Source: Paludisphaera borealis
Lineage (GTDB): Bacteria > Planctomycetota > Planctomycetia > Isosphaerales > Isosphaeraceae
Direction: 5' to 3'
Length of the DNA stretch: 64,000 bases
NCBI RefSeq assembly: GCF_001956985.1
Contig: NZ_CP019082.1
Location: forward strand, 248,001-312,000
Part shown: positions 1 through 64,000 of the stretch, piece after piece
How positions within the stretch are numbered: position 1 is the first letter of the stretch
How the letters are laid out: each line of letters starts with the position of its first letter
The notes under the pieces: model-generated
What the model was told of the DNA's origin: nothing
What the model saw: the letters and a program-made list of their open reading frames with translations, nothing else
Databases searched by the model: none
Program-made: the position numbers and the translations under genes

Positions 1-452
1 TGCTTGATGAAGGCGTCGAGGTCGGTGCGGAACTGGGCGAGGCCGCCGAACGACTCGTTGTACCCGAAGAACGCGCAGACGACGTCGGTCCGATTGCGGC
101 GGAGCCATTCGTCGGGCGAGCCGAAGTCTTTCGATCGCAGGCGGGTGGTCAGCTCGTCGCCCGAGAATCCGAGGTCGCGGATCGTCAGCCGGTGTTCGGG
201 CAAGCGGCTGTGGATGTAGGTTTCGAGCCAGCCGTCGTGCTGCATGCGGTCGGCCAGAGTGTTGCCGACCACGCTGATATGGGCCCCCTTGGGGACGGTC
301 AACCTGGGGTCGGGAACTTTTCCGTCCTTGGCGAACAACGTCGGCGCCGAGACCGCCAGGAGCCCGCACAAGACCATCGAGACCGCGCGTCTCGACGCGA
401 ACCGAGCCGTTCCCGCGCGCCGTCGCGTCTCGCTTTGACGGTGTAATTCCAT
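1..452 (-). CDS. GDSL/SGNH-type hydrolase domain protein, N-terminal part
   Basis: The gene runs off the left edge, so only about the first 150 residues are visible. It starts at an ATG preceded by a purine-rich AAGGGAAG. Residues 1-45 look like a signal peptide (arginine-rich start, then SMVLCGLLAVSAPTLFA). Next comes a GDSL/SGNH-like fold start with the segments HISVVGNTLADRMQHDGW and DVVCAFFGYNESF. From family knowledge, this block is the N-terminal module of large planctomycete PVC-type heme-binding CxxCH proteins, and it also occurs alone as an esterase. The catalytic Ser and the C-terminal part cannot be judged here. Identity as a GDSL-like secreted protein is fairly sure; whether it carries heme modules is unknown. 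Confidence 0.75.
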   Translation of the reverse strand, partial: MELHRQSETRRRAGTARFASRRAVSMVLCGLLAVSAPTLFAKDGKVPDPRLTVPKGAHISVVGNTLADRMQHDGWLETYIHSRLPEHRLTIRDLGFSGDELTTRLRSKDFGSPDEWLRRNRTDVVCAFFGYNESFGGLAQFRTDLDAFIK

Positions 453-569
453 GATGATGCTTCCCTTGGGACGTTTGTGGAGGCGCCCGGTGAGTTTGCG
501 TCGAGGGTCGGTTGACAGAGGTCCTTCATTGTCCGAAGCCCGGCGCGGGAATTCAACCGGGTTTCGACG

Positions 570-1982
570 TCAATGCCCAGCCCCAGCCCCGGCCCCTGCC
601 AGGGCGAACTCGCCGCGAGCCAGCGCGTCGGCCTTGCGGTTCCAGGCGAACAGGAGGGCGATCCCGGATGCGCCCAGGCCCGTCGCCAGGCCGATCCAGA
701 GGCCGATGACGCCATGTCCGGCGGTGAACGTCAGCAGGTAGCCGAGCGGCAGGCCGACGCCCCAGTAGGCCGCCAGATTGCAGACGACCGGCGTGCGGGT
801 GTCGCCGGCCCCACGCATCGTCCCGGTCGAGACCCCTTGAAGGCCGTCGAAAAGCTGGAAGGCCGATGCGACGATCATCAACGTCGCCGCCTGGGCGATC
901 ACCTCGGCGTCGGTCGTGAACAGCGATGCCAGCGCCCGGGGGAACGCCGCCATGACCAGGCCCGCGGCGGTCATGAACGCCGCGCCGAGGATCACGGCGA
1001 TCCAGCCCGCCCGCCCCGCCGCCGCCGGCTCGCCCCGGCCGAGCGCCTGGCCCACGCGCACCGCCCCCGCCGACGACAGGCCCAGGGGGATCATGAACGT
1101 CACGCTGGCGACGTCGAGAACGACGTGATGGGCGGCCAGTGAGACCGGATCGAGCCTCCCCGCCAGGGTCGTCGCCGCCGCGAACACGCCGACTTCGAGC
1201 GTCACATGCACCGCCGCCGGCAGGCCGATCACCAGCAGCCGGACGATCGACCCGAACCGGGGCGCGAACCGCGCGCGGAGGAAGCCCGACTGATTCCAGA
1301 CGTCGCGATAGATCACGTAAACCAGCAGGAAGCCGGCCATGTAGCAGCGGGAGAACGCCGTCGCCCAGCCCGAGCCCGTCACGCCCATCGCGGGAAAGCC
1401 GAGTCGACCGTAGATCAACACCCAGTCGGCCGCCGCGTTGACGAGGTTGGCGCTGACGAGGGCGAACATGATCGGCTGGACGACCCCCATCCCCTGGAGA
1501 TAGCGCCGTAGGGCCGCGTACAGGAAGAGCGCCGGCGTGCCCCATGTGAGCGCCTTCAAGAACGGCTTGGCCTGCGCGAGCACGACGGGGTGCAATCCGA
1601 GTTGGTCCGACAGTGGAATGGCCGCCCAGAGTCCAAGCATCGCCAGCGGGGCGATGACCGCGACGAGGTAAAGCCCCTGGACCAGCCAGTCGTGGCATTC
1701 CTCAGTCCGCCCCGCCCCGTATGCCTGCGAGACCAGGGTGTCGAGGCCCAGCAGCAACCCCATGCCGAAGATGGCGACCGCGAAATAGAGCGCATTGCCC
1801 AGACTGACCGCGCCGATCGCCTCGGCCCCGAGCCGGCCGACGAAGATCGTGTCGACCACCCCCATCGCCATCCATCCCAGCTCCGCCGAGATCACCGGCC
1901 CGGCCAGGCGCAGCATCGGCCCCAGCTCGACCCGCAGACTCCGCCGCAACAATCCGCCCTGAAACCGATCCATGAACCCCAT
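570..1982 (-). CDS. MATE family multidrug/Na+ antiporter
   Basis: A 470-residue polytopic membrane protein of the usual MATE length. It has about 12 hydrophobic segments in two similar halves, and the start region GPVISAELGWMAMGVVDTIFVGRLG matches the typical MATE opening (the second half begins near GLPAAVHVTLEVGVFAAATTLAGR). MATE proteins export cationic drugs and metabolites against Na+ or H+ gradients; the substrate cannot be read from sequence. The start MGFMDRFQGG gives a short basic N-terminus. It lies 118 bp downstream of the truncated GDSL gene on the opposite side of a short gap and is divergent from the small membrane gene that follows, so it is probably transcribed alone. Confidence 0.9.
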   Translation of the reverse strand: MGFMDRFQGGLLRRSLRVELGPMLRLAGPVISAELGWMAMGVVDTIFVGRLGAEAIGAVSLGNALYFAVAIFGMGLLLGLDTLVSQAYGAGRTEECHDWLVQGLYLVAVIAPLAMLGLWAAIPLSDQLGLHPVVLAQAKPFLKALTWGTPALFLYAALRRYLQGMGVVQPIMFALVSANLVNAAADWVLIYGRLGFPAMGVTGSGWATAFSRCYMAGFLLVYVIYRDVWNQSGFLRARFAPRFGSIVRLLVIGLPAAVHVTLEVGVFAAATTLAGRLDPVSLAAHHVVLDVASVTFMIPLGLSSAGAVRVGQALGRGEPAAAGRAGWIAVILGAAFMTAAGLVMAAFPRALASLFTTDAEVIAQAATLMIVASAFQLFDGLQGVSTGTMRGAGDTRTPVVCNLAAYWGVGLPLGYLLTFTAGHGVIGLWIGLATGLGASGIALLFAWNRKADALARGEFALAGAGAGAGH

Positions 1983-2082
1983 CCACTCAAGCGTCGGATC
2001 CGAGTCGCGTCGTCGTTACAATACAGTGGCCGTTCGCCCGTCCTTTCATCAAGGGCACGTTGCGCCCCGAGGGGGTTCGCGC

Positions 2083-2364
2083 ATGGGATCGAAGTCGCCG
2101 TTCATCGCCGCCGTGAAATCCGCCTTCGAGGACGAGCGTCGTCGATGGTGGATGTTCTACTTCGCCATCCTCATGGTGGGCATGGTCGTACACTCGATCT
2201 ACGTCGCTGCGGTTGGATACCACCCTGAAGACTATGTCGCATCCCATCCGTGGGCGCAGCCACTCGATCGAGGCCTCTTCGTCCTGACGCTGGTCCTCAC
2301 GATCGCCGCCGTCGCCTTCTGGGTCGTCTGCATCTGGAAAACCATTCACGCCGAGAGCCTTTGA
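2083..2364 (+). CDS. Small two-TM membrane protein, unknown function
   Basis: A 93-residue protein starting at an ATG preceded by GAGGGGG at a good ribosome-binding distance. It has a charged N-terminus (KSAFEDERRRWW) and two hydrophobic segments, about residues 24-46 and 66-88. I do not recognise the family. It ends in TGA, but the same frame continues open for another 103 codons through another hydrophobic segment, so this may be the 5' half of a longer gene split by a nonsense codon. It is divergent from the MATE gene; the 100-bp gap between them would hold both promoters. Confidence 0.5.
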   Translation: MGSKSPFIAAVKSAFEDERRRWWMFYFAILMVGMVVHSIYVAAVGYHPEDYVASHPWAQPLDRGLFVLTLVLTIAAVAFWVVCIWKTIHAESL

Positions 2365-2373
2365 GAAAGGCTC

Positions 2374-2676
2374 TTGGTCCTCGTCTTGCTGACGAGTGGT
2401 TCGCCCTTCGAGGCGGCCAAGAATCGGCTGGGAAGAATCCCGAGGGTCGCCGAGCTGGCCTCGACCCTGCAAGAGGTCCTCTTCCTTCCGGTGCCCTTTG
2501 TGGCTTTATGGTTCCTCGTCTACGGCTTCAAGCAAGCGCAAGAGGCGAACAAGAAGGAAGTCGAGGCCTACAAGGCCCGCAGGGCATCGAAACCCCATGA
2601 AGTCGTGGACCTCGCGTCCGCGGGGGAAACCGCTGGAAGACGAGTCCCACCACGACGCGGACGACGATGGATTTGA
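2374..2676 (+). CDS. Small membrane protein, or 3' half of the preceding gene
   Basis: The frame is the same as that of the preceding small membrane gene and is separated from it only by the in-frame TGA at 2362-2364. A TTG start is possible, though no strong ribosome-binding site precedes it. The product would have a hydrophobic N-terminus (LVLVLLTSG), a short amphipathic stretch, a clear TM segment (VLFLPVPFVALWFLVYGF) and a charged tail (KQAQEANKKEVEAYKARR), which is typical of a TM followed by a cytoplasmic helix. It may be an independent gene or the C-terminal half of a four-TM protein interrupted by a nonsense mutation. Function is unknown. Confidence 0.35.
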   Translation: MVLVLLTSGSPFEAAKNRLGRIPRVAELASTLQEVLFLPVPFVALWFLVYGFKQAQEANKKEVEAYKARRASKPHEVVDLASAGETAGRRVPPRRGRRWI

Positions 2677-2705
2677 ACCAGGGGGCGGCTGGCGACCCGA
2701 AGCCC

Positions 2706-3599
2706 TCACACCAGGGGATCGATGCGTTCCGGGTGGGTGTAGACGTTGAAGCTCGGCCCGCGGAGGAAGCCGATCAGGGTGATCCCCAGGCGGTCGGCGA
2801 CTGAGACGGCCAGGCTCGACGGGGCCGAGACGGCGGCGACGATCGGCACCCCCGCGACGGCCGCTTTCTGGAGAATCTCGAAGCTGGTCCGGCCCGAGAC
2901 GAGCAAGATCCGGCCGCTCAGCGGCAGCTCGCCGTCGAGGAAGGCGCGGCCGACCAGCTTGTCGACGGCGTTGTGCCGTCCCACGTCCTCGCGGACGGCG
3001 ATCAGGCGGCCCTCGGCGTCGAACAGGCCGGCGGCGTGCAGGCCGCCGGTGCGGTCGAACGCTTTTTGAGCCCCTCGCAGGCTCTCGGGCAGACCAATCA
3101 GGATCGAACGGCCGACGACGGGGCCCGGGGCGACGGCTTCACAGCGGACGGCCACCTGATCGAGCGCGGCTTTGCCGCAGAGGCCGCAACTCGACGTCGC
3201 GAAGAAGTTGCGCTTCAGCGCCGAGCCGTCGAACGGCCGCGAGAGGACGACGTGGACGATGTTGCAGGCCCGATCGCCCAGCAGGTCCGTTTGCGACGCT
3301 CGCTCGACCGGCGCGACGACCTCGTCGCCGACGCCGATCAGGCCCTCGGTGCGCAGAAAGCCGACGGCCAGCTCGAAGTCGTGGCCGGGCGTCCGCATCG
3401 TCACGGCCACGCTCTCCGGCTTCTGGCCGAGCCCGCCGGCGCGGATCTCCAGCGGCTCCTCGACGACGACCCAGTCGGTCCGCGCGCGACGCCCCTCGGG
3501 CCCCTCGGCCAGGACCTCGACCCGCGCGACTTCGGAGGGTACGGCCGCCGAGGCGATCCGAAGGACGCCGGCCGGCTTGGTGCTGCGCTGGTCGCTCAT
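2706..3599 (-). CDS. fdhD: Formate dehydrogenase accessory sulfurtransferase FdhD
   Basis: A 297-residue protein, close to the usual FdhD length. FdhD accepts sulfur from a cysteine desulfurase and transfers it to the molybdenum cofactor of formate dehydrogenases. Visible hallmarks are the paired cysteines in SSCGLCGK (about C138 and C141, the sulfur-carrying loop), FELAVGFLRTEGLI, and the conserved EDVGRHNAVDKLVG near residue 220. The start MSDQRS was chosen because the upstream in-frame extension has no conserved content. No formate dehydrogenase or other molybdoenzyme gene lies in the window, so the client enzyme must be elsewhere. The gene is convergent with the small membrane ORF to its left. 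Confidence 0.95.
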   Translation of the reverse strand: MSDQRSTKPAGVLRIASAAVPSEVARVEVLAEGPEGRRARTDWVVVEEPLEIRAGGLGQKPESVAVTMRTPGHDFELAVGFLRTEGLIGVGDEVVAPVERASQTDLLGDRACNIVHVVLSRPFDGSALKRNFFATSSCGLCGKAALDQVAVRCEAVAPGPVVGRSILIGLPESLRGAQKAFDRTGGLHAAGLFDAEGRLIAVREDVGRHNAVDKLVGRAFLDGELPLSGRILLVSGRTSFEILQKAAVAGVPIVAAVSAPSSLAVSVADRLGITLIGFLRGPSFNVYTHPERIDPLV

Positions 3600-3895
3600 C
3601 GGTGCCTTGAGAAAGCCGTCGTCGTCGGCTTCCTTCCCGAAGAAATTCCGTCCCGGTGAAACCGGATTTTTCGCCTTTTGGTCGGCGGTCTCGCGTCTAG
3701 AATGGAATGATAGGAGGACGGAGGCCGACAAGGCAACCGTCGGCCGGAGACGCCCGCCGCAAAAGACCTTGCCGGCGTGATACATGAAGTTGGACGTCTT
3801 TGCGTATTCGCATCGAAACGTGATTCGTCGTTCTTTAGATTTCGCTTCCTGAGATTCCACCGATCGACGGCCGATGAGCCGCGCCGAGGGCCGTG

Positions 3896-4369
3896 ATGAC
3901 GACTGAACCCGACCTCCCGATTCCGAACGAGTCCGACCCCCTGCCCGATCTCGAAACCGATTCACGCTTTCCGTCCGGACCGTGGGTCGGCTACTTCCTC
4001 CAGTCCGAGATCCCGCCGGGCCGGCACCCGATGGAACTGCACCTGACTTTTCGCCACGGCGTCGTCACCGGCGAGGGCCGCGACTTCGTCGGCGAATTCC
4101 TGATCCGAGGCCGCTACCAGGTCGAGGACGGCAAATGCTGGTGGACCAAGCGGTTCATCGGCAAGCACGACGTCACCTATCAGGGTTACAACGAAGGCAA
4201 GGGGATCTGGGGGAACTGGGACATTCCCCCGAGCTGGCGGGGCGGCTTCTACATCTGGCCCGAGGCGATGGGCGACCCGACCCGCCGGACGCTCCACGAG
4301 TCGATCGACGAGCCCGTCGACAAGGTCATCGTCAGCGAGATCCCCGCGGAAGTCGGCGTCGGTGCGTGA
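3896..4369 (+). CDS. Conserved hypothetical protein
   Basis: A soluble protein of 157 residues with no signal peptide or TM segment. A GTG three bases upstream is an alternative start. The core from residue 28 on (GPWVGYFLQSEIPPGRHPME, then TFRHGVVTGEGRDFVGEF) looks like a compact beta-rich fold with many Trp and Gly residues (WWTKRFIGKHDVTYQGYNEG, GIWGNW). The acidic, Pro-rich N-terminal tail is probably disordered. I recognise the pattern as a planctomycete-type conserved hypothetical but know no function. Codon use is like its neighbours. It faces the receiver-HATPase gene across a 21-bp convergent gap. Confidence 0.7.
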   Translation: MTTEPDLPIPNESDPLPDLETDSRFPSGPWVGYFLQSEIPPGRHPMELHLTFRHGVVTGEGRDFVGEFLIRGRYQVEDGKCWWTKRFIGKHDVTYQGYNEGKGIWGNWDIPPSWRGGFYIWPEAMGDPTRRTLHESIDEPVDKVIVSEIPAEVGVGA

Positions 4370-4390
4370 GACGGTCGGTTCTCGGCGCCG

Positions 4391-5350
4391 TCAAGCGTCG
4401 GCGTCAGGTGAGAGCCGTTTGACCATCGTGATGGTGTTGCCGGTCGAGTTGAACGTCACCTCGTCCATGAAGGTGCGGATCAAAAGCAGCCCCCGGCCGC
4501 CGATGCGGAGGAGGTCTTCGGGGTCGATCGGCTGGTCGATTCGCGAGGTGTCGAACCCGGGGCCTTGATCGCTGACCACGAACGTCGCCGACCGGCGGTC
4601 GAGGCGGGTCAAAACGCGAATCCGGCGCGATTTGTAGGGCTCGCGGTCGCGCCGGGCTTCCGCCAGATCGAAGAAGATCCGCTCGTCTTCCTGGCGGAGT
4701 TCGGAGCTGACCTCCAGGTTGCCGTGGTAGAGCGCGTTGACGAGCGCCTCTTGCAAGGCGACGCGGATGCGGATCTGCGCCGGGCGGTCGAGGACGCCCA
4801 GGCCGTCAAGCTCTTCCTGGAGCAACTGGACCAGCGACCCGACGAGGTTGGGGTCGTTGCCGATGTCGAAGGTCGACTCGCGGCGCTCGACGCACTGGAA
4901 GAGCTGCTGGCGGCGGCGGTCGGCGTTGAAGACGTCCAGGACCTGGCGCACCATGCCGACCAGGTCGCGCGCCAGGTCTTTCTTGGGGAGGTAGTTCGCC
5001 GCGCCGGCTCGAAGCGCCTGGATGGCCACGTCTTCGCTGCCGAAGGCCGTCATCAGGATCAGCGGGACGCCCGGCCGCCGCTTGCGGACCCGTTGCACCA
5101 GCTCCAGACCGTCCATGTCGGGCATGAACAAGTCGGTCAGGATGACGTCGGGCGTCTCGCTCTCGACCGCTTCCAGGCCGGCGACGCCTCCCGAGGCGAA
5201 GGCGACGCGCACGCCTTCCATGCCTTGCAAGAGCCTGGCGATGACCTGGTGCTCGAATTCGGAGTCGTCGACGACGAGCAGCTTCATCAGCCGACCCGTC
5301 GTCTGGGACGACCCAGGAGTTCGAACGTCGTCCTTGCACCCGGCTGACAT
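4391..5350 (-). CDS. Response regulator with HATPase_c (anti-sigma/RsbW-like) output
   Basis: The 319-residue protein begins at an ATG with a strong GGAGGAGG ribosome-binding site. Residues 22-140 form a receiver domain (KLLVVDDSE; phospho-acceptor Asp about 73 in VILTDLFMPDMDG; Lys in YLPKKD). Residues about 180-319 form a GHKL ATPase of the serine-kinase/anti-sigma type: N box EALVNALYHGN, DQGPGFD, and GGRGLLLIRTFMD. No His phospho-acceptor domain is present, so it is not a classic sensor kinase. By analogy with RsbW/SpoIIAB, it would bind or phosphorylate a STAS partner or sigma factor under control of phosphorylation. It is downstream of and on the same strand as the Ser/Thr kinase, with a 118-bp gap. 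Confidence 0.88.
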   Translation of the reverse strand: MSAGCKDDVRTPGSSQTTGRLMKLLVVDDSEFEHQVIARLLQGMEGVRVAFASGGVAGLEAVESETPDVILTDLFMPDMDGLELVQRVRKRRPGVPLILMTAFGSEDVAIQALRAGAANYLPKKDLARDLVGMVRQVLDVFNADRRRQQLFQCVERRESTFDIGNDPNLVGSLVQLLQEELDGLGVLDRPAQIRIRVALQEALVNALYHGNLEVSSELRQEDERIFFDLAEARRDREPYKSRRIRVLTRLDRRSATFVVSDQGPGFDTSRIDQPIDPEDLLRIGGRGLLLIRTFMDEVTFNSTGNTITMVKRLSPDADA

Positions 5351-5468
5351 GCCGTCCTCCTCCCTACATCTTCGGATCAGTCCATTGGAACTTCCTAAAT
5401 ATGGTGCAATCAATCAGGTGAAAGCAAGCCGGCGCGGAGGATTCGTCGCGGAACCATCGATTTTCAGG

Positions 5469-6809
5469 TCAGCCGAACCAGCGGCGGCGGCAGGCCTGAG
5501 GTTTCGCGCCCTGGAGCCAGCGCCGGAGGTCGGCGGCGAACGCCTGGCACGAGGCGTAGCGGCGCTCGGGACGCTTCGCCATCGCCTTGCGACAGATGTC
5601 CGCCAGCGGGCGCGGGATGTGTCGGTCGATGTCGCGGGGGTCGGGGGGATCGTGATGGATCGCGTGGAACAGGACGTACGACGGCGGTCCGCAGAACGGG
5701 GGGCGACCGCAGAGCAGCTCGTAGAAGACCGCACCCAGGCTGTACTGATCGCTGGCCGGCACGACCGCGCTGCACGCGCCGACGGCCTGCTCGGGGGCGA
5801 TGTAGGCGGGGGTGCCGAGGATGGTCCCCGGCGGCGTGGGGGCGTCACCGGAATCGGGCCGGTAGGCGATCCCGAAATCCATCAGGTAGATCTCGCCCTG
5901 GGCGTCGAGGCGGACGTTGGCCGGCTTGACGTCGCGGTGGACGATGCCGAACCCGTGCGCGCACGCCAGGGCTTCGGCCAGTTCGGCGGCGATCTCCGCG
6001 CCGCGACGGTATGAGAGCCGCGTCTCGGCGAGCACCTCGGCCAGGCTCTTTCCCTCGATCAGGGCCAGGGCGATGTAAAGCTGATCGCCGTCGCGGCCCG
6101 CCTCGTACACCGAGACCACCCGGGGATGCCGCAGCCGGGCCAAAGCGCGCGCCTCGCCGAGGAACCGCTCGAAGGCGCGGGCCGACCGGGGAGCGCCCGC
6201 TCGCAGCAACTTGAGGGCCACCTCGCGTTCCAGAGTCGGGTCGAAGGCCCGATAGACCGTGGCGTGCCGGCCCTCGCCGAGCAGTCCCACGATCCGGAAC
6301 CGCCCCAGGCCGCGCGTGTCGGCCGCGGTCGCTCGCTGAAGCTCTCGGGTCTCCCGCCGCGTCGGGGCCGATCGGGGCGGCGCCGCCGTCGCGACGGCCG
6401 TCAGGCCGGGCGCCGGAAGGCTCGCGAGCACGCCGCCGGGCATCGGCGCGGAGGCGGCGGCCAGCAGGAACCGGCTGTCGTCGACGTCGACATCGACATC
6501 GTCGGGGTCGTCGTCGAACGGCGCCGCCAGGAACTCGCCGCTGTCGAAAGAGTGGGCGTGAGCGTGGGCGTGGCCGTCGCGGATCGTCGAGAACGCGAAC
6601 TCCCGCCCGGCCGTCTCAGGCCCGAGCCGCGGTGCCTGCCTCGGCAGCGGGCCCAGAACGTGCGCCCACCCGGAATCCGTGTTCGAAGCCCCGCCGGCTG
6701 GCAGCTTCGTCAGGCATCGGGGGCATCGGAATATCCTCCCGAGTGGATCTTCTCCGAGCTGGGAGATTCGGCCGCACGAAGGGTTCGGACATTGCACGGC
6801 GATTGTCAT
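5469..6809 (-). CDS. Serine/threonine protein kinase with N-terminal zinc ribbon
   Basis: A 446-residue Hanks-type kinase starting after GGAGAGGAGG. Residues 7-32 carry four cysteines (C7, C12, C29, C32) forming a small zinc-ribbon of a type common in planctomycete kinases. A low-complexity linker with an acidic Asp/Val run follows, then a complete catalytic domain: G-loop LLGEGRHATVYRAF, Lys in EVALKLL, HRDVKPANVRLD, DFGIAY, GTPAYIAPEQ. No TM segment or sensor domain follows the kinase, so it is probably cytosolic, unlike PASTA kinases. It lies upstream of the receiver-HATPase gene on the same strand, and a signalling link is plausible but unproven. Confidence 0.93.
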   Translation of the reverse strand: MTIAVQCPNPSCGRISQLGEDPLGRIFRCPRCLTKLPAGGASNTDSGWAHVLGPLPRQAPRLGPETAGREFAFSTIRDGHAHAHAHSFDSGEFLAAPFDDDPDDVDVDVDDSRFLLAAASAPMPGGVLASLPAPGLTAVATAAPPRSAPTRRETRELQRATAADTRGLGRFRIVGLLGEGRHATVYRAFDPTLEREVALKLLRAGAPRSARAFERFLGEARALARLRHPRVVSVYEAGRDGDQLYIALALIEGKSLAEVLAETRLSYRRGAEIAAELAEALACAHGFGIVHRDVKPANVRLDAQGEIYLMDFGIAYRPDSGDAPTPPGTILGTPAYIAPEQAVGACSAVVPASDQYSLGAVFYELLCGRPPFCGPPSYVLFHAIHHDPPDPRDIDRHIPRPLADICRKAMAKRPERRYASCQAFAADLRRWLQGAKPQACRRRWFG

Positions 6810-7213
6810 CGCGACCTCCTCTCCACTCTTCTCAAGCCCCGCCTTCGCTCCTGAAGGCGGGTTGCGAACGGGCGACGTCCTCGACGCTCCGTCGGCCGTT
6901 TGCCGGAAATCTCGAGATGCGATAAGCTGGCTGTCGACGACCCGGAACGAATGCCGTCCGGCCGCGGTGATGCTTTTTCGCAACGTGGAATCAAGGCGAC
7001 TTTATGTTCTCGCCCGATCTCTCCGCAAGTAGGAAACGCAGTCGATGGGCGTAATTAGGACGGATATTCGGCATGTTCGGCAAAACCTGCCCCGCTTGTC
7101 TTGCCTCGTCCGTACGATCGCCACGACCGTGATTGGGTTTAAGGGCGAGTTGTTTTTAAATGATGCGAGTTCGGGGCGGGTCGATTTCAATCAAAACACC
7201 ATAAGAGCGATCA
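6810..7213 (+). other. Divergent intergenic region, kinase / trpC
   Basis: About 400 bp between two divergent genes, distinctly AT-richer towards trpC (for example the TTTAAGGGCG and TTTTTAAATGATG stretches near 7140-7165). It must contain promoters for both directions. I see no convincing short gene, no attenuator-like leader with tandem Trp codons and no strong hairpin. Small open frames here have poor codon composition. Confidence 0.5.
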
Positions 7214-8014
7214 ATGAGTGCGAGCATTCTCGATGAGATCGTCGCCTCGAAGCGGCGCGAAGTGGCCGCCGGGCGGAAGCGGATGCCGATCGAGGAGCTG
7301 GAGGCCCAGGCGGCCGAGGCGCCGCCGGTCCGCGACTTCCGGGCGGCCCTCGACGGCCGGGGGGCGATCCAGCTCATCGCCGAGGTCAAGAAGGCCAGCC
7401 CGTCGGTCAAGGTGATCCGCGAGGACTTCGAGCCCGTCGCGATCGCCCGCGCCTACCAGCAGCACGGCGCGGCCTGCATCAGCGTCTTGACCGACGTCCC
7501 CTATTTCCAGGGCCACCTCTCGTACCTCGCTCGAATCCGGGCGGCGGTGGTGATCCCCTTGCTGCGCAAGGACTTCCTGATCGACGAGTACCAGGTGGTC
7601 GAGGCCCGCGTGGCCGGCGCCGACGCGATCCTGCTGATCGCCGAGATCCTCGACGACGCGACGATGGCCCGGCTTCTGGAGCGGGCGCGCGAGCTGGGGA
7701 TGGCGGCCCTGGTCGAGTTCCACGATCCGGCCAATTTGCCCCGGGTGCTGGCCGCGGGCGCCGATCTGGTGGGCGTCAACAACCGCGACCTCCACAGCTT
7801 CACGACCGACATCGACCGAACCTTGCGGCTTCGCGACCAGATCCCGCCCGAGATTCTCCTGGTCAGCGAGAGCGGCATCCACGACCGCGCGCAGGTCGAG
7901 CGCCTCGAAGCCGCCGGCGTCTCCGCGATCCTCGTCGGCGAATCGCTCCTGCGCAAGCCCGACGTCGGCCTGGCCGTCGAGCGCCTCCTGGGCCTCGCGC
8001 CCGAATCGCGTTGA
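7214..8014 (+). CDS. trpC: Indole-3-glycerol-phosphate synthase
   Basis: A 266-residue single-domain TIM barrel of the normal TrpC length. It converts 1-(2-carboxyphenylamino)-1-deoxyribulose 5-phosphate to indole-3-glycerol phosphate in tryptophan biosynthesis. Family hallmarks are [14 protein letters not shown] at the N-terminus, [15 protein letters not shown] (catalytic Lys), [38 protein letters not shown] and [19 protein letters not shown]. The gene stands alone without other trp genes, as is common in planctomycetes. The N-acetyltransferase gene follows after 20 bp and is probably co-transcribed. Confidence 0.97.
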
Positions 8015-8034
8015 TCCCCGCTGGAGGCACCACG

Positions 8035-8859
8035 ATGACTGAGGCGATCGACGTAGACGCTTACTTCCATCGGATCGGCTACGAGGGCGGTCGCGCGCCG
8101 ACGCTTGAAACCCTTCGCGCCCTCCATCGACTGCACCCGGAGGCGATCCCGTTCGAGAACCTCGATCCGTTGCTGGGGCGGCCGGTCCTCCTCGACGTCT
8201 CGTCACTCGAACGAAAGCTGGTGCGCGAGGGGCGCGGGGGCTATTGCTTTGAGCACAACCTGCTGTTTCGCGACGTCCTGAAGGCGCTCGGCTTCGCCGT
8301 GACGGGCCTTGCGGCCCGGGTCCTCTGGAACGCGCCTGAAGGGGCGGTCACGCCTCGGACGCACATGCTGCTACGCGTCGAGATCGACGGCGAACCGTAC
8401 GTCGCGGACGTCGGCTTCGGCGGCCAGGTCCTGACGGGGCCCCTGCGCCTCGAAGCGGACGTCGAGCAAATCACGCCCCACGAGCCGTTCCGCCTGGTCA
8501 GGGCGGGTGAGCAGTTTGTGATGCAATCGAAGATCCGGGACGCGTGGGTTTCGCTCTACCGGTTCGATCTCCAGGAACAATTCCCGCCCGATTACGAGGT
8601 CGCCAACTGGTACGTCTCGACCCACCCGGCCTCGATTTTCGTCAACGGCCTGCTCGCGGCGAGGACGACGCCCGATCGCCGCTACGCCCTCCGGAACAAC
8701 CAACTGGCGGTGCATCACCTGAACGGCGGCACCGACAAGCGCACGCTCGCAACCGCCGCCGAGATCCGCGAGACGCTCCAGGCCGCGATCGGCCTGACCT
8801 TGCCCGACGCGCCGGGGCTGGACGAGGTCCTGACGCGACTGATCGCGCAATTCGAGTGA
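8035..8859 (+). CDS. nat: Arylamine N-acetyltransferase
   Basis: A 274-residue protein of the usual NAT length. It transfers an acetyl group from acetyl-CoA to arylamines and hydrazines. The Cys-His-Asp triad is complete: C71 in [10 protein letters not shown]110 in [10 protein letters not shown]125 in VADVGFGG. The N-terminal helical part has the typical [12 protein letters not shown]. The start was chosen at the ATG behind GGAGG, 20 bp after trpC, which suggests an operon; there is no known functional link to tryptophan synthesis. The natural substrate is unknown. Confidence 0.95.
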
Positions 8860-9100
8860 TGCCGATGCATGTCGATTAGGCGATGAATGGTGAACTCATA
8901 ATTCCGCTGCTTCCCCCGCCAAGCATTGGGGCTATGCGAGCGAAAGATCTTGGTTCGTCTTGTGCATGGGCGCAGGATATCAGATTATGAAGCGCGCAGT
9001 GCTTTTGGACTTGGGTGGATGCAAAGGCGAGCTTGTGCATGTTAGAAGTCGTTCCGATTCTATCTATGCAGCAAGACGGGCGTGTCTTGAGGAAACGATC

Positions 9101-10267
9101 ATGGCGAAGAAGACCGATCCCAAGAAAGCAAAGACTTCAGCTCAGGTTGCCAAAAAGGAAATCATCAAAGTTGCGGCAGAGGATCTGCCTCGTCGGTCGA
9201 TCGAGGAGGCCAAGAAGGTAATCGAGGCCATTTATCGCAACTATGCAACCAATCCCGTCGGTTGGGAAGAGATTGCAGGGCTCCTGCAAGTCAAGGCGAC
9301 CACAAACGTAAACCGGTATCCGCTTTGGGCTGCGGTCGCTTATGGGATGCTCAGTAAGACCGAAAATGATACTTATGAAATCACAGAAACCGGCAGAAAG
9401 ATTGTAGCACCTGAATATCCTGGAGATGATACCGAAGGCAAGGTCAAAGCTCTGTTAACGCCCAGGGTTCTCAGTAAATTCTATACGGACTTCAATGGGC
9501 ATTCCCTGCCGGAGCAACTTCATTTTCCCAATGTGTTGGAAAACCGTTATCAAATCCCCCGAGACCGTACAGCCGAAGCAATCAAGCTGATCATCGACAA
9601 TGGCCTTTACGCGGGAGTGCTTCAAGAGCAAGGTGCTGGGACATACCTTGTGCGTTTGGAGCAGTCTGCGATACCGATAACTCCGGGGAAGCCTCCTATT
9701 TCTTCTGCAAGCGATCTTCGGGAGCCAAGCCACGCATACGACGTTCAAGATGATCTACACGAAGGTTGGGAAACGGTTTGCTTTTTTATTACTCCCATTG
9801 GAGACGAGGGAACCGAGCAGCGTCAGCACACAGACATGATTCTCAAACACGTGGTCGAGCCTGCGGCCAAGGAGTACGGGCTTCAGGTGATCAGGGCAGA
9901 TAAGATCGAGCGATCAGGACTCATAACACAGCAGATCTTCGAGCATCTCGTTTGTGCTCGAGTGTGTGTTGCCGACCTGTCGTTTGCCAACGCTAACGTT
10001 TTTTATGAGCTAGGCGTGAGGCATACATGCAAGCTTCCGTCTGTGCAGTTAATTCGAAAGGAAGATAGAATCCCGTTCGACGTTGCTCAAGGCAGAACAA
10101 TCATGGTCGATACGACGGACAGGTATTCTATTACAGACCGGTTGGCTTCCGCACAGCGAGAATTGAGCCAACACCTTAAGCATATAATGAGTTCAGATCA
10201 CAGCGAGCCGGGAGAAGACAATCCCGTGCATCTCTATCTCCCGAAGCTAAAAATCTCCACAAAATGA
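9101..10267 (+). CDS. Winged-helix-like + nucleoside deoxyribosyltransferase/TIR-like protein; possible defence gene
   Basis: A 388-residue protein with an ATG behind GAGGAAA. Residues 1-30 are Lys/Ala-rich. Residues 30-190 look like two winged-helix units (IEAIYRNYATNPVGWEEIA, WAAVAYGMLSKTENDTYEI). Residues 225-350 form a nucleoside 2-deoxyribosyltransferase-like / TIR-like domain: FFITPIGDEGTEQRQHTD, VIRADKIERSGLITQQIF, ADLSFANANVFYELGVRH, IPFD and RTIM. This domain family appears in proteins that cleave nucleosides or NAD in conflict and stress responses; whether this one is catalytic is inference. The gene and its 240-bp upstream region are clearly AT-richer, with codons unlike the neighbours, which suggests horizontal transfer. 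No partner gene is adjacent. Confidence 0.75.
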   Translation: MAKKTDPKKAKTSAQVAKKEIIKVAAEDLPRRSIEEAKKVIEAIYRNYATNPVGWEEIAGLLQVKATTNVNRYPLWAAVAYGMLSKTENDTYEITETGRKIVAPEYPGDDTEGKVKALLTPRVLSKFYTDFNGHSLPEQLHFPNVLENRYQIPRDRTAEAIKLIIDNGLYAGVLQEQGAGTYLVRLEQSAIPITPGKPPISSASDLREPSHAYDVQDDLHEGWETVCFFITPIGDEGTEQRQHTDMILKHVVEPAAKEYGLQVIRADKIERSGLITQQIFEHLVCARVCVADLSFANANVFYELGVRHTCKLPSVQLIRKEDRIPFDVAQGRTIMVDTTDRYSITDRLASAQRELSQHLKHIMSSDHSEPGEDNPVHLYLPKLKISTK

Positions 10268-10402
10268 AAGACAACTAGAGCATGTTTTGAGCTACAGACT
10301 CGAAATACCAGTTGCTTGGTGAGTTCAGCGGTCGAAGTCATCGTCTTGGCCTCGCTCCACGAAAACTCCCTGCCATTCAAGCTTACGCTTCGTAAACACA
10401 CT

Positions 10403-13387
10403 CTAAAACACCTGGTTGATGCCGAACCAGATCACCGGGCCGCCGGGGACGCCGAGGGGCTGGGCGACATCGACGCGGAGGGTGGCGCGTTCGAGGAATG
10501 AGAAGAGGACGGCGTCCCACCGCAGGCCGACGCCGGGGCCGTAGACGATCGGACCGAAGTGTCCGTTGAGGTACGACTGGCCGATGTCGACGAACGCCGC
10601 GCCATAGAGGTTGCGGAACGAGACCATGTGGTCGACGACGTCGGTGTTGAGGTTCCGCCAGATCGGGAATCGCCATTCGCCGGTGATGATCCAGACGGAC
10701 GATCCCTGGAGCGAGGTCAGGTCGAGCGCCCGCAGCCGCTGACCGCCGCCGAGGCGGAACATCGAGGCGTTGCCGGGCGACGACCAGCCGCCGTAGCCCC
10801 GGAACGCGAACCGGCTGTGCGGCAGGATTCCCCACGACTCCGGGACCTTCTTGACGAAGCCGTACTGGCCGACGACCCGGACGTAATCGAGGCTCGAACC
10901 CCAGAGCGCATTGCCGTACTCGGCGGCCACGTCGATGAGCTGGCCCTGCACCGGGTCCCAGTACGGGAACTGGGTGTTCTGGCGGTACCGCGCGCCCACC
11001 GCGCCGAGGTACTGCTCGACCGGCCGGCCGTCGTCGCCTTGCCAGAACTCGTTGCCCAGGCCGTAGTAAAATTCGTAGAAGACCGGATCGTCGACGATGA
11101 AGCTCGACGATTCCAGGAGCCGCTTGCGGAGGTAGGCGCGGCCCCCTGAATGGCGCTTGTCGTTGTAGAAGTTGTACAGGCCCTGCTCGTAGAAGAAGCC
11201 GGTGGCCCAGTTCGGTTTGGGCAGGTGGAACAGCGTCGCCTCGCCGCCGAAGATCGCCTCGCGGAGCGCCGGCTCGGTGCCGGCCCAGCCGACGACCTGC
11301 CACTTGTTGATCCGCTGGACGCCCGCCTTGACGCCGCCCCGGGCGTACTGGTCGATGAACGGCCCGGCGACGACCGAGATCCGGTCGTGGGCCTGGAACT
11401 GGGACGAGAGGTCCAGGGGCGTCACCATCGGAGTGACCTTCCAGGCGACCTCGGGCTTCCATCGGTTGTCGTCGGGCTGGGCGTCGAGCAAGGCGTGCCC
11501 GGGATCGACTTCAACCTGCCTCGGCGGCCCTTCGGTCTCGACCGTGACCCGCCAGCGGCGACCGTCGCGCGTGACCCGGCCGCCGGGGACGTCGTAGCTC
11601 CCCTTCCCCGGCACGATCGGCACCCGGACGTCCTGGGTTCGGCCCTTGACGAGCAGCTCGGTGGGCTCTTCCATCTTGCCGCGCTGTTCGAGATCGATGG
11701 TGACCTGGCGGACGTCGGCGTCGACTTTCGAGCCGGTGGCCTCGGCGACCTTCACCTCGTCGATCGCCCAGTCGGTTTCGTGGTGGTTTTCGACCCAGCC
11801 TTCGAGGAACGCCGGCCAGTCGCCCTGGGGGTCGAAGGCGGCGAGATCGTGCTTGAACTCGGCGTAGGAGAGGTTTTCGAAGGCGTGGTCGTGATAGAGC
11901 TTGCGGAAGAAGGCGAAGAACCGCTCCTCGCCGAGCCGGTTGTGGATCATCTCGACGACCTTGCCGCCGCGGTCGTAGGCCAGGCTGAACAGGGTTCCGA
12001 GGTTGCCCATCTGGTCGAGGTTCTGGAGGATCGAGCCGCCGCCCCCCTTGCGCCTCCAGCCGTAGTAGCCGGCCATCCGCATGTCTTCGCGGCCGATCGT
12101 GGGGAGCCAGTCGATCCCCTTGGGCCAGACGATCAGCGGGCCGTTGCGGCCGTACTTGGCGTCGAGCCGGAGCGCGGTGAAGCAGTTGACCAGGCCCTCG
12201 TCCATGAACGTCTCGGCGTAGCCGTCGGCCCCGACCGTGTTCCACCACCACTGGTGGCAGGTCTCGTGGGTCACCAGGTGCTCGATGTACCGCTGGCCGG
12301 CCGTCGGCAGCCGCATCACGCGGTCGTCGAGCAGCACCAGGCCCGAGCACTCGTTGCCGTTCCAGCCGAAGAACGACGGCGCGATCTCGAACTCGGTGTC
12401 GGCGTACGGGCCGAACCACTTCTCGTACTGGGGAATCACCTCGCAGGCGTAGTCGAGCGCCCGCTGCGCGTTGGCGGCGTGCTCGGGGCAGCCGTGAACC
12501 TTGACGCGGGTCGCGCCGACCTGGCGTTCCCAGGTCTGGAACCGGTTCGAGCAGACCAGGGCGAAATCGCGGACCGGCGGAGTCTCGATCGTCAGCCGCT
12601 GCCAGCCTTGGGCCGTCGCCTTACGGTTGATGATCCGACCCGTCGAGGCGACCACCTGATCGGCCGGCAGGTCGACGATCACCCGGTAATGACCGGCTTC
12701 CTGGTGCCAGGGCTGATGCCACGGCACGAACGGCTCCCGCCGCCAGCCCTGGTCGTCGTGGAACGCCAGAACCGGATACCAGTTCAGAAGATACGTGATC
12801 CCCTCGTACGACCCCCACCTTCCCCACTGCTCGGGCAGGTCGACCGTGAAGTCGATCACGGCCTCGACCCGGCCGCCGGGGGCGACGGCCTGCTTCAACG
12901 GGACCACCATGATCGTGTCGATCTTGGGATCGAATTCAAAACCGGCCGGCGCGCCGGCGATCGAGACCTGGGTCACTTCGAGACGTCGGCCGGCGGGGTC
13001 GAGCGCCTCCTCCGGGCTCAGTCGCAAGACCTCCATCGTCTTGGCCAGCTTGATCTTGTCGCCCTCCGGCACCTTGAAGCGCGGATAGACGTGCATGACC
13101 AGCTCGCGGACGGGGATCTTGGAACGGTTGGTGAAAACCAGTCGCTCCCGCGCCCGGACCTTCCGCGCCTGGGGGTCGATCCGGACCGAGAGGTCGTACC
13201 GCGGCAGCCCCGGCGGGACCGGCAGCGTCGGGGTTTGCGGAGTCGGTAGAATCTGGGAAGAGGCGAGGGCCGGGCTCGGGCTCGGTCTTGGCGCCGTCGG
13301 TCCTTGGGCCGAGGCGCGCGGCATCAGTGCCAGACTCAGTCCGACAACCCCCATCCACCAACCCACGAACCGAATCGAACCACCCAT
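10403..13387 (-). CDS. M1-family zinc metallopeptidase with C-terminal beta-barrel-like domain
   Basis: A 994-residue protein with a signal peptide (about residues 1-27). The M1 aminopeptidase-like region has the zinc motif H374-E-T-C-H378 and third ligand E397 in FMDEGL, exactly the HEXXH-x18-E spacing of M1. The N-terminal part shows the expected beta-sandwich (YDLSVRIDPQARKVRARERL, MHVYPRF). The last 330 residues after GKVT..TPLDLSSQFQ are not an ARM-repeat domain. They alternate aromatic/polar strands (GVKAGVQRINKWQVVGW, YLRKRLLESSSF, GVGLRWDAVLF, LRVDVAQPLG) and end in Phe, as outer-membrane beta-barrels do. It is probably an exported or outer-membrane-anchored peptidase. Substrate is unknown. 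Confidence 0.87.
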   Translation of the reverse strand: MGGSIRFVGWWMGVVGLSLALMPRASAQGPTAPRPSPSPALASSQILPTPQTPTLPVPPGLPRYDLSVRIDPQARKVRARERLVFTNRSKIPVRELVMHVYPRFKVPEGDKIKLAKTMEVLRLSPEEALDPAGRRLEVTQVSIAGAPAGFEFDPKIDTIMVVPLKQAVAPGGRVEAVIDFTVDLPEQWGRWGSYEGITYLLNWYPVLAFHDDQGWRREPFVPWHQPWHQEAGHYRVIVDLPADQVVASTGRIINRKATAQGWQRLTIETPPVRDFALVCSNRFQTWERQVGATRVKVHGCPEHAANAQRALDYACEVIPQYEKWFGPYADTEFEIAPSFFGWNGNECSGLVLLDDRVMRLPTAGQRYIEHLVTHETCHQWWWNTVGADGYAETFMDEGLVNCFTALRLDAKYGRNGPLIVWPKGIDWLPTIGREDMRMAGYYGWRRKGGGGSILQNLDQMGNLGTLFSLAYDRGGKVVEMIHNRLGEERFFAFFRKLYHDHAFENLSYAEFKHDLAAFDPQGDWPAFLEGWVENHHETDWAIDEVKVAEATGSKVDADVRQVTIDLEQRGKMEEPTELLVKGRTQDVRVPIVPGKGSYDVPGGRVTRDGRRWRVTVETEGPPRQVEVDPGHALLDAQPDDNRWKPEVAWKVTPMVTPLDLSSQFQAHDRISVVAGPFIDQYARGGVKAGVQRINKWQVVGWAGTEPALREAIFGGEATLFHLPKPNWATGFFYEQGLYNFYNDKRHSGGRAYLRKRLLESSSFIVDDPVFYEFYYGLGNEFWQGDDGRPVEQYLGAVGARYRQNTQFPYWDPVQGQLIDVAAEYGNALWGSSLDYVRVVGQYGFVKKVPESWGILPHSRFAFRGYGGWSSPGNASMFRLGGGQRLRALDLTSLQGSSVWIITGEWRFPIWRNLNTDVVDHMVSFRNLYGAAFVDIGQSYLNGHFGPIVYGPGVGLRWDAVLFSFLERATLRVDVAQPLGVPGGPVIWFGINQVF

Positions 13388-13576
13388 CCGTGCGCGAGGC
13401 TCCTCCTTCGTCGGCAGAGCGCCGCTCGAAGGCGGATGGTAGCAGAATACCGAGATCCGACAAGTTTAGGCCTGGGGGCGAACGGCTCTGGATTTCGATG
13501 GTCGCCTGGCGTCGGGTTTGCTGACGAAGTTCAAGCGGCGACGTTTCGATGACCTGCATTTCTCAACGAAGGCTCC

Positions 13577-14341
13577 ATGTACCATCATTTCCAGCTCAAT
13601 CCCCGGACGATCCTGGGCGTCGGCCCGGAGGCTTCGGCGGATCAGATTCGCGATGCGTTCCGCGAGAAGTCCAAGAAGCACCACCCCGACCTGGGGGGCG
13701 ACGAATGGGCGTTCCGCATGGTCGTGCGCGCCTATGAGGTGCTGAAGTCGACGGCGAACGGCCTCGACAGCAGCGGCGTTGACGTCGATGTCGACGTGGT
13801 CGCGCCGGCCGCCCCGACGTCGTGGACCTGGCCCGGACCGATGGGGAACCCATTCGCCCAGGGGTGGTTCCCGTTCGGCTCGGAACCGGCGGCCGACGCG
13901 CCCACGGCCGAGGCCGCCCCGACCCAGACCATGCCGCCGAGCGCGTTTCAGACCGTCGACGTCGAGCTGATCTGGATCCGGTTCGAGATGGCGGAGAAGG
14001 TCGACCTCGACGCTTCGGACGGCTCGGACCGCGCGACGTTGAGCGTGTGCATGGTGGTCTCGTGGCCGATCAAGTCGCTCGTCGCCCGGACGGCCGAGTT
14101 CGCCGGCGCGGGCGAGACGCTTCGTCAGGTGATCGACGCCTTCGAACACCTGGACCGGGGGGCTGCGCTCGCGGTCCGGACGCGGATCGAGGACGGCCAG
14201 TTCGTCGGCTGGGTGAGCTACCCTGACGTCGTCGCCGCCCAGTCGGCGTTTCTGGGTTTCCGCGACATCCTCACGGGCGATGGTCTCTCCGTCCGTCTTC
14301 AAACCCGAGACGAGATGATCCCCCAGAACTGGCTCGTCTGA
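13577..14341 (+). CDS. J-domain (DnaJ-like) protein
   Basis: A 254-residue protein. Residues 6-60 form a J domain with the HPD tripeptide in KKHHPDLGGDEW and a terminal AYEVLKS helix, so it should stimulate an Hsp70 ATPase. It lacks the Gly/Phe and zinc-finger regions of true DnaJ. A Val/Asp run and a Pro/Ala linker lead to a C-terminal domain (residues about 125-254, FQTVDVELIWIRFEMAEKVD) that I do not recognise and that may select clients. The gene is divergent from the M1 peptidase and not obviously in an operon. It is a specialised co-chaperone, not dnaJ itself. Confidence 0.85.
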   Translation: MYHHFQLNPRTILGVGPEASADQIRDAFREKSKKHHPDLGGDEWAFRMVVRAYEVLKSTANGLDSSGVDVDVDVVAPAAPTSWTWPGPMGNPFAQGWFPFGSEPAADAPTAEAAPTQTMPPSAFQTVDVELIWIRFEMAEKVDLDASDGSDRATLSVCMVVSWPIKSLVARTAEFAGAGETLRQVIDAFEHLDRGAALAVRTRIEDGQFVGWVSYPDVVAAQSAFLGFRDILTGDGLSVRLQTRDEMIPQNWLV

Positions 14342-14539
14342 AGCCGCCCACGCACCGAGGGCGTTGGTAGCGATTGCGGCGGCGGGCGGCTTCTGGTCGT
14401 CCTGGTATATTTCGGGGAATCGGTGAAATGCGCGCGGCGATTCGGGCGAACTTCCCGGCGTCGGGTGTTTGTGGGCTATACTTCTTGGGCGCATGTGTCG
14501 ACCGGTTTCCTGAGAGCGACGGCTACGGGGACTTCCCTG

Positions 14540-15964
14540 ATGAGACGTGGGTTGCTGGGGCTGATCGGCGTCTTGGTGTTGGGCCTGCTGGCGGCCTGGT
14601 TCGGTCCGGGGCTGCTGCGCCGGGTGGAGCCGCCGATCCGGGTCGGCATCCTCCATTCGAGGACCGGCCCGCTGGCGATCAGCGAAGCCGCGATGGTCGA
14701 TTCCGAGGTGATGGCGCTCAATGAGATCAAGCAGGCCGGCGGGCTGCTGGGACGCGACGTCGAGTGGGTGATCGCCAACGGCGAGTCCGACCCCAAGACG
14801 TTCGGCCGGCAGGCGCGGCGGTTGATCGACGAGGAGCACGTGAGCGTGATCTTCGGGGGCATGACCTCGGCGTGTCGCGAGGCGATCGACGAGGTCGTGG
14901 GGCTGTCCAACCACCTGCTCATCTTCCCGTCGAACTACGAGGGGCTCGATTTCTCGCAAAACGTGGTCTGCACGGGGTCGCTCCCCAACCAGCAGGTGAT
15001 CCCGGCGGTCAACTGGTGTTTCGAGACCCTCAAGGCGCGAAAGTTCTTCCTGGCCGGCTCGTCCGACGTGATGTCGTACGCGATCCATACGATCGTCCGA
15101 GACCAGCTCACGGCGCTCGGGGCTTCGTTCGTCGGCGAGGGGTTCCTGGAGATCAACGGCGACGGGGTGCCGGGTATGATCGCCGCGATCAAGGCGTCGG
15201 GGGCGGACGTCGTGATCAGCTCGGTGGTCGGCGACGCCAACAAGGCGTTCTATCACCAGATGACGCAGGCGGGCCTGACGCCCGACAAGCTGCCGGTGCT
15301 CAGCGTCACCATCACCGAGGACGACCTGCGCCAGCTTCCCGTGGCCGAGATGGTCGGCGACTACGCGGCCTGGGGGTACTTCCAGACGATCGACCGGAAA
15401 GAGAACCTCGACTTCGTCAAGGCGTTCCAGAAGCTTCACGGGGCCGACAGGCCGACGAGCGATTCGATCGAGGCGGCTTACGGCGGCGTCAAACTCTGGG
15501 CGCAGGCGGTCGAGGAAGCGGGGACCGCCGACACGACGGAGGTCCGCAAGCACCTGCGACGTCAGAGCCGCAACGCGCCCGAGGGGATCGTGTCGATCGA
15601 CTACGACACGATGCACGCCTGGCGGCCGTTCTACCTGGGCAAGATCCGCCGAGACGGCTTGTTCGACATCGTCTGGAGCCTTGAGAAGCCGATCCGCCCG
15701 GTCCCCTTCCCGATGTTCCGGACCAAGGCGTACTGGGAAGCCGCCGTGGAGAAATGGAACAAGACGGGCAGGGCCGACGGCGACGATCCGCCCGCGCCTT
15801 CACCTTCGCCCCCCTCCTCGCCGCCGAGGACCTCGCAGGCCTCGCCGGTGTGGGGGCCTCGGAGCGTCGTCCGGCCGGCGGCGCCCGAGCCGACCCGATC
15901 AGCCGCAGTTCCCAGTTCCAGCTCCACCTCCAGCGTCCATCGAGCCCGACCCACGACCCGCTAG
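14540..15964 (+). CDS. UrtA/AmiC-like periplasmic solute-binding protein, Wsp-like operon
   Basis: A 474-residue type I periplasmic-binding-fold protein. The first 25 residues are a signal or anchor helix (GLIGVLVLGLLAAWFGPGLL). It then follows the urea/short-chain-amide pattern: IRVGILHSRTGPLAISE, ALNEIKQAGGLLGRDVEWV, VIFGGMTSACREAI, FPSNYEGLDFSQNV, YAAWGYFQTID. The C-terminal 60 residues are a Pro/Ser-rich tail beyond the family's usual end. No ABC permease or ATPase genes follow; instead the chemoreceptor gene starts 10 bp downstream. Most likely it acts as a ligand-binding sensor protein feeding the receptor rather than as a transporter component. The start at MRRGLLGL gives the best signal sequence; an upstream extension is possible. 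Confidence 0.85.
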   Translation: MRRGLLGLIGVLVLGLLAAWFGPGLLRRVEPPIRVGILHSRTGPLAISEAAMVDSEVMALNEIKQAGGLLGRDVEWVIANGESDPKTFGRQARRLIDEEHVSVIFGGMTSACREAIDEVVGLSNHLLIFPSNYEGLDFSQNVVCTGSLPNQQVIPAVNWCFETLKARKFFLAGSSDVMSYAIHTIVRDQLTALGASFVGEGFLEINGDGVPGMIAAIKASGADVVISSVVGDANKAFYHQMTQAGLTPDKLPVLSVTITEDDLRQLPVAEMVGDYAAWGYFQTIDRKENLDFVKAFQKLHGADRPTSDSIEAAYGGVKLWAQAVEEAGTADTTEVRKHLRRQSRNAPEGIVSIDYDTMHAWRPFYLGKIRRDGLFDIVWSLEKPIRPVPFPMFRTKAYWEAAVEKWNKTGRADGDDPPAPSPSPPSSPPRTSQASPVWGPRSVVRPAAPEPTRSAAVPSSSSTSSVHRARPTTR

Positions 15965-15973
15965 GGCGCCGCC

Positions 15974-18022
15974 ATGAACACGAACCGATTTTCGTCCTCG
16001 AAGCTCGGCGTCGCGACCCGGCTCATGCTGTGGTTTCTCGCGATCGCGCTGATCCCCTGCATCCTGCTGACCATCGTCACCAACAACCTGTCGATGCGGT
16101 CGCTCGAGAAGACTCTGCGCGACCGGCTTGTCGCGGTCGCGGGCTTCAAGGGGGCGGAGCTGAACAATTTCGCCAAGGAGCGCGCCGCCAACCTCGCGAT
16201 CTTGAGCCAGATCCCCTCGACCCGGACCGCCGTCCTGGAGCTGACGAAGGACCTCGAAGCGGGCGGCCCGCCCGCCGGCGTCCGTCGCGAGTATCCTGGG
16301 TTTCCTCTCTTCTGCGAGACGTACGGCTACGAGAACGTGTACGTGTTCGATGTTCGGGGGCGGTTGCTCTACCGCCTGAAGTCGAACCTCGATCTGGGCG
16401 ACGGGCTGCTGACCGGGCCGCTCAGGGGCAGCGAATTGGCCGAGGTTTTTCAGCGCGCGAAGATGCTGCTCCAGGCCGAGACCTCCGACTTCCAGGTTTA
16501 TCCCGGCTTGACCGAGCCGGCCCTGTTCATCGCCCAGCCGGTGTTCAACGACGGGAAGCTCGTCGCCGTGGTGGCGCTTCAGGTCGGCAACAAGGAGATT
16601 TACCGGGTTTTCCAGGACTTCAACGGCCTGGGCGAGAGCGGTGAAGCCCTTGTCGGCATGCTCAAGGGGGACGAGATCACGCTCCTGACTCCGCTGCGCC
16701 ACGACCCCGACGCCGCCTTCAAACGGCGGGTGAAGATGGGCGACCCGCGCTCCACGTCGTTGCAGCTCGCGGCCCAGGGCGCGCGTGGCTACGGCGAGTG
16801 CATCGACTACCGAGGCGTCCCCGTGACCGCGGCGTGGTCGTACGTGCCGTCGCTTCGGTGGGCCCTGAACGTCAAGCAGAACAGCGACGAGGCGTTCGCC
16901 ATGATCAATCAGCAGCGCTGGGCGATCGGCCTCTTGCTCGCGGCGACGGTGGCGGCGGTGGCGATCACGGCCTACCGGGTGGCCCGGACGATCACCCAGC
17001 CGATCCGCCAGGCGGCCCTGATCGCCGAGCGGGTGGCCGGCGGCGATCTCACGACGTCGTACGAAGGCCAGGCGCCGGGCGAGATGGGGCTCTTGCTCAC
17101 GGCGATTCGCAAGATGACCGGCGACCTTCGTGGGCTGATCGGCCGGATTCAGAAGTCGAGCATCGCGCTTCTGTCGACGGCGACCGAGATCGCCGCGACC
17201 TCCAGGCAGCAGGAGCAGGCGGTCTACGAGTACGGGACCTCGACCAACGAGGCCGCCGCGGCCGTCAACGAGATCTCGGCCACCAGCCAGGAGCTGCTCA
17301 AGACCATGACCGAGGTCAACGCGGTGGTCCGCCAGACCGCGCAGCAGGCCGCGACCGGCAGAAACAACCTGTCGGGCATGGACCGAACCATGCGGCAGCT
17401 CGCCGAGTCGACCGGCTCGATCAGCTCCAAACTGTCGGTGATCAGCGAGCGGGCGGCGAACATCAACATGGTCGTGACCACGATCACCAAGGTCGCCGAT
17501 CAGACCAACCTGCTGTCGATCAACGCGGCCATCGAGGCCGAGAAGGCCGGCGAATACGGCCTCGGCTTCCTGGTCGTCGCCCGCGAGATCCGCCGCCTGG
17601 CCGACCAGACGGCCGTCGCCACCCTCGACATCGAACGGATGGTCAAGGAGATGCAGTACAGCGTCTCGGCCGGCGTCATGGAGATGGACAAGTTCAGCGA
17701 GCAGGTCCGCAAGGTCGTCGTCGAAGTCCAGCAGATCGGCGGCCAGCTCGGCCAGATCATCACCGGCGTCCAGGGCCTCGACGAGCGGTTCGAGCAGGTC
17801 ACCGAGGGGATGCGAGTCCAGTCCCAGGGGGCCGACCAGATCCGCGAGGCCATGCTCCGGCTCAGCGAGGTCGCCGGCCAGACCTCGATCTCGATCCGCG
17901 AGTTCAACAGCGCCACGGACCACCTCCGCGAGGCCGTGGGAGGCCTCAAGGAAGAAGTATCCCGGTTCCAACTGGGAGCCGCCGAGGCCGTGGTGAGCGC
18001 CCTGCCGGATATGGACGTTTGA
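15974..18022 (+). CDS. wspA: Methyl-accepting chemoreceptor, WspA-like
   Basis: A 682-residue receptor: TM1 about residues 18-40, a periplasmic Cache-type sensor region ([33 protein letters not shown]), TM2 about 315-335, HAMP, then a long coiled-coil signalling domain. The hairpin tip reads [20 protein letters not shown] followed by [20 protein letters not shown]. This differs from the flagellar-type tip (ALNAAIEAARAGE) and matches, from memory, WspA of the Pseudomonas Wsp pathway. It is the signal input of the operon and would control the CheA-like kinase through the two CheW-like adaptors. It follows the solute-binding gene by 10 bp. The gene symbol is by analogy. Confidence 0.93.
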
Positions 18023-18057
18023 TCCGAGGCGAATCGAACCGACCGAAGGGCGAGGCC

Positions 18058-18561
18058 ATGCTTCTCTTGACGTTCCAGGCCGCCGGACAGCTTTACGCGG
18101 TCGACGCGGCGCGGATCGTCGAGGTCGTCCCCCGGGTGAACCTGCGTCCCTTGCCCCACGCGCCGGCGTTTCTGGCTGGCGTGTTCGAGTACCGCGGCGA
18201 CGTCGTCTCGGTCGTCGATCTTGGCGTCCTGCTCGGCGCCGACCCGTCGTCCGATCGGCTCAACACCCGTATCATCCTGGTCGATCGAGCGGCCCCCGCC
18301 TCCACGGACGTCGCCGAAGAGTGCGACGCCGAAGCCTCGTCAGGGCCGTCTTCGCGCGCGTCGAAGCCGCGCCGGCGATCGCTCCTGGGCCTGATCGCCG
18401 AGCAGGTCAGCGACCTCTCGTCCGTCGACCCCGAAACCCTGATCGCCTCGCCCGTCCAGCTCCCCCGCGCCCCCTATCTCGGCCGCCTGGCCGAGACCGA
18501 GCACGGCATGGCCCAGTTGATCACCGTGGAGAAGGTGCTGGAAGAGTCGCTGGCCGGGTGA
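18058..18561 (+). CDS. wspB: CheW-like adaptor, WspB-like
   Basis: A 167-residue single CheW domain: MLLLTFQAAGQLYAVDAARI, VVPRVNLRPLPHAPAFLAGV, FEYRGDVVSVVDLGVLLG. An insert of about 30 Ser/Arg-rich residues (around 85-112) interrupts the second half. CheW proteins couple receptors to CheA kinases in arrays. It starts 35 bp after the receptor gene behind a GGGCGAGG-like site. Its position between receptor and CheR matches WspB in the Wsp gene order. Confidence 0.92.
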   Translation: MLLLTFQAAGQLYAVDAARIVEVVPRVNLRPLPHAPAFLAGVFEYRGDVVSVVDLGVLLGADPSSDRLNTRIILVDRAAPASTDVAEECDAEASSGPSSRASKPRRRSLLGLIAEQVSDLSSVDPETLIASPVQLPRAPYLGRLAETEHGMAQLITVEKVLEESLAG

Positions 18562-18633
18562 TGTCGTTATATTGGAATTTGTAGAATGGGCGTCGCCCGC
18601 CATTCGGGATTTACGAGACTTGGATGAAGCGTG

Positions 18634-19908
18634 ATGTCCGGTGGATTGGCCGCCATTGATGCGATCTTGACCGGCCGGCTGGGGCTCGACCCCTCGGCGA
18701 TCGGTTCGGGGCTGATTCCGCGCGCGGTGAGAAGCCGGATGAAGGCGGTCGGGCTGCATGATCTGGAGGCGTACGCGGCGCTGGTGCGGGGGTCGGAGGC
18801 CGAGGTCCAGGAGCTGATCGAGGAGGTCGTCGTCCCGGAGAGCTGGTTCTTTCGCGACGTCCTGCCGTTTCGGTTCCTCCTCCAGCACGCCCGGAGCTGC
18901 TGGACCGTGCGGCCGAAGCGGGCTGCGATCCGGGTTTTGAGCATCCCCTGCGCGGGGGGGGAGGAGCCGTACTCGATCGCCGTCGCGCTGGACGAGGCCG
19001 GGCTGCCGCCGGACCGTTGCCGGATCGACGCGGTCGACGTCAGCGCCCACCGTCTCGCGTTGGCCCGCCAGGGGGTTTTCTCGCGGAACGCGCTGCGGGG
19101 GATGAGCCCCGACGTCGTCGCCCGATGGTTTCGAGAGCATCCCCAGGGGCTCCAGATCGTTGATGCGATCCGCCGCCGCGTCCACTTCCAGCAAGGTAAC
19201 ATCCTCGATTCCAGGCTGCTCGCCGATGAAACGCCTTACGACGTGATCTTCTGCCGGAACCTGCTGATCTACCTGAACGCCGGCTCCCGCGCGGAGGCGG
19301 CGGCGACCCTCGATCGGCTGCTCGCCGCCGACGGCGTCCTGATCGTCGGCCACGCCGATCCGCTCGGCCCGTCGACCGTCGCGCCGAAGTTCGTCCTCGC
19401 CGCCGAGCCGGGCGCTTTCGCGTATCGTCGTCGAACGGAAACCGCGATCCCCTCGCCCATTCCGATCGCGCCGGCGAAGCCTTTCGTGTTCACCCCTTTC
19501 GGCCATCAAGATGTGCATCTGGTCGAGGAACCGGAGAGCGCGCCGGCGGCGGCTCCCGTTCATCACCCGGACGAGGCCGATGCGCGGCCGATGCTCGAAG
19601 AGGCCGCCGAGCACGCCAACCAGGGGCGGCACGGCCAGGCCCTGGCCTGTTGCGAGGCCGAGATCCGCCGCAAGGGGCCGTCGGCGGCGGCCCTCGCCTT
19701 GATGGGGGTCATCCATCAGGCGGCGGGTCGGCGGGCGCAGGCGGAAAGTTGTTTCCACAAGGCGATTTATCTCGATCCCCACCACGACGAGGCGCTTCTG
19801 GCGCTGGCGCTGATCGCCGAGCGTCGCGGCGATCGGTCGGCCGCCTCGGGCTTCCGCCGCCGCGCGGACCGCGCGTTGAAGAACAAGGGAGCCTCGTCTC
19901 ATGAGTGA
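18634..19908 (+). CDS. wspC: CheR-type receptor methyltransferase with TPR domain, WspC-like
   Basis: A 424-residue protein. Residues about 10-265 form CheR: a helical N-terminal domain, VVPESWFFRDVLPFRFL, the SAM-binding CAGGEEPYSIAVAL and YDVIFCRNLLIYL. After a Pro/Ala linker, residues about 315-420 contain TPR repeats (AALALMGVIHQAAGRRAQAE, KAIYLDPHHDEALLALALIA). CheR fused to C-terminal TPRs is the architecture of WspC. It methylates glutamates on the receptor for adaptation, opposed by the CheB homologue downstream. A GTG lies three bases before the chosen ATG. Its 3' end overlaps the next gene by 8 bp, indicating translational coupling. Confidence 0.94.
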   Translation: MSGGLAAIDAILTGRLGLDPSAIGSGLIPRAVRSRMKAVGLHDLEAYAALVRGSEAEVQELIEEVVVPESWFFRDVLPFRFLLQHARSCWTVRPKRAAIRVLSIPCAGGEEPYSIAVALDEAGLPPDRCRIDAVDVSAHRLALARQGVFSRNALRGMSPDVVARWFREHPQGLQIVDAIRRRVHFQQGNILDSRLLADETPYDVIFCRNLLIYLNAGSRAEAAATLDRLLAADGVLIVGHADPLGPSTVAPKFVLAAEPGAFAYRRRTETAIPSPIPIAPAKPFVFTPFGHQDVHLVEEPESAPAAAPVHHPDEADARPMLEEAAEHANQGRHGQALACCEAEIRRKGPSAAALALMGVIHQAAGRRAQAESCFHKAIYLDPHHDEALLALALIAERRGDRSAASGFRRRADRALKNKGASSHE

Positions 19909-20695
19909 GCCCCCCGTCCTCGTCCAGGCCGCGAACGGCGACGCGCCCGCGCCCGGGACGCCGGGTTACGACTGCTGGAACCGGATCGGCATCGGCGGCG
20001 ACCGGAGCTGTCCCGAGCTGAAGCTCCACGTCCACTGCCGGAACTGTCCCGTGTTCGCCTCGGCGGCGAAAGCCTTCTTCGATCGTTCGGCCCCCTCGGG
20101 CTACCTCGAAGAGTGGACCACCTGGCTCGCCCGGATCGACGAGCGGGCCAATCAGGCCGAAGCCGAGGCCGGCGCGCCCGGGGTTCACAAGGGGGCGGGC
20201 GTTTTGATCTTTCGGCTCGACCAGGAATGGCTTGCATTTCGGACCCAGACCGTGGTCGAGGTCACGCTGCCTCGGCCCGTCCACCGCATTCCTCACCGCA
20301 CCAACGCCATTCTCAACGGCCTGGTCAACTTGCGGGGGCAGCTTCAGCTCTGCTTCTCGCTGCACAGCCTGCTCGGCGTGCACGACTCGATCGCGAAACC
20401 TCACGCCCCTTCCGCCGATGGCTCCGGTGAGCTGGTCGACGGCCCTCGCCACGCGACGACTCCCGAGCGGCTGATCGTCCTCCGCGACCGCGAGCGCTCC
20501 GAGGTGTGGGCGTTCTCGACCGACGAGGTCCACGGCGTCGAGCACGTCGCGCGGGGCGACATGCAAAGCGTCCCCTCGACGCTCGCCAACCCGGCGGTCA
20601 GCTTCAGCCAGGCGATCCTTCCCTGGAACGGCCGCAGCGTCGGCTTCCTCGACGAGCAGCGCGTGTTCGCCGCGTTGCGGAGCATCGGTCAATGA
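19901..20695 (+). CDS. wspD: CheW-like adaptor with Cys-rich N-terminus, WspD-like
   Basis: A 264-residue protein. Residues 20-60 hold a cysteine-containing motif (DCWNRIGIGGDRSCPEL, HCRNCPVFASAAKAFFDR), a feature I associate with WspD proteins. Residues about 100-260 are a CheW domain (VLIFRLDQEWLAFRTQTVVE, NGLVNLRGQLQLCFSL). It is the second adaptor of the operon, as in Wsp. It overlaps wspC by 8 bp and the CheA gene by 4 bp (ATGA), so all three are translationally coupled. The role of the cysteines (metal or redox) is unknown. Confidence 0.92.
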   Translation: MSEPPVLVQAANGDAPAPGTPGYDCWNRIGIGGDRSCPELKLHVHCRNCPVFASAAKAFFDRSAPSGYLEEWTTWLARIDERANQAEAEAGAPGVHKGAGVLIFRLDQEWLAFRTQTVVEVTLPRPVHRIPHRTNAILNGLVNLRGQLQLCFSLHSLLGVHDSIAKPHAPSADGSGELVDGPRHATTPERLIVLRDRERSEVWAFSTDEVHGVEHVARGDMQSVPSTLANPAVSFSQAILPWNGRSVGFLDEQRVFAALRSIGQ

Positions 20696-23457
20696 GTGAA
20701 GACCTGAGCGGATTTTCGATGATGGACCTGTTCCGCATGGAAGCAGACGAGCGCCTGGCGGTGCTTTCGCAAGGTCTCGTCGGTCTCGAAGGGGAAGCCT
20801 CGTCGCAGGCGATCGAGCCCCTGATGCGCGCGGCGCACTCGCTGAAGGGCGCGGCTCGGGTGGTGGGGCTGGACGGTGCGGTGCGGGTGGCGCACGCGAT
20901 GGAAGACTGCCTGGTCGCGGCGCAGAAAGGGAAGATCGTGCTGTCCTCGACGGCGATCGACGTCCTGCTGCGCGGCGTCGACTTCTTGACGGCGATCGCG
21001 CAGCTCAGCGAAGCTGACATGGAGAGCTGGCAGGCGTCGCACGCCGGCGAGATGGACGCGCTCACCGCCGCCCTGGCCGAAGCCGAGGCCGGCAAGCTCA
21101 CCGAGACGGCGCCCCCGCCGCCCCTTGCTCCGCCGCGCGCTCCGGAGCCGCGGGCGATGACCGGCGACCTGAGCGGATTTTCGATGATGGACCTGTTCCG
21201 CATGGAAGCGGACGAGCGCCTGGCGGTGCTTTCGCAAGGTCTCGTCGGTCTCGAAGGGGAAGCCTCGTCGCAGGCGATCGAGCCCCTGATGCGCGCGGCG
21301 CACTCGCTGAAGGGAGCGGCTCGGGTGGTGGGACTGGACGCGGCGGTCCACGTGGCGCACGCGATGGAAGACTGCCTGGTCGCGGCGCAGAAAGGGAAAG
21401 TGGCGTTGGGTTCGGCGGCGATCGACGTCCTGCTGCGCGGCGTCGACTTCTTGACGGCGATCGCGCAGCTCAGCGAAGCCGACATGGAGAGCTGGCAGGC
21501 GTCGCACGCCGGCGAGATGGACGCGCTCACCGCCGCCCTGGCCGAAGCCGAGGCCGGCAAGCTGACCGAGGCTGCGCCGCCTGTTCCGGTTCAGGCTCCA
21601 TCCCCTGCCCCTGCCCCTGTTCCGATCGACGACGAGTCGGCGCCGGTCGCGGCGGTGAAGATCGCGAAGCCGCCGGTCGCGGCGAGCGGCGAGGCCGCCG
21701 ATCGGGTGGTCCGGGTGACGGCCGAGAGCCTTTCGCGGTTGATGGGGCTGGCCGGCGAATCGCTGGTGCAGACGCGCCGGTTCCGCCCGTTCCTGGATTC
21801 GTTGCTGTTGCTCAAGGGAAGGCAGACGGGGCTCCTGGAGACGCTCCAGCAACTGGAGGACCGGCTCACCGACTCTTCCGACGGCCTCCGCGCGGTTGAG
21901 CGGGAGATGCTGGCCAAGGCCAGGGACCAGGCGGCGCGTTGCCAGCAAGGGTTGAGCGAGACCCTGGAGACGATCGAGGAGTTCGCGCGAGGCGGTGAGG
22001 ACCTGTCGAGCCGCCTGCATCACGAGGTTCTGGCCAGCCGGATGCGGCCGCTCGCCGACGGGGTCCGCGGCTTTCCACGGCTGGTACGCGACGTTGCGAA
22101 GGAGCTTGGCAAGCAGGCGAAATTCGAGGTCGTCGGCGAGACCACGGGCGTCGACCGCGACATCCTCGACGGCCTCGAAGCGCCGCTCAACCACCTGATC
22201 CGCAACGCGCTGGACCACGGCCTGGAGACGCCCGCCGACCGCCGCGCCCGGGGCAAGAACCCGACCGGTTTGATCCAGCTCGAAGCCCGACACCGCGCGG
22301 GGATGCTCCAGATCGTCCTCAAGGACGACGGCCGAGGCATCGACGTCGAGCAGCTCCGCAAGAAGGTCGTCGAGAAGGGGCTGACGACCGAGGCGATGGC
22401 CTCTCGGCTTAATGAAGCCGAAATGCTCGACTTCCTCTTTCTGCCCGGCTTCTCGACCAAGGAGAAGGTCTCCGAACTTTCCGGGCGCGGGGTCGGCCTG
22501 GACGTGGTTCAGAGCATGGTGCAGGCGGTCCGGGGATCGGTCCGGGTCGCCAGCCGGCTGGGCTGGGGGACGAAGTTCGTCCTCCAGCTTCCGCTCACCG
22601 TCTCGGTCATCCGCGCGCTCTTGGTCGAGATCTCCGGTGAACCGTTCGCTTTCCCATTAAACCGGATCGACCGGATCGTGATGGTCGAGCCGGACCAGGT
22701 GCGGGAGATCGAGGGCAAGCCCCACATGATGCTCGACGACCAGCCGCTGGGCCTGGTCGAGGCGACCCAGATTTTCGAGCTGACGCCGTTGGTTCGCGAG
22801 AGCGGGCGGCGGCCGGTGGTCGTCGCCAGCGACCGCAGCCACCGGTTCGGCGTTGTGGTCGACCGGTTCCTCGGCGAGCGCGACCTGCGCGTCGCGCCGC
22901 TCGACCCGCGACTGGGGAGGGTCCCCAACCTCAACAGTTCGTCGGTCCTGGAGAACGGCTGGCCGGTCCTGATCATCGACGTCGAGGACCTGATCCGGTC
23001 GATCGACAACCTGCTGGGGGGCCGTCGGGTCCGCAAGCTGACCGCCGACGTCGCCGCGGGGGGCGCGTCGGTCCGCCCTCCCAAACGGGTGCTCGTCGTC
23101 GACGATTCGATCACCGTCCGCGAGCTGGAGCGGCAACTGCTCGAAAACCAGGGCTACGTGGTCGACGTCGCCGTGGACGGCGTCGACGGCTGGAACACGG
23201 TGCGGAGCGGCCGTTACGACCTGGTGGTCAGCGACATCGACATGCCCCGCATGGATGGCATCGAGCTGGTCTCCCACATCAAGAAAGACCCTCTGCTGCG
23301 GTCGATCCCGGTGGTCGTCGTCTCCTACAAGGACCGCGAGGAAGACCGCATTCGCGGCCTCGACGCCGGCGCTAACTTCTACCTGACCAAGAGCAGCTTC
23401 CACGACCAGACGTTCCTCGCCACCGTCGTCGACCTGATCGGCGAGGCGCGGGAGTGA
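20692..23457 (+). CDS. wspE: Hybrid CheA histidine kinase-receiver with two Hpt domains, WspE-like
   Basis: A 921-residue hybrid. Residues about 1-140 and 156-295 are two nearly identical Hpt domains, each with the phospho-acceptor His in RAAHSLKGAARVVGLD (H49, H204). Then come the dimerisation helices (about 340-440), a HATPase (NHLIRNALDHGLETP, KDDGRGID, SGRGVGLDVVQSMVQ), a CheW-like regulatory domain (VIRALLVEISGEPFAFPLNR), and a C-terminal receiver (RVLVVDDSITVRELERQL, Asp in DLVVSDIDMPRMDG). The CheA-plus-receiver layout equals WspE; the second Hpt is extra. It should phosphorylate its own receiver, the CheB homologue and the phosphatase regulator two genes downstream. It overlaps wspD by four bases. 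Confidence 0.94.
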   Translation: MSEDLSGFSMMDLFRMEADERLAVLSQGLVGLEGEASSQAIEPLMRAAHSLKGAARVVGLDGAVRVAHAMEDCLVAAQKGKIVLSSTAIDVLLRGVDFLTAIAQLSEADMESWQASHAGEMDALTAALAEAEAGKLTETAPPPPLAPPRAPEPRAMTGDLSGFSMMDLFRMEADERLAVLSQGLVGLEGEASSQAIEPLMRAAHSLKGAARVVGLDAAVHVAHAMEDCLVAAQKGKVALGSAAIDVLLRGVDFLTAIAQLSEADMESWQASHAGEMDALTAALAEAEAGKLTEAAPPVPVQAPSPAPAPVPIDDESAPVAAVKIAKPPVAASGEAADRVVRVTAESLSRLMGLAGESLVQTRRFRPFLDSLLLLKGRQTGLLETLQQLEDRLTDSSDGLRAVEREMLAKARDQAARCQQGLSETLETIEEFARGGEDLSSRLHHEVLASRMRPLADGVRGFPRLVRDVAKELGKQAKFEVVGETTGVDRDILDGLEAPLNHLIRNALDHGLETPADRRARGKNPTGLIQLEARHRAGMLQIVLKDDGRGIDVEQLRKKVVEKGLTTEAMASRLNEAEMLDFLFLPGFSTKEKVSELSGRGVGLDVVQSMVQAVRGSVRVASRLGWGTKFVLQLPLTVSVIRALLVEISGEPFAFPLNRIDRIVMVEPDQVREIEGKPHMMLDDQPLGLVEATQIFELTPLVRESGRRPVVVASDRSHRFGVVVDRFLGERDLRVAPLDPRLGRVPNLNSSSVLENGWPVLIIDVEDLIRSIDNLLGGRRVRKLTADVAAGGASVRPPKRVLVVDDSITVRELERQLLENQGYVVDVAVDGVDGWNTVRSGRYDLVVSDIDMPRMDGIELVSHIKKDPLLRSIPVVVVSYKDREEDRIRGLDAGANFYLTKSSFHDQTFLATVVDLIGEARE
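20701..21572 (+). repeat. Direct repeat: duplicated Hpt-coding segment
   Basis: Two copies of about 407 bp (20701-21107 and 21166-21572), offset by 465 bp (155 codons), encode the two Hpt domains of the CheA homologue. Long blocks are identical at nucleotide level, including synonymous positions (for example the stretches around GACCTGAGCGGATTTTCGAT and CTCGTCGGTCTCGAAGGGGA). Differences cluster around the GKIVLSSTAID / GKVALGSAAID segment. This indicates a recent in-frame tandem duplication or ongoing gene conversion. Confidence 0.93.
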
Positions 23458-23573
23458 CGGCTCTCGTCGGGGGACGCCCGATTCCAGCTTTGGTTCCCAG
23501 CCGGTCGGGTTGGCGTTAGAATACCGTTCGCTCGCCACGATGGCACACGTCTCCCGATTCCCGAGGTCACAGG

Positions 23574-24602
23574 ATGAGAGTCGGAATCGTCAACGATTCG
23601 GCGATGGCTCGCGAGGCGCTCCGGCGCGTCGTGGCGTCGGCGCCCGGACTGGACGTGGTCTGGATGGCCGTCGACGGGGCCGATGGGGTCGCCAAGGTCC
23701 GCGCCGATTTGCCCGACCTGGTCCTCATGGATCTGTTCATGCCCCGGATGGACGGCGTCGAGTCGACCCGGCGGATCATGACCGAGACCCCCTGCCCGAT
23801 CCTGATCGTGACCGCCACGGTCAGCGGCCACATCGACAAGGTCTACAGGGCGATGGGGCACGGGGCGCTCGACGCGGTCGACACGCCGGTGATCGGGACG
23901 ACCGGCGACATGGCCGGCGGCGGGCCGCTGCTGCGGAAGATCGAGGTCATCGGCAAGCTGATCGGCAAGTATCAGGCGCCGCCGGCCGCGACGACCGCCT
24001 GGCAGGCCCGGACTTCGGCCTCGACCCGCGAGCCCTTGCTGTTGCTCGGCGCCTCGACCGGGGGGCCGTTCGCGGTGGCCGAAATCCTGACCGGTCTGCC
24101 GCCGTCGTGGAGCGTCTGCACGATCATCGTCCAGCACGTCGACGCCGACTTCGCGCCGGGCCTGGGGAGCTGGCTCACCGAGAACACGGGCAAACGCGTC
24201 GAGCTGATCGCCGCCGGCACGCGGCCGTCGCCGGGCCGGTTCCTGCTGGCGGCGACCGGCGACCACGTGCTGATGACCGACGAGCACAGGCTCGTCTATT
24301 CCGAGGAGCCGAGGGAGGTTTCGTACCGGCCGTCGGTCGACGTCTTCTTCCAGAGCGTCGCGCGGTGCTGGCCCGGCGAGGGGGCGGCGGTCCTTCTGAC
24401 CGGCATGGGCCGCGACGGGGCCGAGGGGTTGCTGGCGTTGCGGCGGCGAGGCTGGCGGACGATCGCCCAGGACGAGGCGTCGTCGGTGGTCTGGGGGATG
24501 CCCCGCGCGGCCGTCGAAATCGGCGCGGCCGAGCTGGTCGCGCCGCTCGACCGGATCGCCTCGGCGATCGTCCAGAGCATTCCCGGATCTCAGCCCCGCT
24601 AA
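23574..24602 (+). CDS. wspF: CheB-type receptor methylesterase, WspF-like
   Basis: A 342-residue protein with the CheB layout. The receiver is residues 1-125 (MRVGIVNDSAMAREALRR, Asp53 in LVLMDLFMPRMDG). The methylesterase follows from about 155, with the catalytic Ser in LLGASTGGPFAVAEIL, His in IIVQHVDADFAPGL and Asp in LTGMGRDGAEGLLAL. It removes methyl groups from the receptor when phosphorylated by the CheA homologue, giving adaptation. It lies 116 bp after the kinase gene. In Pseudomonas, loss of WspF locks the Wsp pathway on; the same is expected here by analogy. Confidence 0.95.
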   Translation: MRVGIVNDSAMAREALRRVVASAPGLDVVWMAVDGADGVAKVRADLPDLVLMDLFMPRMDGVESTRRIMTETPCPILIVTATVSGHIDKVYRAMGHGALDAVDTPVIGTTGDMAGGGPLLRKIEVIGKLIGKYQAPPAATTAWQARTSASTREPLLLLGASTGGPFAVAEILTGLPPSWSVCTIIVQHVDADFAPGLGSWLTENTGKRVELIAAGTRPSPGRFLLAATGDHVLMTDEHRLVYSEEPREVSYRPSVDVFFQSVARCWPGEGAAVLLTGMGRDGAEGLLALRRRGWRTIAQDEASSVVWGMPRAAVEIGAAELVAPLDRIASAIVQSIPGSQPR

Positions 24603-24708
24603 GGCGCAGACGCCGGCCCCCCCGCGCTGGAACAATACTGTCTCGTTCAACAATCCTTGAAGGACCGGCAGCCCTGAGCCTCGCCGCGTCTTGGTCTGGA
24701 GCCCCGGC

Positions 24709-25914
24709 ATGAGCACCGATCCGCACCTTACGGAGCACAAGGTCACCGTCCTCTTGATCGACGATCAGCCGATGATCGGCGAGGCCGTGCGGCGGATGCT
24801 GGCCGGCGAGGCGGACGTGGAATTCCACGCCTGTCGCGACGCGACCAAGGCCCTCGACGAGGCGGTCCGCATCAAGCCGACCGTGATCCTTCAAGACCTG
24901 GTCATGCCTGACATCGACGGCCTGACCCTGGTCAAGAACTTCCGGGCCAACGACGAGACCCGGGAGATCCCCATGATCGTCCTCTCCACCAAGGAAGAGC
25001 CGGCCGTCAAGGCCGAGGCCTTCGCGCTGGGGGCCAACGACTACGTGGTGAAGCTCCCCGACCGGCTCGAACTCCTGGCCCGGATCCGGTACCACTCCAA
25101 GGGCTACATCGCCCGGCTCCAGCGCAACGAGGCGTACAAGGCCTTGCAAGAGAGCCAGGAGCGGCTCGCCGCCGAGGTCAAGCAGGCCGCGCGGTACGTC
25201 CAGTCGCTGCTGCCCGAAAAGCTCAAGAAGGGGGAGATCCGGACCGACTGGCGGTTCGTCCCCTCGGCCGAACTGGGCGGCGACTCGTTCGGCTACCACT
25301 GGCTCGACGACGACCACTTCGCTTTCTACCTGCTCGACGTCAGCGGCCATGGCGTCGGCGCGGCCTTGCTCTCGGTCTCGGCCATGAACGCCCTGCGTTC
25401 GCAGGCGCTTCCGAACACCGACTTCCGCAAGCCCAGCCAGGTCCTCTTCGCCCTCAACAACGCCTTCCAGATGGACCAGCAGAACGGCCTGTATTTCACG
25501 ATCTGGTACGGCGTGCTCCACAAGCCCAGCCGGCGGATCGACTACTCCGGCGGCGGCCATCCCCCGGGTCTGTTGATCGCCGGCCCCTCGGTCGACCAGG
25601 CGACGCTGCATGTCCTCGAATCCCAGGGGCCGATGATCGGCGCCATGACTGACATGGAATACAAGTCGGCCAGTTGCCAGCTCCAGGAGTTCTCGAAGCT
25701 CTACATCGTGAGCGACGGCTCCTACGAGATCGAGAAGGCTGATGGCACCATGTGGCCGTTCAGCGAGTTCCTCGCGTTCGTGGGCCAGGGCCCGTTCGAC
25801 GACCCCGAGAACCCCAAGATGGACGCCCTCATCGCCCACGACCGCCAGCTCATGGGCCGTGACGACTTCGACGACGACCTCTCGCTCGTCGAATTGACCT
25901 TCCTGCCCCAATGA
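24709..25914 (+). CDS. WspR-like receiver fused to SpoIIE/PP2C phosphatase; pathway output
   Basis: A 401-residue protein. Residues 12-140 are a receiver strongly resembling that of WspR (VTVLLIDDQPMIGEAVRRML, Asp63 in KPTVILQDLVMPDIDGLTLV, STKEEPAVKAEAFALGANDY). A coiled coil (about 140-175) follows. Instead of the GGDEF domain found in WspR, residues about 185-400 are a SpoIIE/PP2C phosphatase: PSAELGGDSFGY, LLDVSGHGVGAALLS, SGGGHPPG, VSDGSYE, DDFDDDLSLVEL. The metal-binding Asp residues are all present. The output is thus predicted to be dephosphorylation of a protein, probably a phosphorylated STAS anti-anti-sigma factor, not cyclic-di-GMP. It is the last gene of the operon, before a hairpin terminator. 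Confidence 0.93.
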   Translation: MSTDPHLTEHKVTVLLIDDQPMIGEAVRRMLAGEADVEFHACRDATKALDEAVRIKPTVILQDLVMPDIDGLTLVKNFRANDETREIPMIVLSTKEEPAVKAEAFALGANDYVVKLPDRLELLARIRYHSKGYIARLQRNEAYKALQESQERLAAEVKQAARYVQSLLPEKLKKGEIRTDWRFVPSAELGGDSFGYHWLDDDHFAFYLLDVSGHGVGAALLSVSAMNALRSQALPNTDFRKPSQVLFALNNAFQMDQQNGLYFTIWYGVLHKPSRRIDYSGGGHPPGLLIAGPSVDQATLHVLESQGPMIGAMTDMEYKSASCQLQEFSKLYIVSDGSYEIEKADGTMWPFSEFLAFVGQGPFDDPENPKMDALIAHDRQLMGRDDFDDDLSLVELTFLPQ

Positions 25915-25954
25915 CCTTGAGCTGGCTTCAGGTCTTGATGTGCAAAAACCAAGG

Positions 25955-25983
25955 GGATGAACGCGCAAGTTACGCGTTCATCC
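25955..25983. terminator. Hairpin terminator after the Wsp-like operon
   Basis: A perfect 11-bp stem (GGATGAACGCG / CGCGTTCATCC) with a 7-nt loop is followed by TTT on the plus strand and preceded by an A-rich stretch (CAAAAACC), so it could serve both directions. It sits between two convergent genes. Confidence 0.75.
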
Positions 25984-26011
25984 TTTGCTGAGAAATCGAG
26001 GCGGGCGGACG

Positions 26012-26518
26012 TCAGTCGACCGGGGTCGGCTGCTGGTTGAAGATCGCGGCGTCCTTGCCGAAGATGTCGGCGTCGGAGTAGTAGTGGCCCGGCGACTTCC
26101 GGATGGCCGCCTCGCCGTTCAGCACTTTGTAGCTCAGGTAGCTGACGACCGTCGAGCGCGTATCCGAATAGGCGATCTTCGCTTCGGACGGGGCGTAATT
26201 GTTGAGCGAGCCGGCGACGTAGTCGACCAGCCCTTCCTGCTTCGCGTGCGGCAGCTTGTAAAGCTGGCTGGCGACCGACTGGCTGACGCGGGCGTAGTCG
26301 GCGTCGGTGCCCTGCGACTTGCCGAAGGTCACGATCGACTTGTGGATGTTGTTCAGGATGCTGTTGTACGCCCGAGTGGTCAGGATGGCCGAGTTCGGGA
26401 CGAAGTTGTGCGTGCCGTCCGGCAGGTTCACCACGATCCCCGCCGCGTGGGCGTTGCTCATGACGACGCGCTCTTCAAGACGACCGTCCATCGAGGGAAC
26501 GAACGAATGTTTCTTCAT
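26012..26518 (-). CDS. Hypothetical small surface/secreted protein with LExR-type N-terminus
   Basis: A 168-residue protein of unknown family. The N-terminus (MKKHSFVPSMDGRLEERVVM followed by SNAHA) resembles the basic-plus-LExRxxLS motif with which many planctomycete exported proteins begin; this is a recalled pattern, and no classical hydrophobic signal peptide is present. The remainder is rich in Tyr, Asn, Ser and Ala (AYNSILNNIHKSIVTFGKS, SQLYKLPHAKQEGLVDY), without TM segments. It ends opposite the Wsp-like operon with a shared hairpin terminator between. It probably is a monocistronic gene; function unknown. Confidence 0.6.
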   Translation of the reverse strand: MKKHSFVPSMDGRLEERVVMSNAHAAGIVVNLPDGTHNFVPNSAILTTRAYNSILNNIHKSIVTFGKSQGTDADYARVSQSVASQLYKLPHAKQEGLVDYVAGSLNNYAPSEAKIAYSDTRSTVVSYLSYKVLNGEAAIRKSPGHYYSDADIFGKDAAIFNQQPTPVD

Positions 26519-26923
26519 GGGTGCAGCTCCACGGAAGGTGAAATTCCAGCATCCATTTGCTTGTGGATGCGATGCGATGCGGCGCTGTTGCGGAACCGGG
26601 TCTCGCTCGCGACGACCCCTGTTTCGATTCCGCAGCGGTTCGGAGGAAATCCACCGGGGCGAATTCCCCCCAGAATGCGAGAGAATAGCATGGGTAAAAT
26701 GAAAAAGGAAGTCTCTATAGGGAAAAAGGAGCCTTTGTAACGTATGGGATGTTTAGTTGGAGGTGGCTGAGGAAGACCTGAGAAAGCGATCATCTCCGAT
26801 CCGTGCGCGATCGGGTGAGGGAAAGCGGGACGGGCCTCGATGCCTCGGAGGGGGCGTCCTTGTATAATGGCGTCCGAGGGTGACGTCTGCGTGATCTCGG
26901 CTGTTTCGGGGAGTGGCCGCTTG
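26519..26923 (+). other. Divergent intergenic region
   Basis: About 400 bp between the small exported protein gene and the first GTPase gene, with an AT-rich core near 26690-26760 (AAAATGAAAAAGGAAGTC and nearby). It presumably carries both promoters. I see no RNA gene or repeat in it. Confidence 0.45.
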
Positions 26924-28774
26924 ATGGAATACTCGACCTGGTCGCGTCGGATCGCCGAGCTGGCCGGGGCGTCGTCGCGCCTGGAGGCGGAAGCCGAGGC
27001 GGCGGGCGTGGCGCCTCCCGGCTCGGCCTCGTGGCGTGTGAACCTGCACCAGAAGCTGGCGCCGCAGGCGACCGACGCTCCTTATCTGATCGTGGCCGTC
27101 GCGGGGGGGACGAACATCGGCAAGAGCACGGTGTTCAACCACCTGGTCGGCTTCCCGGCCAGCCGGGTCCATCCCGACGCGACCCAGACCAAGCATCCGG
27201 TCTGCATGGTCCCTCAGGGGTTCGGCGCGCGTCACGACTTGCGGCGGGTCTTCCCGGGGTTCGCGCTCGAGCCCTGGAGGTCGGAGGACGACGCCCTGGG
27301 CGACGGCCCGTCGAACCTCTTGATCTACCGCGAGGACCCGACCGGCGCCCAGCCGGCGAACCTGGTCTTGCTCGACACGCCGGACGTCGACGGCGCGATG
27401 CCGGTCAACTGGGACCGCGCCCGGCTGATCGCCCACGCGGCCGACGTTCTGGTCGCCGTCTTGACCCAGCAGAAGTTCAACGACGCGGCCGTCCGCCGGT
27501 TCTTCCGCGAGGCCGCCGCCGCCGACAAAACGATTCTGGCCGTTTTCAACATGGTTGAATGGCCCGAGGACCGCGAGCACTGCGACCGCTGGCTGGAGAC
27601 CTTCCGCAAGGGGGTCGGCGCGATTCCGTCGCACGTCTACGCCGTCCCCCGCGACCGCGCCGCGGTCCGCGACAACCGGCTCGTCTTCCATCCCTTGACC
27701 GAGGGCTCGACCGATCCTCGGCCCGACCTGGCCGACTTGCAGTTCGCCGAGATCAAGATCCGGTCGCTCCGCGGCGCGCTCCGCCGGATGCTCGACCCGG
27801 CCGACGGTCTCCCCGCCTTCCTCCGTCTCCTCCAGGCCCGGGCCGACGAGAACCGCGAGGCGCGGACGGTCATCCACCAGAAGGTGCAGGTCAAGATCGA
27901 GGCCCCCGAGCTGCCCGGCCACATCGTCGGCGACGCCATCTGGCGATGGCTCGAACCCCGGCGCACCTGGTTCGACCGCAAGGTCCACAACGTCTACAGC
28001 AAGCTCGGCAAGGCCGTCGTCCGGATCTTGCCCGGCCGTCGCGAGCCGGCCGAGGAGGAGGCCGCGTTCATCGAGGCCGAGAAGACCCAGCTCGCCCGGG
28101 CCCTCGAAAACGTCTACCACGAGCTGGAGATGGTCCATCAGGTGGGGACTCCCGCGCTCCGCCAGGAGCTTCAGCCGCTGATCGCCGGCGACCAGCGCCG
28201 TCGGGCTTTCGACCAACTTCGCGAGCGTCTCGAAGCCACCCCGCTGGCGACCGACGCCTACAGCCGGGCCATCGCCGAGCGGCTCGAACGGTTCGAGGCC
28301 GAGCACCCCAACATGATGCGGGCGATCGAGTGGGGGCTGGTCGCCACCGCCGTGATCCGGCCGGCGATCACGATCGGGATGTTCGGCGCGGCCGACATCG
28401 CGGCCCACGGCGTGCTCCAGCTCGGCACCCATTCCATCGGCCAGATCTTCTTCGACGTCGCCGCGGGGTCGGCCATGACGGCCGGCGGCGAGGGGGCGTT
28501 CGCCAAGCTCGGCGGCCCCGCCCAGAAGCTGATCGCCGACCTCTTCGCCGAGTTCTACCGCGAGCGCGCCAAGCTGCTGGCCGGCGTCATCGACGACTGC
28601 GTCATCGGCCGTCGCCTCGACCGCATCGAGCGACTGGCGGCCATCAGCGAGAGCGACGATTTCAAGGCCGTCTACCGGATCGCCGGCGACCTCTCGCGCG
28701 AGCTGGCGGCCTGGGATGACGTGAATACAGATATGGATGCAGCCGCTGGGACGCCGGTCTCCGCCGGAACCTGA
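26924..28774 (+). CDS. Dynamin-like/GTPase-domain protein, first of pair
   Basis: A 616-residue protein with an N-terminal P-loop GTPase domain: G1 in AGGTNIGKSTV (residues about 60-70), a switch region with QTKHPV, G3 in LLDTPDVDGAMP (about 149-160) and VAVLTQQKFNDAAVRRF. The C-terminal half is largely helical with charged coiled-coil stretches (AEEEAAFIEAEKTQLARALE) and a hydrophobic stretch (GLVATAVIRPAITIGMFGAA). This layout fits bacterial dynamin-like proteins that act at membranes. I chose the ATG in a TTGATG context about 13 nt after GGGGAG; upstream starts are possible. The second GTPase gene follows after 39 bp. Confidence 0.8.
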   Translation: MEYSTWSRRIAELAGASSRLEAEAEAAGVAPPGSASWRVNLHQKLAPQATDAPYLIVAVAGGTNIGKSTVFNHLVGFPASRVHPDATQTKHPVCMVPQGFGARHDLRRVFPGFALEPWRSEDDALGDGPSNLLIYREDPTGAQPANLVLLDTPDVDGAMPVNWDRARLIAHAADVLVAVLTQQKFNDAAVRRFFREAAAADKTILAVFNMVEWPEDREHCDRWLETFRKGVGAIPSHVYAVPRDRAAVRDNRLVFHPLTEGSTDPRPDLADLQFAEIKIRSLRGALRRMLDPADGLPAFLRLLQARADENREARTVIHQKVQVKIEAPELPGHIVGDAIWRWLEPRRTWFDRKVHNVYSKLGKAVVRILPGRREPAEEEAAFIEAEKTQLARALENVYHELEMVHQVGTPALRQELQPLIAGDQRRRAFDQLRERLEATPLATDAYSRAIAERLERFEAEHPNMMRAIEWGLVATAVIRPAITIGMFGAADIAAHGVLQLGTHSIGQIFFDVAAGSAMTAGGEGAFAKLGGPAQKLIADLFAEFYRERAKLLAGVIDDCVIGRRLDRIERLAAISESDDFKAVYRIAGDLSRELAAWDDVNTDMDAAAGTPVSAGT

Positions 28775-28813
28775 CCCGGACTTCAGCCCTCGCCGAACGA
28801 GGAGGAGACGCAC

Positions 28814-30742
28814 TTGGCCGAGCGATTCACCAAGGCCGACTGGGAACGCGAGCACCTGCTGGCGGGCTTCGACCGGCTCCACGCCAAGCTGGTCGAGTGG
28901 GCGCGGCAGGCGCCCGCCTGGCCCCCGTTCGACGAGGCCAAGGGGCTCGTCGCCCGCCTTGAACCCCGGCTCCGCGTGCCCGAGATCGACCTCGACCGCG
29001 CGCTCGTCGTCGGCTTCCTGGGGGGCTCGGGGACGGGCAAGAGCACGCTGTACAACGCCCTGCTCGGCCGCCGGGTCAGCCGGGCGGGCAAGGAGTACCG
29101 GCCGATGACCCGCCGCGCGGTCGTCGCCTGCCACCCCGACGTCGACCCGTCGTTCCTCGGCCTCGACGCCGATTCGATCGAAGTTCATCAAATCCATATC
29201 CCCTTTCTCGAACAGATGATCCTGATCGACTGCCCCGACCCCGACACCCAGGACCCCGAGGACGGCGAGGGGGGCCGGCGGCACCTCGACATCCTCCGCG
29301 CCGTGCTTCCTCATTGCGACGTGATGGTCCACACCGTCACCTCCCAGAAGTACAAGTCGCACGTCGTCGGCCAGGAGCTTCGGAAGAACGCGCCGGGGCG
29401 TCAGATCCTGTTCGTCCAGACCCACGCCGCGATCGACCACGACAACCGCGCCGACCTGCGGAAGTACCTCGATTCGCTGGGCCTGCGGGTCCCCGAGATC
29501 TACCGGTTCGACGCCGCCGACGCCCTCGCCCGACAGGAGAGCGGCGAGCCGGTCGACGACGAGTTCGGGCGGTTTCGCGACCTCCTGGAGCACGAGCTGG
29601 CCAGTCGGGCGCGACACCGCATCCGAAGGGCGAACTTGCTGGGGCTGTATAGCTGGCTGCTGTCGGCGATCAAGACGCCGATCGTCGCGCGGCTGGAGGA
29701 CGTCGCCAAGCTCGAAGCGTCGATGGGCCGCGAGCGGACCCGGATGGCGTCGAAGATCGGCGCCCGGATGAACGAGCGGATCGACTCCAACCACCGGCTC
29801 TGGCGGTCCCGGGTCCTCCGTCAGTTGAACCAGGCGTGGGGCGCCGGCCCGCTCGCCGCCTTGATCGGCCTCTGGTCGGCCGCCGGCAGCCTCGTGCGGT
29901 CGTTGATCTTGCTCCGCGCCCGGACTCCGACCCAGGCGGTGCTCGCCGGAGGGTTGGCCGCCAGCCAGCTCGTGGCCGAGAAGTGGCGCGAGCGCCGGGC
30001 GGCGTCGGCTCTGGTGGCCGAGGCCGATCTGGGCCTGACCGAAGGCGACCTCGCCGCCGCCCGGGCCGTGTTGCAGGGCTACCTGGCCGACGCCGAGATC
30101 CAACCCGCGGCGACCCCCGAGGCCGGCGGCGACTTCTCGAACCAGCAGCTCGCCGAGGTGGCCGTCGAGGTCTATCAGCGGCTCGACGCCGAGGTCAACG
30201 AGGTCGTCGAGCGGCGGATCGCGCGCCGCGCGGGGAGGTCGGTCCACCTGTTTTTCGAGATCCTCTTCAGCCTGCTGCCGGCCTTCCTCGTGCTCCGCCT
30301 GGGCCGCAACTTCTTCATCGACCACCTCTGGAACGACCGGCCGCTGCTCGGCCTGGACTTCTTCTTCCAGTCGGCCTTCTGGTGCCTGGCCTGGGGCGCC
30401 GCCGTCGGCGGATTGCTGCTGCACTGGCTGAACCGGGGGCTGGACGTCGAGTTGAAGGCCGTCGTCGATCGGCTCTCCCGCGCCCCGATTTTGGACGCGC
30501 TCTGCCGCGACGCCGCCGACGCCTGCGCCGCGATTCGGGCTCACGCCGTCGCCCTTTCGGCCATCGAGCGCGACCTGTCCCAGATCGAGGACAAGGTCGG
30601 CGGCGTCCTCGACCTCGGCCTCGGCGCCCTCCGCGCCGAACCCCGGCAGGCCCTGCCTCACGAACCCGGTTCGACCCTCCCCGCCGCCGTCCCCCTCCCG
30701 AACGCCGTGGAGACGAAGCCCACGCGAGTCACTTTGAGCTGA
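28814..30742 (+). CDS. Dynamin-like GTPase with C-terminal TM segments, second of pair
   Basis: A 642-residue protein starting at TTG, the choice being decided by a strong GAGGAGGAG site 8 nt upstream. The P-loop is GFLGGSGTGKSTLYNALLG (about residues 68-86) and G3 is LIDCPDPDTQDPEDG. The nucleotide-binding part is followed by a long helical region and two strong TM segments near residues 480-545 (FFEILFSLLPAFLVLRLG, FWCLAWGAAVGGLLLHWL), then another amphipathic helix. It is similar in plan to the preceding gene but anchored in the membrane, so the two may form a hetero-oligomer, as paired bacterial dynamin-like proteins do. The role (membrane repair, vesicle or compartment remodelling) is inference. 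Confidence 0.85.
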   Translation: MAERFTKADWEREHLLAGFDRLHAKLVEWARQAPAWPPFDEAKGLVARLEPRLRVPEIDLDRALVVGFLGGSGTGKSTLYNALLGRRVSRAGKEYRPMTRRAVVACHPDVDPSFLGLDADSIEVHQIHIPFLEQMILIDCPDPDTQDPEDGEGGRRHLDILRAVLPHCDVMVHTVTSQKYKSHVVGQELRKNAPGRQILFVQTHAAIDHDNRADLRKYLDSLGLRVPEIYRFDAADALARQESGEPVDDEFGRFRDLLEHELASRARHRIRRANLLGLYSWLLSAIKTPIVARLEDVAKLEASMGRERTRMASKIGARMNERIDSNHRLWRSRVLRQLNQAWGAGPLAALIGLWSAAGSLVRSLILLRARTPTQAVLAGGLAASQLVAEKWRERRAASALVAEADLGLTEGDLAAARAVLQGYLADAEIQPAATPEAGGDFSNQQLAEVAVEVYQRLDAEVNEVVERRIARRAGRSVHLFFEILFSLLPAFLVLRLGRNFFIDHLWNDRPLLGLDFFFQSAFWCLAWGAAVGGLLLHWLNRGLDVELKAVVDRLSRAPILDALCRDAADACAAIRAHAVALSAIERDLSQIEDKVGGVLDLGLGALRAEPRQALPHEPGSTLPAAVPLPNAVETKPTRVTLS

Positions 30743-30757
30743 GTTGAGGATACGCCC

Positions 30758-31264
30758 ATGACGGAATCGGAATGCTGTCCCCGCTGCAACGTGGCGACCA
30801 TCGTGAACGGTCATGTCGGGACCCCGGGGGCCGTCATCGCCTTCATCCCCGAGCATGCGCGGCTGTCCCGCAGCCTCATGGGAGTCGAGCTCAAGCACGG
30901 AGCTTGCTTGTCGTGCGGCCACGTCTGGATGTATCTGGACCCTTCGGAATTGCGACGCTTCATCAAGACCCAGACGAAAGAGCCCGGGCGGCAGCCCCTT
31001 GATGAGATCGATCGTGGGCCCTACCGCGACCTGCCCAGCACCGAACTGAGCCAGGAGATCGGCCTGAAGGTCGCGGAGATCGACGCCCTGGTCCGGAACG
31101 GAAGTATCGGCAAGGCCGTCCGGCGCTACCGGGAGCTGCGGGGCGTCACCTGGGACCAGGCGATCAAGGACGCCGGGAACTGGGCCGAGCTGAAGCGTCC
31201 CGCCAAACTCGCCCTGTTCGGCTGGGTCCCCAAGAAGAAGGAGTCGTTCGACGATCTGCTCTGA
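30758..31264 (+). CDS. Zinc-ribbon hypothetical protein
   Basis: A 168-residue protein 15 bp downstream of the GTPase gene and probably in its operon. Two CxxC motifs, CCPRCN at about residue 6 and CLSCGHVW at about residue 51, form a zinc ribbon. The rest is helical with charged residues (ELSQEIGLKVAEIDALVR, KAVRRYRELRGVTWDQA) and a C-terminal Lys/Asp tail. No enzyme signature or TM segment is visible. Function is unknown. Confidence 0.7.
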   Translation: MTESECCPRCNVATIVNGHVGTPGAVIAFIPEHARLSRSLMGVELKHGACLSCGHVWMYLDPSELRRFIKTQTKEPGRQPLDEIDRGPYRDLPSTELSQEIGLKVAEIDALVRNGSIGKAVRRYRELRGVTWDQAIKDAGNWAELKRPAKLALFGWVPKKKESFDDLL

Positions 31265-31284
31265 CGCCCGACGAGCCGGCCCGG

Positions 31285-31640
31285 GAAATTGGCTTCGTTC
31301 GCGCCGAAACCAGGCCGCCCCTCACTAACCTCCCCTCGCGAACGAACCCAACCGGGGACGACCGGCGCGACCCCCCCCGCTCCTTCCACCTCATCCCGAA
31401 ATTGGCTTCGTTCGCGCGAACCCAATCGGCTGTTCCGTCGCCGTAACTCTCATTTCGACAAGGCTTTGATTGCGGCTGTTCGATTGGCTTCGATCGCGCC
31501 GATAACGTCTCTCCGCGCCCCAGCGGCCATCGAGCCATCCCTCTGCGGATTGGGTTCGCTCGTCCACTTTTCACCCTCGCCGACACCTCTGTCACCGCCC
31601 GCCGGCCCCATGTGAATTGGGTTCGCTCGTCCACTTTTCA
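31285..31640. repeat. Cluster of short dispersed repeats (ATTGGsTTCG family)
   Basis: A non-coding stretch holds at least five copies of a short motif with the core ATTGG(C/G)TTCG(T/C)TCG: near 31288, 31401 (forming a palindrome with TTCGCGCGAACCCAAT), 31483, 31549 and 31616, plus an inverted copy near 31337-31353. The copies at 31549-31573 and 31616-31640 share 25 identical bases, 67 bp apart. No gene is supported in this stretch. Confidence 0.7.
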
Positions 31641-31861
31641 ACCTTGCCTCGACGCCTGCCGGGCTGTACCGGCTCGACGACTTACCGACCACCGGATTGG
31701 CAAGGAGCGAGGAAGGCGCACCTTCCCTTATGGGCTAGTTTACGACACGGCCGACATCTGGCCCTTGCGACCGTCAGGCTGAGTTTGTCCGGTGTAATCC
31801 GTCCAGCCCTTGAAGCGGGACTGACTCGATCCCCGGCCGTGCTCTCGACCCGCGATCTACA

Positions 31862-32095
31862 AACCATCATGTCTCCGTCGGGACGCCCGGCCTCATGAAA
31901 ATGAGGGCTTGCGGTCGACCGGGGCCGGTAGGGGCACCCGGTTCGTTTCAGGCCGACCGCTCACGCTCGGCGATCGGGCACCCACAAGGGGCGCCCCTAC
32001 GGCAAAGCACGGATCGGAATTTTCATGGAAGCCCGCGTGACTTCTCGTCAGCTCATTTTCATGAGGCCGGGCGTCCCGACGGCGTCATGATGGTT
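31862..32095. mobile_element. MITE-like element, copy A
   Basis: A 234-bp element bounded by 44-bp terminal inverted repeats (31862-31905 and 32052-32095) that match at 42 of 44 positions. The interior carries a GGTAGGGGC...GCCCCTAC pairing. There is no open reading frame. A second copy with the same ends and core lies at 52288-52515. It directly follows the native stop of the SGNH-rhodanese gene; because of the frameshift in that gene the shifted frame reads into the element. Confidence 0.85.
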
Positions 32096-32120
32096 GGATA
32101 CCACGCGGATCCGTCGGCCG

Positions 32121-34045
32121 TCATTTCTTGGGTTCGGTTGTGACGGGAGTGTCGGCGGCGTTGCCCCAGTCGGACCAGCCGAGGTAGTAGTTGCGGGTTT
32201 TGAAGCCGAGGCGCTCGAAGACGAAGGCGTCGACCGACGCGCGGCCGCCCCCTGGCAGTGGGTGATGACGGGGTCGTCCGGCTTGACGCCGGCGGTGGCG
32301 AGCTTGGCGCGGAGGGACGGTTCATCGAGGAAGCGGCCGTTCTCGTCGACGAACTTCTCCCATTCGAGGCTGCAAGCGGTCGGGACGTGGCCTGACCGCT
32401 GGGAAAACTTGACCGTCCCGTTGTATTCGCCTTCGCTGCGGGCGTCGATGATCGTCGACGACTTCGAGCCGAGGGCCGCGAGCACCTGGTCGCGGGTCGC
32501 CAGGACGTCGGGACGGAGGACGACCGGGAACGGGACGGGCTCGACTTTCGGGATCGCGGTCGTCACCGGGCGGCCGTCCTTGGCCCAGACCGGGAAATTG
32601 CCGTCGATCAGCCCGACGCGCTCGACGCCCAGGTAGCGGAGCAGCCACCAGAACCGCGCCGCGTCGAGTTGCCGATTGGCGTCGTAGATCAAGACTTTCG
32701 TCTTCGGGCCGATCCCCAGCGGCGCGATCCAGCGCTCCCAGGCGGCGCGGTCCGAAAGCGCGCCGGGCTTCGTGGACGTCGCCGCCACGGCCTTGGCGTC
32801 GACCCAGACCGCGCCGGGGATGTGGCCCTTGTCGTAAGCCGCCCTGGGACGCGCGTCGAGCACGCGGAGATCGGGCTCGCCGAGGCGTTTCTCCAGGTCG
32901 GCGAACCCGATAAGCCACGCGCCCTTCTCGGCCGGGGCCGCCGCATCGGCGACCTTCACGAGCGGGGCGAGCGCCGGAGTGAAGACGTCGGCCATGCGCA
33001 TGAAGCCGAGGTCGGTCGGGTGCGAGCCGTCGACGGTCCCCTCGCCGTCATCGCCGACCTGGGACTCGCCTTCGAGATAGTGCAGGTTCGCGATCCCCTC
33101 GGCGCGAAGCCGCTCGTAGGCGGCCTTGAGGGCGGCGCGGCTGGTTTCGTTGCGCTGTCGGTGTGCGTCCAGGAAGGTGGAGTCGGTGTACGAACGGTCT
33201 TCGACGAGCAGGATCGGTGTGTCGGGGCGGGCCTTTCGGAGCGTTTTGACGAGCGGTTCGGTCCGGGAGGCGACGTCGTCGGCGGCCATGTTCGGCAGGC
33301 AGTCGATGACGTACACGGCGGCGTCGAGTTCGGCGAGCAGGTCGGTCATCGACGGGTCCATCGTGCCGCTGCCGGAGAAGCCGAGGTTGATCACCGGGAC
33401 GTCGAGCCGGCGGCCGACGATCGCGGTGTGAACCATGCCCGGCCGCGAGGCGCATCCGCCGTGCGTGATCGAGGTGCCGTAGAAGACGATCGGCCGGCGT
33501 CGTCCTTCCTCCCGCGGCCCGGCCGGATCGAGCTTGGACCCGCGCGGGACGCCGATCTCGACGGTCGAGACGCCGTTGTAGAGGGGGAGATAGACCAGGT
33601 ATTCCCGCGATCCGGCCTTGAGGCCCTGCGCCAGCACCTTCGTGTTCTTCGCCGCTTCCGGCTGGCCGACGGCCACCCAGCGCCAGTGGCCCTGATCATC
33701 GCGGGCATAGAGATCGAGGCCGCTGACTCCGGTGGCCGGCATGTGGGGCATGTCGAGGCGATCCGAGGTGAGCGTCCATCGCGCGTGGATCTCGGTCGCG
33801 TCGGTGACGAACCGGGCGCAGAGGCCGGCCGAGTTCCGCGAGTTCGACCAGACGGGCGGGCGCACGACCCCTTCCGCCTTGCCCGGAAGGCGGTCGAACG
33901 GGGCCTTCACGTCCTTCCACCCCTGCCCCTCGAAGGCCAGCGAGCGGACGTCGCGCCAGTCGATCGGTTTCTCGTCGGCTTTCGCCCAGGCGGCTCCGGA
34001 CAGTAGGACGGCGACTAAAAGCCCGTGCAAACGGATGTGCGTCAT
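32121..34045 (-). CDS. SGNH hydrolase fused to tandem rhodanese (sulfurtransferase), with apparent frameshift
   Basis: A secreted protein (signal peptide about residues 1-23). Residues 30-360 are an N-terminal beta-sandwich plus SGNH hydrolase: catalytic Ser in VFYGTSITHGG, INLGFSGSGTMD, and His in DGSHPTDLGFMRMADV. Residues about 385-635 are two rhodanese domains (VLDARPRAAYDKGHIPGAVW; IIDARSEGEYNG). The frame breaks at the active-site loop: the plus strand has five C at 32248-32252, and adding one base restores THCQGGGRAS (catalytic Cys) and GFKTRNYYLGWSDWGNAA up to a TGA at 32121-32123. Whether this is a sequencing error or a real mutation cannot be told here. I know of no standard family joining an esterase and a sulfurtransferase. 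Confidence 0.8.
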
Positions 34046-34116
34046 GGCGACCTCGGCCCGGATCAGGATCGGATTTTCGTGGAACGGCCTCGCGACGGAC
34101 GGTTCGGCGGGCCGCC

Positions 34117-34255
34117 AAGATCGTAATCCGCTTCGAGGACGAAGGCCAGACGGCCGCGTCGCCCGGGCCGATCGGTATTTCGTGATGAAAATAAGGCAAG
34201 CAGAATCATGGGTGCCACGGGCTCGGTCCGCCCCGCTTGGACCGTGAGTCGCAAT
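34117..34255. repeat. Dispersed repeat, copy 1
   Basis: A non-coding block shared with 34939-35065. Both contain GATCGTAATCCG, GCCAGACGGCCGCGTCGCC, GGGCCGATCGGT, TTCGTGATGA and then ATGGGTGCCACGG-like sequence. The last part also resembles the hairpin start at 59012. The remaining bases of the 280-bp gap hold nothing else that I can recognise. Confidence 0.7.
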
Positions 34256-34325
34256 GTCTCAAGGATAACTTGCCGATTGGTCCCAGAAGCGGGGGCTACT
34301 CTATCTCTCGGTCATCCTGACGCGC

Positions 34326-34856
34326 TCACTCGATCGGCCGATCTGGCTCTGACTTCTCCAAGCCGTGTGGACGCCTGGGTTTTTTTGGAGGAGGCGGGTC
34401 TGGCGCGACAGGACGCAATGGGGATTGGGCTGCCAGTTCGTACTTTTGACGGAGAGAATCGTGGTACTCGGCTTCTTCCAAGGCCACTTTCGCCTCGGCT
34501 CGTAAGTAGTCCTTATATTCCCTTTGTCGTGCGGTGTCACTCGAATAGACGTCGGAGCCTTCCAAATACATGCGAGCGTCGCCCCGACTTCCGTGGGCCC
34601 AAAAACCATGATGTGAGGATTTGCTTAGATATTGAGATCGAAGTGAGGCGGTCTGGTTCCATTCGTTCCATTTGTTCAATGCCGCCATCTCCGTCGCTAT
34701 CAGCGCGATAGCGATCAGCATCGTCCGCAACCCGATCCCTCGTGGCGTTGGCTTTGTCGGATCAGAGCGTTTGGACCACAATCTCGACGCCAATACCGTC
34801 ATATGAAAAGTATTAAAGATGATGATAAAAAAAAGATATAGCGGTAAGCCAGCCAT
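34326..34856 (-). CDS. Planctomycete membrane protein, paralogue of 36333-36923
   Basis: A 176-residue protein with two N-terminal TM segments (LYLFFIIIFNTFHMTVLASR, and GLRTMLIAIALIATEMAAL after a short Pro/Arg loop), then a charged helical tail containing EEAEYHDSLRQKYELAA and ending in a proline-rich PDPPPPKKP and DRPIE. The tail signature recurs in many small planctomycete membrane proteins of unknown function. It is about half identical to the second copy 2 kb away, and the last about 35 bp including the stop are identical in both, a sign of recent duplication or conversion. The chosen start has AAGGGTG upstream. Confidence 0.7.
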   Translation of the reverse strand: MAGLPLYLFFIIIFNTFHMTVLASRLWSKRSDPTKPTPRGIGLRTMLIAIALIATEMAALNKWNEWNQTASLRSQYLSKSSHHGFWAHGSRGDARMYLEGSDVYSSDTARQREYKDYLRAEAKVALEEAEYHDSLRQKYELAAQSPLRPVAPDPPPPKKPRRPHGLEKSEPDRPIE

Positions 34857-34938
34857 TTGTATGCACCCTTGTGGAACGAGCGTCTTTCGCTGAGGCGCGT
34901 CATGACTGTGGTGAGCTGTTCGGTCCAACGCCCCCGAT

Positions 34939-35065
34939 CGTAATCCGTCCCAAAGGCGAAGGCCAGACGGCCGCGTCGCCTGGGCCGATCGGTCCTTCGT
35001 GATGAGAACCATGCAAGAAGAAGCATGGGGGCCACGGATTCGCTCCGCCGAATTCGTGTGCGCTG
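34939..35065. repeat. Dispersed repeat, copy 2, with decayed gene end
   Basis: This is the second copy of the 34117-34255 block. Just before it (about 34890-34915, minus strand) is a remnant encoding LTTVMTRLSE, matching the C-terminus LTTTMTRLSG of the protein at 37062-37457. So a copy of that gene's 3' end once preceded the 34326-34856 gene, as the intact pair is arranged at 36333-37457. The remaining intergenic sequence to 35221 shows nothing else. Confidence 0.65.
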
Positions 35066-35221
35066 GCCGTCGCCGGTCTCACGGCTTTGCGGATCGAACC
35101 CGCGGCACCGCCCCACGATATGAGATCGCCCCTCTCGACCTGCGAGTGACGTGGGACATCCGGGGCCGCTGTGCGAACTGGAAATGGCCCCCGGAAAGTC
35201 CACTGCGCGAATCCTACAGAG

Positions 35222-35695
35222 CTACTGGCCTTGGGTCTCGGCCGAGCCTGCGTCGCTCACGGCCATGTGGCTGCCTCGCCATAAGCTCCACGACCCCAAG
35301 CCCGTCATCAGCAGAGCGAAGCAAAGGCGGATCATTACGGGCTGGGGAAGCCATTCGTTCAAGTGGTCGGCGAAACGCTCGTCGAGATTGTAGAGCGTGG
35401 TCAATGCGACCCACGATCCAATTCCCAGGCAAACGATGCCTAGGATCGCCATCCACACGGCGTGTTCCGGCCAGGCACGTGCCTCGCGGGCCATGGTGAA
35501 TTCCGCGACGAGCGACTGCGGCTCGCCCAGTCGACGTGTGGCGACAAGAAACCGTTCGTCAAAGCTTAGAGAATCTTCGGGCAGGGCGGCGAGCGTCTGC
35601 CGCAGGTGATCCTCCAATTCGTCAAGATCGGCGGCCGACATTTCCGAGGCGAGGGCGTTGCGCCACGCCTTGATCTTAATATTCAGGTCGGACAT
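35222..35695 (-). CDS. HAAS-domain membrane protein, PadR partner
   Basis: A 157-residue protein. Residues 1-65 form a small helical domain of the HAAS/DUF1700 kind (KIKAWRNALASEMSAADLDE, LEDHLRQTLAALP, RRLGEPQSLVAEF) that typically accompanies PadR regulators. Two TM segments follow (MAILGIVCLGIGSWVALTTL and VMIRLCFALLMTGLGSWSLW). The start overlaps the end of the PadR gene by 13 bp, so the two are translationally coupled. PadR-HAAS pairs are thought to control or sense membrane permeases; the target here is unknown, as the next downstream genes are unrelated membrane proteins. Confidence 0.8.
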   Translation of the reverse strand: MSDLNIKIKAWRNALASEMSAADLDELEDHLRQTLAALPEDSLSFDERFLVATRRLGEPQSLVAEFTMAREARAWPEHAVWMAILGIVCLGIGSWVALTTLYNLDERFADHLNEWLPQPVMIRLCFALLMTGLGSWSLWRGSHMAVSDAGSAETQGQ

Positions 35696-36021
35696 AACCC
35701 TGTCTCCCAGAGTTGTTCGAGTGCGTGGTGGATCGCCATCCACTGCTGGCGCTGGCGAGCCAGTTCCTTCTGCCCCGTCGAGCAGACCCGGTAGTACTTC
35801 CTGCGACGACCCGTCTCGGACACACGCCACGACGCCTTGATCAGCCCCTCCTTCTCCAGTCGGTGCAATACCGGATAGAGCATCCCGTCCGACCATTGGA
35901 GCTGTCCCCCGGACAACTCCCGCACGCGTTGGATCAGCGCATACCCATAACTCTCACCCTGAGCCAGGATGGACAGTATCAACGGCCGCGAAGACGCGGC
36001 GACGAGGTCTTTGTCGATCAT
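35683..36021 (-). CDS. PadR-family transcriptional regulator
   Basis: A 112-residue winged-helix repressor of the short PadR subfamily. Hallmarks are PLILSILAQGESYGYALIQR, WSDGMLYPVLHRLEKEGLIK, and TGRRRKYYRVCSTGQKELAR, with a short C-terminal dimerisation helix. The ATG at MIDKDLVA follows AAGGAG by 8 nt; a longer reading exists but would cover the operator. PadR proteins respond to small molecules or membrane stress, often repressing their own operon. The HAAS gene overlaps its 3' end. Confidence 0.93.
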   Translation of the reverse strand: MIDKDLVAASSRPLILSILAQGESYGYALIQRVRELSGGQLQWSDGMLYPVLHRLEKEGLIKASWRVSETGRRRKYYRVCSTGQKELARQRQQWMAIHHALEQLWETGLCPT

Positions 36022-36054
36022 GCGATGGACTCCTTGCCGATGCCTTGCGGTACT

Positions 36055-36075
36055 ATACATTGCACCGCAATGTAT
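36055..36075. promoter_or_regulatory. Perfect palindrome: candidate PadR operator
   Basis: ATACATTGC and its exact inverse GCAATGTAT are separated by ACC, 34 bp upstream of the padR start codon. It is in the right place for autorepression, and it is an AT-rich island in GC-rich DNA. Such dyads are typical of PadR sites; binding is inferred. Confidence 0.75.
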
Positions 36076-36087
36076 GGCAACCGAAAA

Positions 36088-36216
36088 TTACCCTCCGCCG
36101 AGCCGGAGCGTGCCGGCTTTGAAATCGTACGCGTATTTCAGGCCGCATTCCTCGTGCTGAGCGGGCGTCGGCAAGTCGTCGAAGCGGGTCCAGGTGTTCT
36201 GGTAGGCCTCGGGGGC
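36088..36216 (-). pseudogene. 3' fragment of an unidentified gene
   Basis: About 42 codons ending in TAA have the strong GC-third-position use of real genes (EAYQNTWTRFDDLPTPAQHE, then ECGLKYAYDFKAGTLRLGGG), but no start or upstream body exists. It abuts the MFS remnant described next. I do not recognise the protein. It is probably the tail of a gene left behind by recombination. Confidence 0.4.
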
Positions 36217-36238
36217 GGTTCGGCCAGGATTTCCCGTC

Positions 36239-36322
36239 TCACGACAGGGCTTCGATCGCCGGCTTGGCTTCGGCCCCTTCCTGGGGGGGGATCCACAACC
36301 AGCGGGCGGCGCCAACGACGCA
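36239..36322 (-). pseudogene. Remnant of an MFS transporter C-terminus
   Basis: A frame of 28 codons ending in TGA reads CVVGAARWLWIPPQEGAEA and then KPAIEALS. It aligns with the end of the intact MFS protein at 37503-38834 (CVVGAGLWLWIDPEEETIV). It is therefore a leftover of a second, mostly deleted copy, lying downstream of the duplicated small membrane gene. Confidence 0.55.
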
Positions 36323-36332
36323 TCTGACGCGC

Positions 36333-36923
36333 TCACTCGATCGGCCGATCTGGCTCTGTCTTCTTCAAACTGGGTCGAGGCTTGGGGCTTTTTGGCGGAG
36401 GTGGGTCCGGCTCGACAGGGTGCAACGGGAATCGGGCTGCTTGTTCGTATTTCTGACGGAGAGAATCGTGGTATGCGGCCTCTTCCGAGGCCGCTTTCGC
36501 CAAGGCTCGTGCATACTTCCTGGATTCCCTTTGTGGTGCGGTGTCACTCGGATCGTCAACGAGGTATTCCGAGGAGGCGAGAGACAAGCTATGATCTCGA
36601 CTCAGTTGGGCCATGGACTTATGATAGGATGCTGTTTTCGAATAGGAGTCTCGCGAGAAGCGTTCTTGCCATTTCATCAATGCCGCCATCTGCAGCGCTA
36701 TCAGCGCGATAGCGACCATGATCGTCCGCAGCCCAAACCGTAGCTTCGGTGGCTTTGTCGGGTCAAAGCATATGGACCACATTATTGATACGAACATGGT
36801 GAGGAGAAAAGTATTTAACGATAATACGAATAGGATATAGTACTGGTTTTTGATATATATTAGTGATAACGATGTGGTTGGGGAGATCGCGGACAGAAGC
36901 ATGTGGCGTCGGTTGTGCGTCAT
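36333..36923 (-). CDS. Planctomycete membrane protein, paralogue of 34326-34856
   Basis: A 196-residue paralogue of the protein at 34326-34856. It has TM segments (YILFVLSLNTFLLTMFVSIM and FGLRTIMVAIALIALQMAAL), a variable middle with Ser/Tyr, then EEAAYHDSLRQKYEQAARFP and a proline-rich end PDPPPPKSP followed by DRPIE. Codon use in the TM part is AT-richer than the chromosome average. A shorter start at MLLSAIS is possible. The protein from 37062 lies 138 bp upstream on the same strand. Function is unknown. Confidence 0.7.
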   Translation of the reverse strand: MTHNRRHMLLSAISPTTSLSLIYIKNQYYILFVLSLNTFLLTMFVSIMWSICFDPTKPPKLRFGLRTIMVAIALIALQMAALMKWQERFSRDSYSKTASYHKSMAQLSRDHSLSLASSEYLVDDPSDTAPQRESRKYARALAKAASEEAAYHDSLRQKYEQAARFPLHPVEPDPPPPKSPKPRPSLKKTEPDRPIE

Positions 36924-37061
36924 TTCGGTCTCGGTCTTGCTGTGAACTTGATCTGGCGAGCGGCCTCGTAGCTGCTCGGCCCAACGCCCCGATCGTAAGG
37001 TGTCCCGGATGCGATGACCACCCCTTCGGCCCCTGCGTGGCGGCATCGGAGGTTGGAAATC

Positions 37062-37457
37062 TCAGCCGCTGAGACGCGTCATGGTCGTGGTGAGAGGAAC
37101 GCACAACGCGAAGAGCGTCCATAGGATGAGCATCGCCAGGCCCATCCATACGGACTTCGAGTAGAAGCGAAGCCAATCGGCGTCGCCCCTTCGCTTCAGG
37201 CTTTTCAGCACAAGCCGATCCGCAGCGAGCAGCGCCACGAAAATCGGTACGACGTAGGCTCCCAGGTGCGACGCTCGAAACACATTGACCGTCGCGCGGG
37301 GCAGAGGAACTCCGAAGTCGCGGTAGATCGCATAGAGCCTCGGCCCCACGAAGCCCAGGAGGGAGAGCAGAAGTGCGCATCCCAGGACGTGAAGCAGGAA
37401 GCCGTCGCGAGTCGATTCCTTTTCTACTTTTTCACCGGATGGTGAGAAGTCCGACAT
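37062..37457 (-). CDS. Small three-TM membrane protein
   Basis: A 131-residue protein starting at MSDFSPSG behind GAAGG. After a charged N-terminal 20 residues, there are hydrophobic segments at LLHVLGCALLLSLLGFVG, LGAYVVPIFVALLAADRLV and GLAMLILWTLFALCVPLTT. The YRDFGVPLPRATVNVF stretch faintly recalls the cytoplasmic part of GspF/PilC-type proteins, but length and context do not support that assignment. A decayed copy of its 3' end lies near 34900. Function is unknown. Confidence 0.6.
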   Translation of the reverse strand: MSDFSPSGEKVEKESTRDGFLLHVLGCALLLSLLGFVGPRLYAIYRDFGVPLPRATVNVFRASHLGAYVVPIFVALLAADRLVLKSLKRRGDADWLRFYSKSVWMGLAMLILWTLFALCVPLTTTMTRLSG

Positions 37458-37502
37458 GCTGACCTTCGACATGGGCCGCCCCGAAGAGGTTGGGACCGGT
37501 CG

Positions 37503-38834
37503 TCATGGCAAATCCGGCATAGCGAGCGCAACCGACTTTACTATCGTCTCTTCCTCCGGATCGATCCAGAGCCAAAGGCCGGCGCCGACGACGCACAGGG
37601 CGCTCGCCAGGCCGAGGCCGGCTTTCCAGCCGAAGTAGCCGCTGAACAGCGGTGTGACGACGGGCGCGAGCATGCCGCCGAGGTTGCCGCCGGTGTTCAG
37701 GATGGCGGCGGAAAGGCCGCCGCGTCTCCCGCCGAGTTCGACGCTCGTCACCCAGAACGGCGATTCACTCGCGCCCAGCGCGCCCATGGCCAGAGTGAAG
37801 CAGGCGACGACCCAGACCGGTCGGTCGCCGAGGACGCCCATGGCCAGCAAGATCGCGCTGGCGAGCATCGCGAAGGCCGGGGCGGCGATCCGGCCGATTC
37901 GGCCGGGGAACCGCGCCTGGACGCGGTCGGCGAGCCAGCCGCCCGCCATCATGCCGAACGCCATCGCCAGCGTTGGGATCATCGTGAAGAGCCGGCCGTC
38001 GGCCTTGCCCAGCTTCAAGATCACGTCGAAATAGTACTGCATCCAGTAGAAGAACAGGTACTGGAAGTAGCTGACCGTCGCGTAGCTGATCGTCAGAAAG
38101 ACCAGGCTGCGATTCCGCAGCAACGCGACGAACGCGGCGCGTCCCTCGGACCCGCCGGCCGGGATCGGGGTGGGTTCTTCGTCGTCGATCAAGGATCGGT
38201 CGCCGGCCCACGCCCACCAGGCGAGCGTCAGCAGCAGCGTCGCCACGCCCGCCGCGACGAAGGCCGACGGCCATCCCACAAGGTCCATGAGGAAGCCGAA
38301 GACGGTGTACGTGACCGCGATGCCGAGGAGCGCCGCGCCCGTCACCAGGCCGTTGGCCGCTCCCCGGCCGCTCGGGGGATACCAGAACGACACCGCCCGC
38401 GCCGCCGCCGGGTGCAGCGGGGCGCTCACGACTCCCAGCAGGCCCCGGATCAGGCAGAGGACGAGGACGACGCTCGACGTCGTCGCGAAGCTCGCCAGCC
38501 CGGTCATCGGGACCAGGATCGACGACCCGATCCCCAACGTCAGGAACGCCCGCCACGGCCCGAAGCGGTCGATCAGCCAGCCGCCCGGCAGCATGCAAAG
38601 CGTGTAGACGAGCAGGTAGGACGAGTAGACCATCCCCATCCGCGCCTCGCCGATCCCATACTCCTCCATGAGATGCTCGGCGCCCGCCACCGAGATGCTG
38701 ATCCGGTTGAAGTGGCAAAGCGCGATCATCGCCATCAACAAGACCAGCATCCGCCGTCGTCGGCGCGCGTCGGCCGTGGCGGTTTGCGTCGCCTCGATGT
38801 CAATCTCGGCGGACGAAGCGGCGAGGTCGGTCAT
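37503..38834 (-). CDS. MFS transporter, anion:cation symporter-like
   Basis: A 443-residue, 12-TM major facilitator. The first half opens with ALCHFNRISISVAGAEHLME and the signature loop GGWLIDRFGPWRAFL. The second half opens with LVFLTISYATVSYFQYLFFY. The N-terminal NRxxIsvA motif and length suit the ACS family (organic anion with H+ or Na+). The start was chosen at MTDLAASS behind GAAGGA. The substrate cannot be inferred; no catabolic genes flank it. The divergent cytochrome c gene starts 116 bp upstream. A remnant of a second copy's C-terminus is at 36239-36322. Confidence 0.9.
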   Translation of the reverse strand: MTDLAASSAEIDIEATQTATADARRRRRMLVLLMAMIALCHFNRISISVAGAEHLMEEYGIGEARMGMVYSSYLLVYTLCMLPGGWLIDRFGPWRAFLTLGIGSSILVPMTGLASFATTSSVVLVLCLIRGLLGVVSAPLHPAAARAVSFWYPPSGRGAANGLVTGAALLGIAVTYTVFGFLMDLVGWPSAFVAAGVATLLLTLAWWAWAGDRSLIDDEEPTPIPAGGSEGRAAFVALLRNRSLVFLTISYATVSYFQYLFFYWMQYYFDVILKLGKADGRLFTMIPTLAMAFGMMAGGWLADRVQARFPGRIGRIAAPAFAMLASAILLAMGVLGDRPVWVVACFTLAMGALGASESPFWVTSVELGGRRGGLSAAILNTGGNLGGMLAPVVTPLFSGYFGWKAGLGLASALCVVGAGLWLWIDPEEETIVKSVALAMPDLP

Positions 38835-38950
38835 TGCGACATCCTTCGGCCAATCGCCGGCTGGGCAGACAGCGTCTTCCCTGGGACGTAGAATCGACCT
38901 CGGAATCGTCTCACGTCCGATCGGTCCCGACCAGTGAGGAGCGTCGATCG

Positions 38951-39508
38951 ATGAATCAACACGCCCTTGTGTTCGCGAGCCTCTTCGCGGTCGCCGCCGC
39001 ATTCGCCGCCGCCGGCTGCGACGGCGCGGCGCCGGCCGCCTTGGCTGGAGCCGCGAAGGAGGGGGACGATCTGGCGGCCGAGATCAAGGCGCTGAAGGAA
39101 CTGATTCCCGACCAGGCGCACATCATGGCCGACGTCGGCGGTCACTTCACGAACCTCTGGTTCGCGGGCGAGGCCGAGAACTGGCCGCTCGCCGACTTTT
39201 ACCTCGGCGAGACGAAATCCCACCTCCGCTGGGCGGTCCGGTCCAAGCCCGTCCGCAAAGACGACGCGGGCCGCGACGTCAACCTGTCGGGCATCCTCGA
39301 AGCGTTCGAGAACAGCCAGTTGACGCAATTGAAGCAGGCCGTGGACCGCAAGGACAAGGCGGCCTTCGAGACGATCTATCGAGACAGCCTCACGGTGTGC
39401 TACTCGTGCCACAAGGCGTCCGACAAACCGTATCTCCGGCCGCAAATCCCTGCCAGGCCCGAGACGGGAGTCATCAACTTCGACCCCAAGGCCGCATGGC
39501 CGCGGTAG
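38951..39508 (+). CDS. Lipoprotein cytochrome c-like, single CxxCH
   Basis: A 185-residue exported lipoprotein. The signal peptide ends in the lipobox-like AAAGC, with Cys at about residue 23. The helical body (AEIKALKELIPDQAHIMADV, WPLADFYLGETKSHLRWAV) is followed by a heme-binding CYSCHKASDKPYLRPQ near residue 150. The late position of CxxCH and the helical body suggest a cytochrome c'-like four-helix bundle. It would carry or sense electrons at the membrane; the partner is unknown. GAGGAG precedes the start. Confidence 0.85.
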   Translation: MNQHALVFASLFAVAAAFAAAGCDGAAPAALAGAAKEGDDLAAEIKALKELIPDQAHIMADVGGHFTNLWFAGEAENWPLADFYLGETKSHLRWAVRSKPVRKDDAGRDVNLSGILEAFENSQLTQLKQAVDRKDKAAFETIYRDSLTVCYSCHKASDKPYLRPQIPARPETGVINFDPKAAWPR

Positions 39509-39558
39509 TCTGGATCGCTACGGTTTGGTGACGGTTCCGTTGATCGGTGCGGTGGATT

Positions 39559-40692
39559 TCAGACGATGTCTTCGGCCGGATCGTAGAATTCGGCGATCTC
39601 ATCGATGAATTCGGGCTTGAGAAAGCGAATCACGTTCTTCGCCTCGTTCAATCGCGCGCACAGTTTCGAGTAGGGCAGGAAGCCGCAGACCGCGTGTAAT
39701 GGCTTGGGTCGAGAGGCGAAGGTGGGACGGGCGATTTCGCGGGTGAACTTTGCATAGCGGTCGTCCGGTCCGACCAGAAAGAGCTTGAGATCCAAGTTCG
39801 GCTGCATCGTCAGCAGGTCCGACATACGCAGCAGGCCGGAGTAGACCGTCGTCGTGTGCTCGACCTCGAAGGCCGCCACGATGGTTTGTCCGCTCAGCCA
39901 TAGGACGTCGATGTTTTCGATGGTCTTGGTCGTGGCCTCGTTAAATTGGGTGGGGAGTTTCTCCAATATTTTCTTCGAAGTGCCGATCACATTCGACCGC
40001 CAGACTCGCCCTCGGTCGGCGCGGGGGGCCCAGACGCTCAGTCCCATCTGTGAGCCAAGATCCAGCAGTCGCCATTGAATCTCGGTGTGGGTCGATTCCT
40101 CTTTGATGAGTGTCTCGCTCGCTTCAAGTTCCTCCGACTCCTCCTCCTTGGGAGGGATTCTGACGACTCTCTCGGTCTCATCGCCTTCCCCTTTCGGCTT
40201 GATCTTATAGAGATTTGCCGATCGCTCGAGTTGCTTGGGGTCGACCGGCCTCGAGACGGGATTCTGGCTTGCCTGACGGATGGCGTAAGCGATCGCGTCG
40301 CCGTCTTGGGATTGGTAGAGGCTCAACGAGCCGCGAACCCGCCCGGACCATTGTCGAGAGGTGGCGTCGAGGGGGAAGAAGCTCAGTTTACCCGCCAGGG
40401 ATTCCATGGGGACTCCCAGCTCGGGAGGGAGTGCGATTGAGGATTCCACCGTGAATCGGACCGGAAAGATCTCCTCTTCATAGATTGGTGCCTCGTCTTT
40501 GAAGGGGCCGGTTTCAATCTTCAACAAACCGACCCAGCGTTTCACTCCCACGAGATAGCAGAGAAACATATCGCCTGGTGTGACCCGACTGGCCCTGGCG
40601 CGACCATGCTCTCGAAAGCCGCTCGTCTTCCCGCCGGCGTCACGGAATTCAGCCCATGTCTTGGCCGTGAACAAGTTGAGCCAATACTTCAT
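39559..40692 (-). CDS. EVE/PUA-like domain protein with PD-(D/E)XK-like nuclease domain
   Basis: A 377-residue soluble protein. Residues 1-135 resemble an EVE/PUA-like domain, which reads modified bases (MKYWLNLFTAKTWAEF, VTPGDMFLCYLVGVKRWVGL). A charged linker (about 165-200, EEESEELEASE) leads to a C-terminal part with a restriction-nuclease pattern: E204 in TEIQWRLLDLG, D262 in IDVLWL, E276/E278 in AAFEVEHTTTVYSGLLRMSD. The EVE-plus-nuclease architecture is known from modification-dependent restriction. GC and codon bias are lower than the flanks, which suggests transfer. No methyltransferase or McrB-like ATPase is adjacent. The nuclease assignment is inference from motif spacing. Confidence 0.7.
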   Translation of the reverse strand: MKYWLNLFTAKTWAEFRDAGGKTSGFREHGRARASRVTPGDMFLCYLVGVKRWVGLLKIETGPFKDEAPIYEEEIFPVRFTVESSIALPPELGVPMESLAGKLSFFPLDATSRQWSGRVRGSLSLYQSQDGDAIAYAIRQASQNPVSRPVDPKQLERSANLYKIKPKGEGDETERVVRIPPKEEESEELEASETLIKEESTHTEIQWRLLDLGSQMGLSVWAPRADRGRVWRSNVIGTSKKILEKLPTQFNEATTKTIENIDVLWLSGQTIVAAFEVEHTTTVYSGLLRMSDLLTMQPNLDLKLFLVGPDDRYAKFTREIARPTFASRPKPLHAVCGFLPYSKLCARLNEAKNVIRFLKPEFIDEIAEFYDPAEDIV

Positions 40693-40776
40693 GGGCGTCT
40701 CAGCGATTGGGAGTGGGAGAGTAGAATGATCCGCCCCGCTCGCGAGAGGAGAGGGGGCGGGCGTGGTCGCGGCGGC

Positions 40777-41613
40777 TCAGTTCTCGTCTTCGGCCTTGAG
40801 CGGTCGGACCCAGATGTTGCGGAAGCGGACGGGGTCGCCGTGGTCCTGGAGCACGAGCGGGCCCTTGGGGCCGTGGGCCTGGTAGGAGGCCAGGTTGCGG
40901 TAGGCCATCGGGCCGTAGATGGTCGCGTGGTTGTGGACGGCGACGCCGTTGTGCAGCACCGTGACGTGGGCCGGGGTCTCGACCGAGCCGTCGGTCTTGA
41001 ACCTGGGGGCGGTGAAGAGGATGTCGTAGGTCTGCCACTGGCCGGGCTTGCGCGAGGCGTTCACGAGCGGCGGGTGCTGGCCGTACACGGCGCTCGCGCC
41101 GCCGTCGGCGTAGGTCGGGTTGTCGAAACTGTCGAGCACCTGGATCTCATAACGGCCGAAGATCAGGACGCCGCTGTTGCCCCTGCCCTGGTCGCTGCCG
41201 TGGGGCGGGTTCGGTGTGGCGAACTCGACGTGGATCTGGCTGTCGCCGAACTCGTCGCGGCTGACCAGCGTCCCCGCGCCCCGCTTGGAGACGACCGCGC
41301 CGTCCTTGACGTCCCAGCCGGCGTCGGCGCCGTTTTCGCTCCGCCACTTCGAGAGGTCCTTGCCGTCGAACAGGACGACTGCGTCGGACGGGGCCTTGCC
41401 CGGCTGGTCCTGGGTGCTGGCCGCGCCGGGGGTGACGACTTCGGGCCAGGGGCGGTCGCTGTCGTGGACGTGCCAGCGTCCCCCGGGGAGCATCGGGGTG
41501 TCTTTGAATCCCGGCCGACGGGCGGCCTGTTGCCCCACTCCGGCGGCGGCGATCGCGAGCACGCCGGCGGCGAGCGTCGAGGCTCCCCAGGCGAGTCGTC
41601 GGCTGATGATCAT
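40777..41613 (-). CDS. DUF1080 (3-keto-disaccharide hydrolase-like) secreted protein
   Basis: A 278-residue secreted protein with a signal peptide (about 1-28). The DUF1080 domain starts at VVLFDGKDLSKWRSENG. Typical segments follow: IHVEFATPNPPHGSDQGRGN, SGVLIFGRYEIQVLDSF, YGQHPPLVNASRKPGQWQTY and VRFRNIWVRPL at the end. It is a concanavalin-like beta-sandwich, abundant in planctomycetes; some members act on 3-keto-glycosides, but the specificity of this one is unknown. The gene is followed after a short gap by the next CDS on the same strand only at a distance, so it is probably monocistronic. Confidence 0.93.
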   Translation of the reverse strand: MIISRRLAWGASTLAAGVLAIAAAGVGQQAARRPGFKDTPMLPGGRWHVHDSDRPWPEVVTPGAASTQDQPGKAPSDAVVLFDGKDLSKWRSENGADAGWDVKDGAVVSKRGAGTLVSRDEFGDSQIHVEFATPNPPHGSDQGRGNSGVLIFGRYEIQVLDSFDNPTYADGGASAVYGQHPPLVNASRKPGQWQTYDILFTAPRFKTDGSVETPAHVTVLHNGVAVHNHATIYGPMAYRNLASYQAHGPKGPLVLQDHGDPVRFRNIWVRPLKAEDEN

Positions 41614-41677
41614 GGTCGGATTTCCTTTCGGGGAGAGGACGAGGAATTCCGCGATCCGCCGCGGCCCGCGGGGCGGG

Positions 41678-42847
41678 TCACGCGTCGTCGTCGCGGCGGT
41701 TGAGCACGGCTTGAATGTGCGGGGTGAACAGCCGGGGTTCGAGCAGGAACGAGTCGTGGCCCTTGTCGGAATGAACCGTGATCCACATCACGGGAACCTC
41801 GGCCTGCTTGAGCAGCCGGACCAGCTTCTCCTGCTCCTTGCGCTCGAACGTATGGTCGCAGTCGATGCTGAAGACGAGGAAGTCCTGGCCTCGACAGGGC
41901 CGGAAGAGGTCGCGGACGTCCTTGGCGCCGGCCTCGGCGACGAGGTCGAACCACTGCCAGGCGTCGAGGATGCGGAGGTACGAGTTGGCGTCGAACCGCC
42001 TGACGAACTTCTGCCCCTGGTGCAGCATGTACGATTCGACCGGGTGGTTCATCTCGTACCAGCCGTGGGGCGGCCGCTGGCTGACGACCTCCTCGCGGGC
42101 GCGAACGCGGAGGGCGTCGGGCGAGATGAACGTCTTGTGCGCGATCCGCCGGGCCAGCGCCAGGCCGACGTCCGGGCGCGGGGCGTCGTAGTAGTCGCCC
42201 CCTTGAAAGTGCGGGTCGGCCTCGATGGCCGTCACCTGTTCGAAGTTCAAGAGCCGCTGATGGATCGTCGTCTCGGTGCCGGTGCCGATCGGCAAGACGA
42301 TGCGGACGCGGTCGGGATGCCTCGTGGCGGTCAACAGCGCGAGGAAGCCGCCGAGCGAGGCGCCGACGACCGCGTGCAGCTTTTGCACGCCGAGATGGTC
42401 GAGCAGCTTCATCTGCGACTCGACGACGTCGCACATCCGGAGGACGGGGAACGACGGTCCCCACCGCGCGCCGGTCTCGGGGTTGATCGACGCCGGGCCG
42501 GTCGAACCGTAGCAGCCCCCCAGGTAGTTGGCGCAGACGACGCAGAATTTGTCGGTGTCGAGCGCCTTGCCGGGGCCGATGAACCCGTCCCACCAGCCCT
42601 CGTGCAGCTCGTCGGTCCAACGGCCGTCAAGACCCTCGACGCTGGTGTTCAGGCCGGCGGCGTGCTGGCTCCCCGTCATCGCGTGATAGAGCAAGACGAC
42701 GTTCGACCGGTCGGCGTTCATCCGGCCGTACATCTCGTACGCCAGGGTGAACCGCGACAGCGGCGGCCCCACGCGCATCGGCAGCGGATTCTGGGGGTCG
42801 TTGAACTCGAAGAACAGCGTTCGCGTTTCGCTTGGAAGCTGGCTCAT
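41678..42847 (-). CDS. metX: Homoserine O-acetyltransferase
   Basis: A 389-residue alpha/beta hydrolase of MetX length. It acylates homoserine with acetyl-CoA (succinyl-CoA in some members), the first committed step to methionine. Signatures are LAYEMYGRMNADRSNVVLLY, HAMTGSQHAAG, nucleophile Ser in VVGASLGGFLALL, PIGTGTET, and the catalytic Asp/His near FSIDCDHTF and SDKGHDSFLLE. It lies downstream of metY in the same orientation, with a palindromic repeat element between. The end of the coding sequence is 64 bp before the DUF1080 start. Acetyl versus succinyl preference is not determined. Confidence 0.95.
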   Translation of the reverse strand: MSQLPSETRTLFFEFNDPQNPLPMRVGPPLSRFTLAYEMYGRMNADRSNVVLLYHAMTGSQHAAGLNTSVEGLDGRWTDELHEGWWDGFIGPGKALDTDKFCVVCANYLGGCYGSTGPASINPETGARWGPSFPVLRMCDVVESQMKLLDHLGVQKLHAVVGASLGGFLALLTATRHPDRVRIVLPIGTGTETTIHQRLLNFEQVTAIEADPHFQGGDYYDAPRPDVGLALARRIAHKTFISPDALRVRAREEVVSQRPPHGWYEMNHPVESYMLHQGQKFVRRFDANSYLRILDAWQWFDLVAEAGAKDVRDLFRPCRGQDFLVFSIDCDHTFERKEQEKLVRLLKQAEVPVMWITVHSDKGHDSFLLEPRLFTPHIQAVLNRRDDDA

Positions 42848-42961
42848 GAAACTCGCGGCAAGAGTGCGATGAAGACGAGGACCGTGGACGATAAGCGAGC
42901 GAATCTAGGTCGGGTCTCGCTTGAATTGTACGCGACAGCCAAAACAAGCCGTCGTGAGCAT

Positions 42962-43088
42962 GCCTTCTCCCCTCGCGAGGGGAGAAGGCGGCCGGCACGG
43001 CCGGATGAGGGGGATTTCCAGGGCCGAGGCGATCGAAGGCCCCTCATCCGCCCCTTCGGGGCACCTTCTCCCCGCATGCGGGGAGAAG
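42962..43088. repeat. Palindromic repeat element (CTTCTCCCC family), copy 1
   Basis: A 28-bp perfect palindrome (42962-42989, GCCTTCTCCCCTCG and inverse) and a 24-bp perfect palindrome (43065-43088, CTTCTCCCCGCA and inverse) flank an inverted pair GGATGAGGGG / CCCCTCATCC. The same three modules recur at 52163-52260. It lies between metY and metX and may act as an attenuator or terminator when transcribed. Confidence 0.85.
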
Positions 43089-43121
43089 TGCGTCCGGCAT
43101 GCAACCCAACCGCAAAACGCG

Positions 43122-44411
43122 CTAGACGGCGGCGGCCTTGAGGGCCTGGTCGATGTCGGCGAGGATGTCGTCGATGTGCTCGATGCCGACGCTCAGGCGC
43201 ACCAGGTCGGGGGTGATGCCGGCGTCTTTCTGCTGCTGCTCGTCGAGCTGCGAGTGCGTGGTCGTCGCCGGGTGGATGGCCAGGCTCTTGGCGTCGCCGA
43301 CGTTGGCCAGGTGCGAGAACAGCTTGAGCGAGTCGATGAACTTGCTGCCCGCGGCGCTCCCCCCCTTGATGCCGAAGACGACCATCGCGCCTCCCTTGCC
43401 CTTGAGGTACTTCTTGTTCAGCTCGCCCATCGGGTCGCCTTCGAGCCCGGGGAACCGGACCCACGTCGCCTGGGAGTGCGACTTCAGATGCTTGGCGACG
43501 GCCAGCGCGTTCTCGCAGTGGCGGTCCATCCGCAGCGGCAGGGTCTCGATCCCCTGGAGGAACATCCAGGAGTTGTCCGGGGCGATGCAGGCGCCGAGGT
43601 TGCGGAGCGGGACCGTCCGCATCCGGAGGATGTAGGCCAGCGGCAGGAGCGGATCGGGCAGGTCGACGCCCCATCGCAGGCCGTGGTAGCTGCCGTCGGG
43701 CGTCGTGAACAGCGGGTGCTTGCCGCCGGCCCAGTTGAACCGGCCGCTGTCGACGACGATGCCGCCGATGCCCGCGCCGTGGCCGCCCAGCCACTTGGTC
43801 AGCGAGTGGACCACGATGTCGGCGCCGTGGTCGAGCGGGCGGGTCAGGTAGGGGGTCGAGAACGTCGAGTCGACGATCAAGGGAATCCCGTGGTCCTTGG
43901 CGACCTTGCCCACGGCGTCCAGGTCGGTGATCTCGACCGCCGGGTTCGAGACCGATTCGCAGAACACGGCCCGGGTCTTGTCGTCGATGGCGTCGGCGAA
44001 GTTCTTGGGGTCGTTGGAGTCGACGAACTTGACCGTGATCCCCAGCGCCGGCAGGATGTCGTGGAACTGGGTGTAGGTGCCGCCGTAGAGGTTGCGGGCC
44101 GAGACGATGTTGTCGCCCGCCTGAGCGAGGTTGATGATCGAGTAGAAGATGGCGCTGGTGCCCGACGCCACTCCCAGCCCGCCCATCTCGGGGGCCCCTT
44201 CGAGCAACGCGACGCGCTTCTCCAGCACGTCGGTCGTCGGGTTCATCAGCCGGGTGTAGATGTTGCCCAGCTCGCGCAGCGCGAACAGATTCGCCGCGTG
44301 CTCCGCGCTCTTGAAGACGAACGAGCTCGTCCGATAGACGGGCACGGCTCGGGAGCCGGTGGTCGGGTCGGGCTGGGCGCCGCCGTGCAGGCAGAGGGTC
44401 TCAAGTTTCAT
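43122..44411 (-). CDS. metY: O-acetylhomoserine sulfhydrylase
   Basis: A 429-residue PLP enzyme of the Cys/Met metabolism family that makes homocysteine from O-acetylhomoserine and sulfide. Features are LCLHGGAQPDPTTGSRAVPV, IYTRLMNPTTDVLEKRVALL, SGTSAIFYSI, the PLP-binding Lys in VHSLTKWLGGHGAGIGG, and the C-terminal RLSVGIEHIDDILADIDQAL. The long MetY type (about 430 residues) favours sulfhydrylase over cystathionine synthase. metX follows on the same strand, making a direct-sulfhydrylation methionine pathway. No SAM riboswitch pattern was found in the 234-bp leader. Confidence 0.95.
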   Translation of the reverse strand: MKLETLCLHGGAQPDPTTGSRAVPVYRTSSFVFKSAEHAANLFALRELGNIYTRLMNPTTDVLEKRVALLEGAPEMGGLGVASGTSAIFYSIINLAQAGDNIVSARNLYGGTYTQFHDILPALGITVKFVDSNDPKNFADAIDDKTRAVFCESVSNPAVEITDLDAVGKVAKDHGIPLIVDSTFSTPYLTRPLDHGADIVVHSLTKWLGGHGAGIGGIVVDSGRFNWAGGKHPLFTTPDGSYHGLRWGVDLPDPLLPLAYILRMRTVPLRNLGACIAPDNSWMFLQGIETLPLRMDRHCENALAVAKHLKSHSQATWVRFPGLEGDPMGELNKKYLKGKGGAMVVFGIKGGSAAGSKFIDSLKLFSHLANVGDAKSLAIHPATTTHSQLDEQQQKDAGITPDLVRLSVGIEHIDDILADIDQALKAAAV

Positions 44412-44645
44412 GGAGTGACCGCTATTAGGCGTCGAACCCTCCTCGGCTGGGAGGATGTCCGCTCGCTGGGTTCCAGTTCAACAGGGAAATACGGAGAGAA
44501 TCGACCGCGATCCTCGCGCGCGAGACCGCGAATGATGAATTAGATCTCATCCGCGACCGCGATTCCAGATCGTTCCGCGCGGCCAAGTAGGCGGCGAGCA
44601 CTTCCATCAATCCATGAGCCGCATCCGCGGCCTGGCGGCGTCGAG

Positions 44646-46079
44646 CTAGAGGGAGGCGCCGAGGACGACCATCATGGCGCCACCGATCAAGTAACTGATG
44701 CGGTCGCGGAGCGCGAAGGCGACGGGGTCGTCGTCGAGTTGTTCGCGGTAGGCGAGGAACCAGATGCGGGAGATCCAGTAGAGCAGAAGCGGGCAGGACA
44801 GCCAGAGGACTTCGGGCCGGCCGTAGTGGGTCCGGACGTCGGGGCTGTTGAGGTACAGGCAGAATACGAGAACGCAGAGATAGCCGCTGGTCGGACCGAC
44901 CGACCGGATCAACTCCAGGTCCATCGGCCAGTAGCCGCGTCCGGGGATCTTCTCCAGGGAGCCTTCGGCGGCGGTCAGCTCGGTGTATCGCTTGGCGAAC
45001 GCCAGGCTCAGGAAGAAGAACATCGAGAAGGCCATCAGCCAAGGCGAGATCACGATCGAGGCCGCCGCCCCTCCGGCCAGGATGCGCAGCGTGTAGAGGC
45101 CCGCCAGGCACAGGACGTCGACCATGAGCTTGCGTTTGAGGTAGACGGAATAGGCGGTCGTCAGCGCGAGATAGAGGATCAACAGGCCGATGAACGACGG
45201 GGGCAGGAACGCCGCCGCCGCCGTCGCCGCACCGAGCAGCGCGACGATCAGGCCCACGCCCGCGGGAATCGACGCCGCGCCGCTGGCGAACGGCCGGCGC
45301 CGCTTTCTGGGATGCCGGCGGTCGGACTCCAGGTCCAGGAGGTCGTTGAGGATGTAGACGGCCGAAGCGGTGAAGCTGAAGGCGAGGAACGCCATGCCGC
45401 ACTTCAGCAAGGGCCCGAGATGGAAGACCTGGTGCGCGGCGATCAAAGCGACGAACACCAGGACGTTCTTGGCCCACTGGTGCGGGCGGAGCGCCTTGAC
45501 CAAGGCTTTGGGACCTCCCCCTGCACCGTCAAAGATCAGCGAAGGCGAGCAGACGGCGGCTGCCCGCCGCTCGATCGAGCGGTCGGTCCGGACGATCAAG
45601 GCCTTGTTCGCGGCCTCCCAGATCGGCAGATCGGCACGCGAGTCTCCCAGGTAGTCGAACCCGCCGGCGCCGAAGCGCGCTTGAAGCGCCGCGAGCTTCT
45701 CGCGCCCCTTGAGATTCCGGCCGTCGTCGGACGCGACGACCTCGTCGAAGACGTCCAGGTGCTCGGCGACGGCCTCGGCGAGTCGTCGATCGGCGGCGGT
45801 GGCGAGCACGAGCCAGCGGCCCCGGGCCCGCTCGCCCCGCAGATAATCCACGACCTCGGCCCGATAGGGGAGCAACCGAGCGTCCACGCCGACCCGCTCG
45901 CCGATCCTCGCCTTCAAATTCGCGCGGCCCTTGAGCAGCCAGATCGGCATGAGGGCCGCCTCCATCGGCCGCGTGCGGATCAGCGTGAAGGTGGATTCCC
46001 AGAGAAGGTCGGTCGCGATCAGGGTGCCGTCGAGGTCCACGCAAAGCGGGAGAGAACGTTCCGTCGTGGTCATCGCCAT
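44646..46079 (-). CDS. HAD hydrolase-UbiA prenyltransferase fusion
   Basis: A 477-residue fusion. Residues 1-190 are a HAD phosphatase-like domain (motif I CVDLDGTLIATD, LVLATAADRRLAEAVAEHL, DYLGDSRADLPIWEAA). Residues about 195-477 are a UbiA family membrane prenyltransferase with NDLLDLESDRRHPRKRRRPF and the second aspartate motif in YLKRKLMVDVLCLAGLY, with about eight TM segments. HAD-UbiA fusions are related to decaprenyl-phosphate phosphoribosyltransferases of cell-envelope polyprenol-sugar synthesis, so a polyprenyl-phosphate acceptor is likely. The start MAMTTTER was chosen because the HAD motif begins just after; a longer reading has no conserved content. Confidence 0.9.
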   Translation of the reverse strand: MAMTTTERSLPLCVDLDGTLIATDLLWESTFTLIRTRPMEAALMPIWLLKGRANLKARIGERVGVDARLLPYRAEVVDYLRGERARGRWLVLATAADRRLAEAVAEHLDVFDEVVASDDGRNLKGREKLAALQARFGAGGFDYLGDSRADLPIWEAANKALIVRTDRSIERRAAAVCSPSLIFDGAGGGPKALVKALRPHQWAKNVLVFVALIAAHQVFHLGPLLKCGMAFLAFSFTASAVYILNDLLDLESDRRHPRKRRRPFASGAASIPAGVGLIVALLGAATAAAAFLPPSFIGLLILYLALTTAYSVYLKRKLMVDVLCLAGLYTLRILAGGAAASIVISPWLMAFSMFFFLSLAFAKRYTELTAAEGSLEKIPGRGYWPMDLELIRSVGPTSGYLCVLVFCLYLNSPDVRTHYGRPEVLWLSCPLLLYWISRIWFLAYREQLDDDPVAFALRDRISYLIGGAMMVVLGASL

Positions 46080-46662
46080 ATTCCAAGGTCTCATGTCGCC
46101 AAGAGTTCGCTTCATCCATCGCCAAGAAATCGCTTCATCGGGGCGATCCGGAACGCCGGCCGACGCCCCTCTTTGGAGAGAGTGCTCGGCGCGGCCGTCT
46201 CGCGAGGCTCTGCGCAGGAATCCTACGAGGACTCTATGCCATGAAGCTCTCCCTGGTGACGTGGCTTGGTCGCGCCGCGGCGCGGCACGTTGATTTTCCA
46301 ACCCACGCGTCGCCGTCAGGAGACGTAAGCGATGTGTTTGGAAGACGTTGGTTTCGTTGTGCTCTTTCGAAAAATGCACGGCCGACCGACCGTTCGCGCC
46401 GCGTGACGCGATTTGGCAACACGGCGGATTCAAGAAACGTCACCTAGGATTGGAAGTGTGATTGGGTGCGTCGCGGGGGCGAGGGCTCCGCCGTCGCGTC
46501 GAATTTCTCCGAGTCGGCGGTCGCTCGTCTTAGAGAGGAGGGGCGAGCGATCAACCGCCAGCCGATGCGGTGGCGCGGGACGCGTCAAGTGGAACCTGGA
46601 TTCGACGCAGCCGACGAACCTCGAAGCGAATCGTCGGGAACGAAGTCGAGAGGATGGGAACA
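46080..46662 (+). other. Divergent intergenic region
   Basis: A 580-bp gap between two divergent genes. It contains a GC palindrome near 46271 (TCGCGCCGCGGCGCG) and a few short open frames with poor codon composition. I see no gene, RNA or repeat here that I can support; promoters for both neighbours are expected. Confidence 0.45.
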
Positions 46663-48048
46663 ATGATTCACAACGGCGGCGTTGACCGTGAAGCCGAATA
46701 CGGCTGCTCGCCCGAGCGCATGCTCCTGCGTCCTTGGAGTCGGCTCGATTGGCTTGCCCTCATCGGCTTGTCGGCGACGGCGCTGGGGGTGTTCTTGGCC
46801 GTCTTGCGGTTCTACGGCGCGGCGCTCATGAGGCTGGCCGTCTGCGAGAGGCTTTTCCAATCCGACGGCTGGCGCGTCGTCTCGGACATGATCGACGTTT
46901 CGGGCGTTCACTATCGCGGTACGGTTCACCCCATGTTCTGCGTGTTCACGATGCCGATCACGAATCTGATGATTCATCTCTTCGGAACAAGCCGCATCGG
47001 AGCGATCTTGGTTTTGAACGCGGCCACGGCCGTGGCCTGGGTCGTCTTGCTCTACGTCACGCAGAGAAATCTGGATTGCACTCGCCGCAGCTCCCTCCTC
47101 ATCTGCTCGCTGGCGATGGCAAGCGCCGGCTTCCTCTTTTGGTTCCCGGTCCCGGAAACCTATCCCTTGGGATCCCTTTCGTTGCTCGTCTGTTTCGCCG
47201 TGGCGGCGCTGGCGAGACGTCTCCCCATCTCCCAGTCCGCACTCGTGGCGGCGGGCGTCTTCAGCTTCGGCGTCACGATCACCAACTGGATGGCGGGATT
47301 GGCGCTCGCAGTCTGTTTCAAATCGCCCCGAAACGTCGCGTCGTCGGTCGCGTTGACGCTCGTCATCCTCTTGGGCGGCTGGTCGGTCCAGAAGATGGTA
47401 TTTCCCTATCCTCCCAAGCTTTTCCTTAAGCCCGGAGCCGTTCAAGGCGAGGTGAACTACATGTTCCACCCCGACTCGGGAGGAGCTAAAGAAAGGCTTC
47501 GCGGGGAGCTTCTGAGCCCGGTCGTCCTGCCTCCCATCCGCCAGACCCGCGAACTTCCCTCCGGTCGGGCGCTTTCGGTTCAGGGGTTCTCGGACGTTCT
47601 GAAGAGCCCCGTGGGGACGGCCGCCAGCCTGGGGTGGATGATCCTCCTGGGCCTTGGGGTCGTCGCGCTGGCTCGCGGTCCGGCCCCCTCACGGTTTCGG
47701 CGGGTCCTGGGCGCGGTTCTCGCCGGTCAACTCGTGCTGCACTTGATCTACGGCGAAGAGACTTTTCTCTACGCCCTGCATTTTCTGCCGATCCTCATGC
47801 TGGTCGTCGCCATGGCGACGCTGACGCGCTGGAGACCGCTGGTCGAGATCTTGCTCGTGCCGACCATCCTCCTGGTTCTCTGGAACAACCTCGACCGCTT
47901 GGACGAGATAGTTAGAACTCCGTTTCACGGAGACGACCCGCGCCTTCAAGTCCTGTCCGGACCTCTTCCAAAAGTTTGGAATCAACAGATGCACCCAACC
48001 CCTCCGGCGAGTCCGAGCGTCGCCTCGCCGCCGATTGCGCGGGAGTAA
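46663..48048 (+). CDS. Polytopic membrane protein, possible GT-C-type glycosyltransferase
   Basis: A 461-residue protein with about ten hydrophobic segments. The first periplasmic-type loop contains SDMIDVSGVHYRGTVHPM and later FWFPVPETYPLGSLSL. This general plan (long first loop after TM1, then many TMs and a soluble C-terminus) recalls GT-C glycosyltransferases, but no diagnostic DxD could be confirmed. The start MIHNGG lies about nine nt after AGAGGA. It is divergent from the HAD-UbiA gene, and both may belong to polyprenol-linked envelope glycosylation; this is inference. Confidence 0.65.
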   Translation: MIHNGGVDREAEYGCSPERMLLRPWSRLDWLALIGLSATALGVFLAVLRFYGAALMRLAVCERLFQSDGWRVVSDMIDVSGVHYRGTVHPMFCVFTMPITNLMIHLFGTSRIGAILVLNAATAVAWVVLLYVTQRNLDCTRRSSLLICSLAMASAGFLFWFPVPETYPLGSLSLLVCFAVAALARRLPISQSALVAAGVFSFGVTITNWMAGLALAVCFKSPRNVASSVALTLVILLGGWSVQKMVFPYPPKLFLKPGAVQGEVNYMFHPDSGGAKERLRGELLSPVVLPPIRQTRELPSGRALSVQGFSDVLKSPVGTAASLGWMILLGLGVVALARGPAPSRFRRVLGAVLAGQLVLHLIYGEETFLYALHFLPILMLVVAMATLTRWRPLVEILLVPTILLVLWNNLDRLDEIVRTPFHGDDPRLQVLSGPLPKVWNQQMHPTPPASPSVASPPIARE

Positions 48049-48091
48049 CGCATGAGGGCCTGGCGACGCCCGTTTCCGGCTTCCTCAACGC

Positions 48092-48120
48092 GGGGGCGCG
48101 ACGGCTGCCGTCGCGCCCCC
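48092..48120. terminator. Bidirectional hairpin terminator
   Basis: A perfect 13-bp GC stem (GGGGGCGCGACGG / CCGTCGCGCCCCC) with a CTG loop lies between two convergent genes (the membrane protein and lon). No U-run follows, so termination efficiency is uncertain. Confidence 0.65.
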
Positions 48121-48134
48121 GGGGTTCCGGGTGG

Positions 48135-50674
<2,540 letters not shown>

Positions 50675-51117
50675 GCTCTCCTCCTTTTAACCCTACGATA
50701 TAGTTGGTCTCGACCCGGTCCCGATCAAGGGTTTCGAAGACGAAAGCGCCCCGAAGACGAAACTTCGCGTGGGGGCCGGCTTGGTTTCGTGGTCGCGATC
50801 GATCATGGGTGCGTGATGGTTTCGTCGAGCGGCGGCCGGCCCCTTCTTAATTTAGAACCCGCAAATCAAGCGCTCGGATTTTCGAGGAACGCGACGGTCC
50901 GGGGGCCCTCAATAATCCAGCCGGGGCGACGAACAGACCGGAAGGATCTCGGCCCAGCTCGCGCGCGGCCACTTGACGCCCTCGCGGATCGCGGACATCG
51001 TGAACTTAGACGAGGCGACGAGGGAATTCAGGGATCGCTCACACCGTCGTCGAGTTGTCAGGGCGTGCGAACAAAGCTCAACATGAGTTCACAACACCCT
51101 TTCTAGGGAGGAACAGA
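50675..51117 (+). other. Intergenic region upstream of lon and the coiled-coil protein
   Basis: A 440-bp divergent gap. On the minus strand around 50910-51000 a short frame reads MSAIREGVKWPRASWAEILP and then VCSSPRLDY before a stop; it has coding-like codons but is only 29 residues long, and I cannot support it as a gene. No CIRCE-like inverted repeat (TTAGCACTC type) was seen upstream of lon. Confidence 0.4.
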
Positions 51118-52149
51118 ATGCTCGCTCGTGCGCAGACTTCCAACGCCAACGCGCTGACCTGGGCCGGACGCCTGGGCGTCTTCGGCCTCGCGGCCCTGCT
51201 GTCGCCGGCGGCTTCCGCCTGGGCGCAGGACGGCGGCTCCGATTCGCAGCAGAAACAGCTACGCCGGGAACATCAATTCCCGCCCGAGCGTGAGGACGGC
51301 GTCACGCCGCCGCGCGACCACCACCACATTCACCGGGACGCCGCCGAGAACCTGGAGAGGCACCTCAAGGATCTGGCCGAACGGCTGAGCAAGGACGTCG
51401 GCCCGGTCGGCGAACAGATCCGCAAGGCCATCGAAGAGGCCGCCGGCACGGTCAACGAGGCGCTCAAGAGAGACAACATCACCTCCGACGACTTCCGCAA
51501 GGCGCTGGAGCGGGCCGGCGAAGAGCTGAGGCGGTCGTTCCAGTCGGGCGGGCCGGTCGAGAAGGAGGCGCGCGACGCCTGGCAGAAAGCCCAGGACGAG
51601 TTCCGCTCGACTCTTGACCAGGCCCGCGAGGACGCCCGCGAAGCCCTCCGCTATCGCTACGACGTCGAGCGCGAACGGCTTGAGGGCGACGGCAAGGACG
51701 AAGACGCCGACAAGTCGGACGACGCGGTTGCTGACGAGCTGTCCAGGGCTCGCGAGCAAGTCCGAAAGAGCCAGCAACAGTTGCGAGCCGCCATCCGAAG
51801 CCTTGAGCAGCTTGAACGCGCCAACCGCGCCCCGCGCCGCAGGCCCGAACCCCGCGTTCGCCCGCGCCCTCCAGTTCCGCCGGCCGAGCACGCCAAGCCC
51901 GCCGAGCCGACCGAACCAACTCAGCCGGCCGAACCCGAAGCCCGCGACGAGCCGGCCGCCCGCCGCTTCTTCCGAGGCCCCGGCGGGCCCAACCCCCGCG
52001 CCGACCGCCGCCTCAACGATCTCGAATCCAAGATGGACCGCCTCCTCGAAGAGTTGAAGGAACTCAAGAAGGAGAAGGATAAGGACCATAAGGACAAAGC
52101 GAAGCACGAAGACAAAGACGAGAAGGACGACGACGAGACGAGCCTGTAG
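51118..52149 (+). CDS. Secreted coiled-coil protein with highly charged tail
   Basis: A 343-residue protein with AGGGAGGAA before the start and a signal peptide (AGRLGVFGLAALLSPAASAWA). Residues about 60-250 are long amphipathic helices rich in Glu, Arg and Ala (AENLERHLKDLAERLSKDVG, ALERAGEELRRSFQ), i.e. coiled coil. Then comes a Pro/Glu/Arg low-complexity stretch, and a last helix with leucine zipper spacing (LNDLESKMDRLLEELKELKK) ending in a Lys/Asp/Glu/His-rich tail. It may be a periplasmic scaffold or nucleic-acid/metal-binding protein; function is unknown. Confidence 0.7.
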   Translation: MLARAQTSNANALTWAGRLGVFGLAALLSPAASAWAQDGGSDSQQKQLRREHQFPPEREDGVTPPRDHHHIHRDAAENLERHLKDLAERLSKDVGPVGEQIRKAIEEAAGTVNEALKRDNITSDDFRKALERAGEELRRSFQSGGPVEKEARDAWQKAQDEFRSTLDQAREDAREALRYRYDVERERLEGDGKDEDADKSDDAVADELSRAREQVRKSQQQLRAAIRSLEQLERANRAPRRRPEPRVRPRPPVPPAEHAKPAEPTEPTQPAEPEARDEPAARRFFRGPGGPNPRADRRLNDLESKMDRLLEELKELKKEKDKDHKDKAKHEDKDEKDDDETSL

Positions 52150-52162
52150 GCCGTCGCGAGCA

Positions 52163-52260
52163 CACCTTCTCCCCTTGCGGGAGAAGGTGGTCGAAGACCG
52201 GATGAGGGGTTGATCATAATAGTTCCTCCGAACGCCATGGCGATCGAGGACCCCTCATCC
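52163..52260. repeat. Palindromic repeat element (CTTCTCCCC family), copy 2
   Basis: An 11-bp hairpin CACCTTCTCCC / GGGAGAAGGTG (52163-52189) is followed by the inverted pair GGATGAGGGG / CCCCTCATCC (52200-52209, 52251-52260). The modules match those at 42962-43088. It starts 14 bp after the coiled-coil gene's stop and could act as its terminator. Confidence 0.85.
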
Positions 52261-52287
52261 GCCTCTGGGGCCCCGGCTTGGAATACG

Positions 52288-52515
52288 AACCCTCACGACG
52301 CCGTCGGGGCACCCGGCCTCATGAAGATGGGGGCTTTTCGCATGGCGTCACGACCAGGTCCGGTAGGGGCGCCCCTTGTGGGCGCCCGGTTCGTTTCACG
52401 CCGACCGCTCGCGCTCGGCGATCGGGCACCCACAAGGGGCGCCCCTACCGGACCCGGACCACGAGACCCCCATTTTCATGACGCCGGGGGTCCCGACGGC
52501 GTCATGATGATGGTT
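52288..52515. mobile_element. MITE-like element, copy B
   Basis: A 228-bp element with the same ends and core as 31862-32095. Its terminal inverted repeats are about 45 bp with several mismatches. Inside, a perfect 21-bp inverted pair is present (GGTAGGGGCGCCCCTTGTGG on one side), one arm of which is shortened in copy A. It has no coding capacity. It sits directly downstream of the other repeat family. Confidence 0.85.
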
Positions 52516-52652
52516 TGTATCTCATCAGGAAGCATCGCCCCGGGTCACTTCAGATCCGAGCCGGGGCGCGTTAGAGTCGAGGCCGGTTCGCGAGTCGGTG
52601 TTGTCGAGGCTGGAAGCTCGGAGCGTCTCGCGATCGCGACGGAGACTCTCCC

Positions 52653-55385
52653 ATGCCTTCCCGCCGAACTCTCTTCCTGCCGGTCTTCTTCCTCCTGATC
52701 GTCTCGTCGCGGAGCACGGCGCAGGCGCAGCCCGCCCCGGACCTCGTCTTGTTCGTGGCGCCGGGGGGCGACGACCGCTGGTCGGGGAAAATCACCAAGG
52801 CCGACGGCCGGTCCGACGGGCCGCTCGCCTCGCTTCAGGGGGCCCGCGATCGCGTCCGGGCGCTGCGGAAGGGCGACGCGAAGCGGTTCGGCTCGGTCGT
52901 CGTGCGGATCGCCGACGGGACGTATCCCGTGGCCAAGGTGGTGGCGTTCGAGCCGGCCGACGGCTCGGTCGTCTACCAGGCCGAGCCCGGCGCGAAGCCG
53001 GTCTTCGACGGCGGCCGCGCGATCCATGGGTTTCAGAAGACGGCCGAGGGCCTCTGGGTCGCGAAGGTTCCCGACGCGGCGGCAGGTCGCGGCGCGTTCG
53101 AGCAACTGTTCGTCAACGGCCGCCGCGCGACCCGCGCGCGGACGCCCAACGACTTCTACCACTCCATGCTCAGGCGCGGTCCGCAGAAGCAGGAGAGTCG
53201 CTCGTTCGTCGCCCGGCTCGACGACCTGAAGCCGCTTCAAGGCCTGTCGCCCGCGCAGCTCAACGACGCCAACATCGTCGTTTACCACTCGTGGGAAGTC
53301 TCGCGGCACCGGATCGCGTCGGTCGATCTCCAATCCGGCCTGGTCGTCCTGACCGGCCCGGCTCCTTGGCCGTTCTTTCAGTGGGGGCCCGACCAGCGCT
53401 ATCACATCGAGAACGTCCGCGCGGCCCTCGACGAGCCGGGCGAGTGGTTGCTCGACCGCGACGGCACGCTGTCGTACAAGCCGCTGCCTGGTGAGGAAAT
53501 CGCCCAGGCACGCGTCGTCGCGCCGGTGGCCGACGCCTTCTTGCAGATCCAGGGTGATCCGGACAAGGAGACGCTCGTGGAGAACCTGTCGTTCCAGGGG
53601 CTGACCTTCCGCCACAGCCGCTACGCGCTGCCGAAGGAAGGGCACGCCGACGGCCAGGCGGCGGCGAGCGTTCCGGCGGTCGTCACGGTCGACGGCGCGC
53701 GGAAGGTCGAGATCAAGAATTGCCGGTTCGAGCATATCGGGATTTATGGAATCTGGTTCCGTCGCGGCTGCGTCGAGTGCCGCGTCGAGCGGTCCGCGCT
53801 CGTCGACCTGGGCGCCGGCGGCCTCCGCATCGGCGAGACGTCGATCCCCGCGAAGCCTTCGCACGCGACGGCCAAGATCACGATGAACGACTGCCTCGTC
53901 CGGGGGGGCGGCCGGCTGTTCCCGGGCTCGATCGGCGTCTGGATCGGCCAGTCGAGCGACAACGCGATCACCCACAACGACATTGCCGACCTCTTCTACA
54001 CAGCCGTCTCGGTCGGCTGGACATGGGGCTACGGGCCGTCGGCCTGCCAGCGGAACGTCATCGACTACAACCGGCTGCACCACCTCGGCCGGGGCGTCCT
54101 CAGCGACATGGGGGGCGTGTACACGCTCGGGATCTCCACCGGGTCGAGCGTCAGTCATAACGTCGTCCACGACGTCGATTCGTACAACAAAGCCGGCGCT
54201 GGCGGCTGGGGACTGTACAACGACGAGGGCTCGACCGGGATCGTCCTGGAGGGGAACCTCGTCTACAACACGACCACCGGCGGATACCACCAGCATTACG
54301 GACGTGAAAACGTCATCCGCAACAACATCTTCGCATTCAGCAGGTACGGTCAGGTCATGCGGAGCCGGGCCGAGGACCACCTGTCGTTCACGTTCGAGCG
54401 GAACATCGTCTACTGGAACGGCGGCCCGCTCTTGACCGGCGTCTGGGACGATCGCAACTTCCGGCTCGATCACAACCTCTATTACGAGGCCGGCGGCCAG
54501 ACGGTCACGTTCGCCGGCCGGAGCCTGGAAGAGTGGCGGAAGACCACCGGCCAGGACGAGCATTCGAAGATCGCCGATCCGAAGTTCGAGAACGCCGAGG
54601 GGTTCGATTTCCGCCTCAAGCCGGGAAGCCCCGCGCCGGCGCTGGGGTTCAAGCCGTTCGACTTCGCGAAGGCGGGAATTCAAGGCGATCCGAGCCTGGC
54701 GAAGGAAGCCGCCACTCCGCTGCCGCCGACCCGGTTCGCTCCCCCGCCGCCGCCGCTGGCCGTCCGCGAGGACTTCGAGTCGTCGACGCCCGGCGAAGGG
54801 GGCCACACGCCCGAGGGCGCGTCGGCGTCGACCGCCGGCCGGCCCGAGTTGATCGCCGTCACCGATCGCGATGCGTTCCGGGGGCGGCAGAGCCTCAAGG
54901 TCGCCGACGCGGCGGGCCTCAAGAACGCCTTCGACCCCCATTTCTACTATCAGCCGCACTACGATTCCGGCGTGGTGATCTGCAAGTTCGCGGTGCGGCT
55001 CGACCCGGGCGCGGTCTTCTACCACGAGTGGCGCGACGGCGCGAGCCCGTATCGGGTCGGGCCGAGCCTGTGGGTTGAGGACGGCAAGCTTCGGGTGAAC
55101 GGTCGCGACGTGCTCCAAATTCCCGTCGGCCCATGGGTTCAATTCGAGATTCGCGTGGATCTGGGCGATAAGGATAAGGACAAAGCGACGACGAAGCCGA
55201 AGACCTGGAGCCTGACCGTCGCGAGGCCCAGTTCGAAGCCCGTGAAGTTCGCCGACATGCCCTGCGCCGAGGGCTGGAAGACGGTCGACTGGGTCGGCTT
55301 CGTCAGCAACGCCCAGCAGCCGACGGCCTTCTACCTCGACGACCTGGAGCTGAGCGTTCACCCCGACGAAAAGCCGTCGAAGTGA
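52653..55385 (+). CDS. Secreted right-handed beta-helix glycosidase-like protein (GH141-like)
   Basis: A 910-residue secreted protein (signal peptide about 1-25). It begins with [20 protein letters not shown] and [13 protein letters not shown], the typical opening of GH141/parallel beta-helix proteins. Repeated beta-helix rungs follow ([60 protein letters not shown]), with His/Asp-containing loops suited to polysaccharide processing. A C-terminal concanavalin-like domain (about residues 700-905, [18 protein letters not shown]) resembles carbohydrate-binding modules. GH141 includes fucosidases and xylanases; substrate here is unknown. The gene stands alone, after the repeat elements. Confidence 0.85.
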
Positions 55386-55583
55386 CGCCAAGGCCGGGGC
55401 GGTTGATGGGGCGGCGGGACAATCCGTGGGATTCCGGAGAATTTTCGCGGCTCCGCTTGCAATCGCGGCGAGGGTATGATTAACTTGCCGGGTAGGTCAT
55501 GCCTTTCGTCGTATCGTCGCGTCTTTCTCGATCCTCGAGTGGAATGTTGACTCGATCCTTCTGTCCATGAAGGTTGAGGCTCA

Positions 55584-56030
55584 ATGAAGTCGTTGTGCCG
55601 CGAGCTGCTGGGACCGCTGGGCAAGGGCGCGTGTTTCGCGCTTCTCGCCGCGTTCCTGCTCGCGCCCCGCCCGGTCTTGGCGGGATGCAACGACCACGTC
55701 CGCTCGGCCGGTCCGCATCCCTGGCGGTCCGCACAGCTCGACGTCCTGCTCCGGGGCGACCTGTCGGCCGACATGACGACGAGCGACGACCCGGCGTCCG
55801 GACGTCAGCGGCCCCCCACCTGCTCGGGGCCGTCCTGCTCGAACAATGTTCCGGTGCCCCTCTCCTCGGGCGTTCAGCCCGATTTCGGCCCGCATCGCGG
55901 CGAGAGCCTGCTCCCGCCCGTTCCGGTCCTTCCTCCCTCGGCTTCGCAGGCGTTTCTCGCCTTCGACGAGCCGCTGGACGCGACCTTCCCTACTTCCCGC
56001 GTTTTTCACCCTCCGCGCCCGATCGTCTGA
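55584..56030 (+). CDS. Small secreted Cys/Pro-rich hypothetical protein
   Basis: A 148-residue protein with a clear signal peptide (LGPLGKGACFALLAAFLLAP, then RPVLAG). The mature part is low complexity (Ser, Pro, Asp) with a few cysteines (GCNDHV, TCSGPSCSNN) and no recognisable domain. The ATG follows GAGGCTCA. It may be a surface or matrix protein. Function is unknown. Confidence 0.6.
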   Translation: MKSLCRELLGPLGKGACFALLAAFLLAPRPVLAGCNDHVRSAGPHPWRSAQLDVLLRGDLSADMTTSDDPASGRQRPPTCSGPSCSNNVPVPLSSGVQPDFGPHRGESLLPPVPVLPPSASQAFLAFDEPLDATFPTSRVFHPPRPIV

Positions 56031-56206
56031 TCCGCTTTCCCTGTTTCGGCCCTGCCTCGCGACCGACCGACCGACCGATCGTCGGATTCGTTCGCACGGA
56101 CCGCGCCGAAAGGGAGGCCTCCGCAACACTTTTGTGGGCCAGGTTTTTCGACCTGGTGGATATCCGATCGATCGGTACAGGGTTTGAAATCCACGCGAGG
56201 TAGATC

Positions 56207-56335
56207 ATGAAGTACGTCATGAAGCTGAGCCATCTCGACGCCATCCTGCTCCTTCCGGAAGAGACCGTCGCCCGCATCGGCTCTCTGGGCATCGTCGCCG
56301 GCAGCCTCCTGGCGCTCGTTGTTCTGATGTTCTGA
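56207..56335 (+). CDS. 42-residue membrane peptide
   Basis: A small gene with GAGG six nt before the ATG: MKYVMKLSHLDAILLLPEET followed by a C-terminal hydrophobic helix (VARIGSLGIVAGSLLALVVL). Codons have the expected GC-rich third positions. It lies between the secreted protein and the pseudopilin-like gene on the same strand. It could be a single-TM small protein; function is unknown. A short (GACC)n run near 56060 precedes it. Confidence 0.45.
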   Translation: MKYVMKLSHLDAILLLPEETVARIGSLGIVAGSLLALVVLMF

Positions 56336-56498
56336 ACGGCCTTGTCGATCAGCAAGGGCCGTTCATGGCGACTTGGGGGGGGCGTTTCGCCCCCCTGCCT
56401 TCGTTCGACTCTGAAGGTTGGAACGGCGGGAGGACGCCCCCGATTCGCCATCAACATCAACTTCCGCCGAGAGACCCGCACCGCCGGGAGGCGCATCG

Positions 56499-57587
56499 AT
56501 GAAGAGACCGGTTCGTGGTTCGCTCGCCTCGGGGTTCACGCTGATCGAATTGCTCGTGGTCATCGCGATCATCGCGGTCTTGATCGCACTTTTGCTGCCG
56601 GCCGTGCAGTCGGCGCGCGAGGCGGCCCGGCGCATCCAGTGCACCAACAACCTGAAGCAGTTCGGCCTGGCCTTCCACAACTATCACGATGCCTTGCAGT
56701 GCTTTCCGTTCGGCAAGGGGCGCGACTACATGATGGTCGACCCCATGGCGCCGATGTACGCGCGGTGGTCGGCCCACAGCCAGCTCCTTCCTTATTTCGA
56801 GCAGACGCCGCTGTACAACGCCATCAACTTCGCCCTGCCCCCCGAGGTGCCCCAGATCGGCGTCATGGGGGGGATGGGGATGGGTTTCATGCCCGCCTAC
56901 CAGAACCCGAACCGCGCCAATTCGACGGTCAGCCGGATCGCGATATCGGGCTTCCTGTGCCCCTCCGACCCGGCGGGGCCGATCGACGACTGGAACGGCG
57001 GGAACACCTATCCGGGCAATGAAGGCTCGTGGCTGTGCGACGCCTGCGAGCAGACGCCCAGCACGATCGCCCCCGGCGAGCTTCCTCGCGGCCCGTTGTA
57101 CAACCGGAGCTGCGTGCGGATCGCCAGCATGAGCGACGGCACCAGCAATACGGCCTTCATCAGCGAGAAACGGCGCGGGCTGGGGAGTCCCAGTCCCAAG
57201 AACGACCTGTACATGATGATGCCCACCACGACGCTGGACATGACGTACCAGTCCTGCACGAACCTGGATACGACCATGGCGACGGTCCTTTCCAACCGGA
57301 TCGGCGCCACCTGGGCGATCGGCGACATGACGTGCACGACGTATAATCACGTCGCCGGTCCCAATGCGCGAACCTGCGCGGGGATGAGCAGCGACATGAT
57401 GATGCCCGGCGCGTCGATGGTCGACATGTCGGTCCAGCTTCCGCCGTCGAGCTATCATCCCGGCGGCGTCAATCTCCTCTTCGGCGACGGCTCGGTCCGG
57501 TTCCTGAAGGACAGCGTCGCCATCACCGTGTTTCGATCGCTGGGCACGCGCAACGGCGGCGAAGTCACTAGCTCGTCGGATTATTAA
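56499..57587 (+). CDS. DUF1559 pseudopilin-like protein
   Basis: A 362-residue protein with a prepilin-type N-terminus ([20 protein letters not shown]) directly followed by [20 protein letters not shown], the DUF1559 signature. It has the family's usual later blocks ([32 protein letters not shown]) and the C-terminal [13 protein letters not shown]. Such proteins are very numerous in planctomycetes and are exported through a type II-like route. This one is rich in Met in the middle. GGGAGG precedes the ATG. Its TAA shares one base with the next gene's ATG, so translation may be coupled. Confidence 0.95.
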
Positions 57588-59002
57588 TGATCGAGCCAAT
57601 CGCGGCGACGCTGCCGACTCCTTCCACTCCTTCGACCTTGAACACCTTGAAGCGACGGCTCGGGCTGACGACGGCGACGGCCGTGGTCGTGGCCGAGATG
57701 ATCGGCGTCGGCGTCTTCTTGACGACGGCCGGCATGGCGAAGTCGGTGGGCTCGCCGTTCTGGCTCTCGGTCGTGTGGGCGACGATGGGCGCGGCGGCGA
57801 TCGGCGGGGCGTTCTGCTTCGGCGCGCTGGCCGCCCGCCGCCCCGAGGCCGGCGGCTCGTACATCTACTTGAAGGACGCCTACGGCCCGCGCGTGGGCTT
57901 CCTCTACGGCTGGTTGTCGATGCTGGTGACCGATCCGGGGATCACCGCGGCGGTGGCCGTGGGGCTGGCCGAGTACGTCGGCTACCTCGCGCCGATCGGC
58001 CCTTGGGGCCGGAAGTTCGTCGCGATGGCGGCGATCGGCGTCCTGGCGGGCGTCAACATCCGGGGCGTCGCGCTCGGGGCGAGCCTGCTGCGGGTGCTCG
58101 CGGCGCTCAAGCTGGGGCTGCTCGGGTTCCTGGTGTTCTGGGGATTCGCATCCGGCAAGGGCGATTGGTCGAACCTGCTGCCGATCGTCGCCCAGCGCCC
58201 GGGCTCGCAACCGCTCGTCCCCGCCCTGATCGGCGGGTTCATCGCGGCGTTTTTCTCGATGGGGGGCTGGTGGGACCTCAGCAAGCTGAGCGGCGAGGTC
58301 CGCGACCCCGCGCGCAACGTCCCCCGCGCCCTGGTGCTTGGCGTCTCAATCGTGACGCTCGTCTACGTCCTCATCACGGTCGTCTTCCTTTACCTGGTTC
58401 CGCTGGAACGGATCGACGACAAGCAAGCGTTCGCGGCCCTGGCGGGCGAGGTCTTGTTCGGCCGGCTTGGGGGCGCGGTCTTCTCGTGGATCGTCATCAT
58501 CACGGTGGCCGGCAGCCTGTCCGCGCTGCTGATGGCCGCGCCCCGCGTTTACTTCGCGATGGCCTGCGACGGCTTGTTCTTCCCCCGCTTCGCCGCGCTT
58601 CATCCGAAGTACGGCACGCCCGCGCGGGCGACGCTCATCCAGGCGGTCCTCGCCTGCGTGCTGGTGGCGGCCGGCACGTTCGACCAGATCCTCGCCTACT
58701 TCATCGTTCCCACCGTGGTGTTCCTGGTGCTGACCGTGTTCGCCCTGTTCGTGGGCGAGCGCGGGCGGTCGGCGCGGACGCCGGGCCTGATCGCCGCCGC
58801 CCTGCTCTTCCTGGCGCCGACCACCGCGCTGCTGGCCTTGTTCTTCATGGACAGCCCGTTGCGGGCGGGGATCGGCCTGGGCGTGGTCTTGCTCGGCGTC
58901 CCGTTCTCGTACCTCGTCGCCCCGGCCGGGACGACCGCGAATAGAACGGAAATCACAGATCAAGACCCGCCTGGCGAGGTAGGACGGAAGTTCGATTTAT
59001 AA
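57587..59002 (+). CDS. APC-family amino acid permease
   Basis: A 471-residue, 12-TM permease. Its first segments fit the APC fold (VVVAEMIGVGVFLTTAGMAK, FWLSVVWATMGAAAIGGAFC, FGALAARRPEAGGSYIYLKD). The GVGVF helix break of TM1 and the FFSMGGWWDLSKLSGEVRDP segment of TM6 resemble the LAT/APC exchangers of amino acids. The charged C-terminal tail is short. The start overlaps the pilin-like gene by one base; a functional link is not evident. A tandem hairpin follows its stop. Confidence 0.92.
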   Translation: MIEPIAATLPTPSTPSTLNTLKRRLGLTTATAVVVAEMIGVGVFLTTAGMAKSVGSPFWLSVVWATMGAAAIGGAFCFGALAARRPEAGGSYIYLKDAYGPRVGFLYGWLSMLVTDPGITAAVAVGLAEYVGYLAPIGPWGRKFVAMAAIGVLAGVNIRGVALGASLLRVLAALKLGLLGFLVFWGFASGKGDWSNLLPIVAQRPGSQPLVPALIGGFIAAFFSMGGWWDLSKLSGEVRDPARNVPRALVLGVSIVTLVYVLITVVFLYLVPLERIDDKQAFAALAGEVLFGRLGGAVFSWIVIITVAGSLSALLMAAPRVYFAMACDGLFFPRFAALHPKYGTPARATLIQAVLACVLVAAGTFDQILAYFIVPTVVFLVLTVFALFVGERGRSARTPGLIAAALLFLAPTTALLALFFMDSPLRAGIGLGVVLLGVPFSYLVAPAGTTANRTEITDQDPPGEVGRKFDL

Positions 59003-59020
59003 TCAATAGATGATGGGTGC

Positions 59021-59092
59021 CACGGGTTCGGTTCGCCGAACCCGTGCGTAAAAAGCCGTGGCTTGCGGCCACGGGTTCGAGCCGAACCCGTG
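59021..59092. terminator. Tandem hairpins after the permease gene
   Basis: A perfect 11-bp stem CACGGGTTCGG / CCGAACCCGTG closed by the stable TTCG tetraloop (59021-59046), then AAAAAG, then a perfect 10-bp stem CACGGGTTCG / CGAACCCGTG with an AGC loop (59070-59092). Related sequence (GGTGCCACGGG) occurs in the dispersed repeats at 34207 and 35027. It probably works as a terminator. Confidence 0.7.
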
Positions 59093-59171
59093 CCACCCCG
59101 ACGAGAACGGACCAAAATCCACGAATCAGAATCTGCTGGAAGACGCCTGACCCGAGAAAGGAGCCTTCTCA

Positions 59172-59738
59172 ATGGCCTGGATTCGCACGATACCGATGGA
59201 CGACGCCGGCGACGAGTTGAACGACTTGATGGCCAAGCAGCGCGGGCTGTACCCGCAGGAGTACGCCGAGCCGGTTCACGAGCTGGACGAGGGGCTGCCG
59301 GGCATCGTGGCCTCGCACACGCTTATCCCCCAGGCGCTTTACCACGCGTTCGCGACGTTCGGCTCGCTGATGTCGCCCGACCTGCCGCTGAAGCGTCGGC
59401 AGCACGAGATGATCGCCACCATGGTCTCGCTCACCAACAAGTGCCATTACTGAATTGTCTCTCACGCAGAGTTTCTGCGTCGGGTCACCCTGGACGATGC
59501 GCTCATCCAGGCGTTGAGTGAAGACTATACCAAGGCGCCGATCACCGAGGCCGAGCGGGTGATGGTCGACTACGTCGTCCAGCTCACCAAGGACGCCACC
59601 AAGATCTCGCCGCTCGATCACGAGAAGCTTCGCAAGGTCGGCTTCGACGACCAGGCGATCCTCCAGATCACCTTGATCGCCTCGTGGTTCAACTATATCA
59701 ACCGCGTGGCCGACTCGCTGGGCGTCGGCCGCGACTGA
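59172..59738 (+). CDS. AhpD-like peroxidase-related protein, probable selenoprotein (in-frame UGA)
   Basis: A 188-residue protein of the alkylhydroperoxidase/carboxymuconolactone-decarboxylase fold (peroxidase-related type). It opens with [20 protein letters not shown] and has [19 protein letters not shown] at 59451-59453 lies in frame at residue 94, at the second Cys of the AhpD CxxCxxxH redox motif: [13 protein letters not shown]. Reading through UGA as selenocysteine gives an unbroken family-length protein ending in SLGVGRD. A SECIS-like hairpin lies just downstream. The alternative is a nonsense mutation or base-call error. A known group of bacterial selenoproteins is AhpD-like. GAGAAAGGAG precedes the start. 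It should reduce peroxides or disulfides. Confidence 0.8.
59464..59480 (+). promoter_or_regulatory. SECIS-like hairpin
   Basis: A perfect 7-bp stem ACGCAGA / TCTGCGT with apical loop GTT lies in the coding sequence. The loop begins 17 nt after the UGA and has G first, within the bounds described for bacterial SECIS elements (spacing about 16-37 nt, G in the first two loop positions). Beyond a C-C mismatch, the stem can extend by three more pairs, two of them wobbles. The codons involved (ATT, TCT, GCA, TTT, CGT) are unusual for this GC-rich genome. Confidence 0.7.
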
Positions 59739-59831
59739 TCGACTCGCCGGTTGCGTCGGCGTCCGGTTCGTCCCCTATAATGGACGGACCGGCGCGACGA
59801 CGACCGTTGTAGGATGCGAGACCCAGCGACC

Positions 59832-62264
59832 ATGCCGACGACCGAGAGGCGGACCGCCTGGCTACTGACGTGGATCGGGCTCGGCCTGATGAGCCTCGCG
59901 GCGTCGCGGGCCGTCGGCGACGAGGCTTCGAGCCTCTCGCTCGAGCGCGAGGCCATGGCGCTCTTGAAGGCCCGTTGCGTCAAGTGCCACGGGCCGATCA
60001 AGCCGAAGGGGGGCCTGAACCTGTCGAGCCCGCGCGCCCTGGCCCGGGGGGGCGAAAGCGGTCCGGCGATCGAACCGGGAACGCTCGAAAACAGCGCGCT
60101 CTGGGAGCAGACCGAAGCCGGCGAGATGCCTCCCAAGCCGGAGGAACCGCTGTCGGCCGATGAGCGCGCGGTGCTGCGCCGCTGGATCGAAGGGGGCGCT
60201 CCGGGACTCCCCTCGGCGGCCGAGATCGAGAAGACCCCGCCCGGCGCCGATCACTGGGCGTTCGCCCCGCTGAAGCCTTCCGAACCCCCGGCCGTGAAGC
60301 ATGCCGATTGGCTGCGCAACCCGATCGATCGCTTCATCCTCGCGACCCTCGAAGGTCGCGGGCTGGCGCTGAGCCCCGAGGCCGATCGGGCGACGCTGGC
60401 CCGCCGCTTGACCCTCGACCTGACCGGCCTGCCGCCGACGATCGAGGAGGTCGAGGGCTTCATCGCCGACCGCCGGCCCGACGCCTACGAGCGGCTGGTC
60501 GATCGACTCCTGGCCTCGCCGCATTACGGCGAGCGGTGGGGGAAGTTCTGGCTCGACGCGGCCGGCTACGTCGAGTCGAACGGCTACTTCAGCGCCGACA
60601 GCGAGCGCCCGCTGGCCTGGAAGTACCGCGATTACATCGTCCGGGCGTTCAACGCCGACCGGCCGCTCGACCAGATCGTCCGCGAGCAACTGGCCGGCGA
60701 CGAGCTTTCGGGGTACAAGCCCGGCATGGAGATCACGCCGGAAATCATCGATCAACTGGTCGCGACCCACTTCCTCCGCAACGCGCAGGATGGCACCGGC
60801 GAGAGCGACGGCAACGCCGACGAGGTCCGCGCCGACAAGGTTGCGGTGCTCGACGGCGCGGTGCAGATCATCGGCTCGTCGCTGCTGGGGATGACGTTCC
60901 AGTGCGCTAAATGCCATGATCATAAATTCGAGCCGTTCACGCAAAAAGAGTACTATCAGCTTCATGCGATTCTCTATCCGGCGTTCCACGTCGACAAGTG
61001 GGTGAAGCCCAACGACCGGACGGTCGACGCCGCGACGGCCGACGTCGTCGCGCCCTGGCAGGCTCACGAGTTGACGATCGACGCCGAGGTCGCCCGGCTC
61101 AAGCGGGAGCACGCCCCCCGCGACAAGGATTCTCCGGCGGAGAAGGAAGCCCGCAAGAAGGCGCTCGACGAGGCGGTCAAGGCCGCCGAGGCCCGTCGCC
61201 GGCCGCATCCGGGGAAGATCGCCTGGGTCGCCGACTTGCCGGGCGAGTCGCCGCCGGCCCCGCTTTTGATCCGAGGCGATCCGAGCCATCCCGGCGAACC
61301 GGTCGGCCCCGGGGGCCCCGCGTTTCTCAGCGACCCCGACGACCCGTTCGAGCCCCGGCCGACGGCCCGCAACGGCACCGGCCGGCGCACCGCGTTCGCG
61401 CAGTGGCTGACGAAGCCTGGATCGCGGCCCTCGGCCCTGCTCGCCCGCATCCTGGTCAACCGGATCTGGCAGAACCATTTCGGCGTCGGCCTGGTCGCGA
61501 CGTCTGACAACCTGGGCTACACCGGCGCGCCGCCGACCCACCCCACGCTTCTCGAACACCTGGCCGCCGAGCTGGTCCGCTCGGGGTGGAGGGCCAAGGG
61601 CGTGCATCGGCTGATCGTCGGCTCGGCCGTCTATCGCCAGTCGAGCGCGGCCCGCCCGGACGTCCAGAAGGTCGACCCCGAGAACCGTCTGCTCGGCCGG
61701 TTCCCGACCCGCCGCCTCGACGCCGAGGCCCTCCGCGACGCCTGGCTCGCGGTCTCGGGCGATCTCGACACGCGTCTGGGAGGTCCGTCGACCCCGACCC
61801 GGCGCACCGAGTCGGGCGAGGTGACGCCGATCGCGTCGGAAGGCCGCGAGCTGCGCCGATCGGTCTATTTGCAGACCCGGCGGACGCAGGTCGCCAGCCT
61901 GCTCGAAGTGTTCGACGCGCCGTCGATCGTCGCAGCCTGTACGCGACGCGCCTCGGCGACGATCCCGCTGCAATCACTGAGCCTGCTGAACTCCGAGTTC
62001 GTCGTCGATCGCGCGCGTCGCCTGGCCGAACGCCTCGACCGCGAATGCGGCCCGGACGCCGCGCCCGAGGCTCGCGTCGATCGCGCGTTCTTGCTCTGCA
62101 TGAGTCGCGGGCCGACGCCCGAGGAACTCGCGGCGGCCGTCGACTTCTTGCAAGCTCAACCCGCTCGATACCCCGGCGCGGCGAATGACGAAGCCCGGCG
62201 TCGAACGTGGGTCGACTTCTCCCAGATGCTCCTGGCCAGCAACGCCTTCTTGTATGTGGAATAG
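59832..62264 (+). CDS. Planctomycete cytochrome c with DUF1549/DUF1553 domains
   Basis: An 810-residue exported protein (signal peptide about 1-30). Residues 40-115 hold a cytochrome c domain with CVKCHG and GEMPPKPEEPLSADE. The DUF1549 region (PIDRFILATLEGRGLALSPE, LTLDLTGLPPTIEEVEGFI, HYGERWGKFWLDAAGY) and the conserved FQCAKCHDHKFEPFTQKEYY follow. DUF1553 (GRRTAFAQWLTKPGSRPSAL, LVNRIWQNHFGVGLV, PTRRLDAEALRD) ends the protein. The pairing with a DUF1501 gene 15 bp downstream is standard in the phylum; the pair is thought to process extracellular carbohydrate or sulfated substrates, with function unproven. An upstream ATG 18 bp earlier is possible. Confidence 0.95.
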   Translation: MPTTERRTAWLLTWIGLGLMSLAASRAVGDEASSLSLEREAMALLKARCVKCHGPIKPKGGLNLSSPRALARGGESGPAIEPGTLENSALWEQTEAGEMPPKPEEPLSADERAVLRRWIEGGAPGLPSAAEIEKTPPGADHWAFAPLKPSEPPAVKHADWLRNPIDRFILATLEGRGLALSPEADRATLARRLTLDLTGLPPTIEEVEGFIADRRPDAYERLVDRLLASPHYGERWGKFWLDAAGYVESNGYFSADSERPLAWKYRDYIVRAFNADRPLDQIVREQLAGDELSGYKPGMEITPEIIDQLVATHFLRNAQDGTGESDGNADEVRADKVAVLDGAVQIIGSSLLGMTFQCAKCHDHKFEPFTQKEYYQLHAILYPAFHVDKWVKPNDRTVDAATADVVAPWQAHELTIDAEVARLKREHAPRDKDSPAEKEARKKALDEAVKAAEARRRPHPGKIAWVADLPGESPPAPLLIRGDPSHPGEPVGPGGPAFLSDPDDPFEPRPTARNGTGRRTAFAQWLTKPGSRPSALLARILVNRIWQNHFGVGLVATSDNLGYTGAPPTHPTLLEHLAAELVRSGWRAKGVHRLIVGSAVYRQSSAARPDVQKVDPENRLLGRFPTRRLDAEALRDAWLAVSGDLDTRLGGPSTPTRRTESGEVTPIASEGRELRRSVYLQTRRTQVASLLEVFDAPSIVAACTRRASATIPLQSLSLLNSEFVVDRARRLAERLDRECGPDAAPEARVDRAFLLCMSRGPTPEELAAAVDFLQAQPARYPGAANDEARRRTWVDFSQMLLASNAFLYVE

Positions 62265-62279
62265 ATTACGAGGGCTGCG

Positions 62280-63701
62280 ATGACGGCATGGGACGACGCC
62301 TCCTTCCGACGCAATCGCCGGGCCTTTCTGGGCCGGTCGGCCGGCTCATTGGGCTTGATGGCCCTGGCCCACCTGCTCGGCCAGGAAAGCGGGCGCGGTC
62401 GGGTTTTCGCTGCCGGTCAGGAAATCGCCAAATTTCCGAAGGCCCGCGCCAAGTCGGTGATCTGCCTGTTCCAGCACGGCGGGCCGAGTCAGATGGATCT
62501 GTTCGACCCCAAGCCGGCTCTCGCCCGGTTCGACGGCAAGCCGTATCCCGGCAAGCTCGAAATCCACTTCAACACCCAGGCGGGCAACGTGCTGGCCTCG
62601 CCGTTCCGGTTCGCGCCCCGGGGCGAGTCGGGGATGGTCTTGAGCGAGCTGTTGCCCCACACGTCGGCGATCGCCGATGAGATCACGCTGGTCCGGTCGA
62701 TGACCACCGAGTCGGTCGACCACGAGGCGGCGCTCCGGTTGATCCACTCGGGCAAGATCCTCGCCGGACGGCCGACGTTGGGCTCGTGGGTGATCTACGC
62801 GCTCGGGTCCGAGAACCGCGACCTGCCGGCGTACGTGGTGCTTTCCGACCCCGGCGGCCTGCCGGTCGACGGCGTGCGGAACTGGTCGAGCGGCTGGCTC
62901 CCCGCCGTCTACCAGGGGACCCCGTTCCGCTCGGGCGCGAACCCGGTGCTGAACTTGGAGACTCCCAAAACCCTTACGCCCGAGGCGCGCGGCGGCCAGC
63001 TCCGGTTCCTCGACGCCCTCAACCAGGCGCATCTGGCGCGGCACGCCGGCGACACCGAGCTGGAGGCCCGAATCGCCAATTTCGAGACCGCCGCGCGGAT
63101 GCAGACGGCCGTCCCCGACGCCCTCAATCTGGACAGCGAACCGAAGGCGATCCGCAGCATGTACGGCCTCGACAACGAGGTCACGCGCGAGTATGGAACG
63201 CGCTGCCTGATCGCCCGCCGGCTGATCGAGCGCGGGGTGCGGTTCGTGCAGTTGTTCCTGAGCGGCCAGCCGTGGGACACGCACAACAAGAACGCCGAGA
63301 TGCTCAAGTCGCTGTGCGCCCGGACCGACCAGCCGAGCGCGGCGCTCGTGCTCGACCTTCGCCAGCGCGGGCTGCTTGACGACACCATCGTTCTCTGGAC
63401 GGGCGAGTTCGGCCGGCTGCCGGTCTCGCAGGGCAAGGACGGCCGCGACCACAATCGCCACGGGTTCTCGCTCTGGCTGGCCGGCGGCGGCTTCAAGCAC
63501 GGCTACGTCCACGGCGCGACCGACGACTTCGGCTATTCAGCCGTGACCGACGCCGTCTCCGTCCAGGACCTCCAGGCGACCATCCTCCACACCCTCGGCC
63601 TCGACCACCGCCGCCTCGTCTTCCCCCACGAGGGCCGCGACGACAGCCTCACCGACCACGAAGTCACCCACGCCAAGATCGTCCCGGCGCTGCTGGCGTG
63701 A
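62280..63701 (+). CDS. DUF1501 family protein
   Basis: A 473-residue protein with a Tat-like N-terminus (FRRNRRAFLGRSAGSLGLMA). Typical blocks: VICLFQHGGPSQMDLFDPK, SGMVLSELLPHTSAIADEIT, VDHEAALRLIHSGKI, LPAYVVLSDPGG, DNEVTREYGTRCLIARRLIE, VQLFLSGQPWDTHNKNAEML, and the sulfatase/alkaline-phosphatase-like metal site residues in LWTGEFGRLPVSQGKDGRDH. It is co-transcribed with the DUF1549/DUF1553 gene and probably acts with it outside the cytoplasm. The precise reaction is unknown. Confidence 0.95.
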   Translation: MTAWDDASFRRNRRAFLGRSAGSLGLMALAHLLGQESGRGRVFAAGQEIAKFPKARAKSVICLFQHGGPSQMDLFDPKPALARFDGKPYPGKLEIHFNTQAGNVLASPFRFAPRGESGMVLSELLPHTSAIADEITLVRSMTTESVDHEAALRLIHSGKILAGRPTLGSWVIYALGSENRDLPAYVVLSDPGGLPVDGVRNWSSGWLPAVYQGTPFRSGANPVLNLETPKTLTPEARGGQLRFLDALNQAHLARHAGDTELEARIANFETAARMQTAVPDALNLDSEPKAIRSMYGLDNEVTREYGTRCLIARRLIERGVRFVQLFLSGQPWDTHNKNAEMLKSLCARTDQPSAALVLDLRQRGLLDDTIVLWTGEFGRLPVSQGKDGRDHNRHGFSLWLAGGGFKHGYVHGATDDFGYSAVTDAVSVQDLQATILHTLGLDHRRLVFPHEGRDDSLTDHEVTHAKIVPALLA

Positions 63702-63725
63702 GCGGTCGGGAATCGAGGTCGGCTC

Positions 63726-64000
63726 TCACCTCGTCGGACGACGATGGTATTCGAGGAGCGAGGTGTTGGGATTGCTCGGCTGGCTCTTGTGATCGAGATA
63801 GTACGTGTCGGGTCCCCAGGCCGCGCGCATGCCGGCGTCGGTGATGCGAGTCTTTCCGACCCTGAGAGACTTGAGCGAGGCAAGCCCGGCGAGCCGGCGG
63901 ACGCCCTCGTCGCCGACCTCTGTATGATTCAGGTAGAGGATTTCCAGCTTCGACAGCCCTTCCAGGCTGGCCATGCCGGCGTCCGTGACTCGCGTTTCGT
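63726..64000 (-). CDS. Leucine-rich-repeat protein, C-terminal part
   Basis: Only the 3' end is in the window; the frame is open through the right edge. At least two ~24-residue LRR units are visible (TRVTDAGMASLEGLSKLEIL, YLNHTEVGDEGVRRLAGLAS, LKSLRVGKTRITDAGM) followed by a capping tail (PDTYYLDHKSQPSNP). Such proteins often pair with kinases or cytochromes in planctomycetes. Convergent with the DUF1501 gene (24-bp gap). Confidence 0.8.
   Translation of the reverse strand, partial: ETRVTDAGMASLEGLSKLEILYLNHTEVGDEGVRRLAGLASLKSLRVGKTRITDAGMRAAWGPDTYYLDHKSQPSNPNTSLLEYHRRPTR

Follow-up and report, generated by a model that had tools for sequence, protein, structure and literature searches.

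An AhpD-like gene of Paludisphaera borealis with an in-frame UGA at its redox motif very probably encodes a selenoprotein

Does an AhpD-like gene of Paludisphaera borealis that is interrupted by an in-frame TGA at its redox motif encode a selenoprotein, with UGA read as selenocysteine (Sec), or does the TGA end or disable the gene? The locus lies in a window of 64,000 nucleotides, by which we mean the whole stretch of DNA analyzed. Judged on sequence comparisons, the gene very probably encodes a selenoprotein in which UGA is read as Sec94, a putative thiol/selenol oxidoreductase with a carboxymuconolactone decarboxylase (CMD) fold. Its features are as follows.

59172..59738, + strand: predicted AhpD-like (TIGR01926 / COG2128 type) selenoprotein gene of 188 codons, counting Sec94 among the residues
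59157..59163, + strand: Shine-Dalgarno-like AAAGGAG, 8 nt 5' of the ATG, read directly from the sequence
59442..59444, + strand: TGC codon of Cys91, the opening residue of the CxxU redox motif, from the sequence
59451..59453, + strand: in-frame TGA, the putative Sec94 codon, TGA in 100 of 104 homologue rows

The frame runs from the ATG at 59172 to a terminal TGA at 59736-59738 and is open apart from the one internal TGA. With that codon written as U, the motif reads C91-H-Y-U94-I-V-S-H98, that is, CxxC(U)xxxH, and falls inside a CMD domain (PF02627, 2.9e-7, above the Pfam cut-off). When Cys was substituted for Sec, the protein scored 108.3 bits (3.7e-31) against the NCBIfam family TIGR01926, "peroxidase-related enzyme," whose curated cut-off is 81.8 bits; by this score it is a TIGR01926 (COG2128) member. 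The match covers residues 52-185 and continues unbroken through the TGA codon, which bears out the claim of the sequence-only reading that a single frame is family-consistent on both sides of a single TGA. Residues 29-185 also align with the solved structures 2pfx, 3c1l, 2oyo, 2prr, and 6k40, matching their CxYC and the following His. Where the window protein has Sec94, these distant relatives carry Cys, as do four homologues with TGC, in agreement with the earlier placement of the TGA at the second Cys of CxxCxxxH. Gene calling with the bacterial code, in which UGA is a stop, yields a 93-residue open reading frame (ORF) and a shorter downstream ORF. A second genomic copy of the gene was sought, but the nearest paralogue, at C1:4183544, is only 30% identical and has no TGA.

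The sequence-only reading had noted that translation through UGA would imply a Sec system and had proposed a search for selA, selB, selC, and selD. All four were found in the host genome (7.65 Mb, 3 contigs, 99.9% complete), which thus has a complete Sec gene set. The absence of selB or selC, named in that reading as a refuting condition, does not apply here.

C1:7008587-7008681, minus strand: tRNA-Sec (selC), anticodon UCA, one clear copy at 78.8 bits
C1:4038530-4041834, minus strand: selB then selA, adjacent
C1:5372140-5373069: selD, 354.7 bits, no TGA

SelB (644 aa) combines an EF-Tu GTP-binding domain with a C-terminal winged helix, and SelA (459 aa; PF03841, 2e-120) is encoded directly after it. 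Formate dehydrogenase was considered as another Sec user and rejected, its two best genomic matches being free of internal stops. Because these matches and selD lack an in-frame TGA, the host genome may have few Sec users besides the AhpD-like gene. Outside the window, at C1:1544498-1545559, a weak formate-dehydrogenase-alpha-like match occupies a frame that TGA interrupts twice; gene decay or a frame shift may account for it.

Homologues were drawn from 294 genomes across the phylum, 45 genomes of the family, and a GTDB contig set, giving 104 alignable rows in which some genomes are counted twice, having been found by two separate searches. The row filter let through Cys, Sec, or Ser at residue 94, so that other residues would go unlisted; two fetched homologues (L092 and L114) failed it and stand outside the 104. 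Codon 94 is TGA in 100 rows and TGC in the remaining 4 (L010, L042, L043, and L045). The proposed check of this residue therefore returned only Cys or Sec, with Ser, which the pattern also allowed, in none. Rows with TGA come from Planctomycetota, Acidobacteriota, Gemmatimonadota, Latescibacterota, and KSB1, and none of the homologue rows has a stop upstream of the terminal codon besides the TGA at codon 94. On this alignment, conservation of the TGA is far beyond chance. Median NG86 dN/dS is about 0.15 3' of the TGA compared to 0.25 5' of it, with dS partly saturated. The part after the TGA is therefore under purifying selection, at least as strong as that acting 5' of it.

These values bear on the alternative that survives best, namely, that the functional product is the 93-residue chain ending at UGA and that Sec insertion is minor or conditional. 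Termination competes at UGA in every Sec system, and its efficiency is invisible in sequence. However, such a product would lose half of the domain along with U94 and H98, and the part after the UGA is conserved at least as well as the part before it. We consider a 93-residue functional product very improbable and favor read-through to the full 188 residues.

A candidate SECIS hairpin lies downstream of the UGA, within the coding sequence.

59464..59480, + strand: putative bacterial SECIS hairpin, stem ACGCAGA/UCUGCGU (7 bp), from conservation, folding, and a rare-codon test

The published bacterial SECIS (bSECIS) model has a loop of 3-9 nt, a stem of 4-16 bp, a G within loop positions 1-2, a distance of 16-37 nt from the UGA, and an energy of at most -7.5 kcal/mol (PMC13188914). 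The window hairpin falls within every one of these published limits (PMC13188914): its loop is GUU (59471-59473), 3 nt with the G first, and it lies 17 nt after the UGA with an energy of -8.2 kcal/mol. Hairpin strength in the single sequence was set aside as evidence, its z-score ranging from about -0.7 to -2.1 with the stretch chosen. In the GC-rich DNA of the window, a bSECIS-like hairpin follows about 16% of codons by chance, and the argument for a SECIS element therefore rests on conservation.

That conservation was assessed on a non-redundant set of 83 close Sec loci. Counting from the TGA, codons +4 to +9 read CAC GCA GAG TTT CTG CGT and are identical in 82, 80, 83, 83, 83, and 82 of the 83 loci, respectively. 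Synonymous entropy is 0-0.22 bits at these codons and about 0.5-2.1 bits at conserved codons elsewhere, while the flanking Ser +3 and Arg +10 are free, each using four or more codons. Three of the frozen codons are rare in the window, judged by usage in neighboring genes (GCA, 2.6%; TTT, 6.2%; CGT, 4.0%). Under local codon usage the joint chance of the six choices is 1.6e-5, and a 7-bp stem at this site arises in only 0.09% of synonymous recodings. The stem has 7 bp in 82 of the close loci and 6 bp in 1, with energies from -8.2 to -6.4 kcal/mol. In a more distant relative (L013) a stem pair has changed from A-U to G-C with pairing kept, and L051 and L127 carry G-U variants. Two remote family members (L046 and L047) have a different but equally valid hairpin, with loops GGUC and AGUU and a spacing of 25, and a remote TGA relative (L014) has a weak candidate only (-6.7 kcal/mol). 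The 7-bp hairpin at 17 nt is not kept in the four Cys homologues.

The reading frame, the conservation of both the TGA and the hairpin, and the Sec genes are direct observations, and two further explanations can be weighed against them. A single in-frame stop in a single sequence would look the same if the gene were a pseudogene or if TGC or TGT had been misread as TGA. Many assemblies made independently also have TGA at this codon, which excludes a sequencing error. The recurrence of the same TGA in many independent genomes from several phyla also speaks against a pseudogene, as do the persistence of purifying selection 3' of it and the six downstream codons frozen at the nucleotide level; we give pseudogene or error together almost no weight. 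Equally far-fetched, although the TGA does lie in frame within a conserved gene, is a general recoding of UGA as Trp, Cys, or another residue, or unspecific read-through, since the AhpD-like gene itself and 2/5 neighboring genes end in TGA, the Cys homologues and the hairpin at fixed spacing indicate Sec, and the genome has a dedicated Sec system. The proposal of the sequence-only reading that the gene is translated through UGA as Sec is thus upheld, at the level of sequence evidence, by the Sec gene set, the 100/104 TGA rows, and the conserved SECIS.

The distribution of Sec and Cys forms among close relatives is consistent with Sec at position 94. Within the family of the window's host, selA scores above the cut-off in 30/45 genomes and tRNA-Sec in 28/45. 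The TGA form occurs in 17 of these genomes, each of which carries tRNA-Sec or a selA that is whole or fragmented; 14/17 have both, and the other three are assemblies that are 68-83% complete. The Cys form occurs in three genomes of the same genus, two of which (G321 and G324) have neither selA nor tRNA-Sec. The third (G323) has both, so that its Cys form (L042) sits alongside an intact-looking Sec system, a point that counts against the Sec reading. In a quick tree, the Cys forms cluster (support 82) next to Sec forms from the group to which the window gene belongs, and the tree is all-Sec apart from this Cys group; it is unrooted and modestly supported, with L010 on a long branch. Because the Cys forms group within an otherwise all-Sec tree, the topology, within these limits, suggests that Sec was replaced by Cys in the Cys-form group.

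The genomic neighborhood offers a lead to function, which we do not take as a demonstration, in the form of a transporter gene that recurs beside the selenoprotein gene.

57587..59002, + strand: amino-acid permease, APC-type (AA_permease_2, 1.5e-47), upstream of the AhpD-like gene

A homologue of this permease lies upstream in 40/104 rows, often <100 nt away or overlapping, in Planctomycetota, Acidobacteriota, Gemmatimonadota, and Latescibacterota. Among the 104 rows it is absent beside Cys forms and remote relatives. The gap between the two genes of the window, about 170 nt long, contains an inverted repeat (59015-59098) with 21-nt arms GGGTGCCACGGGTTCGGTTCG that are 90% complementary and with extra GCCACGGGTTC copies between them. 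Its sequence resembles that of a REP-type or terminator-like element, and the repeat may end or attenuate the transcript. Short related copies of the GGCACGGGTTC motif also occur at 5949, 42581, and 63457.

Translation through UGA, together with the substrate and the reductant, is what we infer from this evidence. SelB carrying Sec-tRNA(UCA) would bind the hairpin 17 nt 3' of the in-frame UGA, and Sec would enter at position 94 in place of the CxxC Cys, giving C91-x-x-U94-x-x-x-H98. The spacing E79-(12)-C91-(3)-U94-(4)-H98 is, we assume, that of the Glu, the two Cys, and the His of the active site of Mycobacterium tuberculosis AhpD. In that enzyme, peroxide reacts with the second active-site Cys. 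By analogy, the Sec94 selenolate may attack and reduce peroxide or a related oxidized substrate, after which Cys91 would resolve the intermediate to form a Cys91-Sec94 selenenylsulfide. A thiol donor could then reduce this bond, and E79 and H98 might assist as in AhpD.

AhpD-like proteins were known as an established selenoprotein family, as the sequence-only reading had stated. CxxU members of COG2128 have been on record since 2005, when 27 sequences were reported from the Sargasso Sea (PMC1088965); the 2008 GOS survey added 299 "AhpD-like 1" selenoprotein sequences (PMC2398784), and a 2026 review places CxxU AhpD-like selenoproteins under TIGR01926 (PMC13188914). The window protein resembles this family in its TIGR01926 match, its CxxU motif, and its bacterial SECIS type. 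Unlike the published members, which are mainly marine or metagenomic (PMC1088965, PMC2398784, PMC13188914), its gene is planctomycete, and unlike the published sets, its subclade is shared with Acidobacteriota and Gemmatimonadota and has Sec in nearly all close members. Two NCBIfam families, AhpD_rel_CFYUT (NF041238, entered as CxxU in PMC13188914) and GroundWater_YciW (NF053654), hold related AhpD-type (seleno)proteins. The window protein belongs to neither, scoring 64.1 bits against a cut-off of 175 for the former and 34 bits against a cut-off of 310 for the latter.

The earlier remark that few planctomycete selenoproteins are reported needs correction. Sec systems and selenoproteins are on record for two planctomycete Porphyra isolates, and both Gemmata obscuriglobus and Isosphaera pallida are reported to carry a full set of Sec genes (PMC4807772). 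Our literature search found no paper joining selenoprotein and Paludisphaera and none joining selenoprotein, Acidobacteria, and carboxymuconolactone decarboxylase. The window gene is thus a well-supported addition to a known bacterial selenoprotein family, and its novelty is modest. What appears to be undescribed is the near-universal Sec in a cross-phylum subclade, together with its near-invariant SECIS and frequent permease linkage. We speculate, tentatively and with more doubt than confidence, that this TIGR01926 subclade of Planctomycetota, Acidobacteriota, and Gemmatimonadota is Sec-fixed in a permease-linked role, has moved between phyla while its SECIS stayed the same, and is among the main reasons why these organisms retain a Sec system. 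If true, such a role could lie, for example, in dealing with peroxide or other redox products that arise from imported amino acids. The near-invariant 18-nt SECIS across phyla, set against same-genus Cys versions that lack the 7-bp hairpin, offers a case for comparative study. Because standard gene calling splits the gene at the UGA, annotation of planctomycetes, acidobacteria, and gemmatimonads can easily overlook the true protein.
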